From the NCBI RefSeq assembly GCF_007997385.1, contig NZ_VOSC01000025.1, positions 292 to 64,291 of the forward strand: a DNA stretch of 64,000 nucleotides, read 5' to 3'. The notes beneath the pieces were generated by a model that searched no databases, had not been told where the DNA came from, and was given only the letters and a program-made list of their open reading frames with translations. The translations under genes were made by a program, and so were the position numbers. Shown here one piece after another: positions 1 through 64,000 of this stretch (positions are counted from its first letter, which is position 1; every line of letters starts with the position of its first letter). This stretch comes from Seonamhaeicola algicola. GTDB taxonomy: Bacteria; Bacteroidota; Bacteroidia; Flavobacteriales; Flavobacteriaceae.

Positions 1-3000
1 CGTAGTTACATTACCAACATCTTGGTTGTTTAAAATATCAGTTCCTCCAGAAGTTGTGCCTACTGTTAGTCTGTAGCCTGTGGCATCAGTAATGGCATTC
101 CACGTTAAATCTGTAGCAATTGAAACATTGGTAGCGCCGTTAAGCGGACTCGTTAAGTTTGTACAAGTTGGTGCTGTTGGTGCTGCAGCAGTTGTAAAAG
201 ACTCCTCGGAACAACCACTAGCATCTCCTACAGCATTATACGGCGTTATTCTCACAAAATAAACTCTGTTGTCTTGTAAATTACTTGAAAAATTATAGGT
301 TGTTACATTACCAACATCAATACTGTTTACAATTTCTACGCCTCCAGATGTTGTACCAACACTAAGTAAATAGCCTGTAGCATCGCTAATTGCATTCCAT
401 GTTAAGCTAGTGGAAACAGGAACATTAGTGGCGCTATCAACAGGATTTGTTAACGTTGTACATGCTGGCGGTACAGGAATAAACTCTGTTCTGAATGATT
501 CTTCGGAACAACTTGTAGCATCACCTTCTTCATTATAAGGTATAATGGTTACAAAAATATTGGTGTCTTCTGGTAAATTGGTAGTAAAATCATACTCGGT
601 TACATTACCTACATCTTCATTATTTACTACATCTGTTCCGCCTGTAGTAGTGCCAACAGATAGTTTATAGCCATCGGCGTTTGAGATAGCATTCCAAATT
701 AAATTGGTTGATACTGTTACACCTGTTGCTCCATTTAGAGGGTCAATTAAGGTTGTACAATCTGGTACCGTTGCTGGATTGTTTGAGATTGTAAAACTTT
801 CTTCAGTACATGGTCCTACGGCATTTCCAACATAATTATAAGGAACAATAGTAACATAAATGATGTCTCCGTTATTGAAGTTTGTTGTAAACTCGTATGA
901 CGTATCATTAATTACATTTTCATTATCTAATATATCATTGCCACCAGGAGTTGTACCAACTGTTACATAATAACCTTCGGCATAAAGTGCGTGTTCCCAA
1001 GTAATATTGGTGTTAACGGGTACATTGGTACTTCCGTTTAAAGGCGAGGTTAATTGTGTGCATTCTGGTATAGGGCAATCGAGAATATCTGAATTTATTG
1101 TCCAGCCAAAATTATCTATTATAGATTGACGCTCGTCTTGAGCATCACAATATAAAAGCGATGCAGCGCCTAAAGTAATTCCTGAAGTTAAGGTTTGTTC
1201 AGACCATGCTATTAGTGTATTGTCGTAATTTTCACGTGTTAAGGCGGTGTCGTCTAGCATGTTTCTCATATCGGTAACGCCACTAATATCCCAATCGCCT
1301 AAATATTGATTAAATGCCGTTGCATCATTAAACATAGCCCGCATTGTAACATTACCAAATAACCATTGATTTAACGGTTGATTAAAAGCAATGGCATCTT
1401 GAAACATTCTATACATAGTTGTTACGTTAGTAGTACGCCAATTATTTAAAGGTTTGTTAAAGGCTGATGCACCATTAAACATATCGGCCATAGTGGTTAC
1501 AGCTCTTACATTCCAACTATCTATATCGCCATTAAAGGTTATGGCATTTTGAAACATGCCTTTCATAGTGGTTACCGAAGCTACATTCCAAGAGTTTAAG
1601 GATTGATTAAATGCACGCGCTTCTCTAAACATGTCTTCCATTGTGGTTACGAAGGTAGTATTCCAATTATCAATGTTTTGATTAAATACTGTTGCGTCAT
1701 AAAACATTGAGGCCATATTTTGTGCTTCTCCTGTATTCCAATTGTCTAAAGGTTGATTAAATGAAGTTGCTTCTTTAAACATGGCTTCGAAATTGGTTAC
1801 AACGGCTACATTCCAAGAATTGATATTTTGATTAAAGGCAGAAGCACCTTCAAACATTGAAGGCATTAAAGTTACAGAGCTTACATCCCAGCTGTTAAGT
1901 GGTTGATTGAAAGCTTCGGCATCTTCAAACATATTGCTCATATTGGCTACTGCACTTACTTCCCAGTTGTTTAGTGGTTGATTAAAAACGGTTGTTCCTC
2001 GAAACATTGCTGACATGTTTACTACAGAATTCACATCCCAGTTATTTAAGGGTTCATTAAAACTTCTCGCATAACTAAACATGTAACTCATGTTAATAAC
2101 ATTAGTAACGTTCCAAGAGTTTATATTTTGATTGAATAATGTAGAACCACTGAACATAGACCTCATATTAGTAACCGATGCAACATTCCAATTATTTAGC
2201 GGTTGGTTAAAAACAGGTGTTGTGCTAAACATAGAATCCATGGTTGTAACATTGCTTACATTCCAAGAGTTTAAAGGTAGATTAAAACTTCTAGCACCAT
2301 TGAACATGCCTCTCATGGTTGTAACATTAGAAACATTCCAGTTGTCTATATTTTGATTAAAAACTTCGGAATAATTAAACATTTCTTCCATAGAAGTAAC
2401 ATTATCTACAACCCAATTGTTTAGTGGTTGGTTAAAAGCTTGAGCTCTTTGAAATACTGATTTCATTGAGGTTACATTGCTTACATTCCAAGAATTTAGA
2501 GGTTGATTAAAATTATCAGTATTTGCAAACATATATTCTATAGATGTTACATTACTTACATTCCAAGTGTCTATATTTTGGTTAAAGGCCTCAGCTGCAT
2601 TAAACATGTTATTCATTGAAGTAACGTTACTAACATCCCAATTATCCATGGGTTGATTATATATTCTTGCTTGATAGAACATATTATCCATGTTTGTAAC
2701 ATTGCTAACATTCCAGTTATTAATATTTGTGTTAAACAAGTAAGCTCTTCTAAACATTCTAGACATGTTGGTAACCTGCGTAAGATTAGGAATGTCTGTA
2801 GCGTTATACTCCATGTTTTCACAGAAATAAAAAGCTTGATTCATACTTCCCCAAATTTGCGTGCCCCATTGGTCCATAGATATAAGTTTTAAATTATCTC
2901 TATTACTTGAAGATTGACGATATGATGGGAAATCTCCTATTATAGCAATGGTATAAATACCGGGGTTTAAGTATGTGTGTGTAATATCATTAGTAACATT

Positions 3001-5247
3001 ATTACTGTATTGTCCATCGCCCCAATCAATATTAAAATTGTAGGTTAAATAATCAGGATATCCGTCATTTAATTCTATTCTATATTGGTTTGCTGCAGTA
3101 GAATTGGTGTTTAAATTTCTAGTATCAATTGTAATTTTAAAAGCATCAGGACTATTAACCCAACTTTCAACCACTGTAAATGATAGTTCTTGGCAGCCCG
3201 TTGCAGGTCCTTCAGTGTTGTAAGGAACAACAGTAACATAAACAGTATCGCCAGGTAAAAACTCATTGGTAAAGCTTAAACCAACAACATTGCCTACATC
3301 ATAATTATTAGCAGTATTACCACCAATGGTTGCGTAATTTCTAGAGCCGCCACGTTCAATTTCTAAAGTAACTCTATACCCATCAGCATTTGGTGCTGCA
3401 TTCCATCTAATATCACTATTTGCAGGTGTCATGGTGTCTCCTGCAGCTGGCATTGTTATTTCGGTACAAAGTACATAAGAGCAGTTAACGGCATCTCCTG
3501 TAATCGTCCAACCATCGTCATCTATTAAACTTTGTCTTTGGTTTAAAGCATCACAATATTGTAAATTTGTAGCGCCTAATGTTAAACCAGAATTTAAAGT
3601 TTGAGCAGACCAGGCTATTAAAATATTATCGTAGTTTTCTTGAGAAATACCACTATTGGATAACATGTTATTTATGTTGGAGGCAGATGACATGTTCCAG
3701 CTTCCTAAGTCTTGATTGAAAGATGAAGCTCCATTAAATGCGCTGCCCATGTTGGTAACATTACTAACATTCCAAGTATTTAAAGGTTGGTTAAAATTTG
3801 TTGCTCTTGAAAAAACTGAAGCTAAATTTCTAACATTATTAATATTCCAATTATCTAAAGGTTGGTTAAATATGTCGTTTTGTTGAAACATACCTTGAAT
3901 ATTGATAAGGTTAGTGGTAACCCAACTATTTAAAGGCTGATTAAAACTATCGGCATTTCTAAACATATCAGACATATCTGTTACATTGCTAACATCCCAA
4001 TTGTTTAAAGGTTGGGCAAATGAACTTGAGCTGCTAAACATTTCGCTCATATTGGTAACATTGCTAACAACCCAATTATTTAATGGTTGGTTAAACGCCA
4101 TACTTTGGTTATCCCCACTAAACATTCCTTCCATGTTTGTTACATTACTTACATTCCAGTTGTTTAGTGGTTGGTTGAAATTTTCAGCACCTTCAAACAT
4201 GTGATTCATATCAGTAACGTTACTTACATTCCACCCATTTAGTGGTTGATTAAAATCAGCACATCTTCTAAACATATAAGCCATGTTTGTAACATTACTA
4301 ACATTCCAGTTACTTATATCTTGGTTAAAAGGCATATCTAAAAACCCATAAAACATATAAGACATATCGGTTACGTTACTTACATTCCAATTGTTTAAAG
4401 GTTGATTGAACTCTCTGCACCTATAAAACATGTAAGCCATATTTGTAACATTATCTACTACCCAGTTATTTAAAGGGTGTGTATATGATAAAGCAGTTTG
4501 AAACGTGGCAGACATATTAGTTACTCTACTTACATTCCAATTATTAATGTTTTGATTAAATTGTGTTGCACCATTAAACAGTTCACTCATATCTGTTACT
4601 AGGGCAGTGTTCCAATTGTCTAAAGGTTCGTTAAATGCATAACAGTTTTTAAAAGTTCTAGCCATGGTGGTAACAGCACTTGTATTCCAACTGTCTAATG
4701 GCCTGTTAAAAATATTACAACCATCAAAAGTGCTATTTAAGTTTTGAATTGTACTGATATCCCAATTGTTAACTATTCCATTGAAAGCTCTACAGTTGCG
4801 AAACATGTTTTCTAAAGAGCTTGTTTGTGAAAGATTGGGGGCATCAATTAAATCAAAATTGAGGTTTTCACAACCAAAAAACGCATTTTCCATGGTTTGC
4901 CATTGTATGGAAGAACCCCACTCTAATATTTCGATAATTTTCAATTTGTCGTTAGCATTATCGTCATTAAAATAAATAGATGGAAAAGTACCACTAATTT
5001 CTACGGTATAAGTACCGGCTGTTGCGTAATTGTGAGTTATGTTTCCTGTAACACCAACATCAGTGTTGCCATCACCCCAATTTACGGTGTAGTTATATGT
5101 ATAGGCTGGGTTTGTAGGAACCGTTATTTGGTTATTTGCAGAAGAACCAGATTCTATGTTATTAGTATTCCAGATTGATCTGAAATTTTGTGAAAATAGA
5201 TTCACACTAATAAATAAAGCAAAATAAACAAGGTATTTTTTTTGCAT
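1..5247 (-). CDS. Giant BspA-like (DUF285) repeat surface protein, C-terminus off the window
   Basis: One reading frame is open from an ATG at 5247 to the left edge, giving at least 1749 residues; the end is missing. A signal peptide (MQKKYLVYFALFISVNLFSQ) starts it. Modules in order: PKD-like domain with WGDG (about residues 25-100); array 1 of about 15 repeats of 25 residues with consensus FNQPLNNWNVSNVTNMSxMF (about 150-540) closed by a cap ending in GWTI; a fibronectin-III-like domain (590-690); a second PKD-like domain (700-790); array 2 of about 20 repeats (830-1340) with the same cap; then four fibronectin-like domains of about 90 residues, the last incomplete. The repeats match the BspA/DUF285 26-residue family, found in surface proteins that bind other cells or matrix. 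Secretion and adhesion are inferred. A type IX sorting domain may lie in the missing part. No in-frame stop was found at the places checked along the frame. Confidence 0.93.
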   Translation of the reverse strand, partial: MQKKYLVYFALFISVNLFSQNFRSIWNTNNIESGSSANNQITVPTNPAYTYNYTVNWGDGNTDVGVTGNITHNYATAGTYTVEISGTFPSIYFNDDNANDKLKIIEILEWGSSIQWQTMENAFFGCENLNFDLIDAPNLSQTSSLENMFRNCRAFNGIVNNWDISTIQNLNSTFDGCNIFNRPLDSWNTSAVTTMARTFKNCYAFNEPLDNWNTALVTDMSELFNGATQFNQNINNWNVSRVTNMSATFQTALSYTHPLNNWVVDNVTNMAYMFYRCREFNQPLNNWNVSNVTDMSYMFYGFLDMPFNQDISNWNVSNVTNMAYMFRRCADFNQPLNGWNVSNVTDMNHMFEGAENFNQPLNNWNVSNVTNMEGMFSGDNQSMAFNQPLNNWVVSNVTNMSEMFSSSSSFAQPLNNWDVSNVTDMSDMFRNADSFNQPLNSWVTTNLINIQGMFQQNDIFNQPLDNWNINNVRNLASVFSRATNFNQPLNTWNVSNVTNMGSAFNGASSFNQDLGSWNMSSASNINNMLSNSGISQENYDNILIAWSAQTLNSGLTLGATNLQYCDALNQRQSLIDDDGWTITGDAVNCSYVLCTEITMPAAGDTMTPANSDIRWNAAPNADGYRVTLEIERGGSRNYATIGGNTANNYDVGNVVGLSFTNEFLPGDTVYVTVVPYNTEGPATGCQELSFTVVESWVNSPDAFKITIDTRNLNTNSTAANQYRIELNDGYPDYLTYNFNIDWGDGQYSNNVTNDITHTYLNPGIYTIAIIGDFPSYRQSSSNRDNLKLISMDQWGTQIWGSMNQAFYFCENMEYNATDIPNLTQVTNMSRMFRRAYLFNTNINNWNVSNVTNMDNMFYQARIYNQPMDNWDVSNVTSMNNMFNAAEAFNQNIDTWNVSNVTSIEYMFANTDNFNQPLNSWNVSNVTSMKSVFQRAQAFNQPLNNWVVDNVTSMEEMFNYSEVFNQNIDNWNVSNVTTMRGMFNGARSFNLPLNSWNVSNVTTMDSMFSTTPVFNQPLNNWNVASVTNMRSMFSGSTLFNQNINSWNVTNVINMSYMFSYARSFNEPLNNWDVNSVVNMSAMFRGTTVFNQPLNNWEVSAVANMSNMFEDAEAFNQPLNSWDVSSVTLMPSMFEGASAFNQNINSWNVAVVTNFEAMFKEATSFNQPLDNWNTGEAQNMASMFYDATVFNQNIDNWNTTFVTTMEDMFREARAFNQSLNSWNVASVTTMKGMFQNAITFNGDIDSWNVRAVTTMADMFNGASAFNKPLNNWRTTNVTTMYRMFQDAIAFNQPLNQWLFGNVTMRAMFNDATAFNQYLGDWDISGVTDMRNMLDDTALTRENYDNTLIAWSEQTLTSGITLGAASLLYCDAQDERQSIIDNFGWTINSDILDCPIPECTQLTSPLNGSTNVPVNTNITWEHALYAEGYYVTVGTTPGGNDILDNENVINDTSYEFTTNFNNGDIIYVTIVPYNYVGNAVGPCTEESFTISNNPATVPDCTTLIDPLNGATGVTVSTNLIWNAISNADGYKLSVGTTTGGTDVVNNEDVGNVTEYDFTTNLPEDTNIFVTIIPYNEEGDATSCSEESFRTEFIPVPPACTTLTNPVDSATNVPVSTSLTWNAISDATGYLLSVGTTSGGVEIVNSIDVGNVTTYNFSSNLQDNRVYFVRITPYNAVGDASGCSEESFTTAAAPTAPTCTNLTSPLNGATNVSIATDLTWNAITDATGYRLTVGTTSGGTDILNNQDVGNVTT

Positions 5248-5380
5248 GCTTTGGTGTTTTTGTTTGCGAAGTGAAAAATGAATTATAGCTTTAAATTTTA
5301 AAATGAACTTGTAGAGTTATGGCTCAATTTAAAATAAGTAAGTAGGTATATTGTATTCATAATTAATGTTTTGGTGTTAA

Positions 5381-5388
5381 CAAATGTA
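5381..5388 (-). promoter_or_regulatory. Candidate -7 box (TACATTTG) of the BspA-like gene
   Basis: The minus strand reads TACATTTG, matching the Bacteroidota -7 consensus TAnnTTTG. It lies about 135 bases before the start codon. No TTTG box was found at the usual 19-21 base spacing, so support is partial. Confidence 0.4.
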
Positions 5389-5423
5389 AATAAATAATTT
5401 AAAAACACCGATAAAAAACAAAA

Positions 5424-5455
5424 AAACCCGCTAACTTGCATAAAGTAGCGGGTTT
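5424..5455 (-). terminator. Intrinsic terminator of rng
   Basis: A perfect 10-bp stem (AAACCCGCTA / TAGCGGGTTT) with a 12-base loop lies 4 bases beyond the rng stop codon. On the minus strand it is followed by a T-rich run. Confidence 0.85.
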
Positions 5456-5459
5456 AATT

Positions 5460-7004
5460 TTATTTTAACTGATTACCTTTTTTATCAAAAAAGTGATATT
5501 CTAGGTATGTGTAAGCATCTCTTGGTAAAATTTTAACCCATTTTTTGTGTTCAAAAAACCATTTTGAACGAATAGATGGAAAACCTTTTGTTAAAAAGGC
5601 TGCTATAAAAGGATGTGTGTTTAAAGTCAACTTTTTATAGTCTTTTCTGTATAGTTGTTCAAGGTCATGCGTAATTTTTTGTACTAGCCCAATGGGTGCT
5701 TCAATTTCAGCACCATTAACACCGTTAGGATTTTCTTCACGGGTTTTAATATCTAATTCTGGGCGTACACGTTGCCTTGTTATTTGTATCAATCCAAATT
5801 TACTTGGCGGCAAAATTTTATGTTTAGCTCTGTCATCTTTCATTTCATCTCTTAAATGATTAAAGAGCTTTTGCCTGTTTTCAGCATTAGTCATATCAAT
5901 AAAATCTACAACTATAATTCCGCCCATATCGCGTAGGCGTAATTGACGCGCAATTTCTGTAGCTGCAATTAAGTTAACTTCTAAAGCGGTGTCTTCTTGG
6001 TTGTTTGATTTGTTTGATCTGTTACCGCTATTAACATCAATAACATGGAGGGCTTCGGTGTGTTCTACCACCAAATAGGCGCCTTTTGCCATAGATACGG
6101 TTCTGCCAAATGAGGTTTTAATTTGTCTTTCAATTCCAAATTTTTCAAAAATTGGAATTTTTGACTGATACAATTTAACTATTGATTCTTTCTTTGGTGC
6201 AATTTCTTGCAAATAATCTTTTACTTGATAATAAAGCTCTTCATCATCAACATGAATAGCAGTAAAGGTGTCATTAAAAATGTCTCGTAATATAGACGAG
6301 GCTTTGTTCATTTCACCTAACACTTTACTGGGAAAATGGGCTTTATGTAGCTTTTTACACATGTTAGTCCATCGACTAAGCAAATGTTGTAAATCTTTAT
6401 CTAGTTCGGCTACTTTTTTGCCTTGTGCTACCGTACGTACTATTACGCCAAATCCTTGTGGTGTAATACTTTTAACCAAACGTTTTAGGCGGTCTTTTTC
6501 TTCTCGATCTTCTATTTTTTGTGATATAGAAATTCTGCTAGAAAATGGTACTAAAACTATATATCTGCCGGCAATAGAAAGCTCAGAGCTTATTCTTGGG
6601 CCTTTTGTAGATATAGGTTCTTTTACTATTTGTACTAATAGCGATTGATTTGATTTCAGAGCGTCGGTAATTTTGCCGTCTTTATCAATATCTTTTTCAA
6701 ATGGGAAATTTTTTAAAGAGTAATCTTTTAGTTTACCTGTGCTTACACGTTTAATGAATTTTAAAAGCGAAGGTAGTTTTGGGCCTAAATCATGATAATG
6801 CAAAAACGCATCTTTTTCATAACCTACATTAACAAATGCAGCATTTAAACCTGGTACAGTTTTTCTTATTTTGGCTATAAACACATCACCAACAGAAAAA
6901 TTGTTGTCATCTTCATCTTTTTGTAATTCAATTAGTTTTCCATCTTTTAATAAGGCAAAATCAACGGTTTCTGAACTAGAACGAATAATCAATTCTTTAT
7001 CCAT
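5460..7004 (-). CDS. rng: Rne/Rng family ribonuclease (RNase G/E)
   Basis: 514 residues, typical of the short RNase G-type enzymes of Bacteroidota. This is an endoribonuclease acting in rRNA maturation and mRNA decay. An N-terminal S1-like domain (VGDVFIAKI to DAFLHYHDL, about residues 38-72) is followed by the 5'-sensor/RNase H-like region and the catalytic part. The two magnesium-binding aspartates of the family are present in HVIDVNSGN (about 320) and VVDFIDM (about 365). After TRQRVRPE the sequence lacks the CPxCxG zinc-link cysteines of E. coli RNase E/G and has DIKTREENPNG instead. The gene is last in a minus-strand series after hup and the 30-residue gene, but a terminator and about 240 bases of leader separate it, so it probably has its own promoter. 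Confidence 0.93.
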   Translation of the reverse strand: MDKELIIRSSSETVDFALLKDGKLIELQKDEDDNNFSVGDVFIAKIRKTVPGLNAAFVNVGYEKDAFLHYHDLGPKLPSLLKFIKRVSTGKLKDYSLKNFPFEKDIDKDGKITDALKSNQSLLVQIVKEPISTKGPRISSELSIAGRYIVLVPFSSRISISQKIEDREEKDRLKRLVKSITPQGFGVIVRTVAQGKKVAELDKDLQHLLSRWTNMCKKLHKAHFPSKVLGEMNKASSILRDIFNDTFTAIHVDDEELYYQVKDYLQEIAPKKESIVKLYQSKIPIFEKFGIERQIKTSFGRTVSMAKGAYLVVEHTEALHVIDVNSGNRSNKSNNQEDTALEVNLIAATEIARQLRLRDMGGIIVVDFIDMTNAENRQKLFNHLRDEMKDDRAKHKILPPSKFGLIQITRQRVRPELDIKTREENPNGVNGAEIEAPIGLVQKITHDLEQLYRKDYKKLTLNTHPFIAAFLTKGFPSIRSKWFFEHKKWVKILPRDAYTYLEYHFFDKKGNQLK

Positions 7005-7034
7005 GTAGTTAATTTTTATCCATACCTTTTAGTA

Positions 7035-7098
7035 TGCAGTAGCAGTTTACAGTTCACAGTGTTTTACTGTTTACTAAAACTGAACACTGTTTACTGAA
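7035..7098. repeat. Short-period extragenic repeat in the rng leader
   Basis: Degenerate repeats of CAGTTTA / ACAGTTC / AACACTG units in both orientations, able to form small hairpins (for example CAGTGTT with AACACTG). The segment is in the long leader between the 7245 terminator and rng. The rest of 7099-7244 shows only a 6-bp hairpin (CCCGAT / ATCGGG near 7168-7185). Confidence 0.45.
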
Positions 7099-7244
7099 TT
7101 GTACAGATGGATTAAACAATATTTTTAATTATACAACGCTTGTTTGCGGTGTATAATTTCACAGGTCCCGATAGTGTAATCGGGGTTACCGTGGAGCTCT
7201 TATTAAAAAGAACTCATTTCAAAGAACGTTTTGTTTTAATAACC

Positions 7245-7273
7245 AAAAAAGTAGTTAACCTAACTACTTTTTT
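7245..7273 (-). terminator. Terminator after the 30-residue gene
   Basis: A 13-bp perfect inverted repeat AAAAAAGTAGTTA / TAACTACTTTTTT with a 3-base loop lies 3 bases past the stop codon of the small gene. It reads as a terminator on the minus strand. Confidence 0.8.
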
Positions 7274-7276
7274 GAT

Positions 7277-7369
7277 TTATTTTTTCTTTTTGTGACGGTT
7301 TGCGCGTCTACGCTTTTTACGTTTATGCGTAGCTACCTTATGTCTTTTACGTTTTTTACCACTTGGCAT
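7277..7369 (-). CDS. 30-residue lysine/arginine-rich protein, probable ribosome-associated
   Basis: ATG at 7369 to TAA at 7277 gives MPSGKKRKRHKVATHKRKKR followed by a tail of R, A, N, H and K. About two thirds of the residues are basic and there are no acidic residues. It is too short for routine gene calling. I recognise it as a small protein conserved across Bacteroidota. Its composition and size resemble small ribosomal proteins such as the bS22/mS38 (AURKAIP1/COX24) group, but I cannot assign it to a named ribosomal protein from sequence alone. It sits between hup and rng and has its own strong terminator 3 bases downstream, supporting real expression. Its start is 60 bases after the hup stop, so co-transcription with hup is likely. 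Confidence 0.85.
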   Translation of the reverse strand: MPSGKKRKRHKVATHKRKKRRRANRHKKKK

Positions 7370-7429
7370 AAATAGAGTGTTTAAATTAATGATTTATTTT
7401 AAATGCTGAAAACAAATTCAGCACATGTA

Positions 7430-7720
7430 TTATTTTACGTCTACGTTAGTTTTAACGCCTTCAACAAAAACTTTTGCCGGCTTAAAAGCTGGAATATTGT
7501 GTGCAGGAATTTTAATAGTTGTATTTTTTGAAATATTTCTACCAGTTTTTTCTGCTCTTGTTTTTATAATAAAGCTACCAAAACCTCTTAAGTATACATT
7601 ATCACCACTTTCTAAAGAAGTTTTTACCTCTTCCATGAAAGATTCCACCGTTGCTTGTACATCTCCTTTTTCAATACCTAATTTCTCAGAGATTTTTGCT
7701 ACTAAATCAGCCTTCGTCAT
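7430..7720 (-). CDS. hup: HU family DNA-binding protein
   Basis: 96 residues, the normal HU/IHF length. A nucleoid protein that bends and wraps DNA as a dimer. The N-terminal helices (MTKADLVAKISEKLG) lead to the beta-saddle with the family signature LRGFGSF and the arm GRNISKNTTIKIPAHNIP, followed by AFKPAKVF. The start codon is supported by a well-spaced promoter 46-78 bases upstream. The 30-residue basic gene follows in the same direction. A plus-strand frame covering the same bases is only the antisense shadow. Confidence 0.95.
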   Translation of the reverse strand: MTKADLVAKISEKLGIEKGDVQATVESFMEEVKTSLESGDNVYLRGFGSFIIKTRAEKTGRNISKNTTIKIPAHNIPAFKPAKVFVEGVKTNVDVK

Positions 7721-7766
7721 TTTAATTAATTTATTTTAGATTACTATATAATTTTTTTAAGGGTTG

Positions 7767-7799
7767 CAAATATAGGAATTTAATATTCAATATTTCAAA
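7767..7799 (-). promoter_or_regulatory. hup promoter (TTTG - 21 bp - TATATTTG)
   Basis: On the minus strand, TTTG (7799-7796) is followed after 21 bases by TATATTTG (7774-7767). This is a full match to the Bacteroidota -33/-7 promoter. Transcription would start roughly 40 bases before the hup ATG. Confidence 0.75.
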
Positions 7800-7861
7800 C
7801 CTAATTCATTAAAATTTAATATTATAAACTATTATTTTAGCGCTTTGTGTAATTTTTTTAA

Positions 7862-8905
7862 ATGCAATTTACAAAAACAATAACTAGCTGGTATTCAGTT
7901 AATAAAAGAAGTCTTCCTTGGCGAGACACTAAAAATCCGTATAACATTTGGTTGTCAGAAATTATCTTACAACAAACACAAGTTAAACAAGGGTTACCTT
8001 ATTATTATGCTTTTTTAAAGGCTTTTCCATCGGTTTTTCATTTGGCCGAAGCCCAAGAAAGCGATGTGTTAAAATTATGGCAAGGATTAGGGTATTATTC
8101 TAGAGCTAGAAATTTACATGCAGCGGCAAAATATGTTGTAAATGATTTAAACGGTACGTTTCCTAGTAATTACAAAGACTTGTTAAAGTTAAAAGGTGTG
8201 GGCGATTATACGGCTAGTGCCATTGCGTCAATATGCTTTAATGAAAACACAGCGGTAGTTGATGGTAATGTTTACAGAGTTTTAGCACGATATTTTGGGG
8301 TAAACATACCTATTAATACAACAAAAGGTGTAAAATACTTTAAAACATTAGCGCAAACTTTAATTGATGCTAAAAATCCGGCAGATTATAACCAAGCCAT
8401 TATGGAGTTTGGTGCTATACAGTGTAAACCGCAGAGTCCTAATTGTAACATATGTCCATTGAATACTTCATGCGAAGCCTTGGCAAAAAATATGGTAAAA
8501 ACATTACCAGTAAAGTTAAAAGCTAATAAAGTAAAAAAACGATACTTTAATTTTTTAGTTTTTATTTCTGAAGACGGCAAAACTATTTTAGAAAAACGAA
8601 CAGGTAAAGGTATTTGGCAAAACCTATATCAATTTCCTTTAGTTGAAACAAAACAAGATGCAGATTTTGATGTTTTTAGTGAACAATTAAAAACTGAAAC
8701 ACTTTTAAAAAAACAATCATTTCAATTGTCTCTGTATAATAAAGATAGTATAGTACATAAATTATCACACCAACATTTATACACTAAATTCTGGATTGTT
8801 AATGTAAATAAATTGCCCGTTAAAGGTGTTGTTTTTAAAGATGTAAAAGCTTATGCTGTACCTGTTTTAATTGGTAATTTTATTGAGGCTTTTCAGTTTA
8901 AATAA
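7862..8905 (+). CDS. mutY: A/G-specific adenine DNA glycosylase MutY
   Basis: 347 residues, full length for MutY. It removes adenine mispaired with 8-oxoguanine in base-excision repair. The catalytic glutamate lies in WLSEIILQQTQV (about residue 36). The helix-hairpin-helix is LKGVGDYTASAI (about 115), followed by the catalytic aspartate in AVVDGNVYRV. The 4Fe-4S cysteines have the exact spacing C-x6-C-x2-C-x5-C in CKPQSPNCNICPLNTSC. The C-terminal half is the NUDIX-like 8-oxoG recognition domain. It is the first gene of a plus-strand set mutY-ssb-gldE-gldD, an arrangement I associate with gliding flavobacteria, though ssb has its own -7 box. Confidence 0.96.
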   Translation: MQFTKTITSWYSVNKRSLPWRDTKNPYNIWLSEIILQQTQVKQGLPYYYAFLKAFPSVFHLAEAQESDVLKLWQGLGYYSRARNLHAAAKYVVNDLNGTFPSNYKDLLKLKGVGDYTASAIASICFNENTAVVDGNVYRVLARYFGVNIPINTTKGVKYFKTLAQTLIDAKNPADYNQAIMEFGAIQCKPQSPNCNICPLNTSCEALAKNMVKTLPVKLKANKVKKRYFNFLVFISEDGKTILEKRTGKGIWQNLYQFPLVETKQDADFDVFSEQLKTETLLKKQSFQLSLYNKDSIVHKLSHQHLYTKFWIVNVNKLPVKGVVFKDVKAYAVPVLIGNFIEAFQFK

Positions 8906-8958
8906 AATTAGAAAATCATATTTTTTTATTAATTTTAAAAAATGGACTTACAATTAAG

Positions 8959-8966
8959 TAATTTTG
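8959..8966 (+). promoter_or_regulatory. -7 box (TAATTTTG) of ssb
   Basis: TAATTTTG matches TAnnTTTG and lies 19 bases before the ssb ATG. A clear TTTG -33 box is not seen. Confidence 0.55.
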
Positions 8967-8985
8967 CATTAAAATAAACAAAGCT

Positions 8986-9444
8986 ATGTCAGGAACATTA
9001 AATAAGGTAATGCTAATTGGGCATTTGGGTGATGAAGTGAAAATGCATTATTTTGAAGGAGGCGGATGCGTAGGCAGATTCCCGTTAGCAACCAATGAAA
9101 CCTATACAAACAAACAAACAAATGAGCGTGTTACTAATACAGAGTGGCATAACATTGTTGTTAGAAATAAAGGTGCCGAAATTTGTGAAAAATACCTAAG
9201 TAAAGGCGATAAAGTTTATATTGAAGGGCGTTTAAAAACCCGTAAATGGCAAGATGATAAAGGTTTAGAGCGTTACAGTACAGAAATACAGTGCACAGAT
9301 TTTACGTTTTTAACTACTAAACAAGAAAGTGAAAACAATGCAGCAAATAATGCAGCGCAATCTCAACCAAAACCATCAAACCAAGCTCAAAACACGGTTA
9401 GTGGAGCACCTGTTCAAAATGATGATGACGATCTTCCATTCTAA
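8986..9444 (+). CDS. ssb: Single-stranded DNA-binding protein SSB
   Basis: 152 residues. It binds single-stranded DNA as a tetramer during replication, repair and recombination. An OB fold at the N-terminus (NKVMLIGHLGDEVKMHYF, later TEWHNIVVRNKGAEICEKYL and GDKVYIEGRL) is followed by a glutamine/asparagine-rich linker (about 112-142). The protein ends in the acidic tip DDDDLPF that recruits partner proteins. The ssb between mutY and gldE is the chromosomal housekeeping copy. A second, unrelated protein in this window (40437) ends in a very similar tip. Confidence 0.96.
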   Translation: MSGTLNKVMLIGHLGDEVKMHYFEGGGCVGRFPLATNETYTNKQTNERVTNTEWHNIVVRNKGAEICEKYLSKGDKVYIEGRLKTRKWQDDKGLERYSTEIQCTDFTFLTTKQESENNAANNAAQSQPKPSNQAQNTVSGAPVQNDDDDLPF

Positions 9445-9488
9445 AAACGCAACAGTTTATAACTTTTGTTTAACTAAAACCCAAACAT

Positions 9489-10793
9489 TTGGATCCTGAT
9501 CCCACCAGTTTTTTAAGTTTAATAATTGCAATAAACGTTTCATTAGTTTCAAGTTTTATATTGCTATTTGTACTTTTAGCATGTTCTGCGCTTATATCTG
9601 GCGCAGAAGTGGCTATGTTTTCGCTTTCAAAAAACGATATTGAAAGCGGTTTAGAAACCAATGCAAAACATATGCAAATTGTGTCTGCATTGTTAGAGCA
9701 GCCCAAAAAATTATTAGCAACCATACTTGTAGCCAATAATTTTATAAATATAGCTACGGTTATTTTGTTTGCTTTTTTAGGAGATTTTATGTTTAAAAAC
9801 GTAACAGATCCCACCATAAAATTTGTATTAGAAGTTATAGTAATTACCTTTTTAATATTGCTTTTTGGTGAAATACTTCCTAAAATTTATGCCAGCAGAA
9901 ACAATGTAAAATTTGCAATGTTTATGGCAATACCACTTAAGGTTTTAAATGTGTTGTTTTCACCGTTAAGTTCGCCAATGCAAAGTGTAACTTTGGCCAT
10001 TCATAATAAATTAGGTAAACAAAAATCTAATTTAAGTGTAGATCAATTATCACAAGCCTTAGAGTTAACAAGTGAAGAAGATACCACAACCGAAGAACAC
10101 AAAATATTACAGGGCATTGTATCTTTTGGTAACACAGATACTAAACAGGTTATGCGTCCGCGTATGGATATTTTTGCACTAAATATAGAACAAAAGTATA
10201 CCGAAATAATGCCAGAAATAATAGCCAATGGTTATTCTAGAATTCCGGTTTATGAAGATAACATAGATCAAATAAAAGGAATACTTTACGTTAAAGATTT
10301 ACTACCACACATAAATAAAAAACAGTTTAACTGGGTAAACCTACTCAGAGAGCCATTTTTTGTGCCCGAAAACAAAAAATTAGACGATTTAATGTCTGAA
10401 TTCCAAGAGAAAAAAGTGCATTTGGCTGTTGTGGTTGATGAGTACGGAGGCACTTCGGGCCTAATTTCTTTAGAAGATATCATAGAAGAAATTGTTGGAG
10501 ATATAAGCGATGAGTTCGATGATGAAGATTTGCAATACTCTAAATTAGACGATAATAATTATGTTTTTGAAGGGAAAACAACGTTGAAAGACATTTATAA
10601 AATTGCAAAAATTGAAAACGAAACTATTTTTGAAACTAATAAAGGCGAAGCTGAAACCATTGCAGGTTTTGTTTTAGAAATTTCAGGTAGTTTTCCAAAG
10701 CTAAACAGTAAAATAAATTTTGAAAACTACGTTTTTACTATTGAAGCTTTAGATAAAAAAAGAATAAAACTAGTAAAATTTACCATACTTTAA
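9489..10793 (+). CDS. gldE: Gliding motility protein GldE (CorC/HlyC-type membrane protein)
   Basis: 434 residues. An N-terminal DUF21 region with about four membrane segments (about 10-150) is followed by a CBS pair (RPRMDIFALNI and VVVDEYGGTSGLISLEDIIE) and a C-terminal CorC_HlyC domain. In Flavobacterium, GldE works with GldD in gliding and type IX secretion; its exact role is not settled. The frame opens at 9474 after a TAA and the only sensible start is TTG at 9489, giving MDPDPTSFLS; the next in-frame ATG would remove the first membrane segment. The stop overlaps the gldD start as TAATG, so the two genes are translationally coupled. Confidence 0.92.
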   Translation: MDPDPTSFLSLIIAINVSLVSSFILLFVLLACSALISGAEVAMFSLSKNDIESGLETNAKHMQIVSALLEQPKKLLATILVANNFINIATVILFAFLGDFMFKNVTDPTIKFVLEVIVITFLILLFGEILPKIYASRNNVKFAMFMAIPLKVLNVLFSPLSSPMQSVTLAIHNKLGKQKSNLSVDQLSQALELTSEEDTTTEEHKILQGIVSFGNTDTKQVMRPRMDIFALNIEQKYTEIMPEIIANGYSRIPVYEDNIDQIKGILYVKDLLPHINKKQFNWVNLLREPFFVPENKKLDDLMSEFQEKKVHLAVVVDEYGGTSGLISLEDIIEEIVGDISDEFDDEDLQYSKLDDNNYVFEGKTTLKDIYKIAKIENETIFETNKGEAETIAGFVLEISGSFPKLNSKINFENYVFTIEALDKKRIKLVKFTIL

Positions 10794-11371
10794 TGAGGTT
10801 AATAGTAAGTCTGTTTTTAATTATAGTACTAACAAGTTGTGCTGATGATTACAAGCCAAAGCCAAAAGCTTTTTTACGCTTAGATTATCCTGAGGCTAAA
10901 TACATAAAAGCTAATTTAAATTTACCTTTTTCATTTGAAAAAAATATAATGGCAACCAAAGCTGAAGCTAAAGTAATGCCTGCGCCTACAAAAAGTTATG
11001 CCATAAATATAGAATACCCAAAATTGAAAGGCACAATTTTTTTAACCTATAAAGCGGTTGAAGGCAATAAAAATTATTTAAATGATTTTTTAAAAGATGC
11101 ACAAAAATTCACCCTAGAGCATACAAAAAAGGCAGATGAAATACCTGTAACGCCTTATGAAAATAAAGTACAAAACGTATATGGTTTGCTGTCAGAGGTT
11201 AAAGGTAATGTAGCATCGCCAGCACAGTTTTACGTTACAGATAGTGTAAACCACTTTTTAACAGGCTCATTGTATTTTTATGCAAAGCCAAATTATGACT
11301 CTATTTTACCTGCAGCCAATTACCTGCAAAAAGATATTATGCGCTTAATGGAAAGTATTAAGTGGAAATAA
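10793..11371 (+). CDS. gldD: Gliding motility lipoprotein GldD
   Basis: 192 residues, the usual length. The lipoprotein signal is MRLIVSLFLIIVLTSC with the lipobox cysteine at about residue 16. The mature part starts with DDYKPKPKAFLRLDYP, a recognisable GldD opening. GldD is an envelope lipoprotein needed for gliding and T9SS function in Flavobacterium. It is coupled to gldE by a 1-base overlap, and a strong terminator follows directly after its stop codon. Confidence 0.93.
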   Translation: MRLIVSLFLIIVLTSCADDYKPKPKAFLRLDYPEAKYIKANLNLPFSFEKNIMATKAEAKVMPAPTKSYAINIEYPKLKGTIFLTYKAVEGNKNYLNDFLKDAQKFTLEHTKKADEIPVTPYENKVQNVYGLLSEVKGNVASPAQFYVTDSVNHFLTGSLYFYAKPNYDSILPAANYLQKDIMRLMESIKWK

Positions 11372-11400
11372 AAAAAGCTTCTTTGTAAAGAAGCTTTTTT
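11371..11400. terminator. Bidirectional terminator between gldD and the HMA lipoprotein gene
   Basis: A near-perfect palindrome AAAAAAGCTTCTTT / AAAGAAGCTTTTTT with A-run and T-run on either side. It can terminate gldD on the plus strand and the 11419-11805 gene on the minus strand. Confidence 0.85.
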
Positions 11401-11418
11401 TATATTATATTCAATTTA

Positions 11419-11805
11419 TTAATTAGCTGAAAAAGCATCAACTGTTTTCATGTTGCTAACTTTATAAATATCAGCAACCTTTGTTACTGTTTCTTCCAAC
11501 GATGTTGTAGTAACTTTAGCTTCGTTAAATTCTACCATAGCTAATTTGTTTTCAAAATCAACTTTAGCCGATTTTACGCCATCCATTTTACCTAATTTCT
11601 TCTCAATGGTTTTAGCGCAACCAATTTCGCATGTCATACCATCAATAGTAAATTCTGCTTTTGCATACGTAGCATTTGGGTCAATTTCTTTGGTTGTTTC
11701 TGTGGCAACTTCAATTGTTTTAACCTCGGCTTTTGTTTCGTTTTTACAACTAGCTAAAGTAATAACCATAACAATTAAAATTGCGAATGTTTTTAAAGTG
11801 TTCAT
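11419..11805 (-). CDS. Lipoprotein with heavy-metal-associated (HMA) domain
   Basis: 128 residues. The lipoprotein signal is MNTLKTFAILIVMVITLASC, with the lipobox cysteine at about 20. An E/T-rich linker leads to a ferredoxin-like HMA domain (about 48-115) carrying GMTCEIGCAKTIEKKL. The fold is that of copper chaperones, but the two cysteines are spaced C-x3-C (CEIGC) rather than the usual C-x2-C. The position on the periplasmic side of a membrane suggests metal binding or delivery in the envelope; copper is likely from family knowledge but not shown. It is a single gene ending at the bidirectional terminator, with an inverted repeat at 11855-11883 just after its predicted transcription start. 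Confidence 0.85.
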   Translation of the reverse strand: MNTLKTFAILIVMVITLASCKNETKAEVKTIEVATETTKEIDPNATYAKAEFTIDGMTCEIGCAKTIEKKLGKMDGVKSAKVDFENKLAMVEFNEAKVTTTSLEETVTKVADIYKVSNMKTVDAFSAN

Positions 11806-11854
11806 TGGTACGGGATTATAAAGATTAACCTTTTTTAATTACAAATTAATATTT

Positions 11855-11902
11855 ATGCTAATTAAGCACTTATAAATTAGCATTTCTTTTAAGGCAAAAT
11901 TA
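11855..11902 (-). promoter_or_regulatory. -7 box plus 9-bp inverted repeat before the HMA lipoprotein gene
   Basis: On the minus strand TAATTTTG (11902-11895) matches the -7 consensus. About 11 bases downstream lies a perfect inverted repeat ATGCTAATT / AATTAGCAT (11855-11863 and 11875-11883, 11-base spacer). It could be an operator overlapping the transcription start, or a leader hairpin. Confidence 0.45.
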
Positions 11903-11960
11903 CTAAATAAATAACGTTTAATTGTGTTAAAAGTTGCAATTTTGTAATTCAAAATAAGCT

Positions 11961-12842
11961 ATGGGTAAAAATATTAAATGGTTTTATTTAATTGTTCTTT
12001 CATTAATTTGGGGTAGTTCTTTTATTCTAATTAAAAAGGCATTAGTAGGTTTAACGCCTTTACAACTTGGTGCAGTAAGAACAATATTTACAACTATAAT
12101 TTTATTAATTATAGGATTTAAAAGAGTAAAAGCCATAAAGCGTTCAGAATGGAAATGGGTAGCGCTAGCCGGCTTTTTTGGTACTTTTTTTCCGTCATTT
12201 CTCTTTGCTTTTGCTGAAACTGAAATTGATAGTTCTGTAGCATCTATTTTAAATTCTTTGGTGCCGCTAAATACTATTATATTAGGCGCTTTAATTTTTA
12301 AAGTAGCGTCAACAAATAGGCAGGTAATTGGTGTTTTGGTTGGTTTAGTTGGTACAGTAATGTTAATATTTAATGGGGCAGCTTTAAACCCTAATCAAAA
12401 CTACTTATACGCATCATTAGTAATAATAGCCACAGTAATGTATGCTGCAAATGTTAACATAATAAAGCGTTATTTGCAAACAATGAATGCTTTAACAATA
12501 ACAGTTGGTAATTTTGTTGCCATTGTTATACCAGCTATTGTAGTATTGGTGTCTACTGGTTTTTTTAAAGAAGAAACACTTTCAAACCCAGAAATAAAAC
12601 CGGCACTTTTATATATGTTGGTGTTAGCTTTGTTTGGCACAGCATTAGCTAAAGTAATGTTTAATAAGCTTGTGCAAATATCATCGCCAGTATTTGCATC
12701 GTCTGTTACGTATGTTATGCCAATAATAGCGGTTTTTTGGGGTTTAATTGACGGCGAACAGTTTGGTTTTATGCAGGGTGTTGCAACCGTTATAATTTTA
12801 ATTGGGGTGTATCTGTCGCACAAGCGAAAAGGACCCAAATAG
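11961..12842 (+). CDS. EamA/DMT-family membrane transporter
   Basis: 293 residues with ten predicted membrane segments in two EamA repeats of about 140 residues. The first opens with IVLSLIWGSSFILIKKAL, a typical start of the family, and the second begins near residue 155 (ASLVIIATVMYAANVN). The family exports or imports small metabolites such as amino acids or sugars; the substrate cannot be told from the sequence. It is divergent from the HMA lipoprotein gene and followed at 73 bases by a DUF4199 gene in the same direction. Confidence 0.9.
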   Translation: MGKNIKWFYLIVLSLIWGSSFILIKKALVGLTPLQLGAVRTIFTTIILLIIGFKRVKAIKRSEWKWVALAGFFGTFFPSFLFAFAETEIDSSVASILNSLVPLNTIILGALIFKVASTNRQVIGVLVGLVGTVMLIFNGAALNPNQNYLYASLVIIATVMYAANVNIIKRYLQTMNALTITVGNFVAIVIPAIVVLVSTGFFKEETLSNPEIKPALLYMLVLALFGTALAKVMFNKLVQISSPVFASSVTYVMPIIAVFWGLIDGEQFGFMQGVATVIILIGVYLSHKRKGPK

Positions 12843-12915
12843 TTAGTTTAAGGTGTGTTAATTATTAAAAGTGCTAAATTTTTAGTAAATTAATGAGCAC
12901 TAAACTAAATTCACC

Positions 12916-13368
12916 ATGAAGAAATTATCACTATCCATTAGGTTTGGCCTTGTTACAAGTGCCGTTTTAATAGCTTATTTTTTAATACTATCATTATTTA
13001 ATAAACACATAAATCCTGCATTTAGTTTTTTTAATGCTGTTATAACAGGGTTTGGAGTGTATGAAGCAGTAAGGTACAGAAAAATATATTTATCAAACAG
13101 CTTTTCATATAGAGAAGGTTTTGAAACGGGTTTAACAACAGGTTTTGTAGCTACATTATTTTTTACAATTTTCTTTTTGTTTTATTCAACAGAAATAAGT
13201 CCAGGTTTCTTGTCGTCATTATTACAAAATTTAAGCGGTAGTTTTAGTGTAGATATAGGTATGATAACATTTATAGTTGCTGTAATGGGGTTTGCAACAA
13301 CCGTAGTTGCAACGTTATCTGTTATGCAACTTTTTAAAAGTAGCAGAAATATTCTTCAAAATCAATAA
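12916..13368 (+). CDS. DUF4199 membrane protein
   Basis: 150 residues with four hydrophobic segments: about 10-30, 35-50, 75-97 and 112-135. The pattern (SIRFGLVTSAVLIAYF, FSYREGFETGL, then two helices) is that of DUF4199, a small inner-membrane family of unknown function found mainly in Bacteroidota. It stands alone before the rplU promoter. Confidence 0.8.
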   Translation: MKKLSLSIRFGLVTSAVLIAYFLILSLFNKHINPAFSFFNAVITGFGVYEAVRYRKIYLSNSFSYREGFETGLTTGFVATLFFTIFFLFYSTEISPGFLSSLLQNLSGSFSVDIGMITFIVAVMGFATTVVATLSVMQLFKSSRNILQNQ

Positions 13369-13372
13369 AACG

Positions 13373-13403
13373 TTTGTAGATTAATTAATTAGCAGTATAT
13401 TTG
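13373..13403 (+). promoter_or_regulatory. rplU promoter (TTTG - 19 bp - TATATTTG)
   Basis: TTTG at 13373-13376 and TATATTTG at 13396-13403, 19 bases apart, fit the Bacteroidota housekeeping promoter. The leader before rplU would be about 55 bases and contains a short AT-rich segment but no clear attenuator. Confidence 0.75.
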
Positions 13404-13466
13404 CATCCGCTTTTGAAGATTCAAAAGTGTTATTTATATAAAATTAATTAATAAAAACGTTACGCT

Positions 13467-14102
13467 ATGTACGCAATTGTAGAGATAGCAGGGCATCAAT
13501 TTAAAGTTGAAAAAGACCAAAAAGTTTTTGTTAACCGTTTACAAGGAGAAGAAGGAAGCAGCGTTGCTTTTGATAATGTTCTTTTAATTGCAGATGGAGA
13601 CAATGTAACTGTAGGCGCCCCGGCTATAAACGGAGCTCAAGTAGGAGCAAAAGTTGTTAAGCACCTTAAAGGTGATAAAGTTATTGTTTTCAAAAAGAAA
13701 AGACGTAAAGGTTACCGTGTAAAAAATGGTCATCGTCAAGCTTTAACTGAAATAGTAATTGAAAGTATTGCGGCTTCAGGAGCTAAAAAAGCTGCTCCAG
13801 CAAAAAAAGAAGCTCCAAAGGCAGCGGCAAAACCTGCAGCTAAAAAAGCAACAGGAAAAGCTGATGATTTAAAGAAGGTTGAAGGTATAGGTCCTAAAAT
13901 TGCATCAACATTGGTTGAGGCTGGTATTGCAACATTTGCAGATTTAGCAGCTTCTACTCCAGAAAAAATTTCTGAAATAATTGCTGATGTAAGAGGTAAC
14001 CATGTTACAGACACTTGGCCAGCGCAAGCTAAATTAGCTGCTGAAGGTAAGTGGGATGAACTTAAAAAATGGCAAGACGAATTAGACGGAGGTAAGGCTT
14101 AA
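13467..14102 (+). CDS. rplU: Ribosomal protein L21 fused to a C-terminal helix-hairpin-helix domain
   Basis: 211 residues, about twice the usual L21 length. Residues 1-103 are a normal bL21 (MYAIVEIAGHQFKVEKDQ, KKRRKGYRVKNGHRQ). Residues about 104-132 are an A/K/P-rich linker. Residues about 133-211 hold a helix-hairpin-helix-like domain (DLKKVEGIGPKIASTLVEAG) followed by a tail ending in DELDGGKA. L21 is a large-subunit protein contacting 23S rRNA; the extra domain could bind RNA or DNA, but its role is unknown. L21 proteins with such an extension occur in flavobacteria. The frame runs through without interruption, so this is a real fusion rather than two genes. rpmA follows 42 bases later. 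Confidence 0.95.
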   Translation: MYAIVEIAGHQFKVEKDQKVFVNRLQGEEGSSVAFDNVLLIADGDNVTVGAPAINGAQVGAKVVKHLKGDKVIVFKKKRRKGYRVKNGHRQALTEIVIESIAASGAKKAAPAKKEAPKAAAKPAAKKATGKADDLKKVEGIGPKIASTLVEAGIATFADLAASTPEKISEIIADVRGNHVTDTWPAQAKLAAEGKWDELKKWQDELDGGKA

Positions 14103-14144
14103 GCTTTAGTTCTTATATTCATAAAAACTTAAAATCGAAATAAA

Positions 14145-14405
14145 ATGGCACATAAAAAAGGAGTCGGAAGTTCGAAAAACGGTAGAGAATCAGAATCGAA
14201 ACGCTTAGGTGTTAAAATTTTTGGTGGTCAAGCAGCAATTGCTGGTAACATTATCGTAAGACAAAGAGGTAACACACATCACCCAGGTGAGAATGTATAC
14301 TCTTCAAAAGATCATACATTACATGCCAAAGTAGATGGTATTGTAAAATTTACTAAGAAAAAAGATAACAAATCATATGTTTCTATTGAGCCTTTTGAAG
14401 CTTAA
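14145..14405 (+). CDS. rpmA: Ribosomal protein L27
   Basis: 86 residues, full length. The protein starts [20 protein letters not shown] and continues [20 protein letters not shown], the bL27 signature. Its N-terminal tail reaches the peptidyl-transferase centre of the large subunit. It is co-transcribed with rplU in the standard L21-L27 order and is followed by a terminator. Confidence 0.97.
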
Positions 14406-14428
14406 TTAAGTGTATTTGTTAAAATATA

Positions 14429-14458
14429 AAAGCCCTTTCTATTTTTAGAAAGGGCTTT
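14429..14458. terminator. Terminator after rpmA
   Basis: Stem AAAGCCCTTTCT / AGAAAGGGCTTT with a 6-base loop. It can also serve the convergent T9SS cargo gene at 14485-15237. Confidence 0.8.
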
Positions 14459-14484
14459 ATGTTTTCTGTAAGAGTGTGTTTTAA

Positions 14485-15237
14485 TTATTTCTTCACAAAT
14501 TTAGCAATACCAGCATCGGTAACTAAAACATAAATGCCTGCAGATAAATCTGAAACATCAATACTTCCGTTAGCTTTAACCTCTTTTACGGTGTTGCCTA
14601 GTAAGTTAGTTATTTTGTATGTGTTAGTTTTTACAGTATTACTAATAAACAATTTAGTACTTACGGGATTTGGATAAACACTACCAATAATATTCATTTT
14701 ATTAATACTTAAAGTATTATCTGCAACTGCTTTCATAGTAGTAGCAGGCATTACAGAGTTGCTGTTAGTATCATCAGGAGATGGGGCTCCTCCAACCAAT
14801 CTAACTAAAATATCATAAGTTTCATTTATAATATAATCTCCACCAACACCGCTGCCGCTTGTATTGGGGATTAATTGTGTGTAGGTGTAAACGCGTTTTA
14901 TTGTATTTGCGTTTGTACCCGCTGACTCTACAAATGAATAAAAACTATCAGATGCATTACTTGTAGCATCAATATTAAATGTTCTCTGCATTTTTTTACT
15001 GCCGTTTGCGGTACTACCAGCAACATACACCCTAAGGTTTGCAGTTATTGTTGTATTGTTATCAGGTATATTGTCTATAGTAAATACTAATTGATCACTA
15101 GCAGATAAATTATATGTTGTAGCTTCAATTTCGGCAGGTACATTATCAAAAGTAACTGTTGGGTTTTGTGCAAACATAGTTGAAGCTATCATTACACCTG
15201 TTGTAAAAGTTAATTGTTTAAGTAATTTTTTCATCAT
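14485..15237 (-). CDS. Secreted protein with type IX (Por) C-terminal sorting domain
   Basis: 250 residues. A signal peptide (MMKKLLKQLTFTTGVMIAS, ending at MFAQ) precedes an all-beta middle part of about 150 residues with no recognised domain. The last 70 residues form a type A T9SS sorting domain: SVYPNPVSTKLFIS, then a TYKITNLLGNTV strand, and SAGIYVLVTDAGIAKFVKK at the end. It should cross the outer membrane by the same machinery that GldD/GldE support, and be attached to the surface or released. Its function is unknown. It is divergent from the phytate receptor gene. Confidence 0.88.
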   Translation of the reverse strand: MMKKLLKQLTFTTGVMIASTMFAQNPTVTFDNVPAEIEATTYNLSASDQLVFTIDNIPDNNTTITANLRVYVAGSTANGSKKMQRTFNIDATSNASDSFYSFVESAGTNANTIKRVYTYTQLIPNTSGSGVGGDYIINETYDILVRLVGGAPSPDDTNSNSVMPATTMKAVADNTLSINKMNIIGSVYPNPVSTKLFISNTVKTNTYKITNLLGNTVKEVKANGSIDVSDLSAGIYVLVTDAGIAKFVKK

Positions 15238-15430
15238 AAAATTGTTTTAATGTTAGTTATGTAAAAGTATTTAACCATTAATAGGTGTAGCTTTATATAT
15301 GAGTTTGGTTTTATTACAAATGGGTTTATTAAAATTTTCGTTATGATTTCAACAATTCGTTGTTGTAGTAATACATATGTTTACTAAAGTTTTTCATAAT
15401 GTTAAATTAGTTTAAAAAGTAAGTGTTTTC

Positions 15431-15524
15431 TTATGTGTTTATAACCTTAACTTAAATCTTATTTAATAAGCTTGGTTTATGTGTTTTGTTATTTCGCACA
15501 TTATAACTAACAATAAACACATAA
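15431..15524 (+). promoter_or_regulatory. Duplicated left arm and 10-bp inverted repeat over the start codon of the phytate receptor gene
   Basis: TTATGTGTTT occurs at 15431-15440 and again at 15477-15486. Its exact complement AAACACATAA is at 15515-15524, ending on the A of the receptor ATG. The transcript could form a hairpin that hides the start, with two competing left arms, or the sites could be DNA operators. Elsewhere in 15238-15430 only a 6-bp hairpin with a TTCG loop (15350-15365) was seen. Confidence 0.4.
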
Positions 15525-18358
15525 TGAAAAAACAACATGTAATTTTACTTTTCGCTTTGTTGTTTTCGTTTTTAGGGTTCTCTCAAAATGGAAATATTCA
15601 AGGTGCAATTATTGATGAAAAAGGCTTACCAGTACCTTTTGCAAATATTTTAATTGAAGCTGATAATAAAGGTGTAATTTCTGATGCCGATGGTAAATTT
15701 CTTTTCGTAAATGTTTCTGAAGGAAACAAAACCATTAAAGTAATGTATTTAGGTTATGCTGATACAGAAACTCAAGTTGAAGTACAAGCAGGAAAAACTG
15801 TAAGTGTTACTATTTTTATTAGAACCAAAGCTTTAGAGCTTGAAAACGTTGTTATTAATAGTTATAACAATGGGCAAGCAAAAGCTTTAAATGCACAAAA
15901 AAATAAACAAAACATAACAAATGTTGTGTCTACAGATCAAATAGGGAAATTCCCAGATGCTAATATTGGCGATGCCGTTAAGCGTATACCAGGTATAACT
16001 ATGCAGGTTGATCAAGGTGAAGCACGTAACGTTATTGTACGTGGTTTAGCGCCTCAATTAAATTCTGTTACTTTAAATGGTAGTAGAATACCGTCGGCTG
16101 AAGGCGATAACAGAAACATTCAAATGGATCTTATTCCTTCAGATATGATTCAACTTATTGAAGTTAATAAAGCTGTAACTCCAGATATGGATGCCGATGC
16201 ACTTGGAGGCTCTGTAAATTTAGTTACAAGAACATCACCAAACGGTTTTAGAGCTGCTGCAACTCTTGGCTCGGGTATTAATTTTATAACAGATAAACGT
16301 ATTGTTAACGCTTCATTTTTAATTGGCGATAAATCTAAAAACGGAAAGTTTGGTTGGATGGCTTCAGCATCTATGAACGATTCGGATTTCGGATCAGATA
16401 ATATTGAAGCTGAATGGACTGATGAGTTTGCATATTATGATGCTAACACTGATGAAGAGGTTGAAATGGAAGTAAACCCATACGCTAATGTGTTTGAGCA
16501 AAGAACATATATAGTACAACGTATTCGCAGAAGTTTTTCGGTAAATTTAGATTATGCTTTCAATGCCAATAACAAAGTGTATTTAAAGTCTATGTATAAC
16601 TGGAGAGACGATAGAGAAAACCGTTACAGATTAGAACATGAAATTTTAGATGCTGAAGATATTGAAATAGGCGATTTTACAATTACCAATAATGTACCAA
16701 CCATGTTTCCTGTTGAAGTAAAAAGACAAACTAAAGGTGGTATTGATAATGATAGAAATAAAAATGCCCGATTAGAAGATCAGCGCATGCAAAACTACAG
16801 CTTAGGTGGCGAGCATTTATTTGGAAAATTAGAGTTTGATTGGATGGCTTCATACGCTAAAGCTTCTGAAGAACGTTTAAACGAACGTTATATGGAATAC
16901 GAATCTAAATACATAATAAATAACCATGTAGCAGATTCTGAATTTCCTTTATTCACTCCTGCAAACAGCGGTGATAATGTACCAAGTAATTTTGAGTTTG
17001 GTGAAATTACCGAAGAAAATCAATATACCGATGAAAAAGATTTTAATGTGTTTGCAAACTTCAAATTACCTTTAAATATTTTTAATAGCGCTAATGGGTT
17101 TTTAAAATTTGGTGGTAGAATTAAATTAAAAGAAAAACAAAGAGACAATAACTTTTTTGAGTTTGAACCATTATCGCCGTTTTTTGATACCTTAACCGGT
17201 TTACCATTAGTAGATCAAACAGATAAAGATTATTTGGCAGGTAGCCAATACGCTGCAGGTTTTTTTGCAGATCCTGAATATTTAGGTCAATTAAATTTAA
17301 ATAATGAAGATGCTTTTGAAAAATCTGATGTGCCAGATGAATACCTTAGAGCTAACTACAATGTTGAAGAAAAAGTGTATGCTGCTTATGCCATGACAGA
17401 GCAAAAACTATCTGATAAATTAAATGTAATGGTTGGTGTACGTGTTGAAAGTACAAAAACTGAAGCTACTGGTAACCAAATTGAAGATGAAGAAGATTTA
17501 GTAGGAACTATTACTGATGAAAAAGATTACGTACATATTTTACCTGGTGTACATTTTAAATATAACGTAAGTGATAATACTATTTTACGTTTTGCATGGA
17601 CAAATACATTGGCTAGACCAAATTATGCCGATGTTGTTCCTACTGTTGATGTTGTAAACGACGACGAAGAAATATTTTTAGGTAACCCAGAATTAAGCGC
17701 TACAGAATCTATGAATTTTGATGTAATGGCAGAACATTACTTTAAAGGCGTTGGTATTCTTTCAGGAGGTGCGTTTTACAAAGACATTAGTGATTTTATT
17801 TATGTGTACCAATTTGAAGATGCCGCTACAGGCTATGATGCTTTTCAGCCACAAAATGGTGATGATGCAAGTATACTAGGTGCAGAGGTATCTTTTCAAC
17901 GTCAGTTAGATTTCTTACCAGGCTTTCTTAAAAACTTAAGCCTAATGGCTAACTATACATATTTAACCTCTAGTGCAGATGGTGTTAGAAATGAAGATGG
18001 CGATGAAAGAACCGATTTAGATTTGCCAGGTACAGCACCAAATATGTTTAACGGCTCTTTGGCTTACAACAGTAAAAAATTAAACATCCGTTTATCAGCT
18101 AATTATTCTGATGCTTATATTGATGAAATTGGTGGTAGTGCTTTTGAAGATAGGCATTATGATGAGCAATTCTTGTTAGATTTTAATGCTTCATATGCAT
18201 TTAATGACAACTTACGTTTATATGTTGATGTTAATAACATTACAGATCAACCATTACGTTATTTTCAAGGTGTGAAAAATAGAACTATGCAAGCAGAGTA
18301 TTACGGAAGACGCCTTACGTTTGGTTTAAAATATGATATTTTTAAACCAAAAAACTAG
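15524..18358 (+). CDS. TonB-dependent receptor (predicted phytate/inositol phosphate uptake)
   Basis: 944 residues from the ATG at 15524; an upstream in-frame ATG at 15479 would put 15 residues before an obvious signal peptide (MKKQHVILLFALLFSFLGFS), so the later start was chosen. A carboxypeptidase-like regulatory domain (about 20-110, GNIQGAIIDEKGLPVPFANI) precedes a plug (about 125-240, IPGITMQVDQGEARNVIVRG) and a 22-strand barrel ending in an aromatic-rich C-terminus. This outer-membrane family takes up ligands using TonB energy. The beta-propeller phytase gene starts 10 bases after the stop, so the pair probably acts on phytate or a related phosphate ester; that is inference from context. 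Confidence 0.92.
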   Translation: MKKQHVILLFALLFSFLGFSQNGNIQGAIIDEKGLPVPFANILIEADNKGVISDADGKFLFVNVSEGNKTIKVMYLGYADTETQVEVQAGKTVSVTIFIRTKALELENVVINSYNNGQAKALNAQKNKQNITNVVSTDQIGKFPDANIGDAVKRIPGITMQVDQGEARNVIVRGLAPQLNSVTLNGSRIPSAEGDNRNIQMDLIPSDMIQLIEVNKAVTPDMDADALGGSVNLVTRTSPNGFRAAATLGSGINFITDKRIVNASFLIGDKSKNGKFGWMASASMNDSDFGSDNIEAEWTDEFAYYDANTDEEVEMEVNPYANVFEQRTYIVQRIRRSFSVNLDYAFNANNKVYLKSMYNWRDDRENRYRLEHEILDAEDIEIGDFTITNNVPTMFPVEVKRQTKGGIDNDRNKNARLEDQRMQNYSLGGEHLFGKLEFDWMASYAKASEERLNERYMEYESKYIINNHVADSEFPLFTPANSGDNVPSNFEFGEITEENQYTDEKDFNVFANFKLPLNIFNSANGFLKFGGRIKLKEKQRDNNFFEFEPLSPFFDTLTGLPLVDQTDKDYLAGSQYAAGFFADPEYLGQLNLNNEDAFEKSDVPDEYLRANYNVEEKVYAAYAMTEQKLSDKLNVMVGVRVESTKTEATGNQIEDEEDLVGTITDEKDYVHILPGVHFKYNVSDNTILRFAWTNTLARPNYADVVPTVDVVNDDEEIFLGNPELSATESMNFDVMAEHYFKGVGILSGGAFYKDISDFIYVYQFEDAATGYDAFQPQNGDDASILGAEVSFQRQLDFLPGFLKNLSLMANYTYLTSSADGVRNEDGDERTDLDLPGTAPNMFNGSLAYNSKKLNIRLSANYSDAYIDEIGGSAFEDRHYDEQFLLDFNASYAFNDNLRLYVDVNNITDQPLRYFQGVKNRTMQAEYYGRRLTFGLKYDIFKPKN

Positions 18359-18367
18359 CTCTTTTAA

Positions 18368-19375
18368 ATGCATAAGTTTATAATATTAATTGTAGGGTTA
18401 CTAATTGTATCATGCGGGAAAAAGTTGCCTGTAATAGCGCCTAATGTTATTACGGAAAAGACATTGCATGATACTGATGACCCCGCAATTTGGATAAACA
18501 AAAACGATACATCTAAAAGTATTGTTTTTGGCACCGATAAAAACACTGAAGGCGCTATTTACGCTTTTAACCTGAATGGTAAAGTAGTTGAAAATAAAAC
18601 TATTAGGGGTTTAAAACGACCAAATAACGTTGATGTTGCTTACGGCTTTCAAATAAACGATTCCACTCAAGTAGATGTTATAGCATTTACCGAAAGAGAG
18701 CGTAAACAAATACGTTTATTTTCAGTTCCAGATATGAAACCTTTAGATAAAGGTGGTTTTAAAGTTTTTACAGATGCTACACTACCCGAAACTAATTTAC
18801 CAATGGGTATAGCACTATATAAATCTGAAAAAACTAACAAGTTATATGCCATTGTAGGTAGAAAAACAGGTCCTAAAAAAGCATATTTGTATCAGTATGA
18901 ATTAACTACTGATAGTGTAGGTGTGCACGCAAATTTGGTTAGAAAGTTTGGTGAGTTTAGTGGTAAAAAAGAAATTGAAGCCATTGCTGTAAACAATAAA
19001 GAAGGTATTGTTTATTATTCTGATGAAGGGCATTGTATTAGAAAATACCATGCCGAACCTAGTAAAGGCGATAAAGAAATTTTCTGTTTTGGCGGTGAGT
19101 ATTTTAAAGAAGATATTGAAGGCATTGCTATTGCGCATTACCCTAATAAATCATTTTTAATAGTATCAAACCAACAAGCAGGTACATTTAATGTTTTTGA
19201 TGTTAAAACGAACGCTTTTATAAAAGAAGTGAATTTAGGCACCACTGAAACTGATGGTTGTGATGTTACAACAACAGCTTTAGGGAGTGCATTTCCAAAC
19301 GGATTATTTGTTAGTATGAATAATGACAAAACGTTCTTTTTTCATGACTTAAAAAAGCTTAAATTAGAGGAGTAA
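18368..19375 (+). CDS. Beta-propeller phytase, lipoprotein
   Basis: 335 residues, close to the usual size of alkaline beta-propeller phytases. The lipobox cysteine follows LIVGLLIVSC at residue 16. Family motifs are present: DTDDPAIW (about 37) near the start, GFQINDSTQVDV, and DGCDVTTTALGSAFPNGLF near the end, with many acidic residues that bind calcium in this fold. The enzyme releases phosphate from calcium phytate. Anchored in the envelope and paired with the preceding TonB-dependent receptor, it gives a two-gene phytate phosphorus module. A terminator follows 18 bases after the stop. Confidence 0.9.
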   Translation: MHKFIILIVGLLIVSCGKKLPVIAPNVITEKTLHDTDDPAIWINKNDTSKSIVFGTDKNTEGAIYAFNLNGKVVENKTIRGLKRPNNVDVAYGFQINDSTQVDVIAFTERERKQIRLFSVPDMKPLDKGGFKVFTDATLPETNLPMGIALYKSEKTNKLYAIVGRKTGPKKAYLYQYELTTDSVGVHANLVRKFGEFSGKKEIEAIAVNNKEGIVYYSDEGHCIRKYHAEPSKGDKEIFCFGGEYFKEDIEGIAIAHYPNKSFLIVSNQQAGTFNVFDVKTNAFIKEVNLGTTETDGCDVTTTALGSAFPNGLFVSMNNDKTFFFHDLKKLKLEE

Positions 19376-19393
19376 TTATTATTTGTTTTATAG

Positions 19394-19427
19394 AAAAGTC
19401 CTTTTCCTTTTCAGGTGAAGGGCTTTT
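19394..19427 (+). terminator. Terminator after the phytase gene
   Basis: AAAAGTCCTT pairs with AAGGGCTTTT (one G-U pair) and is followed by a run of seven T. Confidence 0.75.
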
Positions 19428-19488
19428 TTTATTGATTTTTTTAAAAAAAATTACTAAATTTATGTAATACACTTTAAAAAATATAGGT

Positions 19489-19767
19489 ATGCTTCCATTT
19501 AGATCTGAAATTAGGAATTCCCCAATGCAACCTACCATTAAAATTTTTTTAGGTGATGTATCACTTGATAGTAGAATAAAAAAACACCTTGAACATTTTA
19601 ATGAAATTGACGCTATTGAAATTAGAAATAGTGTAGAGCGTAATCGGGTTGATGAAAATTTAACCGTTTTTTTAAAAGATAATGTAGATATAAACAGAAT
19701 GAAATCTTCAATAGACTCTAGTTTATGGTGGTATTTTGAACGGGAATATGAACCAAAAGACGTGTAG
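19489..19767 (+). CDS. Hypothetical 92-residue protein
   Basis: No family recognised. The reading frame MLPFRSEIRNSPMQPTIKIF continues with charged, non-repetitive sequence and ends YFEREYEPKDV; there is no signal peptide or membrane segment. A start at the internal ATG (residue 13) is equally possible. The opposite strand also has an open frame over these bases (19838-19359), but it runs into the phytase terminator and has the composition of an antisense shadow, so the plus strand is preferred. It stands alone between the phytase terminator and the ahcY terminator. Confidence 0.5.
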   Translation: MLPFRSEIRNSPMQPTIKIFLGDVSLDSRIKKHLEHFNEIDAIEIRNSVERNRVDENLTVFLKDNVDINRMKSSIDSSLWWYFEREYEPKDV

Positions 19768-19864
19768 CAATAACGATTGATGCGGCATCCTTTTTTGTTA
19801 AGCCCTAAATGAGTTTTAATTTTTAAATAAAGTATCATTTAAGACTTTAAATACCAAAATACTT

Positions 19865-19940
19865 ATGGCATATTATTACAAAAAAGATACAGCGGAAAGC
19901 GTGGTGCTTTAGCAATTGCCAGAAAAAATAAAAGGAAAAT
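19865..19940 (+). pseudogene. Possible broken small basic ORF
   Basis: ATG at 19865 opens MAYYYKK, then the frame reaches a stop at 19910. Skipping back one base at the A-run 19880-19885 gives a highly basic continuation (RYSGKRGALAIARKNKRKIK) that runs into the 19941 terminator without a stop. It may be a decayed or frameshifted small basic gene, or chance. No homologue is recognised. Confidence 0.25.
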
Positions 19941-19975
19941 AAAAAATCCCAAACATTATTGCTTGGGATTTTTTT
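19941..19975. terminator. Terminator serving ahcY (and the plus strand)
   Basis: Perfect 12-bp stem AAAAAATCCCAA / TTGGGATTTTTT with a 10-base loop, 36 bases past the ahcY stop. Confidence 0.85.
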
Positions 19976-20011
19976 ATATTATGAAATTCTCGCTTTTTTT
20001 GAGAATTATTA

Positions 20012-21328
20012 TTAATATCTGTAATGTTCAGGTTTGTATGGTCCTTCAACGGTTACACCTATATATGTAGCTTGGTCTTCACGCAGTTCAGTTAATTCAA
20101 CACCAATTTTAGCTAAGTGTAGTTTTGCTACTTTTTCATCTAAATGTTTTGGTAGCATGTAAACATCATTATTGTAAGCATCAGCGTTGTTCCAAAGTTC
20201 AATTTGAGCCAATGTTTGGTTAGTAAATGAGTTACTCATAACAAAACTAGGGTGGCCTGTTGCACAGCCTAAGTTTACTAAACGGCCTTCGGCTAAAACA
20301 ATAATATCTTTACCATTAATGGTGTATTTGTCAACTTGTGGCTTAATTTCAACTTTAGTGTTTCCGTGGTTTGTGTTTAACCAAGCCATGTCTATTTCGT
20401 TATCAAAATGCCCAATGTTGCAAACAATAGTTTTGTCTTTCATAGCTTCAAAATGCTCACTTCTAACAATATCTTTGTTACCGGTAGTTGTAATTACAAC
20501 ATCGGCATTACCAACAACAGTTTCTAGTTTTTTAACTTCAAAACCGTCCATTGCGGCTTGTAATGCACAAATGGGGTCTATTTCTGTTACAGTAACAATA
20601 GAACCAGCACCACGGAATGACGCAGCAGTACCTTTACCAACATCACCATAACCACAAACTACAACTCTTTTACCAGCTAGCATAACATCGGTTGCACGAC
20701 GTATGGCATCAACAGCACTTTCTTTACAGCCGTATTTGTTGTCAAATTTACTTTTTGTAACAGAATCATTTACGTTAATTGCTGGCATTGGTAATGTACC
20801 GTTTTTAACGCGCTCGTATAAACGGTGTACGCCTGTTGTGGTTTCTTCACTTAAGCCTTTAATACCAGATACTAACTCTGGATATTTATCTAAAACCATG
20901 TTTGTTAAATCGCCACCATCATCAAGAATCATGTTTAAAGGTTTTCTGTCTTCACCAAAGAAAAGCGTTTGTTCTATACACCAATCAAATTCTTCTTCGT
21001 TCATGTTTTTCCAAGCGTAAACAGCAGTTCCAGCATCAGCAATTGCAGCAGCAGCGTGGTCTTGTGTAGAGAAAATGTTACAAGAACTCCAAGTTACTTC
21101 GGCACCTAAAGCTTGTAATGTTTCAATTAAAACGGCTGTTTGTATAGTCATGTGTAAACACCCGGCTATACGTGCGCCTTTAAGCGGTTGAGTATCTTTG
21201 TACTCTTCGCGTAAGCTCATTAAACCTGGCATTTCAGCTTCGGCTAATTCAATTTCTTTTCTTCCCCAAGCGGCTAATGAAATATCTTTAACCTTATTAG
21301 GAACGTAAGCAACTGTTTTTGTACTCAT
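20012..21328 (-). CDS. ahcY: Adenosylhomocysteinase
   Basis: 438 residues. It reversibly hydrolyses S-adenosylhomocysteine to adenosine and homocysteine in the methyl cycle. Visible family segments: [36 protein letters not shown], the NAD-binding loop [13 protein letters not shown] (about 220), [27 protein letters not shown], and the C-terminal [10 protein letters not shown] that reaches the neighbouring subunit. Full length and intact. It is a single gene with its own promoter and terminator, divergent from the phosphopantetheinyl transferase gene. Confidence 0.98.
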
Positions 21329-21361
21329 ATTGTTATATTTGTGGGTCTTTTAATTAAAGTG

Positions 21362-21369
21362 CAAAGATA
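21362..21369 (-). promoter_or_regulatory. -7 box (TATCTTTG) of ahcY
   Basis: On the minus strand TATCTTTG matches TAnnTTTG, 33 bases before the ahcY start codon. No well-placed TTTG box was found. Confidence 0.55.
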
Positions 21370-21392
21370 ACCAATAACTTTCATAAAACTAA

Positions 21393-22019
21393 ATGCCTCT
21401 TTACAAAACCCTTACGCCTAATTTACAAACTTGTGTTAAAATTTGGAAGATTACAGAATCTTTTAACGCTTTAATGGCACCATTACAACTAACTGAAAAT
21501 AGTTTTAATAGGGTAAATGGTATGAAAAGTGAGTTACACCAACGTGGGTTTTTAAGTGTGCGCCATTTACTTAAGGAGTTTGGATATACGGATGCCGATT
21601 TATTTTATGACGATTTTGGTAAACCTTATTTAAAAGATGGTAAACAAATTTCAATAACACACTCGTTTAATTTTTCTGCAATGATTGTAAGTAATTGCAA
21701 AGTTGGTATTGATGTTGAAAAACAACGCGATAAAATAACCTTAATTGCACATAAGTTTATTGATTATGAAAATTTGTACCTAAACACTCATGCTAAAGAT
21801 TATATAAAAAAACTTACTGTAATTTGGTGTATAAAAGAATCTTTATACAAATTGTATGCAACACCGGGGCTTAGTTTTAAAAATCATTGTTTAGCAATTC
21901 CTTTTAATATTGAAGACGAGCAAACCTTGGCTTGGATAGATTATAAAAATAAAAAATGCCGATATAACATAGCTTTTTTAGAGTTTGAAGGTTTTACCTG
22001 CGCATTTGCCATTGCTTAG
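21393..22019 (+). CDS. 4'-phosphopantetheinyl transferase superfamily protein
   Basis: 208 residues, Sfp-like size. It would transfer the phosphopantetheine arm of CoA onto carrier proteins. The key motifs are VGIDVEKQRD (about 107, magnesium-binding aspartate and glutamate) and WCIKESLYKLY (about 150, with the conserved W, KE and K). ISITHSFNF corresponds to the SHS-like region. The next gene, a prenylglyceryl phosphate synthase, begins one base after its stop, so the two are an operon. The target carrier protein is not indicated. Confidence 0.9.
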   Translation: MPLYKTLTPNLQTCVKIWKITESFNALMAPLQLTENSFNRVNGMKSELHQRGFLSVRHLLKEFGYTDADLFYDDFGKPYLKDGKQISITHSFNFSAMIVSNCKVGIDVEKQRDKITLIAHKFIDYENLYLNTHAKDYIKKLTVIWCIKESLYKLYATPGLSFKNHCLAIPFNIEDEQTLAWIDYKNKKCRYNIAFLEFEGFTCAFAIA

Positions 22020-22020
22020 T

Positions 22021-22746
22021 ATGAACACTATTTATAAAAACATACAAGCAGCGGCTTTAAACGGTAATAAACTACTAGCTGTTTTAATTGATCCGGATAA
22101 AATGGAAGTGCCACAAGTAGCTAGTTTTATGCTAAAATTAAATGCATCAATAGCTACTCATATTTTTGTTGGCGGTAGTGTAGTGCATGAAAATGTAACA
22201 GATGTTTTGGTAAATGAAATAAAAAAACATACTAAATTACCAATTATTTTATTTCCAGGAGATACCAACCAAATAACTAATAAAGCAGATGGTATTTTGT
22301 TTTTATCTCTTATTTCTGGTAGAAATCCAGAATATCTTATTAGTAAGCATGTTAGAGCAGTTTCTAAATTAAAAAAAACAAATTTAGAAGTAATACCAAC
22401 AGGCTATTTGTTAATTAACGGCGGTAATAAAACTGCAGTTGAGCGCGTAACTGAAACAAAGCCACTAGATCAAAATAACGTTCAATATATAATTGATACA
22501 GCAAAAGCAGGAGAATTGTTGGGTAAACAATTAATATATTTAGAGGCCGGAAGCGGTGCTAAAAAACATGTTGATTTAAAGGTGATTAACAAAGTGAAAA
22601 AAGAACTTAAAGTGCCTTTAATTGTTGGTGGAGGTATTAAAACGAAGTTACAGTTAGAAAATGTATTTGAAAGTGGAGCAGACCTAGTGGTTATTGGAAC
22701 TGCTTTTGAAAAAGATGCATCTTTTTTTGATGATTTAAGGAAATAA
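22021..22746 (+). CDS. Geranylgeranylglyceryl/heptaprenylglyceryl phosphate synthase
   Basis: 241 residues from ATG 22021, which follows the upstream stop by one base; an earlier in-frame ATG at 21985 would overlap the previous gene. The TIM-barrel prenyltransferase joins sn-glycerol-1-phosphate to a polyprenyl diphosphate. Motifs: LIDPDKME (about 22), IFVGGSVV, YLEAGSGA (about 165), LIVGGGIKTK and DLVVIGTAFEKD. Bacteroidota have a distinct group of these archaeal-like ether-lipid enzymes whose cellular product is poorly known. Confidence 0.92.
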   Translation: MNTIYKNIQAAALNGNKLLAVLIDPDKMEVPQVASFMLKLNASIATHIFVGGSVVHENVTDVLVNEIKKHTKLPIILFPGDTNQITNKADGILFLSLISGRNPEYLISKHVRAVSKLKKTNLEVIPTGYLLINGGNKTAVERVTETKPLDQNNVQYIIDTAKAGELLGKQLIYLEAGSGAKKHVDLKVINKVKKELKVPLIVGGGIKTKLQLENVFESGADLVVIGTAFEKDASFFDDLRK

Positions 22747-22811
22747 ATTGTTTTACCATACTTGTATGTATTGGGCTTGCTTTAGTATTTCAATAAAATT
22801 AAAAACACTAA

Positions 22812-22832
22812 GATTTCCACCTTCGTGGAAAT
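22812..22832. repeat. Extragenic hairpin
   Basis: ATTTCCAC-CTTC-GTGGAAAT, an 8-bp perfect stem with a 4-base loop, 19 bases before the thiamine-binding gene. Similar TTTCCAC...GTGGAAA hairpins are common between genes in flavobacteria. No TPP riboswitch is present in 22747-22850. Confidence 0.5.
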
Positions 22833-22850
22833 GAAAAAAAGAAATATTAA

Positions 22851-23111
22851 ATGAAAATATCAGTAGAATTAACATTAACACCATTACAAGATAATTTTGA
22901 ACCAGCTATAATTCATTTTATAAAAAAAATGAGAGTTTCAAATTTAAAAGTATTAGAAAACCCATTAAGTACCCAAGTTTTTGGAGATTATAATGAGGTA
23001 ATGGAAGTATTAACAACCGAAATAAAAGAAGCTTTTGAACTTATAGATAAAGGCTTACTTTATATGAAAATTGTAAAATCAGACAGACACGATTATGAGC
23101 CACATTTTTAA
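22851..23111 (+). CDS. Thiamine-binding protein (YkoF/MTH1187-like)
   Basis: 86 residues, a single ferredoxin-like domain. It begins MKISVELTLTPLQDNFEPAI, has an internal PLSTQVFGDYNEVM strand-helix, and ends in VKSDRHDYEPHF. Small cytoplasmic proteins of this family bind thiamine or HMP. It overlaps pnuC by 17 bases, and the two are translationally coupled with the kinase gene behind them. The set looks like a vitamin B1 salvage operon; the role is inferred from the family and the neighbours. Confidence 0.75.
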   Translation: MKISVELTLTPLQDNFEPAIIHFIKKMRVSNLKVLENPLSTQVFGDYNEVMEVLTTEIKEAFELIDKGLLYMKIVKSDRHDYEPHF

Positions 23112-23727
23112 TTGGTTGTTTGCACAATATCAAGGCATACCAACGCATTTAATTGTATTGGAATTTATTGGTGTTTTTTTTGGCTTTTTATCAGTTTGGT
23201 ATTCTAAAAAAGAAAACATTTTAGTGTATCCAACAGGTATAATAAGCACTGCTATTTTTGTATATATATTATTGGTTTATGGGCTTTTAGGAGATATGCT
23301 AATAAACGCATATTATTTCACAATGAGTATATATGGATGGTATTACTGGACCCAAAAAGACGCTAATAACAATGAGGTGCACGTTACCAAAACAACTAAA
23401 AAAGAGCAAAAATATACAGTTATTATTTTTATGTTAACACTAATTTTTGTGGCTATTATTTACCTAGCAAATAATAAATTTAATAGCTGGACGGCTTATG
23501 TAGATACTGTTACAACAGCTATATTTTTTGTTGGTATGTGGCTTATGGCTAAAAAGAAATTAGAAAATTGGGTGTACTGGATAATTGGCGATGTTATTTC
23601 TGTGCCCCTGTATTTGTATAAAGGCTTAGTGTTTACATCACTTCAATATTTAATATTTACCGTTATTGCAATTTACGGTTATAAAGCATGGAAAAACAGC
23701 TTAAACAACAACCCGCAAACTGTGTAA
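23095..23727 (+). CDS. pnuC: PnuC-type vitamin transporter (probable thiamine, PnuT)
   Basis: 210 residues with about seven membrane segments. Family features include the YGWYYWTQKD tryptophan-rich motif (about 82) and WVYWIIGDVISVPLYLYKGL (about 160). PnuC proteins are facilitators for vitamin precursors that are trapped by phosphorylation after entry. The overlap with a thiamine-binding gene and the thiamine-regulated receptor close by favour thiamine over nicotinamide riboside. The downstream kinase gene starts 40 bases before its stop codon. Confidence 0.9.
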   Translation: MSHIFNWLFAQYQGIPTHLIVLEFIGVFFGFLSVWYSKKENILVYPTGIISTAIFVYILLVYGLLGDMLINAYYFTMSIYGWYYWTQKDANNNEVHVTKTTKKEQKYTVIIFMLTLIFVAIIYLANNKFNSWTAYVDTVTTAIFFVGMWLMAKKKLENWVYWIIGDVISVPLYLYKGLVFTSLQYLIFTVIAIYGYKAWKNSLNNNPQTV

Positions 23728-24257
23728 AAGTAGTTTTATTTGGGCCAGAATCTACCGGAAAAACCACCTTGTCTAGGCAATTAGCACGCTATTACAATTC
23801 GGTTTGGGTACCAGAATATGCCCGCGAATATTTACAAGATAAATGGAATAACGAACGAAAAACTTGCGAACCACAAGATTTGTTACCCATAGCCATAGGC
23901 CAAATGCGTTTAGAAAATGCATTAGCAAAAAAAACAGATACCGTTTTAATTTGTGATACAGATTTGTTAGAAACCAAAGTGTATTCCGAAGTCTATTATG
24001 GAGGTATTTGCAATGAAACTTTACATAAATTTGCCATTGAAAACACTTACCATTTATATTTTTTAACTTATATTGATGTCCCTTGGGAAGCCGATGATTT
24101 ACGCGATAAACCCAACGAAAGAAAGCAAATGTTTGAAGCGTTTAAAAACGAATTAGTAAAACAAAATAGGCCATTTGTATTATTAAAAGGTAATAAAACA
24201 GAGCGCTTAAACGAAGCTGTAAAACACATTGATAAGCTATTAAAAAATAACATATAA
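23688..24257 (+). CDS. NadR/Ttd14-like AAA ATPase, probable vitamin kinase
   Basis: 189 residues. A Walker A loop (LFGPESTGKTTLSRQLA, about 18) and a Walker B-like strand (VLICDTDLLETKVY, about 85) match the NadR-type nucleoside kinase fold; YVPEYAREYL-like sequence (VPEYAREYLQDKW) is typical of that group. It overlaps pnuC and would phosphorylate the incoming substrate to trap it. With a thiamine-binding neighbour, thiamine is a plausible substrate; ribosylnicotinamide is the alternative. The stop overlaps the next start as TAATG. Confidence 0.82.
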   Translation: MEKQLKQQPANCVKVVLFGPESTGKTTLSRQLARYYNSVWVPEYAREYLQDKWNNERKTCEPQDLLPIAIGQMRLENALAKKTDTVLICDTDLLETKVYSEVYYGGICNETLHKFAIENTYHLYFLTYIDVPWEADDLRDKPNERKQMFEAFKNELVKQNRPFVLLKGNKTERLNEAVKHIDKLLKNNI

Positions 24258-25807
24258 TGTTTACTGAAAAAGATATTAAGCAAATACACAGCAAAGGCAT
24301 AACTATAGACCAAGTTAATAATCAAATAGAGCGTTTAAAAAACGGTATGTCTTATTCTAAATTGTTGGCTGCAGCTACAATAAATAAAGGCATAGAAAGT
24401 TTTACTGATGCTGAAGCTACAGAATATATTAAGCTATACGAAAAACAAAAAGATAACTTATCTATTGTTAAGTTTGTACCTGCCTCAGGAGCGGCAACAA
24501 GAATGTTTAAATTTTTGTTTCAGTTTTTAAAAAGTTTCAACCCCAAAAAGGAAACGTTAAAAGCATATATTCAATCACAAAATAACAGTTTAGTAAGCAC
24601 ATTTTTTTCAAATTTACAGGCGTTTCCGTTTTATAATGATGTTATAAAAAAAATAGAAAAAACAACCTTAAATTATAATGAACTACCCGAAGATGAACAG
24701 CGTGTTGTTTTTGTAAAAACCATGTTAGATGAAGATGCTTTAAACTACAGTTTTTACCCAAAAGGATTGTTACCATTTCATAAATACGAAAACGAATATG
24801 TTTCGGCATTTACTGAACATTTATTGGAATCAACAATATACGCATCATCAAATAAAAAAGCACACCTTCATTTTACAGTTTCAGAAAAACATCATAATTT
24901 TTTTGAAACCGAATTTGATAAGGTAAACAAACAATTAACCAATAAAACAGGTGTTGATTTTCATGTAAGTTATTCGTACCAAAAACAAGAAACCGAAACA
25001 GTAGCTTTAAAATCAAACAACAAAGTTTATAGAAACGAAGATGAGTCAATTCTATTTAGGCCAGCAGGCCATGGTGCACTTTTAGAGAATTTAGATGCTT
25101 TGAATTACGATTTCATTTTTATTAAAAATATAGATAACATAACAGTTGCTAGTAAAAATATTGCCATTTCAGAATACAAAAAACTTTTAGCTGGAGTTTT
25201 GCTTAGCATACAAGAAAAAGTGTTTGAGTTTTTAAATAAATTAGACACTGATACTTGTAATGAAGAAGACCTTAAAATAATGGCGCTTTTTTTAATTCAT
25301 AGGTTAAACGTTGTGGTAACTAAACAGTTTGATGCACTTTCATTACAAGAGAAAAAAGCCTATTTAAAGGAAAAATTAAACAGACCAATGCGTGTTTGTG
25401 GTATGGTTAAAAACGAAGGGCAACCTGGTGGCGGCCCCTTTTGGGTTAAAGATTCTAATAGCAATGTGTCATTACAAATAGTAGAGTTTGCTCAAATAAA
25501 TTTTAGTAGTAAAGAGCAACAAAGTATTGTTTATAAAGCAACACATTTTAATCCAACAGATTTAGTGTGTGCTGTTAAAAATTATAAAGGTGAAAAATTT
25601 AATTTAAAAGATTTTGTAGATTACAATGCAGCTTTCATTACAATGAAAACACAAAATGGTACAGATATTAAAGCGCTAGAATTACCAGGATTATGGAATG
25701 GTAGTATGGCAGACTGGATTACCGTTTTTGTTGAAGTGCCTTTAGATACCTTTAACCCTGTAAAAACAGTAAACGATTTACTAAAACCAGCACACCAAAC
25801 TAATTAA
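24257..25807 (+). CDS. DUF4301 protein
   Basis: 516 residues, cytoplasmic. Recognised as DUF4301 from the opening MFTEKDIKQIHSKGI, FVPASGAATRMFKFL (about 75) and the later RPAGHGALLENL and VCGMVKNEGQPGGGPFW (about 380). Several of these glycine-rich loops recall nucleotidyltransferase-like sugar enzymes, but no reaction is established. It is joined to its neighbours by two TAATG overlaps, so it is translated from the same transcript as the PnuC-kinase genes. Confidence 0.85.
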   Translation: MFTEKDIKQIHSKGITIDQVNNQIERLKNGMSYSKLLAAATINKGIESFTDAEATEYIKLYEKQKDNLSIVKFVPASGAATRMFKFLFQFLKSFNPKKETLKAYIQSQNNSLVSTFFSNLQAFPFYNDVIKKIEKTTLNYNELPEDEQRVVFVKTMLDEDALNYSFYPKGLLPFHKYENEYVSAFTEHLLESTIYASSNKKAHLHFTVSEKHHNFFETEFDKVNKQLTNKTGVDFHVSYSYQKQETETVALKSNNKVYRNEDESILFRPAGHGALLENLDALNYDFIFIKNIDNITVASKNIAISEYKKLLAGVLLSIQEKVFEFLNKLDTDTCNEEDLKIMALFLIHRLNVVVTKQFDALSLQEKKAYLKEKLNRPMRVCGMVKNEGQPGGGPFWVKDSNSNVSLQIVEFAQINFSSKEQQSIVYKATHFNPTDLVCAVKNYKGEKFNLKDFVDYNAAFITMKTQNGTDIKALELPGLWNGSMADWITVFVEVPLDTFNPVKTVNDLLKPAHQTN

Positions 25808-26214
25808 TGTTTAACCAAACTAATTTAATAAACGAACTTAATTTTAAAGCCGTTAGAAGCTCAGGTAGTGGTGGGCAACATGTAAATAAAGTAGCTACAA
25901 AAATTGAGCTTAGTTTTAATGTATCTGAATCAAACGTATTAACCCAAGAGCAAAAGCAACGCATATATTTAAAATTAAAACACAAACTAACAAATAATGG
26001 AGTTTTAATATTACAATGCGCTGATACCCGAAGCCAATTTAAAAATAAAGAATTGGCAATTCGTAGGTTTTTACAGTTAATAAAAACTGCACTTGCTAAA
26101 CCAAAAAAACGTATTGCAACCAAAGTACCCAAAGCTGTTGTAAAAAAACGGTTAGATAATAAAAAGAAACACGCTTTTAAAAAAGCCAATAGGCAAAAAC
26201 CTAATTTAGATTAA
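25807..26214 (+). CDS. arfB: ArfB/ICT1-type peptidyl-tRNA hydrolase
   Basis: 135 residues. It contains the release-factor GGQ loop in RSSGSGGQHVNKVATKIEL (about 17-35) and a basic C-terminal tail (KKKHAFKKANRQKPN), the arrangement of ArfB. Such proteins release stalled ribosomes lacking a stop codon. It lacks the stop-codon recognition domains of RF1/RF2. It is the last gene of the run starting at 22851. Confidence 0.92.
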   Translation: MFNQTNLINELNFKAVRSSGSGGQHVNKVATKIELSFNVSESNVLTQEQKQRIYLKLKHKLTNNGVLILQCADTRSQFKNKELAIRRFLQLIKTALAKPKKRIATKVPKAVVKKRLDNKKKHAFKKANRQKPNLD

Positions 26215-26255
26215 AAAACTATTATCAAAATAGCCAATAATTAGTATTTGGTTAG

Positions 26256-26263
26256 TACATTTG
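26256..26263 (+). promoter_or_regulatory. -7 box (TACATTTG) of the thiamine receptor transcript
   Basis: TACATTTG matches TAnnTTTG and sits 16 bases before the conserved riboswitch core, so transcription would start just before the aptamer. Confidence 0.6.
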
Positions 26264-26271
26264 CAGCGTTC

Positions 26272-26400
26272 TCAAAAAGGGGTGCTATATCCAGTTTAGT
26301 TATAGTTTTAAGTACAAAGAAAAACTATTAATTGCAACAGGAAACAGGCTGAGATCATACCCAATGAACCTAGAACAGGTAATGCTGTTTAGGGATTTCA
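26272..26400 (+). promoter_or_regulatory. TPP riboswitch (THI element) 1
   Basis: The conserved blocks appear in order: GGGGTGCT (26279-26286), a variable arm, CAGGCTGAGATCATACCC (26345-26362), GAACCTAGAACAGGTAATGCTG (split over 26366-26387), and AGGGA (26391-26395). This is the TPP aptamer, which senses thiamine diphosphate and lowers expression when it is abundant. It precedes the TonB-dependent receptor at 26545 by about 145 bases. Confidence 0.93.
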
Positions 26401-26427
26401 TGTTATTGTGAATTGCGTTAGCACAAC

Positions 26428-26515
26428 AGGTAATTTTAGAATATGATTACTTTGTAAAAAACGTATCACATAACATAATAATTTAATACAAACTGAAGAA
26501 TAATTACCTCTTTTT
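26428..26515 (+). promoter_or_regulatory. Candidate expression platform of riboswitch 1
   Basis: AGGTAATT (26428-26435) pairs with AATTACCT (26502-26509), which is followed by CTTTTTATT. The same AGGTAAT sequence occurs inside the aptamer (26377-26383), so ATTACCT could pair with either copy. This gives a plausible switch between two structures. The long loop and AT-rich stem make it tentative. Confidence 0.35.
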
Positions 26516-26544
26516 ATTCGATTATAACGTTTTATGTAATCGAT

Positions 26545-28788
26545 ATGAAAAACTTATTTCTTTTATTAGCATTAATATGCTTTACAACAGTTAATGCGCA
26601 ACAAAACAACAAAATAACAGATTCAACTTCAACCCAAAAACTAGACGAGGTTTTAGTAAAAGCAGTACGTGTTGATGCCGATTCGCCAATTACACATTCA
26701 AATGTAAGTAAAGAAGAAATTGCAAAGCGTAATTTAGGGCAAGACATACCAGTTTTACTAAACTATTTACCATCAGTAGTTACAACCAGTGATGCTGGTG
26801 CAGGTATTGGTTATACGGGTATTAGGGTGCGTGGTGTAAGCGGTAGTTCTACCAATGTAACCATTAATGGTATTCCGTATAATGATGCTGAAAGTTTAGG
26901 AACTTTTTGGGTAAATTTGCAAGACTTTTCATCATCTGTAGAAAGTTTACAAGTACAACGTGGTGTAGGTACTTCAACAAATGGAGCTGGTGCTTTTGGG
27001 GCTAGCGTAAATATATTAACCGATGCCGTTTCCAATGAAACTCAAGGCGAAACATCGCATAGTTTTGGTAGTTACAACACAAGACGCCATAATGTTAAAT
27101 TTAGTACAGGGTTGCTAAACAACCATTTTGAATTAGCAGGTAGATTATCTCAAATAAAATCAGATGGTTATATTGATAGAGCTGCATCAAACCTAAAAAG
27201 TTATTTTGTGCAAGGTAGTTATGTAAATAACGGAACGTTACTTAAGGCGGTAGTATTTGGTGGTCATGAAATTACGTATCAATCTTGGTACGGTTTTAAT
27301 CCAGTTGATGTGGCTGCTGTAGGTGCAAATCCAGATATTAATAATAACAGGCGCTATAATATTAGTGGTATTCAGTTAGATGAAAATGGCGTTTTTGAAG
27401 GGTTTTATGATAATCAAGTAGATGATTACAAACAAGATCATTACCAATTACATTGGAATCAACGTTGGAATAACAATTGGTCTACAAACTTAGGTTTGAA
27501 TTATACAGACGGCCGAGGGTTTTTTGAAGAATTTGTTGATGATTACTACTACTCAAATGTGTTTTTTGCAAACGATGCTAGTTTCAGTTTTTTAGGAAAA
27601 GATCCTATAACGGTAAACGGAAATGAAGTAAACTCTCAAGATTATGTGCGTAGAAGATGGTTAGATAACAATTTTTATGTGCTAAATACCAGCGTAAATT
27701 ATAAAAATGAAAAGGTAAACATTATTACAGGCTTGTCTTATAGTACGTATCATGGCGATCATTTTGGAGAGTTAATTTGGGAACAATATGCAAATACTAA
27801 TAATTTTGGAGATCGGTATTATGAAGGTGATGGTGATAAATATGATTTCAACGCATTCTCAAAATTAACCTACAGGTTTAATGATAATTTAAGTCTTTAT
27901 GCCGATGTTCAGTACAGAAGCGTTAACTACGATACCAGTGGTGTTAATTCAGATTTAGAGGTGTTTAAAATAGATGAAACTTTTAACTTTTTTAATCCTA
28001 AATTAGGTTTCAATTATAGTTTAAATACAAAAAGTGATTTATATTTTTCTTATGCAAGAGCAAATAGAGAACCAAGTAGAAGTGATTTTGAAAACAACCC
28101 AGAAGTTAAACCTGAAGAGTTAAATGATTTTGAATTAGGTTGGCGTTATAAAAATAAAAATATAGCATTTAATGCAAACGCTTACTATATGGCATATAAT
28201 GAACAGTTGGTGGCAACAGGTGCGTTAGATAATTCTGGAGCTCAAATAAGAGCAAACACAGGTAAAAGTTATAGGGTTGGTTTAGAGGTTGAAGCCAAAA
28301 TAGTATTAAATAATTTAACATTACAGCCCAACTTTACAATAAGCTCAAATAAAAACCAAGAAACATTTTTTAAACGCGATGGTGTTTTACAAAACCTAGG
28401 TGAAACTAATATTGCCTTTTCGCCAGATGTTGTAGTTGGTAATGCTTTAACGTATAGTTTTATGCCTAATTTTCAAGCTACATTGTTAAGTAAATTTGTG
28501 GGTGAGCAATATATGGGTAATATAGATTCTGAATTTTCTAAGCTAGATAGTTATTTTGTAAACGATTTAAATGTTGTTTACGAAATTGAAACAAAATCTA
28601 TTTTTAAATCTATTATCCTAACAGGGTTGGTAAATAATATTTTTGGTGAAAAATATATTTCAAATGGGTTTTTCTTCACATTTGATGATGATTGGTCTGT
28701 ACCTGGTGAAGTTTCTACAATAGAAGGAGCTGGTTACTACCCACAAGCAACCACTAACTTTTTATTGGGTGTAACTTTAAAGTTTTAA
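26545..28788 (+). CDS. TonB-dependent receptor under TPP riboswitch control (thiamine uptake)
   Basis: 747 residues. Signal peptide MKNLFLLLALICFTTVNA, then a TonB-box-like start (KLDEVLVKAVRVDADSPI) and a plug (about 45-165, with LPSVVTTSDAGAGIGYTGIR), then a barrel ending in an aromatic C-terminus (FLLGVTLKF). There is no N-terminal carboxypeptidase-like domain. The riboswitch in its leader shows the ligand is thiamine or a derivative. It probably hands thiamine to the PnuC transporter encoded upstream. A terminator closes the single-gene transcript. Confidence 0.93.
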   Translation: MKNLFLLLALICFTTVNAQQNNKITDSTSTQKLDEVLVKAVRVDADSPITHSNVSKEEIAKRNLGQDIPVLLNYLPSVVTTSDAGAGIGYTGIRVRGVSGSSTNVTINGIPYNDAESLGTFWVNLQDFSSSVESLQVQRGVGTSTNGAGAFGASVNILTDAVSNETQGETSHSFGSYNTRRHNVKFSTGLLNNHFELAGRLSQIKSDGYIDRAASNLKSYFVQGSYVNNGTLLKAVVFGGHEITYQSWYGFNPVDVAAVGANPDINNNRRYNISGIQLDENGVFEGFYDNQVDDYKQDHYQLHWNQRWNNNWSTNLGLNYTDGRGFFEEFVDDYYYSNVFFANDASFSFLGKDPITVNGNEVNSQDYVRRRWLDNNFYVLNTSVNYKNEKVNIITGLSYSTYHGDHFGELIWEQYANTNNFGDRYYEGDGDKYDFNAFSKLTYRFNDNLSLYADVQYRSVNYDTSGVNSDLEVFKIDETFNFFNPKLGFNYSLNTKSDLYFSYARANREPSRSDFENNPEVKPEELNDFELGWRYKNKNIAFNANAYYMAYNEQLVATGALDNSGAQIRANTGKSYRVGLEVEAKIVLNNLTLQPNFTISSNKNQETFFKRDGVLQNLGETNIAFSPDVVVGNALTYSFMPNFQATLLSKFVGEQYMGNIDSEFSKLDSYFVNDLNVVYEIETKSIFKSIILTGLVNNIFGEKYISNGFFFTFDDDWSVPGEVSTIEGAGYYPQATTNFLLGVTLKF

Positions 28789-28848
28789 AATAGGTTTAAA
28801 TTATTTGCGCTAAAGCAATAATTACAATATAAGTGTTAAATAAAGAAG

Positions 28849-28876
28849 AGCATCTCATTACAGAGGTGCTTTTTTC
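28849..28876 (+). terminator. Terminator after the thiamine receptor gene
   Basis: AGCATCTC pairs with GAGGTGCT (one G-U pair), 6-base loop, followed by TTTTTT. It separates the receptor from the thi biosynthesis operon. Confidence 0.8.
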
Positions 28877-28896
28877 ATTTTAAATAAAATTAGTAG

Positions 28897-28904
28897 TATC
28901 TTTG
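28897..28904 (+). promoter_or_regulatory. -7 box (TATCTTTG) of the thi operon
   Basis: TATCTTTG matches TAnnTTTG and lies 9 bases before the P1 stem of riboswitch 2. It would start the operon transcript at the aptamer. Confidence 0.6.
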
Positions 28905-28913
28905 TTAATGATA

Positions 28914-29015
28914 AACTTTAGGGGTGTTTCTTTAAAATTGATAATGTCAATTTTTTCCTGAAACTGAGATTTACCCTTTGAACCTGATGAAGTTAGTACT
29001 TACGTAGGGAAAAGT
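28914..29015 (+). promoter_or_regulatory. TPP riboswitch (THI element) 2
   Basis: Conserved blocks: GGGGTGTT (28921-28928), CTGAGATTTACCC (28965-28977), TTGAACCTGAT (28978-28988), GTTAGTACTTACGTAGGGA (28992-29010). P1 can form from ACTTT (28915-28919) and AAAGT (29010-29014). It controls the thiS-to-thiF operon starting at 29114. The following 29016-29113 shows no clear terminator. Confidence 0.94.
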
Positions 29016-29113
29016 GAATGTTTTATTGTAAATAATACATGGGTTTTTTTAAAACCTGCACTTCGTAAAAACGGGGCGTTCTACCTAAAGTTGTCATTTT
29101 AAAGCATGTGTAA

Positions 29114-29317
29114 ATGATAACAATAACAGTAAACAACAAACCCCAAAGCGCACCTAAAAACATTTCATTACAACAGTTTTTAACAAACACGGTATCATCA
29201 ACCCAAGGCATTGCTGTAGCTATTAACCAAGAAATAATTGCAAAAGCCAATTGGGAAAACAAAGTGCTTTTTAACGGCGATACTATTTTAATTATTCAAG
29301 CAACTCAAGGCGGATAA
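29114..29317 (+). CDS. thiS: Sulfur carrier protein ThiS
   Basis: 67 residues, beta-grasp fold, ending in the diglycine tail TQGG that ThiF adenylates and that carries sulfur as thiocarboxylate. The start MITITVNNKPQSAP and the stretch GIAVAINQEII are typical. First gene of the thi operon behind riboswitch 2, with its partners thiG, thiH and thiF further on. Confidence 0.95.
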   Translation: MITITVNNKPQSAPKNISLQQFLTNTVSSTQGIAVAINQEIIAKANWENKVLFNGDTILIIQATQGG

Positions 29318-29415
29318 AAACTAAAAGCTATTAGGTTTTATGTAGCCATTAGCTTCAATATTAATTTAAATAATTTAAACACCAAAGGCTAATTGCCAAC
29401 GGCTAAAAGCAATAA

Positions 29416-31281
<1,866 letters not shown>

Positions 31282-31294
31282 ATAATAATAAGGG

Positions 31295-31384
31295 AGTTCC
31301 CACGCTGAAAAAGCGTGGGCGGGCTTTCCGTTGCAATCTTTTGCAGAAAAAGCAAAAGGATTTCCACTACAATCCCTAACTCAA
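31295..31384. repeat. Extragenic hairpin repeat between thiC and the thiE-like gene
   Basis: CCCACGCT-GAAAA-AGCGTGGG (31299-31319) is followed by CGGGCTTTCCG, then a second hairpin CTTTTGC / GCAAAAG, then GGATTTCCACTACAATCCCT. This layout resembles a dispersed flavobacterial REP-type element. The first hairpin has no T-run, so it is unlikely to be a terminator. Confidence 0.6.
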
Positions 31385-31390
31385 TAAAAA

Positions 31391-32023
31391 ATGATAGTTT
31401 TAATAGCGCCAGAACATAACGTTACAAACGAAATTGATATACTTCAACAATTGTTTCAAAACGGGCTGCAGTATTTTCACCTTAGAAAACCTCATATGAA
31501 TTATGAGCAACATTGTAATTACTTAAATCAAATAGATTCAAAATATCACAATTGTATAGTAACGCATCGTTTTCATAAGCTATTAAAACAATTTAATTTA
31601 AAGGGTATTCATTTTCAAGAAGCCAAAAGGCATCAGGTTTTAAGCACAATGCCATCTTCAATAAATAGAAAACAATTTATTACGCAGTACGCTAAATTAT
31701 TAAACGTAACATCTAATTTGTTAGAAACAAAAACCATTAGTTCTTCGTTTCATGAACCTGAAGAACTAGAAAATTGTTCAGTTATTTTTAATTACCATTT
31801 GCTAAGCCCAGTGTTTTCATCTATTTCAAAAAAAGGCTATAGTGGTCGTGGTTTCAACGTTAATCACATAAATAAAAAAATAATAGGCATGGGTGGTGTT
31901 ACAGCTAATAACTTAACAGCATTTGATAAGCTTGGTTTTAAAGGTGTGGGCGTTTTGGGTGGTGTTTGGCAAAGTAATGCGCCGGTTGAGGTGTTTAAAA
32001 TCATGAAACGCCATTTTAGCTAA
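31391..32023 (+). CDS. Divergent ThiE/TenI-like protein
   Basis: 210 residues, TIM-barrel of the thiamine phosphate synthase/TenI superfamily. Matching segments are LQYFHLRKP (about 27, QLR in canonical ThiE), LKGIHFQE, LLSPVFSSISKKGYSGRGF (about 140) and IIGMGGVTANNL. The INDR-type active-site strand of ThiE is replaced by CIVTHRF, and the GLGP loop by HLLSPVF. A canonical thiE follows at 32817, so this copy may be a TenI-like aromatase, a specialised synthase or a regulator. It lies inside the riboswitch-controlled operon. Confidence 0.8.
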   Translation: MIVLIAPEHNVTNEIDILQQLFQNGLQYFHLRKPHMNYEQHCNYLNQIDSKYHNCIVTHRFHKLLKQFNLKGIHFQEAKRHQVLSTMPSSINRKQFITQYAKLLNVTSNLLETKTISSSFHEPEELENCSVIFNYHLLSPVFSSISKKGYSGRGFNVNHINKKIIGMGGVTANNLTAFDKLGFKGVGVLGGVWQSNAPVEVFKIMKRHFS

Positions 32024-32038
32024 TTTAAATACAATAAA

Positions 32039-32794
32039 ATGAAATCACATACATACATATTAACCATTGCAGGTCATGATCCGTCAGGTGGTGCAGGTTT
32101 AACTTCAGATGTTAAAACCTTTGAGGCGCATGGGTTATACGGTTTATCAGTATGTACAGCTATTACAATTCAAAATGATACCAATTTTAAAGAATGTATT
32201 TGGGTTGAAAAAGATTTAATTATTGCTCAAATAAAAACCTTGTTTGATAGGTTTACAATTAATGTAGTTAAAATAGGCATTGTTAAAAACTGGAAAACAC
32301 TAGCTGTTTTAATTGATGTGTTGCATGCCTTAAATGCCAACGTTAAAATAATTTTAGACCCTGTAATAAAAGCAACCGCGGGTTTCGATTTTCATACTAC
32401 CGAAAATCAAGATATTTTAAATACCATTTGGCAAAAATGCTACTTAATTACACCTAATTATGATGAAATACAAATGCTGTATCCAGATAAAAATATTGAA
32501 GATACCATAGCGCATATAGCAAGTAAAACCAATGTTTACTTAAAAGGCGGCCACCGAACCGATAAAAAAGGAACTGACGAGTTGTACCATAGTGGTATTG
32601 TTATGGTAAATATAGTACCACATGTAAAAACTGTTTACAATAAACATGGTAGTGGTTGTGTGCTATCATCAGCCTTAGCTTCTCAAATTTGTTTGGGTTT
32701 GCCATTAGATGAAGCAGCTGTTGCATCAAAAATATACATTGAGCGGTTTTTAAATTCCAGCCAATCACTTTTAGGTGTTCACAATAAAATTTAA
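32039..32794 (+). CDS. thiD: Hydroxymethylpyrimidine/phosphomethylpyrimidine kinase ThiD
   Basis: 251 residues. It phosphorylates HMP and HMP-phosphate with ATP to make the pyrimidine diphosphate used by ThiE. The N-terminal substrate loop is ILTIAGHDPSGGAGLTSDVK. The ribokinase-type catalytic loop is KHGSGCVLSSALAS (about 200), including the conserved cysteine of ThiD. Full length and intact. It starts 15 bases after the thiE-like gene. Confidence 0.95.
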   Translation: MKSHTYILTIAGHDPSGGAGLTSDVKTFEAHGLYGLSVCTAITIQNDTNFKECIWVEKDLIIAQIKTLFDRFTINVVKIGIVKNWKTLAVLIDVLHALNANVKIILDPVIKATAGFDFHTTENQDILNTIWQKCYLITPNYDEIQMLYPDKNIEDTIAHIASKTNVYLKGGHRTDKKGTDELYHSGIVMVNIVPHVKTVYNKHGSGCVLSSALASQICLGLPLDEAAVASKIYIERFLNSSQSLLGVHNKI

Positions 32795-32816
32795 TAAGAA
32801 TAATTAGCAAGCAAGA

Positions 32817-33461
32817 ATGATAAACAAACTCCATTATATTTCACAAGGAAACACCCCAAAAGCGCATTTAGAAAACATACAGAAAGCTTGCCAATACGGT
32901 GCAGAATTGGTGCAATTGCGTTTAAAGGATGTCTCTGAAAAAAAGATTTTAAAAACAGCCGAAGAAGCTAGAGATATTACCAGTCATTATCAAACACGAT
33001 TAATAATTAATGACCATTATAAAATAGCTGAAGCTGTAAATGCCGATGGTGTGCACTTAGGAAAAACAGATACCAACCCTAACATAGCCAGAAAAGCTTT
33101 AAAAAGTTGGCAAATTATTGGTGGTACTGCTAACACGCTTAATGATTGTCAACAACGTATTAACGAAAAAGTAGATTATATAGGCTTAGGGCCGTTTAGG
33201 TTTACTACCACAAAAAAACAGTTAAGTCCTATTTTGGGCACAAACGGTTATTTATCAATTATAGATGCTCTAAATGTTAATATGCCTATTATAGCTATTG
33301 GAGGTATAACTATAAATGATGTGCCTGAATTGTTAAAAACAGGCATTTATGGTATTGCAGTTTCAGGAGAAATAACACGCGATTTTAATAAAATAAAAGC
33401 GTTTCACACGCTGTTAAACGCTGGTAGTGCACAAGAGCAGCGCTACAGCTTTAAAAATTAA
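32817..33461 (+). CDS. thiE: Thiamine phosphate synthase ThiE
   Basis: 214 residues. It joins HMP diphosphate to the thiazole phosphate to form thiamine phosphate. Canonical motifs are present: ELVQLRLKD (about 30), [20 protein letters not shown] (about 63), [23 protein letters not shown] (about 122) and PIIAIGGIT. This is the complete enzyme of the two ThiE-like proteins in the operon. The thiG start codon follows its stop by four bases. Confidence 0.95.
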
Positions 33462-33465
33462 AGCA

Positions 33466-34236
33466 ATGAACGATACATTAAAAATAGCCGATAAAGAATT
33501 TACATCAAGACTCTTTACAGGCACCGGTAAATTTAGTGCAAATAACGTAATGGCAGAAGCTATTTTGGCTTCAAAAAGTGAGTTAGTAACAGTGGCATTA
33601 AAACGTGTGGAAGCTCATAACCAAAATGATGAAATGTTACAAAGCATACAGCAGCCACATGTTAGTTTACTTCCAAATACATCGGGTGTAAGAGATGCTA
33701 AAGAAGCTGTTTTTGCAGCGCAATTAGCACGTGAAGCCTTAGAAACAAATTGGATTAAGTTAGAAATTCATCCAGATCCTAAATATTTATTGCCCGATCC
33801 TATTGAAACTTTAAAAGCAGCTGAAACACTTGTAAAACAGGGCTTTGTGGTTATGCCATATATTCATGCAGATCCGGTATTGTGTAAACGGTTAGAAGAA
33901 GTTGGCACGCAATGCGTTATGCCTTTAGGAGCGCCTATTGGCACAAATAAAGGTTTAAAAACTACAGAGTTTTTAGAAATTATTATAGAGCAAAGTAATG
34001 TACCTGTAGTTGTTGATGCTGGTATTGGCGCGCCATCGCATGCGGCATATGCTATGGAACTGGGTGCCGATGCTGTTTTGGTAAATACAGCTATAGCCGT
34101 ATCACAAAACCCCGTTGAAATGGCTGTTGCTTTTAAAATGGCTGTTGAAGCTGGCCGAATGGCTTACAATGCAAAATTAGCCAGTGTTAAACAACATGCC
34201 GAAGCTAGTAGCCCATTAACCTCATTTTTAAACTAA
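33466..34236 (+). CDS. thiG: Thiazole synthase ThiG
   Basis: 256 residues from ATG 33466; an upstream ATG at 33427 would overlap thiE and add residues unlike ThiG. The enzyme makes the thiazole ring from deoxyxylulose phosphate, dehydroglycine and ThiS thiocarboxylate. Motifs: [12 protein letters not shown] near the start, [11 protein letters not shown] with the Schiff-base lysine region, [29 protein letters not shown], and [18 protein letters not shown]. Full length. Confidence 0.96.
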
Positions 34237-34245
34237 ATAGTAGTT

Positions 34246-35355
34246 ATGCAATCTTTTAAAAATGTATTTAATTCATATGCTTGGAATGATGTGTTGGCGA
34301 ATATTCATAACAAAACAGCAACCGAAGTAGAAATTGCTTTAACCAAACAAAAACGCAATTTAGAAGATTTTAAAGCCCTTTTATCGCCTGCTGCAGCACC
34401 GTATTTAGAGCAAATGGCAGTGCAAAGTAAGGCTATTACTAAAAAGCGTTTTGGCAACACTATTCAAATGTATATTCCTATGTACTTGTCTAATGAATGT
34501 CAAAATATATGTACCTATTGTGGTTTTAGTATGACTAATAAAATTCCGCGAAGAACGTTAACTGATGCCGAAATTTTAAAAGAAGTTGCCTTTATAAAAA
34601 GTAAAGGATATGACCATATTTTACTGGTTACCGGCGAAGCTAATAAAACCGTGGGTGTGCCTTACATTAAACATGCTATTGAGCTTATAAAAGATAAATT
34701 TTCAAACATTACAATTGAAGTACAACCACTAAACCAAAATGAATACGAAACTTTAATTGAGGCTGGTTTATACGCTGTTTTGGTATATCAAGAAACGTAT
34801 CATGAAGCCGAATATAAAAAACATCATCCCAAAGGGAAAAAATCTAACTTTAATTACCGTTTAGAAACACCCGATAGATTGGGGCGTGCAGGTGTTCACA
34901 AAATTGGTTTAGGGGCTTTATTTGGTTTAGAAGATTGGCGTGCCGATAGTTTCTTTACGGCGCTACACCTAAAATATTTGCAAAAAACCTATTGGAAAAC
35001 AAAGTACTCTATTTCGTTTCCGCGTTTGCGCCCACATAGTGGTGGTTTAGAACCTAAAGTTGAAATGACCGATAAAGATTTGGTGCAAACCATTTGTGCT
35101 TTTAGGTTGTTAGATGAAGATGTTGAATTATCTTTGTCTACCAGAGAAAGTGAAACATTTAGAAACCATATAGTGCATTTGGGTATTACATCGGTAAGTG
35201 CAGAAAGTAAAACAAACCCTGGTGGTTACACCGTAGATCCTCAAACTTTAGAACAGTTTGAAATATCTGATGAGCGCCCCACCGAAACCATTGCACAAAT
35301 GCTTAAAAAGCAAGGTTTAGAGCCCGTTTGGAAAGATTGGCAACATTTTAAATAG
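34246..35355 (+). CDS. thiH: 2-iminoacetate synthase ThiH
   Basis: 369 residues. A radical SAM enzyme that splits tyrosine to dehydroglycine for ThiG. The cluster motif C-x3-C-x2-C is in SNECQNICTYCGFSM (about 85-99). Further family segments are DHILLVTGEANKTVGV and VLVYQETYHEAEY. The presence of ThiH rather than ThiO fits a route that works without oxygen-dependent glycine oxidase. It starts 10 bases after thiG. Confidence 0.95.
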   Translation: MQSFKNVFNSYAWNDVLANIHNKTATEVEIALTKQKRNLEDFKALLSPAAAPYLEQMAVQSKAITKKRFGNTIQMYIPMYLSNECQNICTYCGFSMTNKIPRRTLTDAEILKEVAFIKSKGYDHILLVTGEANKTVGVPYIKHAIELIKDKFSNITIEVQPLNQNEYETLIEAGLYAVLVYQETYHEAEYKKHHPKGKKSNFNYRLETPDRLGRAGVHKIGLGALFGLEDWRADSFFTALHLKYLQKTYWKTKYSISFPRLRPHSGGLEPKVEMTDKDLVQTICAFRLLDEDVELSLSTRESETFRNHIVHLGITSVSAESKTNPGGYTVDPQTLEQFEISDERPTETIAQMLKKQGLEPVWKDWQHFK

Positions 35356-35361
35356 TAAAAA

Positions 35362-36414
35362 ATGCTAACGGATAACGAAAAAAAAATTTACAGCAGACAT
35401 ATTATTCTTGATGAAATAGGCCTTAAAGGACAAGAAAAACTAAAACAAGCAAAAGTGTTAGTTGTTGGCGCTGGCGGATTAGGGTGTCCTATTTTACAAT
35501 ACTTAACCGCTGCTGGTGTTGGCACTATTGGTATTGTTGATGCAGATGTGGTTGATGTTAGTAATTTACACCGTCAAATTTTATATACTATTGATGATGT
35601 TGGTAAACCCAAAGCATTAACAGCTTCAAAACGGTTAAAACAGCTCAATCCGCATGTTAATTTTGAGGTTTTTCAAACGTTTTTATCAACAAAAAATGCT
35701 ATAAATATATTTTCAGAATATGATATTATAGTTGATGGTTCTGATAATTTTCAAACACGGTATTTATGTAATGATGCTGCTGTAATTACCAACAAACCTC
35801 TAGTTTTCGGTTCTATTTTTAAGTTTGAAGCACAATTATCTGTGTTTAATTATAAAAACGGGCCAACATACAGGTGCTTATATCCAACACCACCAACTGC
35901 GGGTTCAGTACCATCATGTTCAGATGTTGGTGTTTTAGGTGTTTTACCAGGTATTGTTGGGTGTTATCAGGCTAATGAAGTTTTAAAAATTATACTGGAA
36001 AAAGGTGCTGTTTTGTCGGGTAAGCTATTAACGTTTAATGTGCTGAATATGGAACAAATGATGTTTAGCTTCAGTAAAAATGAGGCATTAAAAATTTCAG
36101 CTTTAGAAACTGATTATAATGTGTTTTGTGGTGTTGAAAACCCTTCAGAAAGTATTTCAATAGAAATTTTAAACGCTAACAAAACAGCCTATAATTTATT
36201 AGATGTAAGAGAGTCTTGGGAACGCGCACAACATAGTATTGGCGGGCAACATATCCCTTTAGGTGAATTGGCTAACAAATATGAAAATATACCAACTGAA
36301 AAACCTTTAGTTGTATATTGTAAATCTGGTATTAGAAGTCAAAAAGCTATTACTTTTTTGCAAGCGTATTTACCTAATACAACATTAATAAATTTAAAAA
36401 ACGGTATTGGCTAA
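35362..36414 (+). CDS. thiF: ThiF/MoeB-type adenylyltransferase with C-terminal rhodanese domain
   Basis: 350 residues. The N-terminal E1-like domain (about 1-245) has the nucleotide loop VVGAGGLGCPILQYL, VDVSNLHRQILY and the cysteine loop SVPSCSDVGVLG. The C-terminal rhodanese domain (about 265-350) carries NLLDVRESWE and the active-site loop VVYCKSGIRSQKA. It would adenylate the ThiS tail, and the rhodanese part could supply sulfur. It might also serve MoaD. Last gene of the thi operon; its stop overlaps the stop of the opposite gene by three bases. Confidence 0.93.
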   Translation: MLTDNEKKIYSRHIILDEIGLKGQEKLKQAKVLVVGAGGLGCPILQYLTAAGVGTIGIVDADVVDVSNLHRQILYTIDDVGKPKALTASKRLKQLNPHVNFEVFQTFLSTKNAINIFSEYDIIVDGSDNFQTRYLCNDAAVITNKPLVFGSIFKFEAQLSVFNYKNGPTYRCLYPTPPTAGSVPSCSDVGVLGVLPGIVGCYQANEVLKIILEKGAVLSGKLLTFNVLNMEQMMFSFSKNEALKISALETDYNVFCGVENPSESISIEILNANKTAYNLLDVRESWERAQHSIGGQHIPLGELANKYENIPTEKPLVVYCKSGIRSQKAITFLQAYLPNTTLINLKNGIG

Positions 36415-36839
36415 TTAAAAATGGTTAGTATATTACCGTTTTGTTCCACTCTATAAAATTTTAATGAGCAACGTAACTCTGGATTTTCTAGAGGTTCACC
36501 AGTAACAAGGCTGTATTTATTTTTAGTAGCGCAGTTTGAGGTAGCATTTAAACCAGAAGGTGTAAGTACAGAGCATTCACTGGGTATAACATTAGGGTCT
36601 GCGGCATCCCAAGCAAAATAATCGGCACCGGTGCTAACAACAATAATACCCGCATTTCCTGCATTAGGTAAGTAAACAGGATTGCCAGCAAAGGGCAATT
36701 GGCTGTATTGCGGTAAACTAAGGTTTACGGTTTCATAAACATTAATATCTAATAAAAATTTACAGTTTTCATCTGTGGCAGAATTGCTGCTACAGGCACT
36801 AAAAACCAGTAAAATAAGGGCGCTATAAACTATTTTCAT
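36411..36839 (-). CDS. Lipoprotein with degenerate Rieske-like domain
   Basis: 142 residues from ATG 36839; an upstream ATG at 36863 adds eight residues ahead of a clear lipoprotein signal (MKIVYSALILLVFSAC). The mature part has the strand order of a Rieske fold: AGIIVVSTGADYFAWDA, two cysteine-containing segments (SECSVL, SNCATKNKYSLVTGEPL) and a final LKFYRVEQNGNILTIF. The histidines needed to bind a 2Fe-2S cluster are absent. Function unknown. It lies next to greA, divergently, which I recall as common in flavobacteria. Confidence 0.75.
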   Translation of the reverse strand: MKIVYSALILLVFSACSSNSATDENCKFLLDINVYETVNLSLPQYSQLPFAGNPVYLPNAGNAGIIVVSTGADYFAWDAADPNVIPSECSVLTPSGLNATSNCATKNKYSLVTGEPLENPELRCSLKFYRVEQNGNILTIFN

Positions 36840-36898
36840 AATCACTAAAAAAATGGTTTGCAATTTACAACAAAAAGTAAACCAACTTAAATATTTTG

Positions 36899-36938
36899 TA
36901 TATTTGCATACAATCTCGTGTGAACGGGATTTTTTTTA
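36899..36938 (+). promoter_or_regulatory. greA promoter with leader attenuator-like hairpin
   Basis: TATATTTG (36899-36906) is a -7 box. Transcription would start near 36912, where a stem AATCTCG / CGGGATT (36912-36918 and 36925-36931, one G-U pair) is followed at once by a run of eight T. A terminator at the very start of the greA transcript suggests premature termination and a tiny leader RNA, as in E. coli greA. Confidence 0.55.
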
Positions 36939-37006
36939 TGCTGAACATACAGGTTAAAATTATTTTGTATTTCAGTATTTCAGGTTATTAAATAAACGAT
37001 GAAGTT

Positions 37007-37480
37007 ATGAGTAAAGTATCTTATTACACAGCTGAAGGATTAAAAAAATTAAGAGATGAGCTAAAACAGCTTAAAGATATTGAACGCCCAAAGGCATCTC
37101 AAGCCATTGCAGAAGCAAGAGATAAAGGTGATTTAAGTGAGAATGCAGAGTATGATGCGGCTAAAGAAGCACAAGGTTTGCTTGAAATGAAAATTTCTAA
37201 ATTAGAAGAAACACTTTCTACGGCAAGATTAATTGATGAATCTCAGTTAGATACATCAAAAGTTTTAGTGCTTTCAAAAGTGAAAATAAAAAACCAAACC
37301 AATGGTATGGAAATGACTTATACGTTGGTGGCTGAAAGTGAAGCCGATTTAAAAACTGGTAAAATTTCAGTGAACTCGCCAATTGGTAAAGGTTTATTAG
37401 GTAAATCTGTTGGTGATGTAGCCGAAATTAAAGTGCCAAGTGGTGTAATGAAATTTGATATTGTAGAAATTTCTAGATAA
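37007..37480 (+). CDS. greA: Transcription elongation factor GreA
   Basis: 157 residues, normal length. An N-terminal coiled coil (about 5-75) has the acidic tip GDLSENAEYDAAKEAQ that reaches the RNA polymerase active site to stimulate cleavage of backtracked RNA. The C-terminal FKBP-like domain ends in SPIGKGLLGKSVGDVAEI and VPSGVMKFDIVEI. The leader hairpin described at 36912-36938 may regulate it. Confidence 0.97.
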   Translation: MSKVSYYTAEGLKKLRDELKQLKDIERPKASQAIAEARDKGDLSENAEYDAAKEAQGLLEMKISKLEETLSTARLIDESQLDTSKVLVLSKVKIKNQTNGMEMTYTLVAESEADLKTGKISVNSPIGKGLLGKSVGDVAEIKVPSGVMKFDIVEISR

Positions 37481-37489
37481 AAACATACA

Positions 37490-37516
37490 AACCTGTTAGT
37501 TTTAACTAACAGGTTT
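37490..37516. terminator. Inverted repeat between greA and the HIT gene
   Basis: AACCTGTTAG / CTAACAGGTT with a short TTTTAA loop, 10 bases after the greA stop. The following T-run is weak (TTTAAAATAT), so termination may be partial. Confidence 0.5.
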
Positions 37517-37527
37517 AAAATATAACT

Positions 37528-37917
37528 ATGGCTTCAATTTTTACTAAAATAATTAATGGCGAAATACCTTGCTACAAAATAGCAGAAACTGATGATTTTT
37601 TAGCCTTTTTAGATATTAATCCAAACAGTAAAGGGCATACGCTATGTATACCTAAAAAAGAGGTTGATAAAATTTTTGATTTAGATGAAGCCACCTACAG
37701 CGGGCTTATGCGCTTTTCAAGAACAGTTGCTTTAGCCATAGAAAAAGCTATACCGTGTAAACGCGTAGGTATAACCGTTATAGGTTTAGAGGTGCCGCAT
37801 ACACATGTACATTTAATACCTTTGAACAGTATGGATGATGCACGCTTTATAAAAAAAGAAACCTTAACGCCTGAAGCGTTTGAAAGTGTAGCCGCTGCTA
37901 TTAAAAAACATTTATAA
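37528..37917 (+). CDS. HIT family hydrolase
   Basis: 129 residues. A histidine-triad nucleotide-binding protein that cleaves nucleotide phosphoramidates or dinucleoside polyphosphates. The N-terminal motif MASIFTKIINGEIPCYKIAE and the catalytic HTHVHLIPL (about 92-100) are intact. It follows greA and its 3' end overlaps the opposite gene by 17 bases. Confidence 0.94.
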   Translation: MASIFTKIINGEIPCYKIAETDDFLAFLDINPNSKGHTLCIPKKEVDKIFDLDEATYSGLMRFSRTVALAIEKAIPCKRVGITVIGLEVPHTHVHLIPLNSMDDARFIKKETLTPEAFESVAAAIKKHL

Positions 37918-38263
37918 TATTAGGTTTTATAAGTAGCACTAGTGTTGTTACAATTAACAAAACACATAATAAAATTACAGCCCAAAAAGTTTTTTTAAAA
38001 TATTTGGACGCTTTTTTAGGTTTAATAGCTTTTTGCTGATATTCAAAAACACGATCAATATCATCAGTCCATTGTACTGGATAAATAGTTGTTTTACAAA
38101 CTTTGCACTCTAAAACATGATCAATTTGGTTGGTAATAGATTTATAAAATCTAGTTTCTACAAACTTTTGTGTAAAGGTTAACCGTAAACCATCATTATT
38201 ATAGCACTCAGGGCAATTGTTTTTTAAAGCAACCTCTTTTAAATTAATAAATGATTCCTTCAT
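37901..38263 (-). CDS. Small zinc-ribbon-like membrane protein
   Basis: 120 residues, family not recognised. The N-terminal part has two cysteine pairs, CPEC (about 17) and CKVC (about 53), as in a zinc ribbon. A lysine-rich stretch precedes one membrane helix near the C-terminus (FWAVILLCVLLIVTTLVLLI). It would be anchored with the zinc-ribbon in the cytoplasm. It starts three bases after the end of the histidine kinase gene, so the two are probably co-transcribed. Confidence 0.75.
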   Translation of the reverse strand: MKESFINLKEVALKNNCPECYNNDGLRLTFTQKFVETRFYKSITNQIDHVLECKVCKTTIYPVQWTDDIDRVFEYQQKAIKPKKASKYFKKTFWAVILLCVLLIVTTLVLLIKPNIINVF

Positions 38264-38266
38264 GTT

Positions 38267-39418
38267 TTAAGCAGATTTTAAGGTAATTTGTATTGTTGTA
38301 CCTTTGTTTTTTTCTGAAGAAAGTACTTTTATCTTTCCATTATGAAAATCTTCAATAATACGTTTGGTAAGTGATAAACCTAAGCCCCAACCACGTTTTT
38401 TAGTTGTAAAACCAGGCTCAAAAATTTTGTTAAAGTCTTTTTTAGCAATACCTTTTCCGGTATCGGTTACTTGTATTTTAACAAGGTTTTCAAGCTGTAA
38501 AATTTCAATAGTTAAACTGCCACGACCTTTCATGGCATCAATAGCATTTTTTACCAAGTTTTCAATAGTCCAACTATAAAGCTGTTTGTTAAGTTTAACA
38601 GGTATTGTTTTAGTAGTAGTAATTAAATTAAAATTTATAAGGTTTGATGATCTTGCTTTTAAATAATCGTAAGCATTAACAGTTTCTGCAACAATGTTGG
38701 CGGTTTCAAGCGTTGGCAAAGAGCCTATTTTGCTAAAGCGTTCGGCAATAATTTTTAATCTATCAACATCTTTTTCAATTTCAATAATATAATCGGCATT
38801 AACATTTTCGGTTTTTAAAATTTCGGTCCAACCAATTAATGATGATAATGGTGTGCCAATTTGGTGCGCAGTTTCTTTGGCCATACCAGACCACAGTTTG
38901 TTTTGTGTGGCATTTTTATTACTGCTATAAAAAAAGAAAATAACCGCGCCAAATAGTACTACAATAAGTATTAAAGCTAGTGGGTAGTATTTTAATTTGT
39001 TTAATAATGGTGAGTTGCCGTAGTAAATAGTATTGTAAAGTTTGCCATCAAACTTTACTTTTATAGGTGTGTTTTCTTGTTCAAATTTTGTAATAAGTTT
39101 GTTAATATAGGCCGTGTCTTTAGCTTTTTTAGGGTCTATGTTGTTAAAATCTATACTACCATCTCTGTTAACCATAATCATTGGTGTGGTTTTGTTGCTG
39201 GTAATTACCTGCAAAGGTAAATCGCCCATATTTTCGTTTAGGTTATCTGTTTTAATTAAATCAGATTGCGCAAACGACCAATTTTCCATTTTAACACGTT
39301 CTTCATGTTTAAAATGCTGAAAAAACTCATAAGTTTTCCATAAAATAACAGAAACAATAATGAAAGAAGTGGCAATAATTATCCACCTAAATGTGTTTTG
39401 ATTTTTAGTAAAAAGCAT
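38267..39418 (-). CDS. Membrane-bound sensor histidine kinase
   Basis: 383 residues. Two membrane helices (about 12-28 and 147-168) flank an extracytoplasmic sensor of about 115 residues with no recognised domain. The dimerisation helix has the phospho-acceptor histidine in AKETAHQIGTPLSSLIGW (about 190). The ATPase domain has NLVKNAIDAM, DTGKGIAKKDF and GWGLGLSLTKRI. No response regulator gene is adjacent, so it is an orphan kinase; the zinc-ribbon membrane gene follows directly. Confidence 0.93.
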   Translation of the reverse strand: MLFTKNQNTFRWIIIATSFIIVSVILWKTYEFFQHFKHEERVKMENWSFAQSDLIKTDNLNENMGDLPLQVITSNKTTPMIMVNRDGSIDFNNIDPKKAKDTAYINKLITKFEQENTPIKVKFDGKLYNTIYYGNSPLLNKLKYYPLALILIVVLFGAVIFFFYSSNKNATQNKLWSGMAKETAHQIGTPLSSLIGWTEILKTENVNADYIIEIEKDVDRLKIIAERFSKIGSLPTLETANIVAETVNAYDYLKARSSNLINFNLITTTKTIPVKLNKQLYSWTIENLVKNAIDAMKGRGSLTIEILQLENLVKIQVTDTGKGIAKKDFNKIFEPGFTTKKRGWGLGLSLTKRIIEDFHNGKIKVLSSEKNKGTTIQITLKSA

Positions 39419-39512
39419 TAACTATACATTTACATTGTAATATAATGCAATTCTGTTAATATTATTGTGCTAGTTGTTAGTAATTCTGTTTTTACATACA
39501 ACACATAATAGT

Positions 39513-39520
39513 TACCTTTG
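39513..39520 (+). promoter_or_regulatory. -7 box (TACCTTTG) of the flavin reductase gene
   Basis: TACCTTTG matches TAnnTTTG and ends 18 bases before ATG 39539. Because it covers the alternative upstream TTG at 39518, it supports the ATG start. Confidence 0.6.
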
Positions 39521-39538
39521 TTAAAACAAAATTTGTTA

Positions 39539-40417
39539 ATGGCATCATTTAATCCAAAAAACCTATCAACCAGTGTATTACATAGTTATTTGTTAAGTGC
39601 TGTTGCGCCAAGGCCTATAGCTTTTGCTAGTACAATGAATGATAAAGGAGAAGCCAATTTATCGCCATTTAGTTTCTTTAATGTTTTTAGTGCAAATCCG
39701 CCTATATTAATTTTTTCGCCCGCGCGAAGAGTTAGAGATAACACTACAAAACACACATTACACAATGTTGAAAGTACAAAAGAAGTGGTAATTAATGTGG
39801 TTAATTATGATTTGGTACAACAAATGTCATTAGCAAGTACAGAGTATCCTGAAGGTGTAAATGAATTTGAAAAAGCAGGTTTAACTATGGTAAAATCTGA
39901 TGTGGTTAAGCCGTTTAGGGTTGCAGAATCACCTGTACAATTAGAGTGTAAAGTAAATGAAGTTATAGCTTTAGGAACCGAAGGTGGTGCTGGTAATTTG
40001 GTTATTTGTGAAGTTTTAAAACTTCATATTGATGATGATGTTTTAAATGAAGATAATACTATTAACCAAAAACGGTTAGATTTAGTAGCTAGAGCAGGTG
40101 GCAGTTTTTACAGTAGAGCCAAAAAAGGCTTTTTTGAAATACCAAAACCACTGTCAACTTTAGGTATTGGCGTAGATAGTTTTCCGGAGCATATAAAAAA
40201 CTCAATGATTTTAACAGGAAACGATTTAGGTATGTTAGGCAACGTTGAAGCTTTACCAAATGATGATGAAGTAAATGCGTTTATTGAAAAGTTAGCAAGC
40301 CGATACCCAAATATAAAAACAGCATCGCATAGAGAAAAGCACAAGCTAGCCAGTAACTATTTAAGTTATGGCGATGTACAAAGTGCTTGGAAAATATTAT
40401 TAAGTAAGAGTAAATAA
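39539..40417 (+). CDS. Flavin reductase-like (FMN-binding split barrel) protein
   Basis: 292 residues from ATG 39539; the longer frame from TTG 39518 overlaps the promoter. The N-terminal two thirds are a flavin reductase-like split barrel with VAPRPIAFASTMNDKGEANL (about 22) and NVFSANPPILIFSP. The last 70 residues form a helical extension. Such proteins bind FMN and may act as oxidoreductases; the substrate is unknown. The DUF3127 gene follows 19 bases later in the same direction. Confidence 0.88.
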   Translation: MASFNPKNLSTSVLHSYLLSAVAPRPIAFASTMNDKGEANLSPFSFFNVFSANPPILIFSPARRVRDNTTKHTLHNVESTKEVVINVVNYDLVQQMSLASTEYPEGVNEFEKAGLTMVKSDVVKPFRVAESPVQLECKVNEVIALGTEGGAGNLVICEVLKLHIDDDVLNEDNTINQKRLDLVARAGGSFYSRAKKGFFEIPKPLSTLGIGVDSFPEHIKNSMILTGNDLGMLGNVEALPNDDEVNAFIEKLASRYPNIKTASHREKHKLASNYLSYGDVQSAWKILLSKSK

Positions 40418-40436
40418 TAAATACATATTTTAAGTA

Positions 40437-40817
40437 ATGGAAGTTCAAGGAAGAATAAAAGTAATTGGAGAAACACAAACTTTTGGAGCTAACGGTTTTA
40501 GAAAAAGAGAAATTGTTGTTACTACAGAAGAGCAGTACCCGCAACATATTATGGTGGAGTTTGTGCAGGATAAAACAGACTTATTAAGTAACTACCAAGT
40601 AGGACAGCAAGTAAAAATAAATATTAATTTAAGAGGTAGAGAATGGGTAAATCCGCAAGGAGAAACAAAATACTTTAACTCTATACAAGGTTGGAGAATT
40701 GAAGCAGTGCAACAACAAGCAGCAGGCGACAGTAATTTACCACCCGTACCACCAACTGATGCGTTTGAGCCAGCAGGAAATTTAAACGAAGAAGATCATG
40801 ATGATTTACCGTTTTAA
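40437..40817 (+). CDS. DUF3127 protein with SSB-like acidic C-terminal tip
   Basis: 126 residues. The DUF3127 domain (about 1-90) opens MEVQGRIKVIGETQTFG, with FRKREIVVTTEEQYPQ and WVNPQGETKYFNSIQGWRIE; the pattern suggests an OB-type barrel. A proline-rich linker leads to EEDHDDLPF, almost identical to the tip of SSB in this genome (DDDDLPF). This suggests single-strand DNA binding or competition for SSB partners. The family has no established function. It is followed by a terminator. Confidence 0.88.
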   Translation: MEVQGRIKVIGETQTFGANGFRKREIVVTTEEQYPQHIMVEFVQDKTDLLSNYQVGQQVKININLRGREWVNPQGETKYFNSIQGWRIEAVQQQAAGDSNLPPVPPTDAFEPAGNLNEEDHDDLPF

Positions 40818-40852
40818 TGATATTAAATAATTCTGTTTACACAGGAATATTA

Positions 40853-40885
40853 AAAAAACCTCAGCATTTTATGTTGAGGTTTTTT
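40853..40885. terminator. Terminator after the DUF3127 gene
   Basis: AAAAAACCTCAGCAT / ATGTTGAGGTTTTTT (one G-U pair) with a 3-base loop, 12 bases before aat. Confidence 0.85.
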
Positions 40886-40896
40886 AATTTTACAAT

Positions 40897-41526
40897 ATGC
40901 ATTATATAAGTAAAAATTTATGGTTTCCTAGTGTTAATGAAGCTACCCCCGAAGGCTTATTGGCTGTTGGTGGAGATTTATCAGTAAACCGTTTAGTACT
41001 TGCTTATAAATCAGGTATATTTCCTTGGTTTGATGCCGAAGAGCCCATACTTTGGTGGAGTCCAGACCCTAGGTTTGTGCTGTTTCCCAATAAATTAAAG
41101 GTATCAAAAAGTATGAAACAAGTATTGCGCAGTAACCGCTTTAAAGTAACTACCAATACAGCATTTAAGCAGGTTGTACAAGAATGCTCAAAAATTAAAC
41201 GTATAGGGCAACAAGGTACTTGGATAACTAATAGTATGATTGACGCCTACGTAAACTTACATAAAGTAGGTTTGGCAATATCGGTTGAAGTGTGGCAAAA
41301 TAAACAGCTTGTTGGCGGTTTGTATGGTGTAGATTTAAAAAATGGCGTGTTTTGTGGTGAAAGTATGTTTGCTAAAGTAAGCAATGCCAGTAAAGTGGGT
41401 TTTATAACCTTTATACAAAATAGTAATTATAAACTTATAGATTGCCAAGTGCACACAGATCATTTACAAAGTTTAGGTGCCGAAGATATAGCTAGAGACT
41501 TATTTTTGCAGTACTTAGATGTTTAA
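40897..41526 (+). CDS. aat: Leucyl/phenylalanyl-tRNA-protein transferase
   Basis: 209 residues, usual length. It attaches leucine or phenylalanine to N-terminal basic residues, marking proteins for degradation in the N-degron pathway. Motifs: TPEGLLAVGGDLSVNRLVLA (about 17), YKSGIFPWFD, LWWSPDPRFVLFP, GTWITNSMIDAY, GGLYGVDLKNGVFCGESMF and the end LIDCQVHTDHLQSLGAEDIA. The stop overlaps the stop of the opposite DUF2490 gene by four bases. Confidence 0.97.
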   Translation: MHYISKNLWFPSVNEATPEGLLAVGGDLSVNRLVLAYKSGIFPWFDAEEPILWWSPDPRFVLFPNKLKVSKSMKQVLRSNRFKVTTNTAFKQVVQECSKIKRIGQQGTWITNSMIDAYVNLHKVGLAISVEVWQNKQLVGGLYGVDLKNGVFCGESMFAKVSNASKVGFITFIQNSNYKLIDCQVHTDHLQSLGAEDIARDLFLQYLDV

Positions 41527-42203
41527 ATTTTAAGAATTGCAGCCGTTAATAAATAAAGATTGTTTTTTGCTTTTACATTATAACTTTCCCACCTAAACTC
41601 TAGGCCACTTTGTAGTTTTAAATTCTGGTCTATTTGCCAACCTATTAATGAGGTAAATCTTTGGTCAAATAAGGGTTCATGAGCTTCACTCAAACTTACT
41701 AAAGCTTCGGTACTGGCTACCAAATACGTTTCTCCAATATTTAATTTTTCTCCATTCAACGGAAAATCAACAGCAAACCTATAGCGTTGCCTAAAAGCAG
41801 TAAAGGTATTAAATAAGCGTTGTTCAAACCGTATTCTATGGCCGTATCGTACACCAAGTTTTTGTTTGGTTACATTAAATTGTTGGGTAAAACGCCACTC
41901 ATCACTGCCAGTATTAAACCAATCTCGGTTGCGGTAATAAATACCTAAGCTTAACTTATGAATAAAGTTTAGTTTAAAAGTTGAAAAATGATAAAAATCT
42001 ACTTGTTGTTGTTTGTAGTTAAGGTTGTTTTTGTATAAAAAATACCGACTTCTAACGGCAAAATTAGCACTATATTCTTTACTGAAGTTATGGTTTACAG
42101 ATGCCATGGTTTCACCTAAACCACTAAAGTTGTTTTGTGCTGAAGCAGCTGTGTAAATTATTAAAAAAAGTAATATGTATAGTGTGTTTTTAATATAATG
42201 CAT
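41523..42203 (-). CDS. DUF2490 outer-membrane beta-barrel protein
   Basis: 226 residues from ATG 42203, chosen because MHYIKNTLYILLFLIIYTAA is a signal peptide; the frame also opens upstream at 42257. The rest has alternating aromatic and polar strands (VRSRYFLYKNN, LSLGIYYRNRDWF, RFEQRLFNTFTAFRQRYRF) as in DUF2490, a family of predicted outer-membrane barrels in Bacteroidota with unknown function. Its start overlaps the end of the preceding gene by 14 bases. Confidence 0.82.
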   Translation of the reverse strand: MHYIKNTLYILLFLIIYTAASAQNNFSGLGETMASVNHNFSKEYSANFAVRSRYFLYKNNLNYKQQQVDFYHFSTFKLNFIHKLSLGIYYRNRDWFNTGSDEWRFTQQFNVTKQKLGVRYGHRIRFEQRLFNTFTAFRQRYRFAVDFPLNGEKLNIGETYLVASTEALVSLSEAHEPLFDQRFTSLIGWQIDQNLKLQSGLEFRWESYNVKAKNNLYLLTAAILKI

Positions 42204-42771
42204 GCTCGTATGAAGCGGATGTAACTTTCCTAGATTTTTTAAAAGTACCATTTTCATTAAAAGTAAGTTCTCTTAATTCGTGGCGTTCTTTGGTTTTAAT
42301 TTCGGCAATAATTTCAAAGTGTGTAGGCTTTTGGTTGGGGTTATTTACAATATGTTCAATAAACTGTTTATCTGTTTTACTGCTATTGTTTATAAATTGT
42401 TTTTGAATTTTAATGAATCTAATTTTTTCAAATTTATCAGAAAAATGGCGTTTAATTTTTTGTAATGATGCCTTTGGTATGTGTTTTTGTTTTATTAATA
42501 TTTCAATATCTTCTAAAGTGCCTATGCTATCAAATTCAACACTGTAGTGAAGTTTATTTAGTTTAAATTTAGCTTCAAAACTAACTTTTTCACCATCGGT
42601 TTCTTTATAAAATTTTAAGTAGCTAGCATTATTTGCTATAAAGCTAAAATAGGAACTTGCTAATTCAGGAAAATGAGCCTGTTTTATACGTTCTTCTTTT
42701 TCATTTTTAACTTGGGAAAAACAGAGCGCATTACAAAACAGTAATAAAAAAATGTAGTTTTTAAACTTCAT
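42190..42771 (-). CDS. Secreted hypothetical protein
   Basis: 193 residues, not recognised. A signal peptide (MKFKNYIFLLLFCNALCFS) precedes a charged alpha/beta region. Two segments with a similar strand-helix-strand rhythm (SFEAKFKLNKLHYSVEFD and THFEIIAEIKTKERHELREL) recall PepSY-like repeats, but this is weak. It overlaps tag by 11 bases and the DUF2490 gene by 14 bases, so it is the middle gene of an operon tag - this gene - DUF2490. It may work with the outer-membrane barrel. Confidence 0.75.
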   Translation of the reverse strand: MKFKNYIFLLLFCNALCFSQVKNEKEERIKQAHFPELASSYFSFIANNASYLKFYKETDGEKVSFEAKFKLNKLHYSVEFDSIGTLEDIEILIKQKHIPKASLQKIKRHFSDKFEKIRFIKIQKQFINNSSKTDKQFIEHIVNNPNQKPTHFEIIAEIKTKERHELRELTFNENGTFKKSRKVTSASYEHALY

Positions 42772-43327
42772 TATACCTAAAACAATTAGTTAAGTGGTCA
42801 TTAACCATGCCCGTTGCTTGCATGTGGGCGTAAACAACTGTTGTGCCTACAAATTTGAATCCGCGTTTTTTTAAATCTTTACTAATAGTATCGCTTAAAG
42901 GTGTATTTGCGGGTACTTCGGCTAGTGTTTTAAAATTATTTTTTATAGGTTTACCATTAACAAAACCCCAAATATAACTACTAAAACTGCCAAACTCTTC
43001 TTGAATTTTAATAAAAGCTTGTGCATTGGTAATAGTGGCTTTTATCTTCAATTTATTTCTAATAATTCCAGCATTTTGTAATAAACTGTCAATTTTAACT
43101 TGGTTGTAAGTGGCTATTTTTTTGTAGTTGAAATTATCAAAAGCTTTTCTAAAATTTTCACGTTTTCGTAATACGGTTATCCAACTTAAACCAGCCTGAA
43201 ATGTTTCTAATATTAAAAACTCAAATAATGTGTCATCATCATAAACAGGAACGCCCCATTCTTCATCATGGTATTTTTGGTAGAGCGCATCATCTTTACA
43301 CCAAGCGCATCTATTTTTAGCATTCAT
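42761..43327 (-). CDS. tag: DNA-3-methyladenine glycosylase I
   Basis: 188 residues, the size of Tag. It removes 3-methyladenine from alkylated DNA. The N-terminal zinc-site and substrate motifs CAWCKDDALYQKYHDEEWG and LILETFQAGLSWITVLRKR are present, as is the C-terminal FVGTTVVYAHMQATGMVNDH with the zinc-binding histidines. The minus strand reads TATTTTTG at 43413-43406, a possible -7 box about 80 bases upstream. Confidence 0.95.
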   Translation of the reverse strand: MNAKNRCAWCKDDALYQKYHDEEWGVPVYDDDTLFEFLILETFQAGLSWITVLRKRENFRKAFDNFNYKKIATYNQVKIDSLLQNAGIIRNKLKIKATITNAQAFIKIQEEFGSFSSYIWGFVNGKPIKNNFKTLAEVPANTPLSDTISKDLKKRGFKFVGTTVVYAHMQATGMVNDHLTNCFRYNEV

Positions 43328-43421
43328 AATTTTGTAAGTTTTAAAGTTTGTTTATGACAAATATCATGCAATAAGCAATGGCAAGATACTAATTTTACAA
43401 CGTTGCAAAAATATTATTACC

Positions 43422-44039
43422 ATGAATACAACTTTAAAAACGGGTTTACAAAAAAGTATTAGTTACAACTCCTACCGTGATGTGGTTGATACGTTGGCAG
43501 CAAATAACGATACAACTGGCGAAGATAAAAGTGAAGCACGTGTTAACTACACTAAATTAAGTGCACGCCGAATGAAGCGTTGGGATAAAACGTTGAAAAT
43601 AGACGAAAAACACAAAACGTTATTAGCAGATTTTGAAGTACCCGTAACGTGGTTAGTAATAACTGAAAGTTGGTGCGGTGATGCAGCCCATGTAATGCCT
43701 GCATTAAATAAAATTGCTGAAACAAACCCCAATATAACGTTAAAAGTGGTTTTAAGAGATGAAAACGAAGCTTTAATGGATATGTTTTTAACTAACGGAA
43801 GTAAATCTATTCCAAAATTAATAATGATTGATAATAGTACCGAAGAAGTGCTTGCAACATATGGGCCACGACCAAGTGAGGCTACTAATTTTGTAAACAG
43901 ATTTAAAGCTGAAAATGGCGCGTTAACGCCTGAATTTAAAGAAGATTTACAACACTGGTATAACAGTGATAAAGGCCAAACAATTGTAAAAGATATTACC
44001 CAATTGTTGTGCAAATTTCAGCCTAGTTTTTGCCAATAA
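43422..44039 (+). CDS. Thioredoxin-like protein without CxxC
   Basis: 205 residues. A helical N-terminal region (about 1-70) precedes a thioredoxin fold with TWLVITESWCGDAAHVMPAL (about 82). The active site is W-C-G-D, so the second cysteine is missing and disulfide reduction of the usual kind is not possible. The later GSKSIPKLIMID keeps the cis-proline. This belongs to the thioredoxin-family group with ESWCGD seen in flavobacteria and Bacillus; the role is unknown. The 3' end overlaps the opposite gene by 17 bases. Confidence 0.85.
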   Translation: MNTTLKTGLQKSISYNSYRDVVDTLAANNDTTGEDKSEARVNYTKLSARRMKRWDKTLKIDEKHKTLLADFEVPVTWLVITESWCGDAAHVMPALNKIAETNPNITLKVVLRDENEALMDMFLTNGSKSIPKLIMIDNSTEEVLATYGPRPSEATNFVNRFKAENGALTPEFKEDLQHWYNSDKGQTIVKDITQLLCKFQPSFCQ

Positions 44040-44748
44040 AATTAAATGTAATAGTGCCAATTTGTGATGGTTTGGCAGCATCTGCACTAAAGGTAGATTG
44101 TTTTGCGTAATCTAAAGCATGTTCAATTAAGCAGGCATTATTTGATGTTGATGCGTTGTTTACATAAGCATCAATAACATTACCAGCTGCATTTACAGTT
44201 ATTGTTACTACTATTTTGCCGTTTTCTTCACAAAGATAAACAGGTATAGGTATGTGTTGTTTGGTTCTGTCTTTTAATGAAAAACCAATGGTACTATTAG
44301 CATTATTAGTTTTGCCTGTTTGCTTTTTTAATACATCATTAGCTTTGTTAAATTTTGAAAGCAAATCTTCATTTAACTCAGGGCTTTGTTTATTTTTATA
44401 TTTTTCCTTGTAGCCGCCCGTATAACTATCGGTACCATTTAAATTGCTAGTTTGAGGCTCATAATCTTCGGGTGGAGCAATTGTTTTATATGCCTGTGCA
44501 AAACGGTTAGCATTTTGCGTTTCATTAAAAGCACTGTTAGTTTCGGCTTTAGTGTTGTTTAATTTTTCTAAAGCTTTTAAAACTTTGGTTTCTTCTTTGG
44601 TAAGCGGGTCTTCAGGTTCTAATTCATAATAACTTTCGGCCATATGCTCGTTTTGTTTTTTTAAGCTGAAGCTAAAAGCAGTTAGAATAACTGATGCTGC
44701 CACAAAAAACGTTAATAATAGAGCTTTATGTTTGTCTGTTAAGTGCAA
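44023..44748 (-). CDS. TonB-like C-terminal domain membrane protein
   Basis: 241 residues. One N-terminal membrane helix (ALLLTFFVAASVILTAF, about 9-27) leads into a long charged, asparagine-rich spacer (about 50-150). The C-terminal 80 residues look like a TonB-type energy transducer end: GKIVVTITVNAAGNVIDAYV followed by CLIEHALDYAKQSTFSAD and GTITFNFIGKN. It probably spans the periplasm. It comes directly after truB in the same direction. Confidence 0.72.
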   Translation of the reverse strand: MHLTDKHKALLLTFFVAASVILTAFSFSLKKQNEHMAESYYELEPEDPLTKEETKVLKALEKLNNTKAETNSAFNETQNANRFAQAYKTIAPPEDYEPQTSNLNGTDSYTGGYKEKYKNKQSPELNEDLLSKFNKANDVLKKQTGKTNNANSTIGFSLKDRTKQHIPIPVYLCEENGKIVVTITVNAAGNVIDAYVNNASTSNNACLIEHALDYAKQSTFSADAAKPSQIGTITFNFIGKN

Positions 44749-44791
44749 TATTGAAGGTTTAGGTATTACAATATACGCAAAATAGCTATAA

Positions 44792-45505
44792 TTAGTTGTT
44801 AAGGTTATTTATGAAGTCTTCAATTGATACCGCATTTATAACATTGAAATTACCAATTTTTGTGCGTCTTAAAACTGAAAGGTGTGCGCCACTGTTTAGG
44901 GCTTTTCCAAAATCGTTGGCTAAAGAGCGTATGTAAGTGCCCTTGCTGCAAACTACTTTAAACTCAACATGAATACTGTTGGTTGTTGGTGTGTTTGTGT
45001 GTGTAATATTTGTAATTTCAAAAGTAGAAATAGATACTGTTCTTGGTTTTATTTCAACATCTTTTCCTTCTCTGGCAAATTCATAAAGGCGTTTTCCGTC
45101 TTTCTTTATAGCCGAAAAAACAGGCGGATATTGTTCAATATCACCAATAAAGTGTTTAGTGGTTTGGTGTATTAATTCTTCGGAAATATGCTCGGTTGAA
45201 AACGTTTCGTTTATATCGGTTTCTAAATCAAAAGAAGGTGTAGTGCTGCCAATAACAAACGTGCCAGTGTACTCTTTAATTTGTGCCTGAAATGTGTTAA
45301 TTTCTTTAGTTTTTTTTCCTGTACAAATAACCAAAAGCCCCGTTGCTAAAGGGTCTAAGGTGCCTGCATGCCCAACTTTTATTTTTTTTATGTTAAAAGC
45401 ACGCCTAATTTCCCAGCGTAATTTATTTACTGCCTGAAAGGAGGTCCATTGCAAGGGTTTATCAATAAGTAAAACCTGTCCGTTTAAATAATCTTCAGCA
45501 GTCAT
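44792..45505 (-). CDS. truB: tRNA pseudouridine-55 synthase TruB
   Basis: 237 residues. It makes pseudouridine at position 55 of tRNAs. The catalytic aspartate is in KVGHAGTLDPLATGLLVICTG; other motifs are LLIDKPLQWTSFQ at the start, QYPPVFSAIKKDGKRLYEFA and CSKGTYIRSLANDFG. It follows uppP by three bases, the standard flavobacterial order. Confidence 0.97.
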   Translation of the reverse strand: MTAEDYLNGQVLLIDKPLQWTSFQAVNKLRWEIRRAFNIKKIKVGHAGTLDPLATGLLVICTGKKTKEINTFQAQIKEYTGTFVIGSTTPSFDLETDINETFSTEHISEELIHQTTKHFIGDIEQYPPVFSAIKKDGKRLYEFAREGKDVEIKPRTVSISTFEITNITHTNTPTTNSIHVEFKVVCSKGTYIRSLANDFGKALNSGAHLSVLRRTKIGNFNVINAVSIEDFINNLNN

Positions 45506-45508
45506 AAA

Positions 45509-46303
45509 TTAATTTGAAAATGAAACAACAATAGCTATAATACCAACAATGGCACAATAAATAGCAAAGTATGATAATTTACTTTTTTTGACTAAAGTAA
45601 TCATCCAAGTACAAGCAAACAGACCCGCAATAAATGCAGCCACAAAGCCAATGGAAAGTGCGGTGAAATTTTGACTTTCCATAGAAATATCGCCACTTAA
45701 AACATCTTTTGCAATTTTACCAAAAATTAAAGGCACAACCATTAAAAACGAAAAACGTGCGGCTTTAGTTTTATCGTTGCCTAACAAAACAGAAGTTGAA
45801 ATGGTAGCGCCCGAACGCGAAATACCTGGTAGCATAGCAATAGCTTGCGAAACACCAATTATAAAAGCATTACTAAAACTTACTTTTTTGTTGGTGTCTT
45901 TGGCTTTATCTGCTAAAAACAATAGTGCAGCCGTTACAATTAGCATAGCGCCAACTAGTATAATGTTGCCGCTAAAAAGTGCTTCAAGTTGTTCTTCAAA
46001 AAACAAACCAACTATTACGGCTGGTAACATAGATACCACAATTTTAGCTAAAAACTGCATATCTTCATTCCATTGAAATTTTAAAATACCTTTAATAATA
46101 TCTAAAATATCTTTTCTAAAAATAACCAAGGTACTTAAAGCAGTAGCAAAGTGTAGTACTACAGTAAAAAGTAAGCTTTCTTCAGGAACAGAATTAGCAC
46201 CTAAAATGGCTTTTCCTAACTCTAAATGTCCGCTAGAAGATACTGGTAAAAACTCTGTAAGGCCTTGAATAATACCTAAAATAATTGCATCTATTGTATC
46301 CAT
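45509..46303 (-). CDS. uppP: Undecaprenyl-diphosphatase UppP (BacA)
   Basis: 264 residues with about eight membrane segments. It dephosphorylates undecaprenyl diphosphate to recycle the lipid carrier for cell-wall and polysaccharide synthesis. Signatures: IQGLTEFLPVSSSGHLELG (about 14) and LPGISRSGATISTSVLLG (about 155). truB follows after three bases. In many flavobacteria DUF3098 and ftsX directly precede it; here they lie 8 kb away, beyond the osmolyte gene block. Confidence 0.97.
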   Translation of the reverse strand: MDTIDAIILGIIQGLTEFLPVSSSGHLELGKAILGANSVPEESLLFTVVLHFATALSTLVIFRKDILDIIKGILKFQWNEDMQFLAKIVVSMLPAVIVGLFFEEQLEALFSGNIILVGAMLIVTAALLFLADKAKDTNKKVSFSNAFIIGVSQAIAMLPGISRSGATISTSVLLGNDKTKAARFSFLMVVPLIFGKIAKDVLSGDISMESQNFTALSIGFVAAFIAGLFACTWMITLVKKSKLSYFAIYCAIVGIIAIVVSFSN

Positions 46304-46360
46304 GAGGGCAAAAGTATTAAAATAGACTTTTTTACAGCTATTTAGTGTATGAATTTATTT

Positions 46361-47383
46361 TTAATAAGCTTTAAAAGTAGAGTCTCTAATAATTAAATTA
46401 CCTTTAATTTCTATAGTTTTATTGGTTAGTTCATTGGGGTTTTCAATATCTTCAATTAAATATTTAACTGCAGTAGCGCCTATTTTTTCTCCAGGTTGAT
46501 CAATAGTAGTTAACATAGGCTCAATAATTGTAGAACTAAGTGAATTACTAAAACCAATTACAGCTATATCTTTAGGGATTTTTATGTTGAATTTTTTTAA
46601 GGTTTGAATAACACCAATTGCAGCACTATCAGTAATAGCAAAAATAGCATCAGGTCTTGTTTTTAAGCTTAAAAGTAAGTTTGCCATACGTTTTCCTTGG
46701 CGTAAAGAAATATCATCAACACTAATAATAATTTTTTCGTCTACTTCAATGTTGTGTTCTTTTAAGGCTCTTAAATAACCAGAAAATCGGCGTTCAGAGT
46801 TGTATGAGTATTCATTTTCTTTAATAATAGCAATACGGGTTTTTCCTATGTTAATTAAATGTTCTATAGCATTATAGGCTGCTTCTTCTTCATTTATAAC
46901 TACTTGTGAGCATGGTATTTTGTTTGAAGCTTTATCAAATAAAATAACTGGCACTCTGTCTATAACTTTTAAAATGCGGTCTACCTTTCTTGTAACTTTT
47001 GATATTGACATTAAAATGCCATCAACATTAAATTGTAGCATAGTATTAAGCATTTCAATTTGCTTTTCAGCATCGTTATTAGATTCTGATATAATAACCT
47101 TGTAACCCTTTAAAGTAGCCTCTTCTAAAATACCTTTTAAAATTGTACTGGTAAAATAGTGTGTTATATTGGGTACAACAACACCTATTATATTGGTTTT
47201 TTTTTGCCTAAAACCTTTTGCAAATAAGTTGGGTGTGTAATTTAACTTTGTAGCTAAGGTTTTAACTTTTTGTTTTGTAGCTTCGCTTATGTCAGGATGA
47301 TCATTTAAAGCTCTAGAAACAGTTGATACAGATAAATTTAGAGTTTTAGCAAGCTGTTTTAATGATATGTTTTCTTTCTTCAT
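46361..47383 (-). CDS. LacI-family transcriptional regulator of the glycerate-glycoside locus
   Basis: 340 residues from ATG 47383; the longer frame to 47431 would run through the operator. The LacI helix-turn-helix is at the N-terminus (ISLKQLAKTLNLSVSTVSRALNDHPD split over about 5-30). The periplasmic-binding-like effector domain (about 60-340) has IIGVVVPNITHYF, DGILMSISK and AVIGFSNSL. It is divergent from the TonB-dependent receptor gene, with a palindromic GCAAACGTTTGC between them, so it very likely controls both. The effector is probably the glycoside or a product of its breakdown. Confidence 0.93.
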   Translation of the reverse strand: MKKENISLKQLAKTLNLSVSTVSRALNDHPDISEATKQKVKTLATKLNYTPNLFAKGFRQKKTNIIGVVVPNITHYFTSTILKGILEEATLKGYKVIISESNNDAEKQIEMLNTMLQFNVDGILMSISKVTRKVDRILKVIDRVPVILFDKASNKIPCSQVVINEEEAAYNAIEHLINIGKTRIAIIKENEYSYNSERRFSGYLRALKEHNIEVDEKIIISVDDISLRQGKRMANLLLSLKTRPDAIFAITDSAAIGVIQTLKKFNIKIPKDIAVIGFSNSLSSTIIEPMLTTIDQPGEKIGATAVKYLIEDIENPNELTNKTIEIKGNLIIRDSTFKAY

Positions 47384-47401
47384 AACAATAAAATTGAAAT
47401 T

Positions 47402-47432
47402 GCAAACGTTTGCGGTATCGTTTGCGTGCAAA
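47402..47432. promoter_or_regulatory. LacI-family operators
   Basis: GCAAACGTTTGC (47402-47413) is a perfect 12-bp palindrome with the central CG typical of LacI/CcpA-type sites. A second half-matching site TTTGC-GT-GCAAA lies at 47421-47432. Both are in the leader side of the lacI-type gene and upstream of the receptor promoter. Confidence 0.75.
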
Positions 47433-47471
47433 TATGCTAATTTTTTCGCACTTTTTTTATTGTATTGATTA

Positions 47472-47479
47472 TAAATTTG
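47472..47479 (+). promoter_or_regulatory. -7 box (TAAATTTG) of the TonB-dependent receptor gene
   Basis: TAAATTTG matches TAnnTTTG, 27 bases before the receptor ATG and about 40 bases after the operators. Confidence 0.6.
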
Positions 47480-47506
47480 AGGTATAATTAACTAATTCTA
47501 AATAAG

Positions 47507-50182
47507 ATGAAAAATACTATTTTAACTTTACTATGCTTCTTTAGTGTTTCTGTAATGTTTTCGCAAACAGATATTTCAGGAACTGTAAAAGACCAAAGTG
47601 GAGTACCAGTAACTGGTGCTAATGTGCTTATTTTAAACAGTTCAACTGGTGCAACTACAGATTTTGATGGCAAGTTTAGCTTTAACACAAGTTTAAGCGG
47701 ATTGCAACAAATACAAGTATCATTTATAGGTTATGAAACCTTTACAAAAAACATCACATTAAACGGAACCCCAGTTTCATTACAAATAGTATTGCAAGAA
47801 GGCGGTAATAGTTTAGACGAGGTAGTGCTAACAGCCTCAGCAACGTTTAGATCACAAAAAGATACACCAATGTCTATAAGCTCACTAAAACAGAAAGAAA
47901 TAACCAAGCTTTCTGTAAACTCGCAAGCTGATGTTTTAAGAAGTATTCCAGGTATTACTGCCGAAGGTGGCGGTGGTGAAACAGCTTCAAATATATTTGT
48001 TAGAGGGTTGCCATCTGGCGGGCAATATGTGTTTAATCCGTTACAATATGATGGTATGCCGCTTATGAGTACGTTTGGTTTAAACTCATCGGCGCATGAT
48101 GTGTATGCAAGACCAGATATAGGCTTTAAAGGAGTAGAATTTGTACGTGGTGGTGCCGCAGTTTTATACGGTGCCGGTTCAGTAGCTGGTATTATTAACT
48201 ATACAAGTAAAACGGGCGATTCTAATGACGAAAACATAATTAATGTTGAGTGGGCAGATAAAGGTCGAATTAAAACAGATTTTTATTCAGGCGGAAAATT
48301 AGGAGGCGAAGACTCTAATACATACTATGCATTTACCGGTTTTGTAAGAAAAGATGATGGGCCTATTGAAACAGGTTTACCAACAAAAGGTGTCCAGTTT
48401 AGAGCTAACATAAAACAAAAATTTGAAAACGGATCATTTACAATTCACGGTCAGTTTATAAATGATAAAGCACAGTTTTTTATGCCGTTGCCTTTAGATG
48501 GTGCCAGCAGAACACGATTAACAGGTAATGATGGTGAAGAAGTTTCACAATTATTATCTGGCGAATTAGCACATACATCATTTTTAACAGCAGGCGGTGC
48601 TTATGAAAGCCCAATTGAAGATGGTGTTCATACACAAGGTGGTTATTTAATGGGAGATTTTAACTATAGTTTTGCTGATGATTTAAAATTTAAATCAAAA
48701 GTAAGATACGCAAACTATAAGCATAATTTTGCTTTATATGTTGGTGGTAACGGTGCAAATAACAACCCAATTACGTTAAATGACTATGTAAACAATGTAG
48801 CTCCAGGTAATTTGGGTTACGTTGCTCAATATCAAGGAACAACAGCAAGTATTAATGGTAACGATTTAGTTATTGATAACTTACATATTGACAGATTAAG
48901 ACCAATGACAGATTACTCTGGCGAAGCATCATTAACAAAAACTTTAGAAGCTGAAAACGGCACACATAACATTACAGCAGGTGTGTTTTTAGCACGTACT
49001 GAAGCTGAAGATGTTAATTACCAATACAGAGTTTTATCAGAGTTTAATAACAACCCAAAACTTGTAAACTTAAGCTATACTGATGCTGGTGGAAATAACG
49101 TGGTATTTTCTGAAGGTGGTTTATACAACAGAATAGGTATGACATCAAACAGGTTTTTATCGCAAAATAAAACAGCTTTTTATATTACAGATGAAATGGT
49201 GTTTGATAAATGGCGTTTTGATGTTGGTTTCAGAATTGAAAACACAAAAGGAATATTTAATGACGGAAACATAGTATCAACACAAGTATACAATAACCCT
49301 GAATTAACTCCAGAATTAGCTAACGTAAACTACGCCGATGGTAGCTTTATTAGAGCTGAGGTTGATGCTACTGATTGGGCAGTTTCTTTAGCAGCTCTAT
49401 ACAAATTAAACGAAACCGTTAACCTGTATGCAAACTTTTCAAAAGGGTTTTTCTTTCCACAAATTAGAGGCTTTGCTCCAATTGCAACTGGTGTAACTGG
49501 TAGCAAGTATGACTCAGAAAAAATTATTCAGTTTGAAGCTGGTGCGAAAATAGGTACTCAAAAATTTAAAGGATCATTTGCTGGATATTACGTTGGTTTA
49601 AGTGATAGAATTAAAATAGATCAAGGTTTTAGTAGTGGTACTTTAGTAGATTTATTTCGCTCTGAACAAAGCACAAGAACCTTTGGTTTAGAAACTACTT
49701 TTGATTGGGCATTTGCAAACAACTTAAGCTTAAGAGGTTCTGCAACCTATCAAGCGCATGAAATAAGTAAAAACGAAAGAACAGATTTAGTAGCAAATAC
49801 AACTACTACTGCCGATGAGGGTAATGAATTAGCAAGACAACCAAATTTCTTGGGGTCGGCAGGTGTGTACTATGATAATAATGGATGGGATGCTTTATTC
49901 TCATTAAACCACACGGGTAGCAAGTTTACTTCAGATACTAACACCGTTGAGTTAGATGCCATAACAATAGCACGTATTGGTGCTGGTTATGAATTTCCTA
50001 TGGGAGGTGAAGATAGTACCGATACTTTAAGACTTGGTTTTTCAGTATTCAATTTATTTGATGATGAAGGCGTAACTGAAGGAGACCCAAGAAATATTAA
50101 TCAAGCTGGTGATGCAGAGTTTTTCTTCGGAAGACCAATTTTACCAAGGCGTTTTTTCTTAACGGCTACATTCAATTTTTAA
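47507..50182 (+). CDS. TonB-dependent receptor of the glycerate-glycoside locus
   Basis: 891 residues. Signal peptide MKNTILTLLCFFSVSVMFS, a carboxypeptidase-like regulatory domain (about 23-100, ISGTVKDQSGVPVTGANVL), then TonB box and plug (LDEVVLTASATFRSQKDTPM; LRSIPGITAEGGGGETASNI), then a barrel ending in RRFFLTATFNF. No SusD partner follows, so it is not a SusCD polysaccharide system; a single receptor fits a small ligand. The ligand is inferred from the hydrolase and glycerate kinase downstream. A terminator lies between it and the hydrolase gene. Confidence 0.93.
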   Translation: MKNTILTLLCFFSVSVMFSQTDISGTVKDQSGVPVTGANVLILNSSTGATTDFDGKFSFNTSLSGLQQIQVSFIGYETFTKNITLNGTPVSLQIVLQEGGNSLDEVVLTASATFRSQKDTPMSISSLKQKEITKLSVNSQADVLRSIPGITAEGGGGETASNIFVRGLPSGGQYVFNPLQYDGMPLMSTFGLNSSAHDVYARPDIGFKGVEFVRGGAAVLYGAGSVAGIINYTSKTGDSNDENIINVEWADKGRIKTDFYSGGKLGGEDSNTYYAFTGFVRKDDGPIETGLPTKGVQFRANIKQKFENGSFTIHGQFINDKAQFFMPLPLDGASRTRLTGNDGEEVSQLLSGELAHTSFLTAGGAYESPIEDGVHTQGGYLMGDFNYSFADDLKFKSKVRYANYKHNFALYVGGNGANNNPITLNDYVNNVAPGNLGYVAQYQGTTASINGNDLVIDNLHIDRLRPMTDYSGEASLTKTLEAENGTHNITAGVFLARTEAEDVNYQYRVLSEFNNNPKLVNLSYTDAGGNNVVFSEGGLYNRIGMTSNRFLSQNKTAFYITDEMVFDKWRFDVGFRIENTKGIFNDGNIVSTQVYNNPELTPELANVNYADGSFIRAEVDATDWAVSLAALYKLNETVNLYANFSKGFFFPQIRGFAPIATGVTGSKYDSEKIIQFEAGAKIGTQKFKGSFAGYYVGLSDRIKIDQGFSSGTLVDLFRSEQSTRTFGLETTFDWAFANNLSLRGSATYQAHEISKNERTDLVANTTTTADEGNELARQPNFLGSAGVYYDNNGWDALFSLNHTGSKFTSDTNTVELDAITIARIGAGYEFPMGGEDSTDTLRLGFSVFNLFDDEGVTEGDPRNINQAGDAEFFFGRPILPRRFFLTATFNF

Positions 50183-50216
50183 TTCATTCACAATATAGAT
50201 TAGTTGTTTAGTTTGT

Positions 50217-50258
50217 GCTCACCACCTTTAGGCTAAGGTTGTAGGTGGTGGGCTTTTT
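50217..50258 (+). terminator. Internal terminator between receptor and hydrolase genes
   Basis: GCTCACCACCT / AGGTGGTGGGC, an 11-bp stem with one G-U pair and a 15-base loop, followed by TTTTT. It would make the receptor mRNA more abundant than the downstream enzyme mRNA. Confidence 0.75.
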
Positions 50259-50307
50259 ATTGCCAACTAACACAAAGCACTGTTTTAATTTAAATATAAA
50301 AAATAAC

Positions 50308-51615
50308 ATGAATAACGCTTTATACAAAACAGCACAAGAGGTGTTAAACAATAACTGGAAAAATGGTTTTAGTGTGCCATGTGCTAAGTTATATCCGTTC
50401 CAATGGTTTTGGGATTCAGGTTTAATTGCCATTGGTTTTGCGCATTTTGATATGCCTAAAGCAGAACAAGAAATAAAAACTTTGTTAGATGCCCAATGGG
50501 GAAACGGTTTTATACCGCACATAATATTTCATACTGAAAGTGATACGTATTTTCCGGGGCCAGATTTTCATAGATCAGATTTACACCCATTATCATCAAA
50601 AAAATACAAATCTACTGGTATGACACAGCCACCTGTAACTGGTTTTGTGTTAGAAGAAATTTATAAAATAAGCAAAAATAAACAGGCAACTTTAAAGTTT
50701 ATTCAAGAAGAAATTGATAAAGTGTACTTTAATCATGAATATTTTTACAATAACAGAGATGTAAATAACGAAGGTTTGGTGTATATATACCATAACTGGG
50801 AATCTGGTACTGATAATTCACCAATTTGGGATGATATTTGGAAAACAATGAATCCGCCAGAATACACCTTTGAACGTAGAGATACCACACATGTTGATGC
50901 TTCTGAAAGACCGTCAAAACGTGAGTATGACCACTACTTGCATATCATAGAAATTGCTAAAGAACATAATTATAGCGATGAAAAAATAGCTGAATTATCG
51001 CCATTTTTAGTACAAGATCCATTATTTAATGCTGTGTTAATAAAATCTAATCAAAGTTTAATTAACTTATATGAGCTTATAGGTAATAATGATGCCAAAA
51101 TTAAGCAATTAAAACAATGGCAAGAAAAAGCAATTAAAACATTCAATACTAAATTATTTGATGAAAATTTAGGTGCTTATGTACATTATGATTTAAGAAA
51201 TGAAAAACAATTAAACTTTTTGTCATCATCATCATTTGCACCATTATTCGCAAATATACCAAGCAAGGAAAGAGCTGAAACAATGGTAAATGTAATGATG
51301 GAGAGGTTTGGAGGTAATAACCAATATCTGTGCGCCTCATTTGATCCTACAAGCGAGCGTTTTAACCCTAAAAAATACTGGCGCGGACCGGTTTGGGTAA
51401 ACCTAAACTGGATGCTGTTTAATGGTTTAATAAACTATGGTTACAATACCATTGCAACACGTGTTAAAAATGATACAGTAAGTATTATTGAACATAATGG
51501 ATTTTATGAGTATTTTGATTCTAGAAAAGATATACATGGTACTGTAAACGCAGGTTATGGCGGAAACAATTTTTCATGGAGTGCAGCTTTATTAATAGAT
51601 TTATTAAATAAGTAA
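50308..51615 (+). CDS. GH63/MGH1-like glycoside hydrolase, predicted mannosylglycerate/glucosylglycerate hydrolase
   Basis: 435 residues from ATG 50308; the frame opens earlier at 50245 but that part overlaps the terminator. There is no signal peptide, so it acts in the cytoplasm. The (alpha/alpha)6 barrel of the MGH1-like/GH63 group is indicated by PFQWFWDSG (about 32), STGMTQPPVTGFV (about 110), HNWESGTDNSPIWDDIW (about 165, with the probable acid aspartate), YWRGPVWVNLNWMLFNGL (about 355), YEYFDS (about 400, probable base glutamate) and GGNNFSWSAALLID. Characterised bacterial relatives of this size split mannosylglycerate or glucosylglycerate to hexose plus glycerate. The glycerate kinase in the same block supports that reaction. 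Alternatives are other alpha-glucosides or alpha-mannosides. Confidence 0.85.
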   Translation: MNNALYKTAQEVLNNNWKNGFSVPCAKLYPFQWFWDSGLIAIGFAHFDMPKAEQEIKTLLDAQWGNGFIPHIIFHTESDTYFPGPDFHRSDLHPLSSKKYKSTGMTQPPVTGFVLEEIYKISKNKQATLKFIQEEIDKVYFNHEYFYNNRDVNNEGLVYIYHNWESGTDNSPIWDDIWKTMNPPEYTFERRDTTHVDASERPSKREYDHYLHIIEIAKEHNYSDEKIAELSPFLVQDPLFNAVLIKSNQSLINLYELIGNNDAKIKQLKQWQEKAIKTFNTKLFDENLGAYVHYDLRNEKQLNFLSSSSFAPLFANIPSKERAETMVNVMMERFGGNNQYLCASFDPTSERFNPKKYWRGPVWVNLNWMLFNGLINYGYNTIATRVKNDTVSIIEHNGFYEYFDSRKDIHGTVNAGYGGNNFSWSAALLIDLLNK

Positions 51616-51647
51616 TAAGTAAAATAAACATTTAAAAAATAGTCATT

Positions 51648-53255
51648 ATGAATTACATAGATTATATCATTATTGTAGTGTATCTACTAGGTTTTTTAGG
51701 AATTGGCTATTTTTTTAAAGAAAATAATAATTCTAAAGATTACTTTTTGGGAGGGCAATCAATGGGGTGGTTCCCATTAAGTTTGTCAACTATGGCTACC
51801 CAATTATCTGCCATAAGTTTTATATCTGCACCAGCATTTGTTGGCTTAAAAAATGGTGGCGGCTTGCAGTGGTTAACTTATGAATTTGGCGTGCCACTAG
51901 CTATGGCATTTTTATTAATAGCTATTATTCCATCATTATACAAATCGGGTATAGTAAGTGTTTATGAGTATTTAGAAAAACGTTTTGATGCCTCATCACG
52001 TTTATTAATAAGTTTTGTATTTCAAATCAGTCGTTCAGTAGCAACAGGTGTTATGGTGTACACTATGGCTTTAATTTTACAAGCTACCATTGGTATTGAG
52101 TTCTGGATTTCTATATTAATTATAGGTGCCATAACCATGATATATTCATTTCAAGGCGGTATGAAAGCTGTTATTTGGGGTGATGTTATTCAAATGCTAA
52201 TTCTGTTTTTTGGTATTATTATTTGTTTAATTTATGGTTTAATTGAATTGGGTGGTTTTGATAACTTTTTAACCCACGTTGATAAAGACAGGTTAACGGC
52301 CGTAGATTTTTCTAAATGGGGATTTAACAACGCCGATAAAAATGACGAATTTGGCTTTTGGCCTATGGTAATAGGTGGTTTTTTCTTGTATGCTTCCTAC
52401 TACGGAACAGATCAAACACAATCACAACGGTTATTGTCTGCCAAAGGCATGCCAACTATAAAAAAGTTGTTGTTAGCAAATGGCCTATTTCGTTTTCCTA
52501 TAACACTAACCTATTGTATTATGGGCTTGGTTTTAGGAACCTTATTGTTGCAAGATGCAAGTTTTCAAAGTATGATGGATAGCGTCTATCAATCAAATAT
52601 TACAAGTTTAGAAGGCAAAAAAGCCGATTTAATGGTGCCTGTTTTCATCATAAAATATTTACCAAATGGTATTATTGGTATTTTAATAGTAGCAATAATG
52701 TCTGCAGCAATGTCATCATTAAGTTCTACAGTAAACTCACTATCTGCTGTGTCTTTAGAAGATTTTGTTAAACGTTTCAAACCAAACATGACTGATAAGC
52801 AATATGTAATGAATTCTAGGTTATTATCGCTTTTTTGGGGTTTAGTGTGTTTGTTTTTTGCATTTTTTGCGGGTAGTATTGAAGGTACTGTAATAGAAGT
52901 TATAAACAAAATAAGTTCTGTGTTTTATGGGCCTATTTTAGCAGCATTTATTTTAGCAATTTTAACCAAAAAAACACATGCATTAGGCGCAAACATAGGT
53001 ATAATTGCGGGTGTTTTGTTTAATATGTATTTATGGCTTTATGTGCCACAAGTATTTTGGTTTTGGTGGAATACTATTGGGTGTTTAGTTACAATTATTG
53101 TGGCTTACACTATCAGTTTTATTATTAAGAAGGAAACTAAGCAAGGCTTAGAGGTTGTGTTTTATAAAGCAGGAAAGAAAGAAGTATTTATTTTACTAAC
53201 ATATTTTGTGGTTATAGCGTTGTTGGCTATATCATTATCAAAAATATTAAGTTAA
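51648..53255 (+). CDS. Sodium:solute symporter (SSS family)
   Basis: 535 residues with about 13-14 membrane segments. Family features: YFLGGQSMGWFPLSLSTMAT (about 33), LSAISFISAPAFVGLKNGG and the later MSAAMSSLSSTVNSLSAVS (about 345), which corresponds to the conserved sodium-site helix. SSS proteins bring sugars, amino acids or organic acids across the inner membrane with sodium. Placed between the hydrolase and glycerate kinase genes, it should import the intact glycoside. It starts 33 bases after the hydrolase stop. Confidence 0.93.
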   Translation: MNYIDYIIIVVYLLGFLGIGYFFKENNNSKDYFLGGQSMGWFPLSLSTMATQLSAISFISAPAFVGLKNGGGLQWLTYEFGVPLAMAFLLIAIIPSLYKSGIVSVYEYLEKRFDASSRLLISFVFQISRSVATGVMVYTMALILQATIGIEFWISILIIGAITMIYSFQGGMKAVIWGDVIQMLILFFGIIICLIYGLIELGGFDNFLTHVDKDRLTAVDFSKWGFNNADKNDEFGFWPMVIGGFFLYASYYGTDQTQSQRLLSAKGMPTIKKLLLANGLFRFPITLTYCIMGLVLGTLLLQDASFQSMMDSVYQSNITSLEGKKADLMVPVFIIKYLPNGIIGILIVAIMSAAMSSLSSTVNSLSAVSLEDFVKRFKPNMTDKQYVMNSRLLSLFWGLVCLFFAFFAGSIEGTVIEVINKISSVFYGPILAAFILAILTKKTHALGANIGIIAGVLFNMYLWLYVPQVFWFWWNTIGCLVTIIVAYTISFIIKKETKQGLEVVFYKAGKKEVFILLTYFVVIALLAISLSKILS

Positions 53256-53284
53256 AATAGTTATGTTGTTTAATAGGCAGAATG

Positions 53285-53311
53285 AAGCTGTTTAATAAAA
53301 GCAGCTTTTTT
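53285..53311 (+). terminator. Weak terminator-like hairpin before the glycerate kinase gene
   Basis: AAGCTG / CAGCTT, a 6-bp stem with an 11-base loop, followed by TTTTTT, 30 bases after the symporter stop. Read-through would be needed to express the kinase from the operon promoter. Confidence 0.45.
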
Positions 53312-53330
53312 CACAATGAATTATACATTA

Positions 53331-54479
53331 ATGAAAGTAGTAATTGCCCCCGATAAATTTAAAAATTCACTAACAGGTGAAGATTTTTGTAATGCCGTTG
53401 AAGCAGGTTTTTTAGCTAAAAACTCTGGCGTTGAAATTTTAAAGTTACCATTGGCCGATGGGGGAGATGGTACTATTGATGTTGTAAACTATTATTTAAA
53501 AGGAAGTAAAGTAAAATTAGTAGTTAATAATCCGTTTTTTGAAGCTGTTGAAGCCTCTTATTTATATGCCGAAAACACCAAAACAGCTTTTATTGAAATG
53601 GCTGAAGCTTCAGGGGTTAAATTACTAAAACCAAAACAGTTTGATTGTAAAAATGCGTCTACTTTTGGTACAGGCGAGTTAATAGAAGATGCCTTAAATA
53701 AAGGTGCTAAACATATAATTTTAGGCATTGGCGGAAGCGCCACTAACGATTGTGGAGTGGGTATGGCTACGGCATTAGGCTATAGGTTTTTTAATGATAA
53801 CAACCAAGAGGTTGAGCCTATTGGTGCTAATCTTTCAGAAATTAAAAAAATATGTGTGTTAAAAGCACATCCTAGATTGCAAACTGTTAAGTTTAGCGTA
53901 GCTTGCGATGTTACAAACCCGTTATACGGAAAAAACGGAGCCGCTTACGTATATGCTGCTCAAAAAGGCGCCACTAAGCAAGATATAAAAATGTTAGATA
54001 AAGGCTTACAAGATTTTGCAAAACACCTAGAGGCTACTTTTAAAATTAATGTGCAAAGTATAGAAGGTGCAGGTGCCGCAGGCGGTATGGGGATTGCCTC
54101 TAAATTGTTTTTAAAAGGAGAACTAATTCCGGGTATTGAGCTTATTAAAAATTTAGCAGATTTTAATACTAAAATAGCTAAAGCCGATTGGATTATTACA
54201 GGTGAAGGGAAATTAGACACGCAAACAATGTCTGGTAAAACCATTCAAGGCGTGTTAACTTCCGCGAAAGCGAAAAATATAAAAGTTGCTGCTTTTTGTG
54301 GTGCTGTAGATTTATCAAAAAACGATATAAATACTATGGGAATTACTTACGTAGATGCTGTTATTGCAAAAGCAAAATCACTTGAAGATGCTATGCAAAA
54401 CAGTTATAATTATGTAAGAGAAATTGCTGAAACCTTTGCATTATCACTATTTAGTAGTAAAACAACAAGGTTAAAATAG
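53331..54479 (+). CDS. Glycerate kinase
   Basis: 382 residues from ATG 53331 (MKVVIAPDKFKNSLTGEDFC); an ATG 15 bases upstream adds five residues and is less like the family. It phosphorylates glycerate with ATP; GlxK/GarK-type members mostly make 2-phosphoglycerate. Conserved parts: LPLADGGDGTIDV (about 45), LGIGGSATNDCGVGMATALG (about 130), GAGAAGGMGIAS and WIITGEGKLDTQTMSGKT (about 285). As the last gene of the block, it channels glycerate released by the hydrolase into glycolysis. It is convergent with DUF3098. Confidence 0.95.
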   Translation: MKVVIAPDKFKNSLTGEDFCNAVEAGFLAKNSGVEILKLPLADGGDGTIDVVNYYLKGSKVKLVVNNPFFEAVEASYLYAENTKTAFIEMAEASGVKLLKPKQFDCKNASTFGTGELIEDALNKGAKHIILGIGGSATNDCGVGMATALGYRFFNDNNQEVEPIGANLSEIKKICVLKAHPRLQTVKFSVACDVTNPLYGKNGAAYVYAAQKGATKQDIKMLDKGLQDFAKHLEATFKINVQSIEGAGAAGGMGIASKLFLKGELIPGIELIKNLADFNTKIAKADWIITGEGKLDTQTMSGKTIQGVLTSAKAKNIKVAAFCGAVDLSKNDINTMGITYVDAVIAKAKSLEDAMQNSYNYVREIAETFALSLFSSKTTRLK

Positions 54480-54526
54480 AAATGGGCTTGTTTAGGTGTA
54501 GTAAGTTTTTATTTGAGTAGCTAAAA

Positions 54527-54781
54527 TTACTTTTTATTTGGGTTTAAAAGAATAGCATAAATTTGAATGCCAAAGCCTGCTAAAACCAAAGCCGGTGCTA
54601 AACGTATACGTCTCCAAGAAAAAATTTCAGGATTAAAAACATTAGGGTCATCACTACCACCACCAGACATTAAAATAAAACCAATAGCTATAGTTGCTAA
54701 ACCTATAAACATAAATTTATAGTTTTTTTTGCCAAAAACAAACATAGCCTTAGTGTCTTCCTTTCGTTTTTTTTCTCCCAT
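54527..54781 (-). CDS. DUF3098 membrane protein
   Basis: 84 residues with two membrane helices (about 25-42 and 61-80). The sequence FVFGKKNYKFMFIGLATIAI, then GFILMSGGGSDDPNVFNPEI, is the DUF3098 signature. The family is restricted to Bacteroidota and normally lies between ftsX and uppP, suggesting a cell-envelope role. Here ftsX is 73 bases upstream as usual, but uppP is displaced by about 8 kb. Confidence 0.92.
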   Translation of the reverse strand: MGEKKRKEDTKAMFVFGKKNYKFMFIGLATIAIGFILMSGGGSDDPNVFNPEIFSWRRIRLAPALVLAGFGIQIYAILLNPNKK

Positions 54782-54854
54782 GGTTTTTAAATCAATTATT
54801 GCAAATTAAAGCATTTATTTGGTACAAAAGTGTTAATCTAGTTGTAATTTATAC

Positions 54855-55733
54855 TTAATAATACAACTCATCGGTTCTTAAATTTAAAAAACGTTGGGTT
54901 GCAAAATGTGTGCTTATCCAGGTAATAATAATGCCTAAAGCAAATATAAAAGCAAAAAGTAAAATAACTAAAATAGGTTTGGCAAGTAATTGCAATTCAG
55001 GAAACGTTTGGTTTAAATAATACAGTACAACTGCCATACCTATTAAAGCCAATGTTGCCCCAACAATACCCAAGCGTATACTTTTCCAAATAAAAGGTTT
55101 GCGTATAAAATGCTTAGTTGCCCCAACCATTTGCATAGTTTTAATAGTAAAACGTTTTGAGTATACAGATAAACGTAATGAGCTATTTATTAAAAGCACC
55201 GCAATTACTGTAAAAAGAGCGCTAATAATTAACACCCAAAAACTAATTTTTTTAACGTTATCATTCATTAAGTTAACCAAATCGTTGTCATAACTTACTT
55301 CATCAACAAACTTTTTATTTAAAGCCTCGGCAGAAACGGTTTCTAAATGTTCAGATGTTACATAATCTGCTTTTAAATGCACATCAATAGAGTTTTGTAA
55401 GGGGTTGTAGCCAACAAAGTCCATAAAATCTTCGCCAGTTTCAGCTTTCATAAATTCTGCAGCCTGTTCTTTGCTAACATACTCTGTAGATTTTACGTAA
55501 TCACTCATAGCCAAACTTTTTTCAAGCTGTTTAACTTCAATGTCTTTAGCATTTTCTTTTAAATAAATGGTAACAACCACTTGTTCTTTAAAATGGTCAG
55601 ATACTTTTTTGGCATTTAAAAGTACAATACCTAATAAGCCAAGTAAAAACAAAACCAACGCAATACTTAAAACTACTGAAAAGTATGAAGAAATTAACCG
55701 GCGTTTTTGTTGTTTTTCAAAGTATGAGCTCAT
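54855..55733 (-). CDS. ftsX: Cell division protein FtsX
   Basis: 292 residues with four membrane helices: about 17-37, 165-185, 218-240 and 255-280. An extracytoplasmic domain (about 40-160) separates the first two. FtsX with the ATPase FtsE couples cell division to peptidoglycan hydrolase activation. Recognised motifs include VVTIYLKENAKDIEVKQLE, FMDFVGYNPLQNSIDVHLK and TIKTMQMVGATKHFIRKPF. ftsE is not in this window. Confidence 0.92.
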   Translation of the reverse strand: MSSYFEKQQKRRLISSYFSVVLSIALVLFLLGLLGIVLLNAKKVSDHFKEQVVVTIYLKENAKDIEVKQLEKSLAMSDYVKSTEYVSKEQAAEFMKAETGEDFMDFVGYNPLQNSIDVHLKADYVTSEHLETVSAEALNKKFVDEVSYDNDLVNLMNDNVKKISFWVLIISALFTVIAVLLINSSLRLSVYSKRFTIKTMQMVGATKHFIRKPFIWKSIRLGIVGATLALIGMAVVLYYLNQTFPELQLLAKPILVILLFAFIFALGIIITWISTHFATQRFLNLRTDELYY

Positions 55734-55845
55734 AAAATCTATTTCATTAATGCAGTAAAAATATAAAAGAATTCTGTATTCCTTAACTAATACAACGTTT
55801 AACTTTTAATAGTGTTATAATAAGTTTAAATTTGCGCATTCAAAA

Positions 55846-55945
55846 TTCGTCATTACTGAAGCGAAGCGTGAGAATCTTTTAATTAATAAGCGTAAAAGTT
55901 ATTTAAAAAGATTGCCACAGTTGTGCCTCTATTGCAATGACAAAA
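55846..55945. repeat. Degenerate REP-type extragenic repeat upstream of leuS
   Basis: GTCATT (55849-55854) and AATGAC (55936-55941) are inverted ends enclosing ...GAAGCGAAGCGTGAGAATCTT and AAGATTGCCACAG segments that also pair. The layout matches the common flavobacterial intergenic element beginning CGTCATTGCGAG, in worn form. It contains the alternative leuS ATG at 55937. Confidence 0.6.
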
Positions 55946-55960
55946 GGTGTTTATAAAATA

Positions 55961-58900
55961 ATGAATTACAATTTCAACGAAATAGAAGCCAAGTGGCAAA
56001 AATATTGGGCAGATAATAAAACCTTTAAAGCCAAAAACCAAAGTGATAAACCCAAATATTATGTGTTAGATATGTTTCCGTACCCAAGTGGTGCTGGTTT
56101 ACATGTTGGGCATCCGTTGGGCTATATTGCATCTGATATTTATGCACGCTACAAACGCCATAAAGGGTTTAATGTGCTGCACCCTCAAGGGTATGATTCT
56201 TTTGGGTTGCCGGCAGAACAATATGCTATTCAAACAGGGCAGCATCCTGCAATTACAACCAAAGAAAACATTGCTACATACCGCCGCCAACTAGATCAAA
56301 TTGGTTTTTCGTTCGATTGGTCTCGTGAAGTAAGAACATCAGACCCTAAATATTATAAATGGACACAGTGGATTTTTATTCAACTATTTAACTCGTGGTT
56401 TAATTACAATACTAATAAAGCCGAAAACATTTCAGTATTAATAGATGTTTTTAATAACGAAGGAAATGCCAATGTAAACGCTGCTTGTGATGACGATGTT
56501 GAAATATTTTCAGCTAACAATTGGAAAAATTTTTCAAAAGCAAAACAACAACAAATATTATTACAATACCGTTTAACATATTTAGCTGAAACTGAAGTAA
56601 ACTGGTGTCCGGCTTTAGGAACCGTTTTAGCAAATGATGAAATTGTAAACGGCGTATCTGAACGTGGTGGGCATCCTGTAGTTAGAAAGAAAATGACACA
56701 ATGGAGTATGCGTATTTCTGCTTACGCAGAACGTTTGCTTCAAGGTTTAGATACCGTAGATTGGACCGATTCTTTAAAGGAAAGCCAACGTAACTGGATT
56801 GGTAAATCGGTTGGTGCTTCGGTAACTTTCAATGTGAATGATCATGAGGAGACTATTGAGGTTTTCACAACCCGTCCTGATACCATTTTTGGGGTAAGTT
56901 TCATGACTTTAGCTCCAGAACATGAATTGGTGTCTAAAATTACAACACCCGAACAAAAAGCTGCTGTTGACGCCTATGTTGAAGCCACAGCCAAACGTAG
57001 CGAACGCGATAGAATGGCCGATGTAAAAACCATTTCAGGGGTATTTACTGGCGCTTACGCCGAACATCCGTTTACCAAAAAACAAATTCCAATTTGGATT
57101 GGCGATTACGTACTTGCTAGCTACGGTACAGGTGCTGTTATGGCTGTGCCTTGTGGAGACCAACGTGATTATGATTTTGCAAAACATTTTGGAATAGAAA
57201 TACTAAATATTTTTGAAGGTGTTGATATTTCTGAACAAGCCTTTGCCGATAAAGACAAAACCATTATTGCTAATAGTGATTTTATTAATGGTATGAATTA
57301 TAAAAAGGCCACCAAACGTGTAATTTATGAATTAGAGCAAATTGGCCAAGGCGAAGGAAAAACCAATTACCGCTTGCGCGATGCCGTATTTAGCCGCCAA
57401 CGTTATTGGGGTGAACCATTCCCGGTTTATTATGATGAAAACGGGCTACCACAAATGATTGATGCCAAATATTTACCTATTGAGTTACCCGAAGTTGAAA
57501 AGTATTTACCAACCGAAACCGGCGAGCCACCATTAGGAAACGCCACAAAATGGGCTTGGGATACCGAGAAAAACGAAGTGGTAGAAAACGAAAAGATTGA
57601 TAACAAAACCGTATTTCCGTTAGAATTAAACACCATGCCAGGGTGGGCAGGAAGCTCGCAATATTTTAACCGCTACATGGACCCTAATAATGATGAAGCT
57701 ATCTTCTCAAAACAAGCCATTGATTATTGGCAACAAGTAGATTTATACATTGGTGGTAGTGAGCACGCCACAGGGCATTTGTTATACTCACGCTTTTGGC
57801 AAAAGTTTATGTTTGATAAAGGTTATGTAAACCATGACGAATTTGCTAAAAAACTGATTAACCAAGGTATGATTCTGGGAGAGAGTGCTTTTGTTCACAG
57901 GATTGGATTTAATTTTGGTAAAACTGTGGGGTCTAAAGTTGATTTTTCTAAGGATGACTTAAAAAATATTCAATATTTAAGAGATAAGTATTCAATTATT
58001 AAAAATGTTTATATAAGTAATGATGTGATTATTTATCTAAGAAAAACTTTTAATAAACCAGAAAGTGAAAGTGAAATCGAACACATGAATTTGAGAAAAA
58101 GTTTGATTTCATATTTTTTGAAACCTATAGAAGAAGAAATTTTAAAATTTAATTTAGAAGGGAAAGTCATGGTTAACACTATGATGATGAATTATTTTAA
58201 GACTCATGTTCCAGTAAAATATGTGAATACTAAAAATGAGTTAAATTGGGAAAAACTGAGACAGGAAGATAAGCAATATAAGAATGCAGAGTTTATAACA
58301 AATAAAGAAAACAAATATATCTGCAAGCGTGACGTCGAAAAAATGTCAAAATCAAAATACAACGTAGTCAATCCAGACCAAATTTGTGTAGATTACGGCG
58401 CCGATAGTTTACGTTTATACGAAATGTTTTTAGGCCCTTTAGAGCAATACAAACCTTGGAATACGGCTGGTATTACTGGTGTGCACGGATTCTTAAAAAA
58501 ACTATGGAAACTGTATTTTGATGACAACGGACTAAAAGTAACCAATACAGAACCAACCAAAGACAACTTAAAAACATTACATAAAACCATTAAAAAGGTT
58601 GAAGAAGATATTGAGAATTTCTCATTCAATACATCAGTATCAACCTTCATGATTGCGGTAAATGAGTTATTAGCTCAAAAATGTACAAGTAAAGCTATTT
58701 TACAACCGCTATTGGTGCTAATTTCACCCTATGCGCCACATGTAGCCGAACAGCTTTACGCTTGTGTTGAATTTGGTAAATACATTCAGCCAGATGAATT
58801 ACCAAATGATTATAAAGGTATTAGCGAAGTTGCATTTCCTAAGTTTGATGAAAGTTATTTAGTTGAAAGCAGTAAAAATTACCCAATTTCATTTAACGGT

Positions 58901-59056
58901 AAAATGCGTTTTACCATGGAGTTGCCATTAGATATGAGTAAAGAAGACATTGAAAAAGCAGTAATGGCACACGAAAAAACCCAAGAACAATTAGCCGGCA
59001 GAACACCTAAAAAAGTTATAGTAGTGCCCGGTAAAATTGTAAATATTGTAGGGTAA
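55961..59056 (+). CDS. leuS: Leucyl-tRNA synthetase with an insertion before KMSKS
   Basis: 1031 residues, longer than the roughly 920-950 usual in the group. It charges tRNA-Leu. The ATG at 55961 (MNYNFNEIEAKWQKYW) is preferred because the upstream ATG at 55937 is in an extragenic repeat. HIGH-type motif: MFPYPSGAGLHVGHPLG (about 38). The editing domain has TTRPDTIFGVSFM. The signature KMSKSKYNVVNPDQICVDYG is intact (about 795). Between LINQGMILGESAFVHRIG and VPVKYVN (about 57905-58205) the protein carries some 70 extra lysine- and phenylalanine-rich residues not expected at this place, with more TTG leucine codons than the flanks. The C-terminal anticodon and tail domains are complete. Confidence 0.95.
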   Translation: MNYNFNEIEAKWQKYWADNKTFKAKNQSDKPKYYVLDMFPYPSGAGLHVGHPLGYIASDIYARYKRHKGFNVLHPQGYDSFGLPAEQYAIQTGQHPAITTKENIATYRRQLDQIGFSFDWSREVRTSDPKYYKWTQWIFIQLFNSWFNYNTNKAENISVLIDVFNNEGNANVNAACDDDVEIFSANNWKNFSKAKQQQILLQYRLTYLAETEVNWCPALGTVLANDEIVNGVSERGGHPVVRKKMTQWSMRISAYAERLLQGLDTVDWTDSLKESQRNWIGKSVGASVTFNVNDHEETIEVFTTRPDTIFGVSFMTLAPEHELVSKITTPEQKAAVDAYVEATAKRSERDRMADVKTISGVFTGAYAEHPFTKKQIPIWIGDYVLASYGTGAVMAVPCGDQRDYDFAKHFGIEILNIFEGVDISEQAFADKDKTIIANSDFINGMNYKKATKRVIYELEQIGQGEGKTNYRLRDAVFSRQRYWGEPFPVYYDENGLPQMIDAKYLPIELPEVEKYLPTETGEPPLGNATKWAWDTEKNEVVENEKIDNKTVFPLELNTMPGWAGSSQYFNRYMDPNNDEAIFSKQAIDYWQQVDLYIGGSEHATGHLLYSRFWQKFMFDKGYVNHDEFAKKLINQGMILGESAFVHRIGFNFGKTVGSKVDFSKDDLKNIQYLRDKYSIIKNVYISNDVIIYLRKTFNKPESESEIEHMNLRKSLISYFLKPIEEEILKFNLEGKVMVNTMMMNYFKTHVPVKYVNTKNELNWEKLRQEDKQYKNAEFITNKENKYICKRDVEKMSKSKYNVVNPDQICVDYGADSLRLYEMFLGPLEQYKPWNTAGITGVHGFLKKLWKLYFDDNGLKVTNTEPTKDNLKTLHKTIKKVEEDIENFSFNTSVSTFMIAVNELLAQKCTSKAILQPLLVLISPYAPHVAEQLYACVEFGKYIQPDELPNDYKGISEVAFPKFDESYLVESSKNYPISFNGKMRFTMELPLDMSKEDIEKAVMAHEKTQEQLAGRTPKKVIVVPGKIVNIVG

Positions 59057-59060
59057 ACCC

Positions 59061-59339
59061 ATGGAAGGTTTCAACATAGATTATATAGAAATTATAGGTT
59101 TAACGGCCGCTGTTTTAACAACAACGGCTTTTTTACCTCAAGTTTACCAAACATGGAAAACTAAAGATGTATCGGCTTTATCACTTCCAATGCTACTCAT
59201 TTTTTTTATAGGTATTTTGTTTTGGCTGGTTTACGGTATTTTACAAAAGAGTTTGTCAATGATTTTTGCAAATTCTATTACCATATTATCTTCATTTTTG
59301 CTAGTTTACTTCAAAATTAAGTACAGCAAACGTTCGTAA
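59061..59339 (+). CDS. SemiSWEET-type small transporter
   Basis: 92 residues with three membrane helices, one SWEET/PQ-loop unit. FLPQVYQTWKTKDVSALSL (about 26) is the PQ motif region, with GILFWLVYGI and ANSITILSSFLLVYFK following. Two copies form a sugar facilitator. It begins four bases after leuS, so it may be read from the same transcript. Substrate unknown. Confidence 0.88.
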   Translation: MEGFNIDYIEIIGLTAAVLTTTAFLPQVYQTWKTKDVSALSLPMLLIFFIGILFWLVYGILQKSLSMIFANSITILSSFLLVYFKIKYSKRS

Positions 59340-59407
59340 AACTTCTAATAAATTAGGGGTTTCTAATTTTTTATACGTCTTAATTACATAATAGTTAAAA
59401 AAGGCAT

Positions 59408-59439
59408 GTTGTGAAGCACTATTTTAGTTAATTCACAAC
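59408..59439. promoter_or_regulatory. Inverted repeat upstream of ald
   Basis: GTTGTGAA / TTCACAAC, perfect 8 bp with a 16-base spacer, about 70 bases before the ald -7 box. It could be an operator for a dimeric regulator. Confidence 0.35.
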
Positions 59440-59482
59440 TATATGTTAATTTTCTTAATTATTTTTTAATAAAAACATGATT

Positions 59483-59517
59483 TTTGAATTTTTTTTCAAT
59501 CTAATGTTTTAAATTTG
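59483..59517 (+). promoter_or_regulatory. ald promoter (TTTG - 23 bp - TAAATTTG)
   Basis: TAAATTTG at 59510-59517 matches the -7 consensus; TTTG at 59483-59486 is slightly further upstream than usual. The leader is about 35 bases. Confidence 0.6.
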
Positions 59518-59557
59518 TAACCGTTTTTAACAAATAACTTAAAAATTATCACCGCTT

Positions 59558-60658
59558 ATGAAAATTGGTGTTCCTATTGAAATTAAAAATAATGAAAACC
59601 GTGTTGGTATGACGCCATCAGGAGTTTTTGAACTTACAAAAAGAAATCACACCGTTTACGTGCAAAAAAATGCTGGTTTTAACAGTGGGTTTTTAGATGA
59701 AGATTACGTTGAAGCTGGCGCAGTAATTCTTAATACTATTGAAGATGTTTACGCTACTGCCGAAATGATTGTAAAGGTTAAAGAACCTATTGAGCAAGAG
59801 TATACGTTAATTAAGCCACACCACACAGTGTTTACGTATTTTCATTTTGCATCAAGTGAGCCGTTAACAAAAGCTATGATTGATAGCAAAGCAGTTTGTA
59901 TTGCTTATGAAACTGTTGAAGATAAAGATGGAACGTTGCCACTACTAATTCCAATGTCTGAAGTAGCCGGAAGAATGTCTATTCAACAAGGGGCAAAATA
60001 TTTAGAAAAACCTATTATGGGACGCGGTATTTTACTTGGCGGAATTCCGGGAGTACCACCTGCAAAGGTGTTAATTTTAGGTGCTGGTGTAGTAGGTGTA
60101 CAAGCGGCACGTATGGCTTCTGGTTTAGGTGCCAACGTATTTATTTTAGATATAAATATGAAAGCCTTAAGGCATGTTAGTGAAACTATGCCTAATAACG
60201 TTATTAGCGAATTTTCTAGTGAATATAATATAAGAAAGCATATTAAAGACGCCGATTTAATTATTGGTGGTGTACTTATAAAAGGTGCCAAAGCACCAAA
60301 ACTTATAACAAGAGATATGCTTAAAGATATGCAGCCTGGTACTGTAATGGTTGATGTAGCTGTAGATCAAGGTGGCTGTTTTGAAACCACAAAACCAACT
60401 ACCCACCAAGACCCAACCTATATTATAGATGAGGTGGTGCATTACTCTGTGGCAAATATGCCAGGTGCTGTACCATACACATCTACAGTGGGCTTAACAA
60501 ATGTAACGTTACCGTACGTTATTAAACTGGCAGATATGGGCTGGAAAAAAGCAACCAAGAAAAATAAATCACTTGCCAAAGGACTTAACATAGTAAATGG
60601 TAAAATTGTTTATAAAGAAATTGCAGAAGCATTTGATTTAGCATTTGAAACTGCATAA
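59558..60658 (+). CDS. ald: Alanine dehydrogenase
   Basis: 366 residues, usual length. It interconverts alanine with pyruvate and ammonia using NAD. Motifs: MKIGVPIEIKNNENRVGMTP at the N-terminus (with substrate-binding arginine), FTYFHFASSEPLTKAMI, GRMSIQQGAKYLE, GGIPGVPPAKVLILGAGVVG (Rossmann loop, about 163-180), and DVAVDQGGCFETTKPTTHQ. Intact, single gene with promoter and terminator. Confidence 0.96.
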   Translation: MKIGVPIEIKNNENRVGMTPSGVFELTKRNHTVYVQKNAGFNSGFLDEDYVEAGAVILNTIEDVYATAEMIVKVKEPIEQEYTLIKPHHTVFTYFHFASSEPLTKAMIDSKAVCIAYETVEDKDGTLPLLIPMSEVAGRMSIQQGAKYLEKPIMGRGILLGGIPGVPPAKVLILGAGVVGVQAARMASGLGANVFILDINMKALRHVSETMPNNVISEFSSEYNIRKHIKDADLIIGGVLIKGAKAPKLITRDMLKDMQPGTVMVDVAVDQGGCFETTKPTTHQDPTYIIDEVVHYSVANMPGAVPYTSTVGLTNVTLPYVIKLADMGWKKATKKNKSLAKGLNIVNGKIVYKEIAEAFDLAFETA

Positions 60659-60687
60659 TTTAAGTTGATCAGGTTAATAGTAGAAAG

Positions 60688-60727
60688 CCCTAATAAACAA
60701 AAGTTTGTTAGGGTTATCTTTTTTTAT
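60688..60727 (+). terminator. Terminator after ald
   Basis: CCCTAATAAAC / GTTTGTTAGGG (one G-U pair) with a 4-base loop, followed after a few bases by a seven-T run. Confidence 0.8.
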
Positions 60728-60803
60728 ATGACAAACTTTCATATTTCTATTTATGGTGTAATTATTGTTATATTTACTTTATAAATTAAAAAGAAAAAAC
60801 AAA

Positions 60804-61496
60804 ATGATAGGATATTATATATTAATTGGTGCTATAACCCTTGTAAGTTGGGCTGTTAGTAACACACTAAAACGCAAGTTTGATAAATACTCAAAAACAC
60901 CATTGCGTAATGGTATGAGTGGTGCTGAAATTGCTCAAAAAATGTTAGCAGATCATGGTATTTACGATGTTGAAGTTATATCAACAGCAGGCAGATTAAC
61001 AGATCATTATAACCCCAAAAACAAAACAGTTAATTTAAGTGAGGCTGTTTATAACCAGCGTAACGCAGCTGCCGCAGCAGTAGCAGCGCATGAGGTTGGG
61101 CATGCTGTACAACACGCACAAGCTTATAGTTGGTTGCAAATGCGATCTACCTTAGTGCCTGTGGTTAGTGTAAGTTCTGGTATGTCTCAGTGGTTAATTA
61201 TAGGCGGTTTAGTTTTAGGTGGTGCTGCTGGTTTAGGTTTAGGCTGGTGGGTTGCTGTTGCAGGTGTTGTATTAATGGGGCTGGCAACATTGTTTAGCTT
61301 TATAACATTGCCTGTTGAGTATGATGCCAGTAACCGCGCATTGGCTTGGTTAAAAAATAAAAATGTTGTAACTCCAGATGAATACAAAGGTTCTGAAGAT
61401 GCTTTAAAGTGGGCTGCAAGAACATACTTAGTTGCGGCTATTGGTGCACTTGCTAACTTATTATATTGGGCGTTACAAGTATTTGGTAGAGACTAA
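60804..61496 (+). CDS. YugP-type zinc metallopeptidase, membrane
   Basis: 230 residues from ATG 60804 (MIGYYILIGAITLVSWAVSN); the frame extends upstream only from a TTG at 60765. An N-terminal membrane helix, a protease segment with HEVGH (AAHEVGHAVQHAQAYSW, about 97) and three further helices match the YugP/DUF2268-independent zinc peptidase family of small membrane proteins. The target is unknown; quality control of membrane proteins is a guess. Single gene followed by a terminator. Confidence 0.92.
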   Translation: MIGYYILIGAITLVSWAVSNTLKRKFDKYSKTPLRNGMSGAEIAQKMLADHGIYDVEVISTAGRLTDHYNPKNKTVNLSEAVYNQRNAAAAAVAAHEVGHAVQHAQAYSWLQMRSTLVPVVSVSSGMSQWLIIGGLVLGGAAGLGLGWWVAVAGVVLMGLATLFSFITLPVEYDASNRALAWLKNKNVVTPDEYKGSEDALKWAARTYLVAAIGALANLLYWALQVFGRD

Positions 61497-61516
61497 ATTT
61501 AAAAAAATAGTTTATG

Positions 61517-61545
61517 AAAGCTCTGAAAATTTCAGAGCTTTTTCT
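61517..61545 (+). terminator. Terminator after the zinc peptidase gene
   Basis: AAAGCTCTGAAA / TTTCAGAGCTTT, nearly continuous palindrome, followed by TTCTTT, 11 bases before the next gene. Confidence 0.75.
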
Positions 61546-61555
61546 TTATTAAAAA

Positions 61556-63325
61556 ATGATAGATACAAATAATTTTTACAAAGAAAACGTTGCACTATAT
61601 AAGGCAAAAGCCAAAGCTAGTCATAAAAAAATGATATCTCTAAGCTTGGTAAGGCTAATAGTATTTGTGTTAACGGGTTTAGGTGTTTATTTTACCTTTA
61701 ATACTTGGCAAGTGGCTGTTTTAATAGCCTTAGCGGGTGTGGTTATTTTTGTGAAATTACTATCCAAATACACCGATGTAAAAAATGATAAAGCTTTTTT
61801 TGAAGCTTTAGTAACTATTAATGATGATGAAATTGCCATTGCATCGGGTAAATTTCATGATAGAGATAGCGGTAGTCAATATCAAGATCCTTCACATTTT
61901 TATAGTCTAGATATAGATTTGTTTGGTCGTGGTTCTTTTTTTCAATTTATAAACAGAACTACCATAAATGAAGGTGGAGAAACACTTTCAAATTTATTAA
62001 AGGCTAATAATATTAATAATATTCCGGTAAGGCAAACGGCTATTAAAGCCCTAAGTAATATGCCTAAGTGGCGCCAGCATTATTTAGCGGCATCTAGTTT
62101 GGTAACCATTGAAACGCCTGCAAAAACAATAATTAGCTGGCTTAAAAATTATACATTGTTTTTACCTAACACTATGCGCTGGCTGCCATTGGTGTTTTCA
62201 ATAATAACAGGTGTTTTATTGTTGGCAACTTTAGGGAGTTTTATTGCGCCGTCTATTATTGGGTATTGGTTATTTGTTGGTTTAGGTGTAACAGGTGTTT
62301 ATGTTAAAAAAATTAATGAACTATCATTTAAAACAGATAAATTAAAATACACATTTAGGCAATACAGCGTGTTGTTAAAACATATTGAAGAGGCCGAATT
62401 TAATTCAGAGCTTTTAAATGAAAAACAAGCACTTATAACGTCAGAGCATAAAAAAGCATCGGTAATTTTTAAAGAACTTTCAAAAGCCTTGGATGCTCTA
62501 GATAATAGAAACAATATTATAGGCGCTATTTTTGGCAATGGTTACTTTTTAAACGATTTAAAAAATAGTTACAAAATTGAACAATGGATTAAAAATTACG
62601 GTCATAAAGTTAATGATTGGTTTGAAGTTGTATCATTTTTTGATGCTTATATTTCATTAGGTAATTATGCCTTTAACCACCAACAATTTGTTTTCCCTAA
62701 AATAACTAACGTACCCCAAGTTATTGAAGCTGAAAAATTAGGACATCCGTTACTAAATGCTTCAAAACGGATTGACAGTAATTTGCAAATTAATAATGAG
62801 GAGTTTTTTATTGTAACGGGTGCAAATATGGCCGGTAAAAGTACTTTTTTGCGTACGGTATCACTGCACATTGTTATGGCCAATGTAGGTTTGCCAGTAT
62901 GTGCAAAATCTAGTAACTATAATCCGGTAAAATTAATTACTAGCATGCGAACTACAGATTCTTTAACCGATGATAGTTCGTATTTCTTTTCAGAATTAAC
63001 CAGACTTAAATTTATTGTTGATACCATTAAAAATGAACCGTATTTTATAATTCTAGATGAAATTTTAAAAGGCACTAATAGTACTGATAAAGCTATTGGC
63101 TCTAAAAAATTTGTTGAAAAATTAGTAGCATCAAACGCTACTGGTATTATTGCTACACACGATTTAAGTTTATGTGCTATTGAAAATGAACTTAAAAATG
63201 TAAAAAACTACTACTTTGATGCAGAAATTATTAATGATGAACTTTACTTTGACTATAAACTAAAACAAGGTGTTTGCCAAAATATGAATGCATCCTTTTT
63301 ACTTAAGAAAATGGATATTGTATAA
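61556..63325 (+). CDS. Membrane-anchored MutS-like ATPase
   Basis: 589 residues. Two membrane segments near the N-terminus (about 28-47 and 50-68) and another hydrophobic pair at about 200-245 precede MutS core and clamp helices. The ATPase is complete: FFIVTGANMAGKSTFLRTVS (Walker A, about 425), FIILDEILKGTNSTDKAIG (Walker B, about 503) and GIIATHDLSL. The mismatch-recognition domain of MutS is absent, so it is not the classical repair protein. Relatives are found across Bacteroidota; function unknown. Confidence 0.9.
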   Translation: MIDTNNFYKENVALYKAKAKASHKKMISLSLVRLIVFVLTGLGVYFTFNTWQVAVLIALAGVVIFVKLLSKYTDVKNDKAFFEALVTINDDEIAIASGKFHDRDSGSQYQDPSHFYSLDIDLFGRGSFFQFINRTTINEGGETLSNLLKANNINNIPVRQTAIKALSNMPKWRQHYLAASSLVTIETPAKTIISWLKNYTLFLPNTMRWLPLVFSIITGVLLLATLGSFIAPSIIGYWLFVGLGVTGVYVKKINELSFKTDKLKYTFRQYSVLLKHIEEAEFNSELLNEKQALITSEHKKASVIFKELSKALDALDNRNNIIGAIFGNGYFLNDLKNSYKIEQWIKNYGHKVNDWFEVVSFFDAYISLGNYAFNHQQFVFPKITNVPQVIEAEKLGHPLLNASKRIDSNLQINNEEFFIVTGANMAGKSTFLRTVSLHIVMANVGLPVCAKSSNYNPVKLITSMRTTDSLTDDSSYFFSELTRLKFIVDTIKNEPYFIILDEILKGTNSTDKAIGSKKFVEKLVASNATGIIATHDLSLCAIENELKNVKNYYFDAEIINDELYFDYKLKQGVCQNMNASFLLKKMDIV

Positions 63326-63456
63326 AATCAAGTAATCTAAAAAGTAAAACCATTAACCGATACATACAAGAGACTTTATCGATAAACGATAAAATGGATT
63401 ATAACAATCTATAAATTTGCTATAGTAAATTGTTTAATCCATTAAATATCAAAAGT

Positions 63457-63639
63457 ATGTCAATCTTCAACATATTACTTATATTACTAGTTTTCGTCAT
63501 CGTTTTTGGCGTATTATCATGTCACATATTAATAGTTTCTTACAAGTTAGATAAAGATTTATCTAGAGTAATTAATAATGCAAAGCACTATTTAGAAGAA
63601 GTTTCAGAAAGTAAAATACAACCTGAACATTTTATATAA
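63457..63639 (+). CDS. Small single-pass membrane protein
   Basis: 60 residues from ATG 63457; the frame also opens from a TTG at 63430. One membrane helix (FNILLILLVFVIVFGVLSC, about 3-21) is followed by a charged tail SYKLDKDLSRVINNAKHYLE and IQPEHFI at the end. No family recognised. The next gene encodes a similar helix-plus-tail protein, so the two look like diverged tandem duplicates. Confidence 0.65.
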   Translation: MSIFNILLILLVFVIVFGVLSCHILIVSYKLDKDLSRVINNAKHYLEEVSESKIQPEHFI

Positions 63640-63691
63640 ATAGAATAGCTAGCCAGTACTTCACCTAAATCTAACCTAAAAACTTTAAAGC

Positions 63692-64000
63692 ATGTTAATT
63701 ATAAAAATACTTTCAGTGGTTGTTGTGTTATACATTATTATAACACTATATTTTTTAATTCAATCATACAACATACAAAAAGATACAAATAGCTTAAAAA
63801 ATGCCCATAATGTAATGCCAAATACCTTTTTTAAAGAACAAGAATTACATAAAGACATTATTTCTCAAATAAAAATGCCCAAAGAGCACTTTGGTTTAAT
63901 GCAATGCCTAAAGACATTAGATTTTATTCAGGCCATGGAAAATTTCTATGATTGTGAACATAAACCTTGTAAAGAAGATGTTGAAAATAATTTAAGAGAA
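63692..64000 (+). CDS. Small membrane protein related to the preceding one, cut by the right edge
   Basis: Open from ATG 63692 to the window end (103 codons). It begins MLIIKILSVVVVLYIIITLY, one membrane helix, then SYNIQKDTNSLKNAHNVMPN and IKMPKEHFGLMQ, which parallel SYKLDKDLSRVINNAKHYLE and IQPEHF of the upstream gene. A further part contains cysteines in FYDCEHKPCKED. Function unknown; the C-terminus is missing. Confidence 0.65.
   Translation, partial: MLIIKILSVVVVLYIIITLYFLIQSYNIQKDTNSLKNAHNVMPNTFFKEQELHKDIISQIKMPKEHFGLMQCLKTLDFIQAMENFYDCEHKPCKEDVENNLRE

Follow-up and report, generated by a model that had tools for sequence, protein, structure and literature searches.

Red algae and cyanobacteria contain small glycosidic osmolytes, a labile carbon pool for which, to our knowledge, few uptake routes are known. 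In Escherichia coli, the regulated mngR-mngA-mngB system scavenges mannosylglycerate, which is phosphorylated on uptake by a PTS, and includes a GH38 enzyme. E. coli YcjM is annotated and reported as a glucosylglycerate phosphorylase. In flavobacteria, digeneaside (mannosylglycerate) is among the possible substrates (PMC6298971), and PMC8072126 reports predicted genes for its breakdown in Zobellia galactanivorans (citing Barbeyron et al. 2016) and again in Maribacter dokdonensis 62-1. Among hydrolases, ThMGH-type enzymes cleave both mannosylglycerate and glucosylglycerate, and MhGgH of Mycolicibacterium hassiacum, whose catalytic and substrate-contacting residues were listed by Cereija et al. 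(PMC6608630), cleaves neither glucosylglycerol nor glucosylglycolate.

Here, we analysed a 64,000-nucleotide stretch of Seonamhaeicola algicola DNA (the window) from a genome of 3.7 Mb with a completeness estimate of 100%. Five of its genes very likely constitute an inducible operon for scavenging 2-O-alpha-glycosyl-D-glycerate, with mannosylglycerate (digeneaside) as the most likely solute and glucosylglycerate probably used too.

The five-gene block and its hydrolase

The block comprises a LacI-family regulator on the minus strand (46361..47383; PF00356 and PF13377), the probable repressor of divergent promoters, followed on the plus strand by a TonB-dependent receptor of type A (47507..50182; 891 aa; PF13715, PF07715, PF00593), a GH63 mannosylglycerate/glucosylglycerate hydrolase of the MGH1-like kind (50308..51615; 435 aa; PF22422, 1.4e-85), a sodium:solute symporter (SSS) of type A (51648..53255; 535 aa; PF00474 and TIGR00813, the latter at 248.5 bits against a cut-off of 184), and a glycerate kinase of the GarK/GlxK type (53316..54479; PF02595, 3.3e-132, 441 bits). 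The kinase also gave a full-length family match to TIGR00045 (415 bits, cut-off 168). In profile searches, all five proteins matched these families far over the curated Pfam cut-offs, and the five open reading frames named in the initial annotation lie at the coordinates given there. The most likely lacI start is ATG 47383 rather than the listed TTG 47431, because the latter would place a conserved operator (47402-47413) within the gene. For the hydrolase, GTG 50245 was rejected as the start and replaced by ATG 50308, and the kinase may start at its second ATG, 53331.

The initial annotation had also described an osmolyte system instead of a polysaccharide locus, without SusD, hexokinase or secreted enzyme. 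This description holds: none of the three is encoded in the block, and the receptor, at 97 bits, stays below the SusC/RagA cut-off of 368 bits, setting the block apart from SusCD-type polysaccharide utilisation loci. No signal peptide was seen in the hydrolase, and the two segments previously picked out in it, HNWESGTDNSPIW and STGMTQPP, were both found.

The closest hydrolases were those of Algibacter, with up to 83% identity, and the best solved relatives were Thermus TTHA0978 (ThMGH; E 2e-89, 39% identity over 406 positions) and mycobacterial MhGgH. Of the 19 catalytic and substrate-contacting residues of MhGgH, 18 are identical in the window hydrolase, while Q434 is replaced by the Phe of TTHA0978, so that the residues of the sugar (-1) and glycerate (+1) subsites are kept. 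These include the catalytic acid Asp and base Glu (window codons 50812 and 51508, corresponding to D182 and E419) and a complete glycerate-binding subsite (Y36, W40, Y88, R216, and Y375 equivalents). Across 79 Bacteroidota homologues, 18 of the 19 pocket positions, that Phe included, are invariant, and the remaining one is Phe or Tyr. Given that the glycerate subsite is conserved and that MhGgH rejects glucosylglycerol and glucosylglycolate, we argue that the substrate is a glycerate glycoside.

An AlphaFold model of the hydrolase built with 17 sequences (pLDDT 89.8) matched 4wva/4wvc and the MhGgH structures over its full length, with query-normalised TM scores of 0.83-0.93, mostly 0.86-0.93, and 4wvc as top PDB match (TM 0.88). 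The full-length match to 4wva-c and 5ohc fits an (alpha/alpha)6 barrel with a cap, the cap not having been inspected on its own. YgjK and trehalases were far weaker matches. The active-site identity with characterised enzymes and the fold match support the activity originally predicted. The NCBIfam equivalog for glucosylglycerate hydrolase, NF047898, gave 322 bits, under its curated cut-off of 550, and by sequence we name the protein as MGH/GgH-type, not as a member of that equivalog.

Conservation of the block and the predicted sugar

We surveyed the neighbourhoods of 80 loci from GTDB genomes. A divergent lacI/receptor pair stands beside the hydrolase gene in 55 of them, mostly with symporter and kinase next, while the surroundings are otherwise unrelated. 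Given that this arrangement recurs in dozens of genomes and many genera with unrelated flanks, it is far beyond chance, and the five-gene block, for which a search in other Flavobacteriaceae had been suggested, is conserved there. Outside this family, a Saprospiraceae MAG (L151) has a receptor-hydrolase-symporter-kinase block at 40-57% identity in which no lacI was seen. A GNAT acetyltransferase gene, absent from the block in the window, is repeatedly located between hydrolase and symporter (L033:8652-9260, L036:8673-9284, L037, L049, and more than 15 of L074-L153).

Co-occurrence was assessed in 201 genomes of the family, one per genus, 31 of which have a hydrolase orthologue. Receptor orthologues (E <= 1e-120) were found in 17 of the 201; all 17 genomes are hydrolase-positive and all 17 receptors adjoin the hydrolase, despite many TonB-receptor candidates per genome (hypergeometric 1e-16, uncorrected for phylogeny). 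This strict co-occurrence is in line with the single pathway, receptor included, that had been proposed, the substrate of the receptor itself being predicted. Glycerate kinase was present in 31/31 hydrolase-positive versus 60/170 hydrolase-negative genomes, with P values that ignore phylogeny, as expected if it acts after the hydrolase, the role initially assigned to it; the kinase in the window is the only one in its genome (a single profile match).

The kinase could instead belong to an unrelated pathway and the hydrolase act on another alpha-glycoside, such as trehalose, kojibiose, sucrose, or glucosylglycerol, given that trehalases and YgjK are clan relatives. We consider this highly improbable: the glycerate-binding subsite is complete, trehalase and YgjK structures match far less well than those of the glycerate glycoside hydrolases, MhGgH rejects glucosylglycerol (PMC6608630), and every hydrolase-positive genome has the kinase.

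Another reading is that the cell makes a compatible solute itself and turns it over internally with the hydrolase, as happens in Mycolicibacterium, where MhGgH recycles internal glucosylglycerate; the transporters would then act on something else. A deep clade of ten hydrolase-symporter(-kinase) loci that lack lacI and receptor (L134-L137, L140, L142-L146) would be compatible with such a role. However, the hydrolase is conserved together with receptor and symporter, the operator lies in the receptor promoter, and neither mannosyl-3-phosphoglycerate synthase nor GpgS over its cut-off was found in the genome, so that the solute appears to be imported rather than made by either of these routes; internal turnover is therefore very unlikely here. 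Most loci of the deep clade adjoin MurQ-like and DUF4249/TonB-receptor genes, a neighbourhood that we rejected as an alternative uptake route, as it adjoins isocitrate dehydrogenase and may reflect synteny alone.

Scavenging of an external glycosyl-glycerate thus remains our preferred reading, and additions to the block in relatives bear on the sugar. A mannose-6-phosphate isomerase (PMI) gene lies directly 3' of the kinase in six relatives (L036, L075, L078, L081, L083, and L152), and three relatives (L117, L139, and L141) have a YcjM-like gene between those for symporter and kinase. The YcjM-like protein of L044 (5919-7613), from the same genome as L139, is 41% identical to E. coli YcjM along the entire protein. 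In L044/L139, L117, and L141, a phosphorylase homologue and the hydrolase occur in one block, two routes for one solute. Both kinds of addition fit the glycosyl-glycerate substrate put forward in the initial annotation, and these gene contents suggest a cassette serving both sugars; mannosyl versus glucosyl had rightly been kept open there.

The same system could have glucosylglycerate, found in marine cyanobacteria and bacteria, as its natural substrate rather than mannosylglycerate. The glucosylglycerate phosphorylase genes within the block of three relatives point in this direction, as do the cleavage of both glycosides by the enzyme family and the commonness of glucosylglycerate in marine cyanobacteria according to the title of Klahn 2010 (cited in PMC11009771). 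Against it, the six relatives with PMI in the block are close to the clade of the window, the block in the window encodes no glucosylglycerate phosphorylase, and its pocket Phe is that of ThMGH, in contrast to the Gln of MhGgH. The symporter of all three phosphorylase loci is of the other type, SSS B, versus type A in four of the five compared PMI loci, a suggestive pattern in which numbers are small. Glucosylglycerate as the natural substrate is thus possible and the less likely choice; in our judgement, mannosylglycerate is, with reasonable likelihood, the main substrate, and glucosylglycerate is accepted too.

The block in the window encodes no hexose kinase or PMI. Elsewhere in the genome, two PMIs were found, one of them within a mannan-type locus (L070:1-10166) that also encodes a GH130 phosphorylase, a GH2 mannosidase, and an SSS symporter. 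The one ROK kinase found in the genome is a polyphosphate glucokinase, and glucokinase PF02685 was absent in a profile search whose controls worked. At a further locus of this genome (L073:5078-9340), probably one for sucrose metabolism, a gene that fuses sucrose-phosphate phosphatase to a GH100/MGH-clan hydrolase precedes genes for a GT4 sucrose-phosphate-synthase-like protein and a PfkB kinase.

Operator, hairpins and transporter types

In an unbiased palindrome count over lacI-receptor gaps, the perfect palindrome GCAAACGTTTGC ranked first, with exact copies in 37/56, and it was present at one mismatch or fewer in 50/55 related gaps. The copy in the window (47402..47413) is the sole perfect one in the 3.7-Mb genome. 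A second, degenerate copy, GGTATCGTTTGC, is located 12 bp downstream (47414..47425); related gaps often hold two copies at this tandem spacing, the second often being a near-perfect palindrome. From this conservation, GCAAACGTTTGC is the probable LacI operator. Genome sites within one mismatch numbered 10 versus 15 in a reversed control, an absence of excess that gives no indication of a wider LacI regulon. The Bacteroidota -7 promoter consensus is TAnnTTTG, which TAAATTTG (47472..47479, plus strand) fits as a candidate promoter element by its letters.

A terminator-like or attenuator hairpin with a U-tract lies between the receptor and hydrolase genes (50217..50258, plus strand; folding -28.2 kcal/mol, z -3.1). 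Under one rule, such an element was detected in 40/59 relatives, and dinucleotide-shuffled sequences gave 1.5 +/- 1.3. Among 12 near relatives, pairing holds in 99% of cells, and 5 of the 11 pairs covary, with changes on both sides. The hairpin probably acts as an intrinsic attenuator that sets receptor over enzyme levels; the hydrolase may have its own separate promoter, which is not our preferred reading. A second terminator-like hairpin (AAGCTG...CAGCTT with a T-run; 53285..53311, plus strand) precedes the kinase gene, where such an element occurs in just 3/67 relatives.

The receptor consists of an N-terminal CarboxypepD_reg_2 domain, a plug, and a barrel, and the PDB relatives of the symporter are sodium/iodide, multivitamin, monocarboxylate, and glucose cotransporters. 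Each of the two transporters falls into two deeply diverged types (identity within/between types of 0.69/0.48 for the receptor and 0.76/0.55 for the symporter), unlike LacI and the hydrolase, each of which forms a single continuum. On the hydrolase tree, receptor and symporter each switch type at least 10 times, an approximate count from a quick tree with open forks. Even close relatives whose flanking genes are shared differ in their receptor/symporter combination (A/A in the window, A/B in L074, B/B in L075, and B/A in L080). Algibacter-like genomes show such switching at one syntenic site, and L076/L077 have a third receptor form. The first ~100 residues of the receptor barely track type, while plug and barrel do, a sequence pattern as expected of replacement by recombination. 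A less probable reading is that the cassette is a modular osmolyte-uptake island, in which receptor and symporter might be swapped as whole alleles, retuning the preference for mannosyl- or glucosylglycerate or escaping receptor-using phages, with regulator, operator, and hydrolase fixed. The locus thereby gives a clear-cut example of exchange between transporter alleles within a conserved operon.

Protein families, active-site identity, fold, co-occurrence, and operator and hairpin conservation were computed here, and we infer from them how the operon would be used by the cell. The dedicated TonB-dependent receptor would carry the glycoside across the outer membrane and the Na+-coupled symporter across the inner one, after which the cytoplasmic GH63 enzyme would hydrolyse it, with inversion, to hexose and D-glycerate. 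Glycerate kinase would then yield phosphoglycerate for glycolysis, while the hexose would be phosphorylated by a kinase encoded elsewhere and mannose, if this is the product, converted by one of the two PMIs. LacI on the tandem palindrome between the divergent genes would repress both until its presumed ligand is present, and the hairpin 3' of the receptor gene would cut read-through, leaving receptor in excess over the enzymes.

Comparison with known systems

With this locus, the predicted use of a TonB-dependent receptor by a sub-300-Da solute can be tested directly, and the combination of receptor type, hydrolase, and operator could serve as a genomic marker for digeneaside/glucosylglycerate use in many Flavobacteriaceae genera. 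Predictions of this kind of cassette exist from Zobellia and Maribacter (PMC8072126), likewise as a flavobacterial gene set for digeneaside, and by sequence the locus in the window is a further member with a predicted substrate. Zobellia uliginosa and Z. barbeyronii (L102 and L106) have lacI, receptor, hydrolase, symporter, and kinase in the same order, and the block in the window is very probably the same cluster as the predicted Zobellia digeneaside genes, as judged by gene content and order. The literature accessible to us mentions neither operator nor hairpin, and neither the split into two types of each transporter nor the additions of PMI and phosphorylase.

Among characterised enzymes, Thermus thermophilus TTHA0978 (GH63; PDB 4wva-c) shares all 19 pocket residues and the modelled fold with the window hydrolase, and differs in being the enzyme of a thermophile. 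MhGgH (PDB 5ohc; PMC6608630) shares the fold and all pocket residues except Q434; its role is the recycling of solute inside the cell, and its preference is for the glucosyl substrate. The E. coli ycj locus is linked to this cassette by the YcjM-like gene within window-type blocks of three relatives, but has an ABC transporter and works by phosphorolysis, and its operon encodes neither a GH63 enzyme nor a TonB receptor. The mngR-mngA-mngB system has the same predicted substrate as the locus in the window and is likewise a regulated scavenging system, yet the two have no homologous parts.
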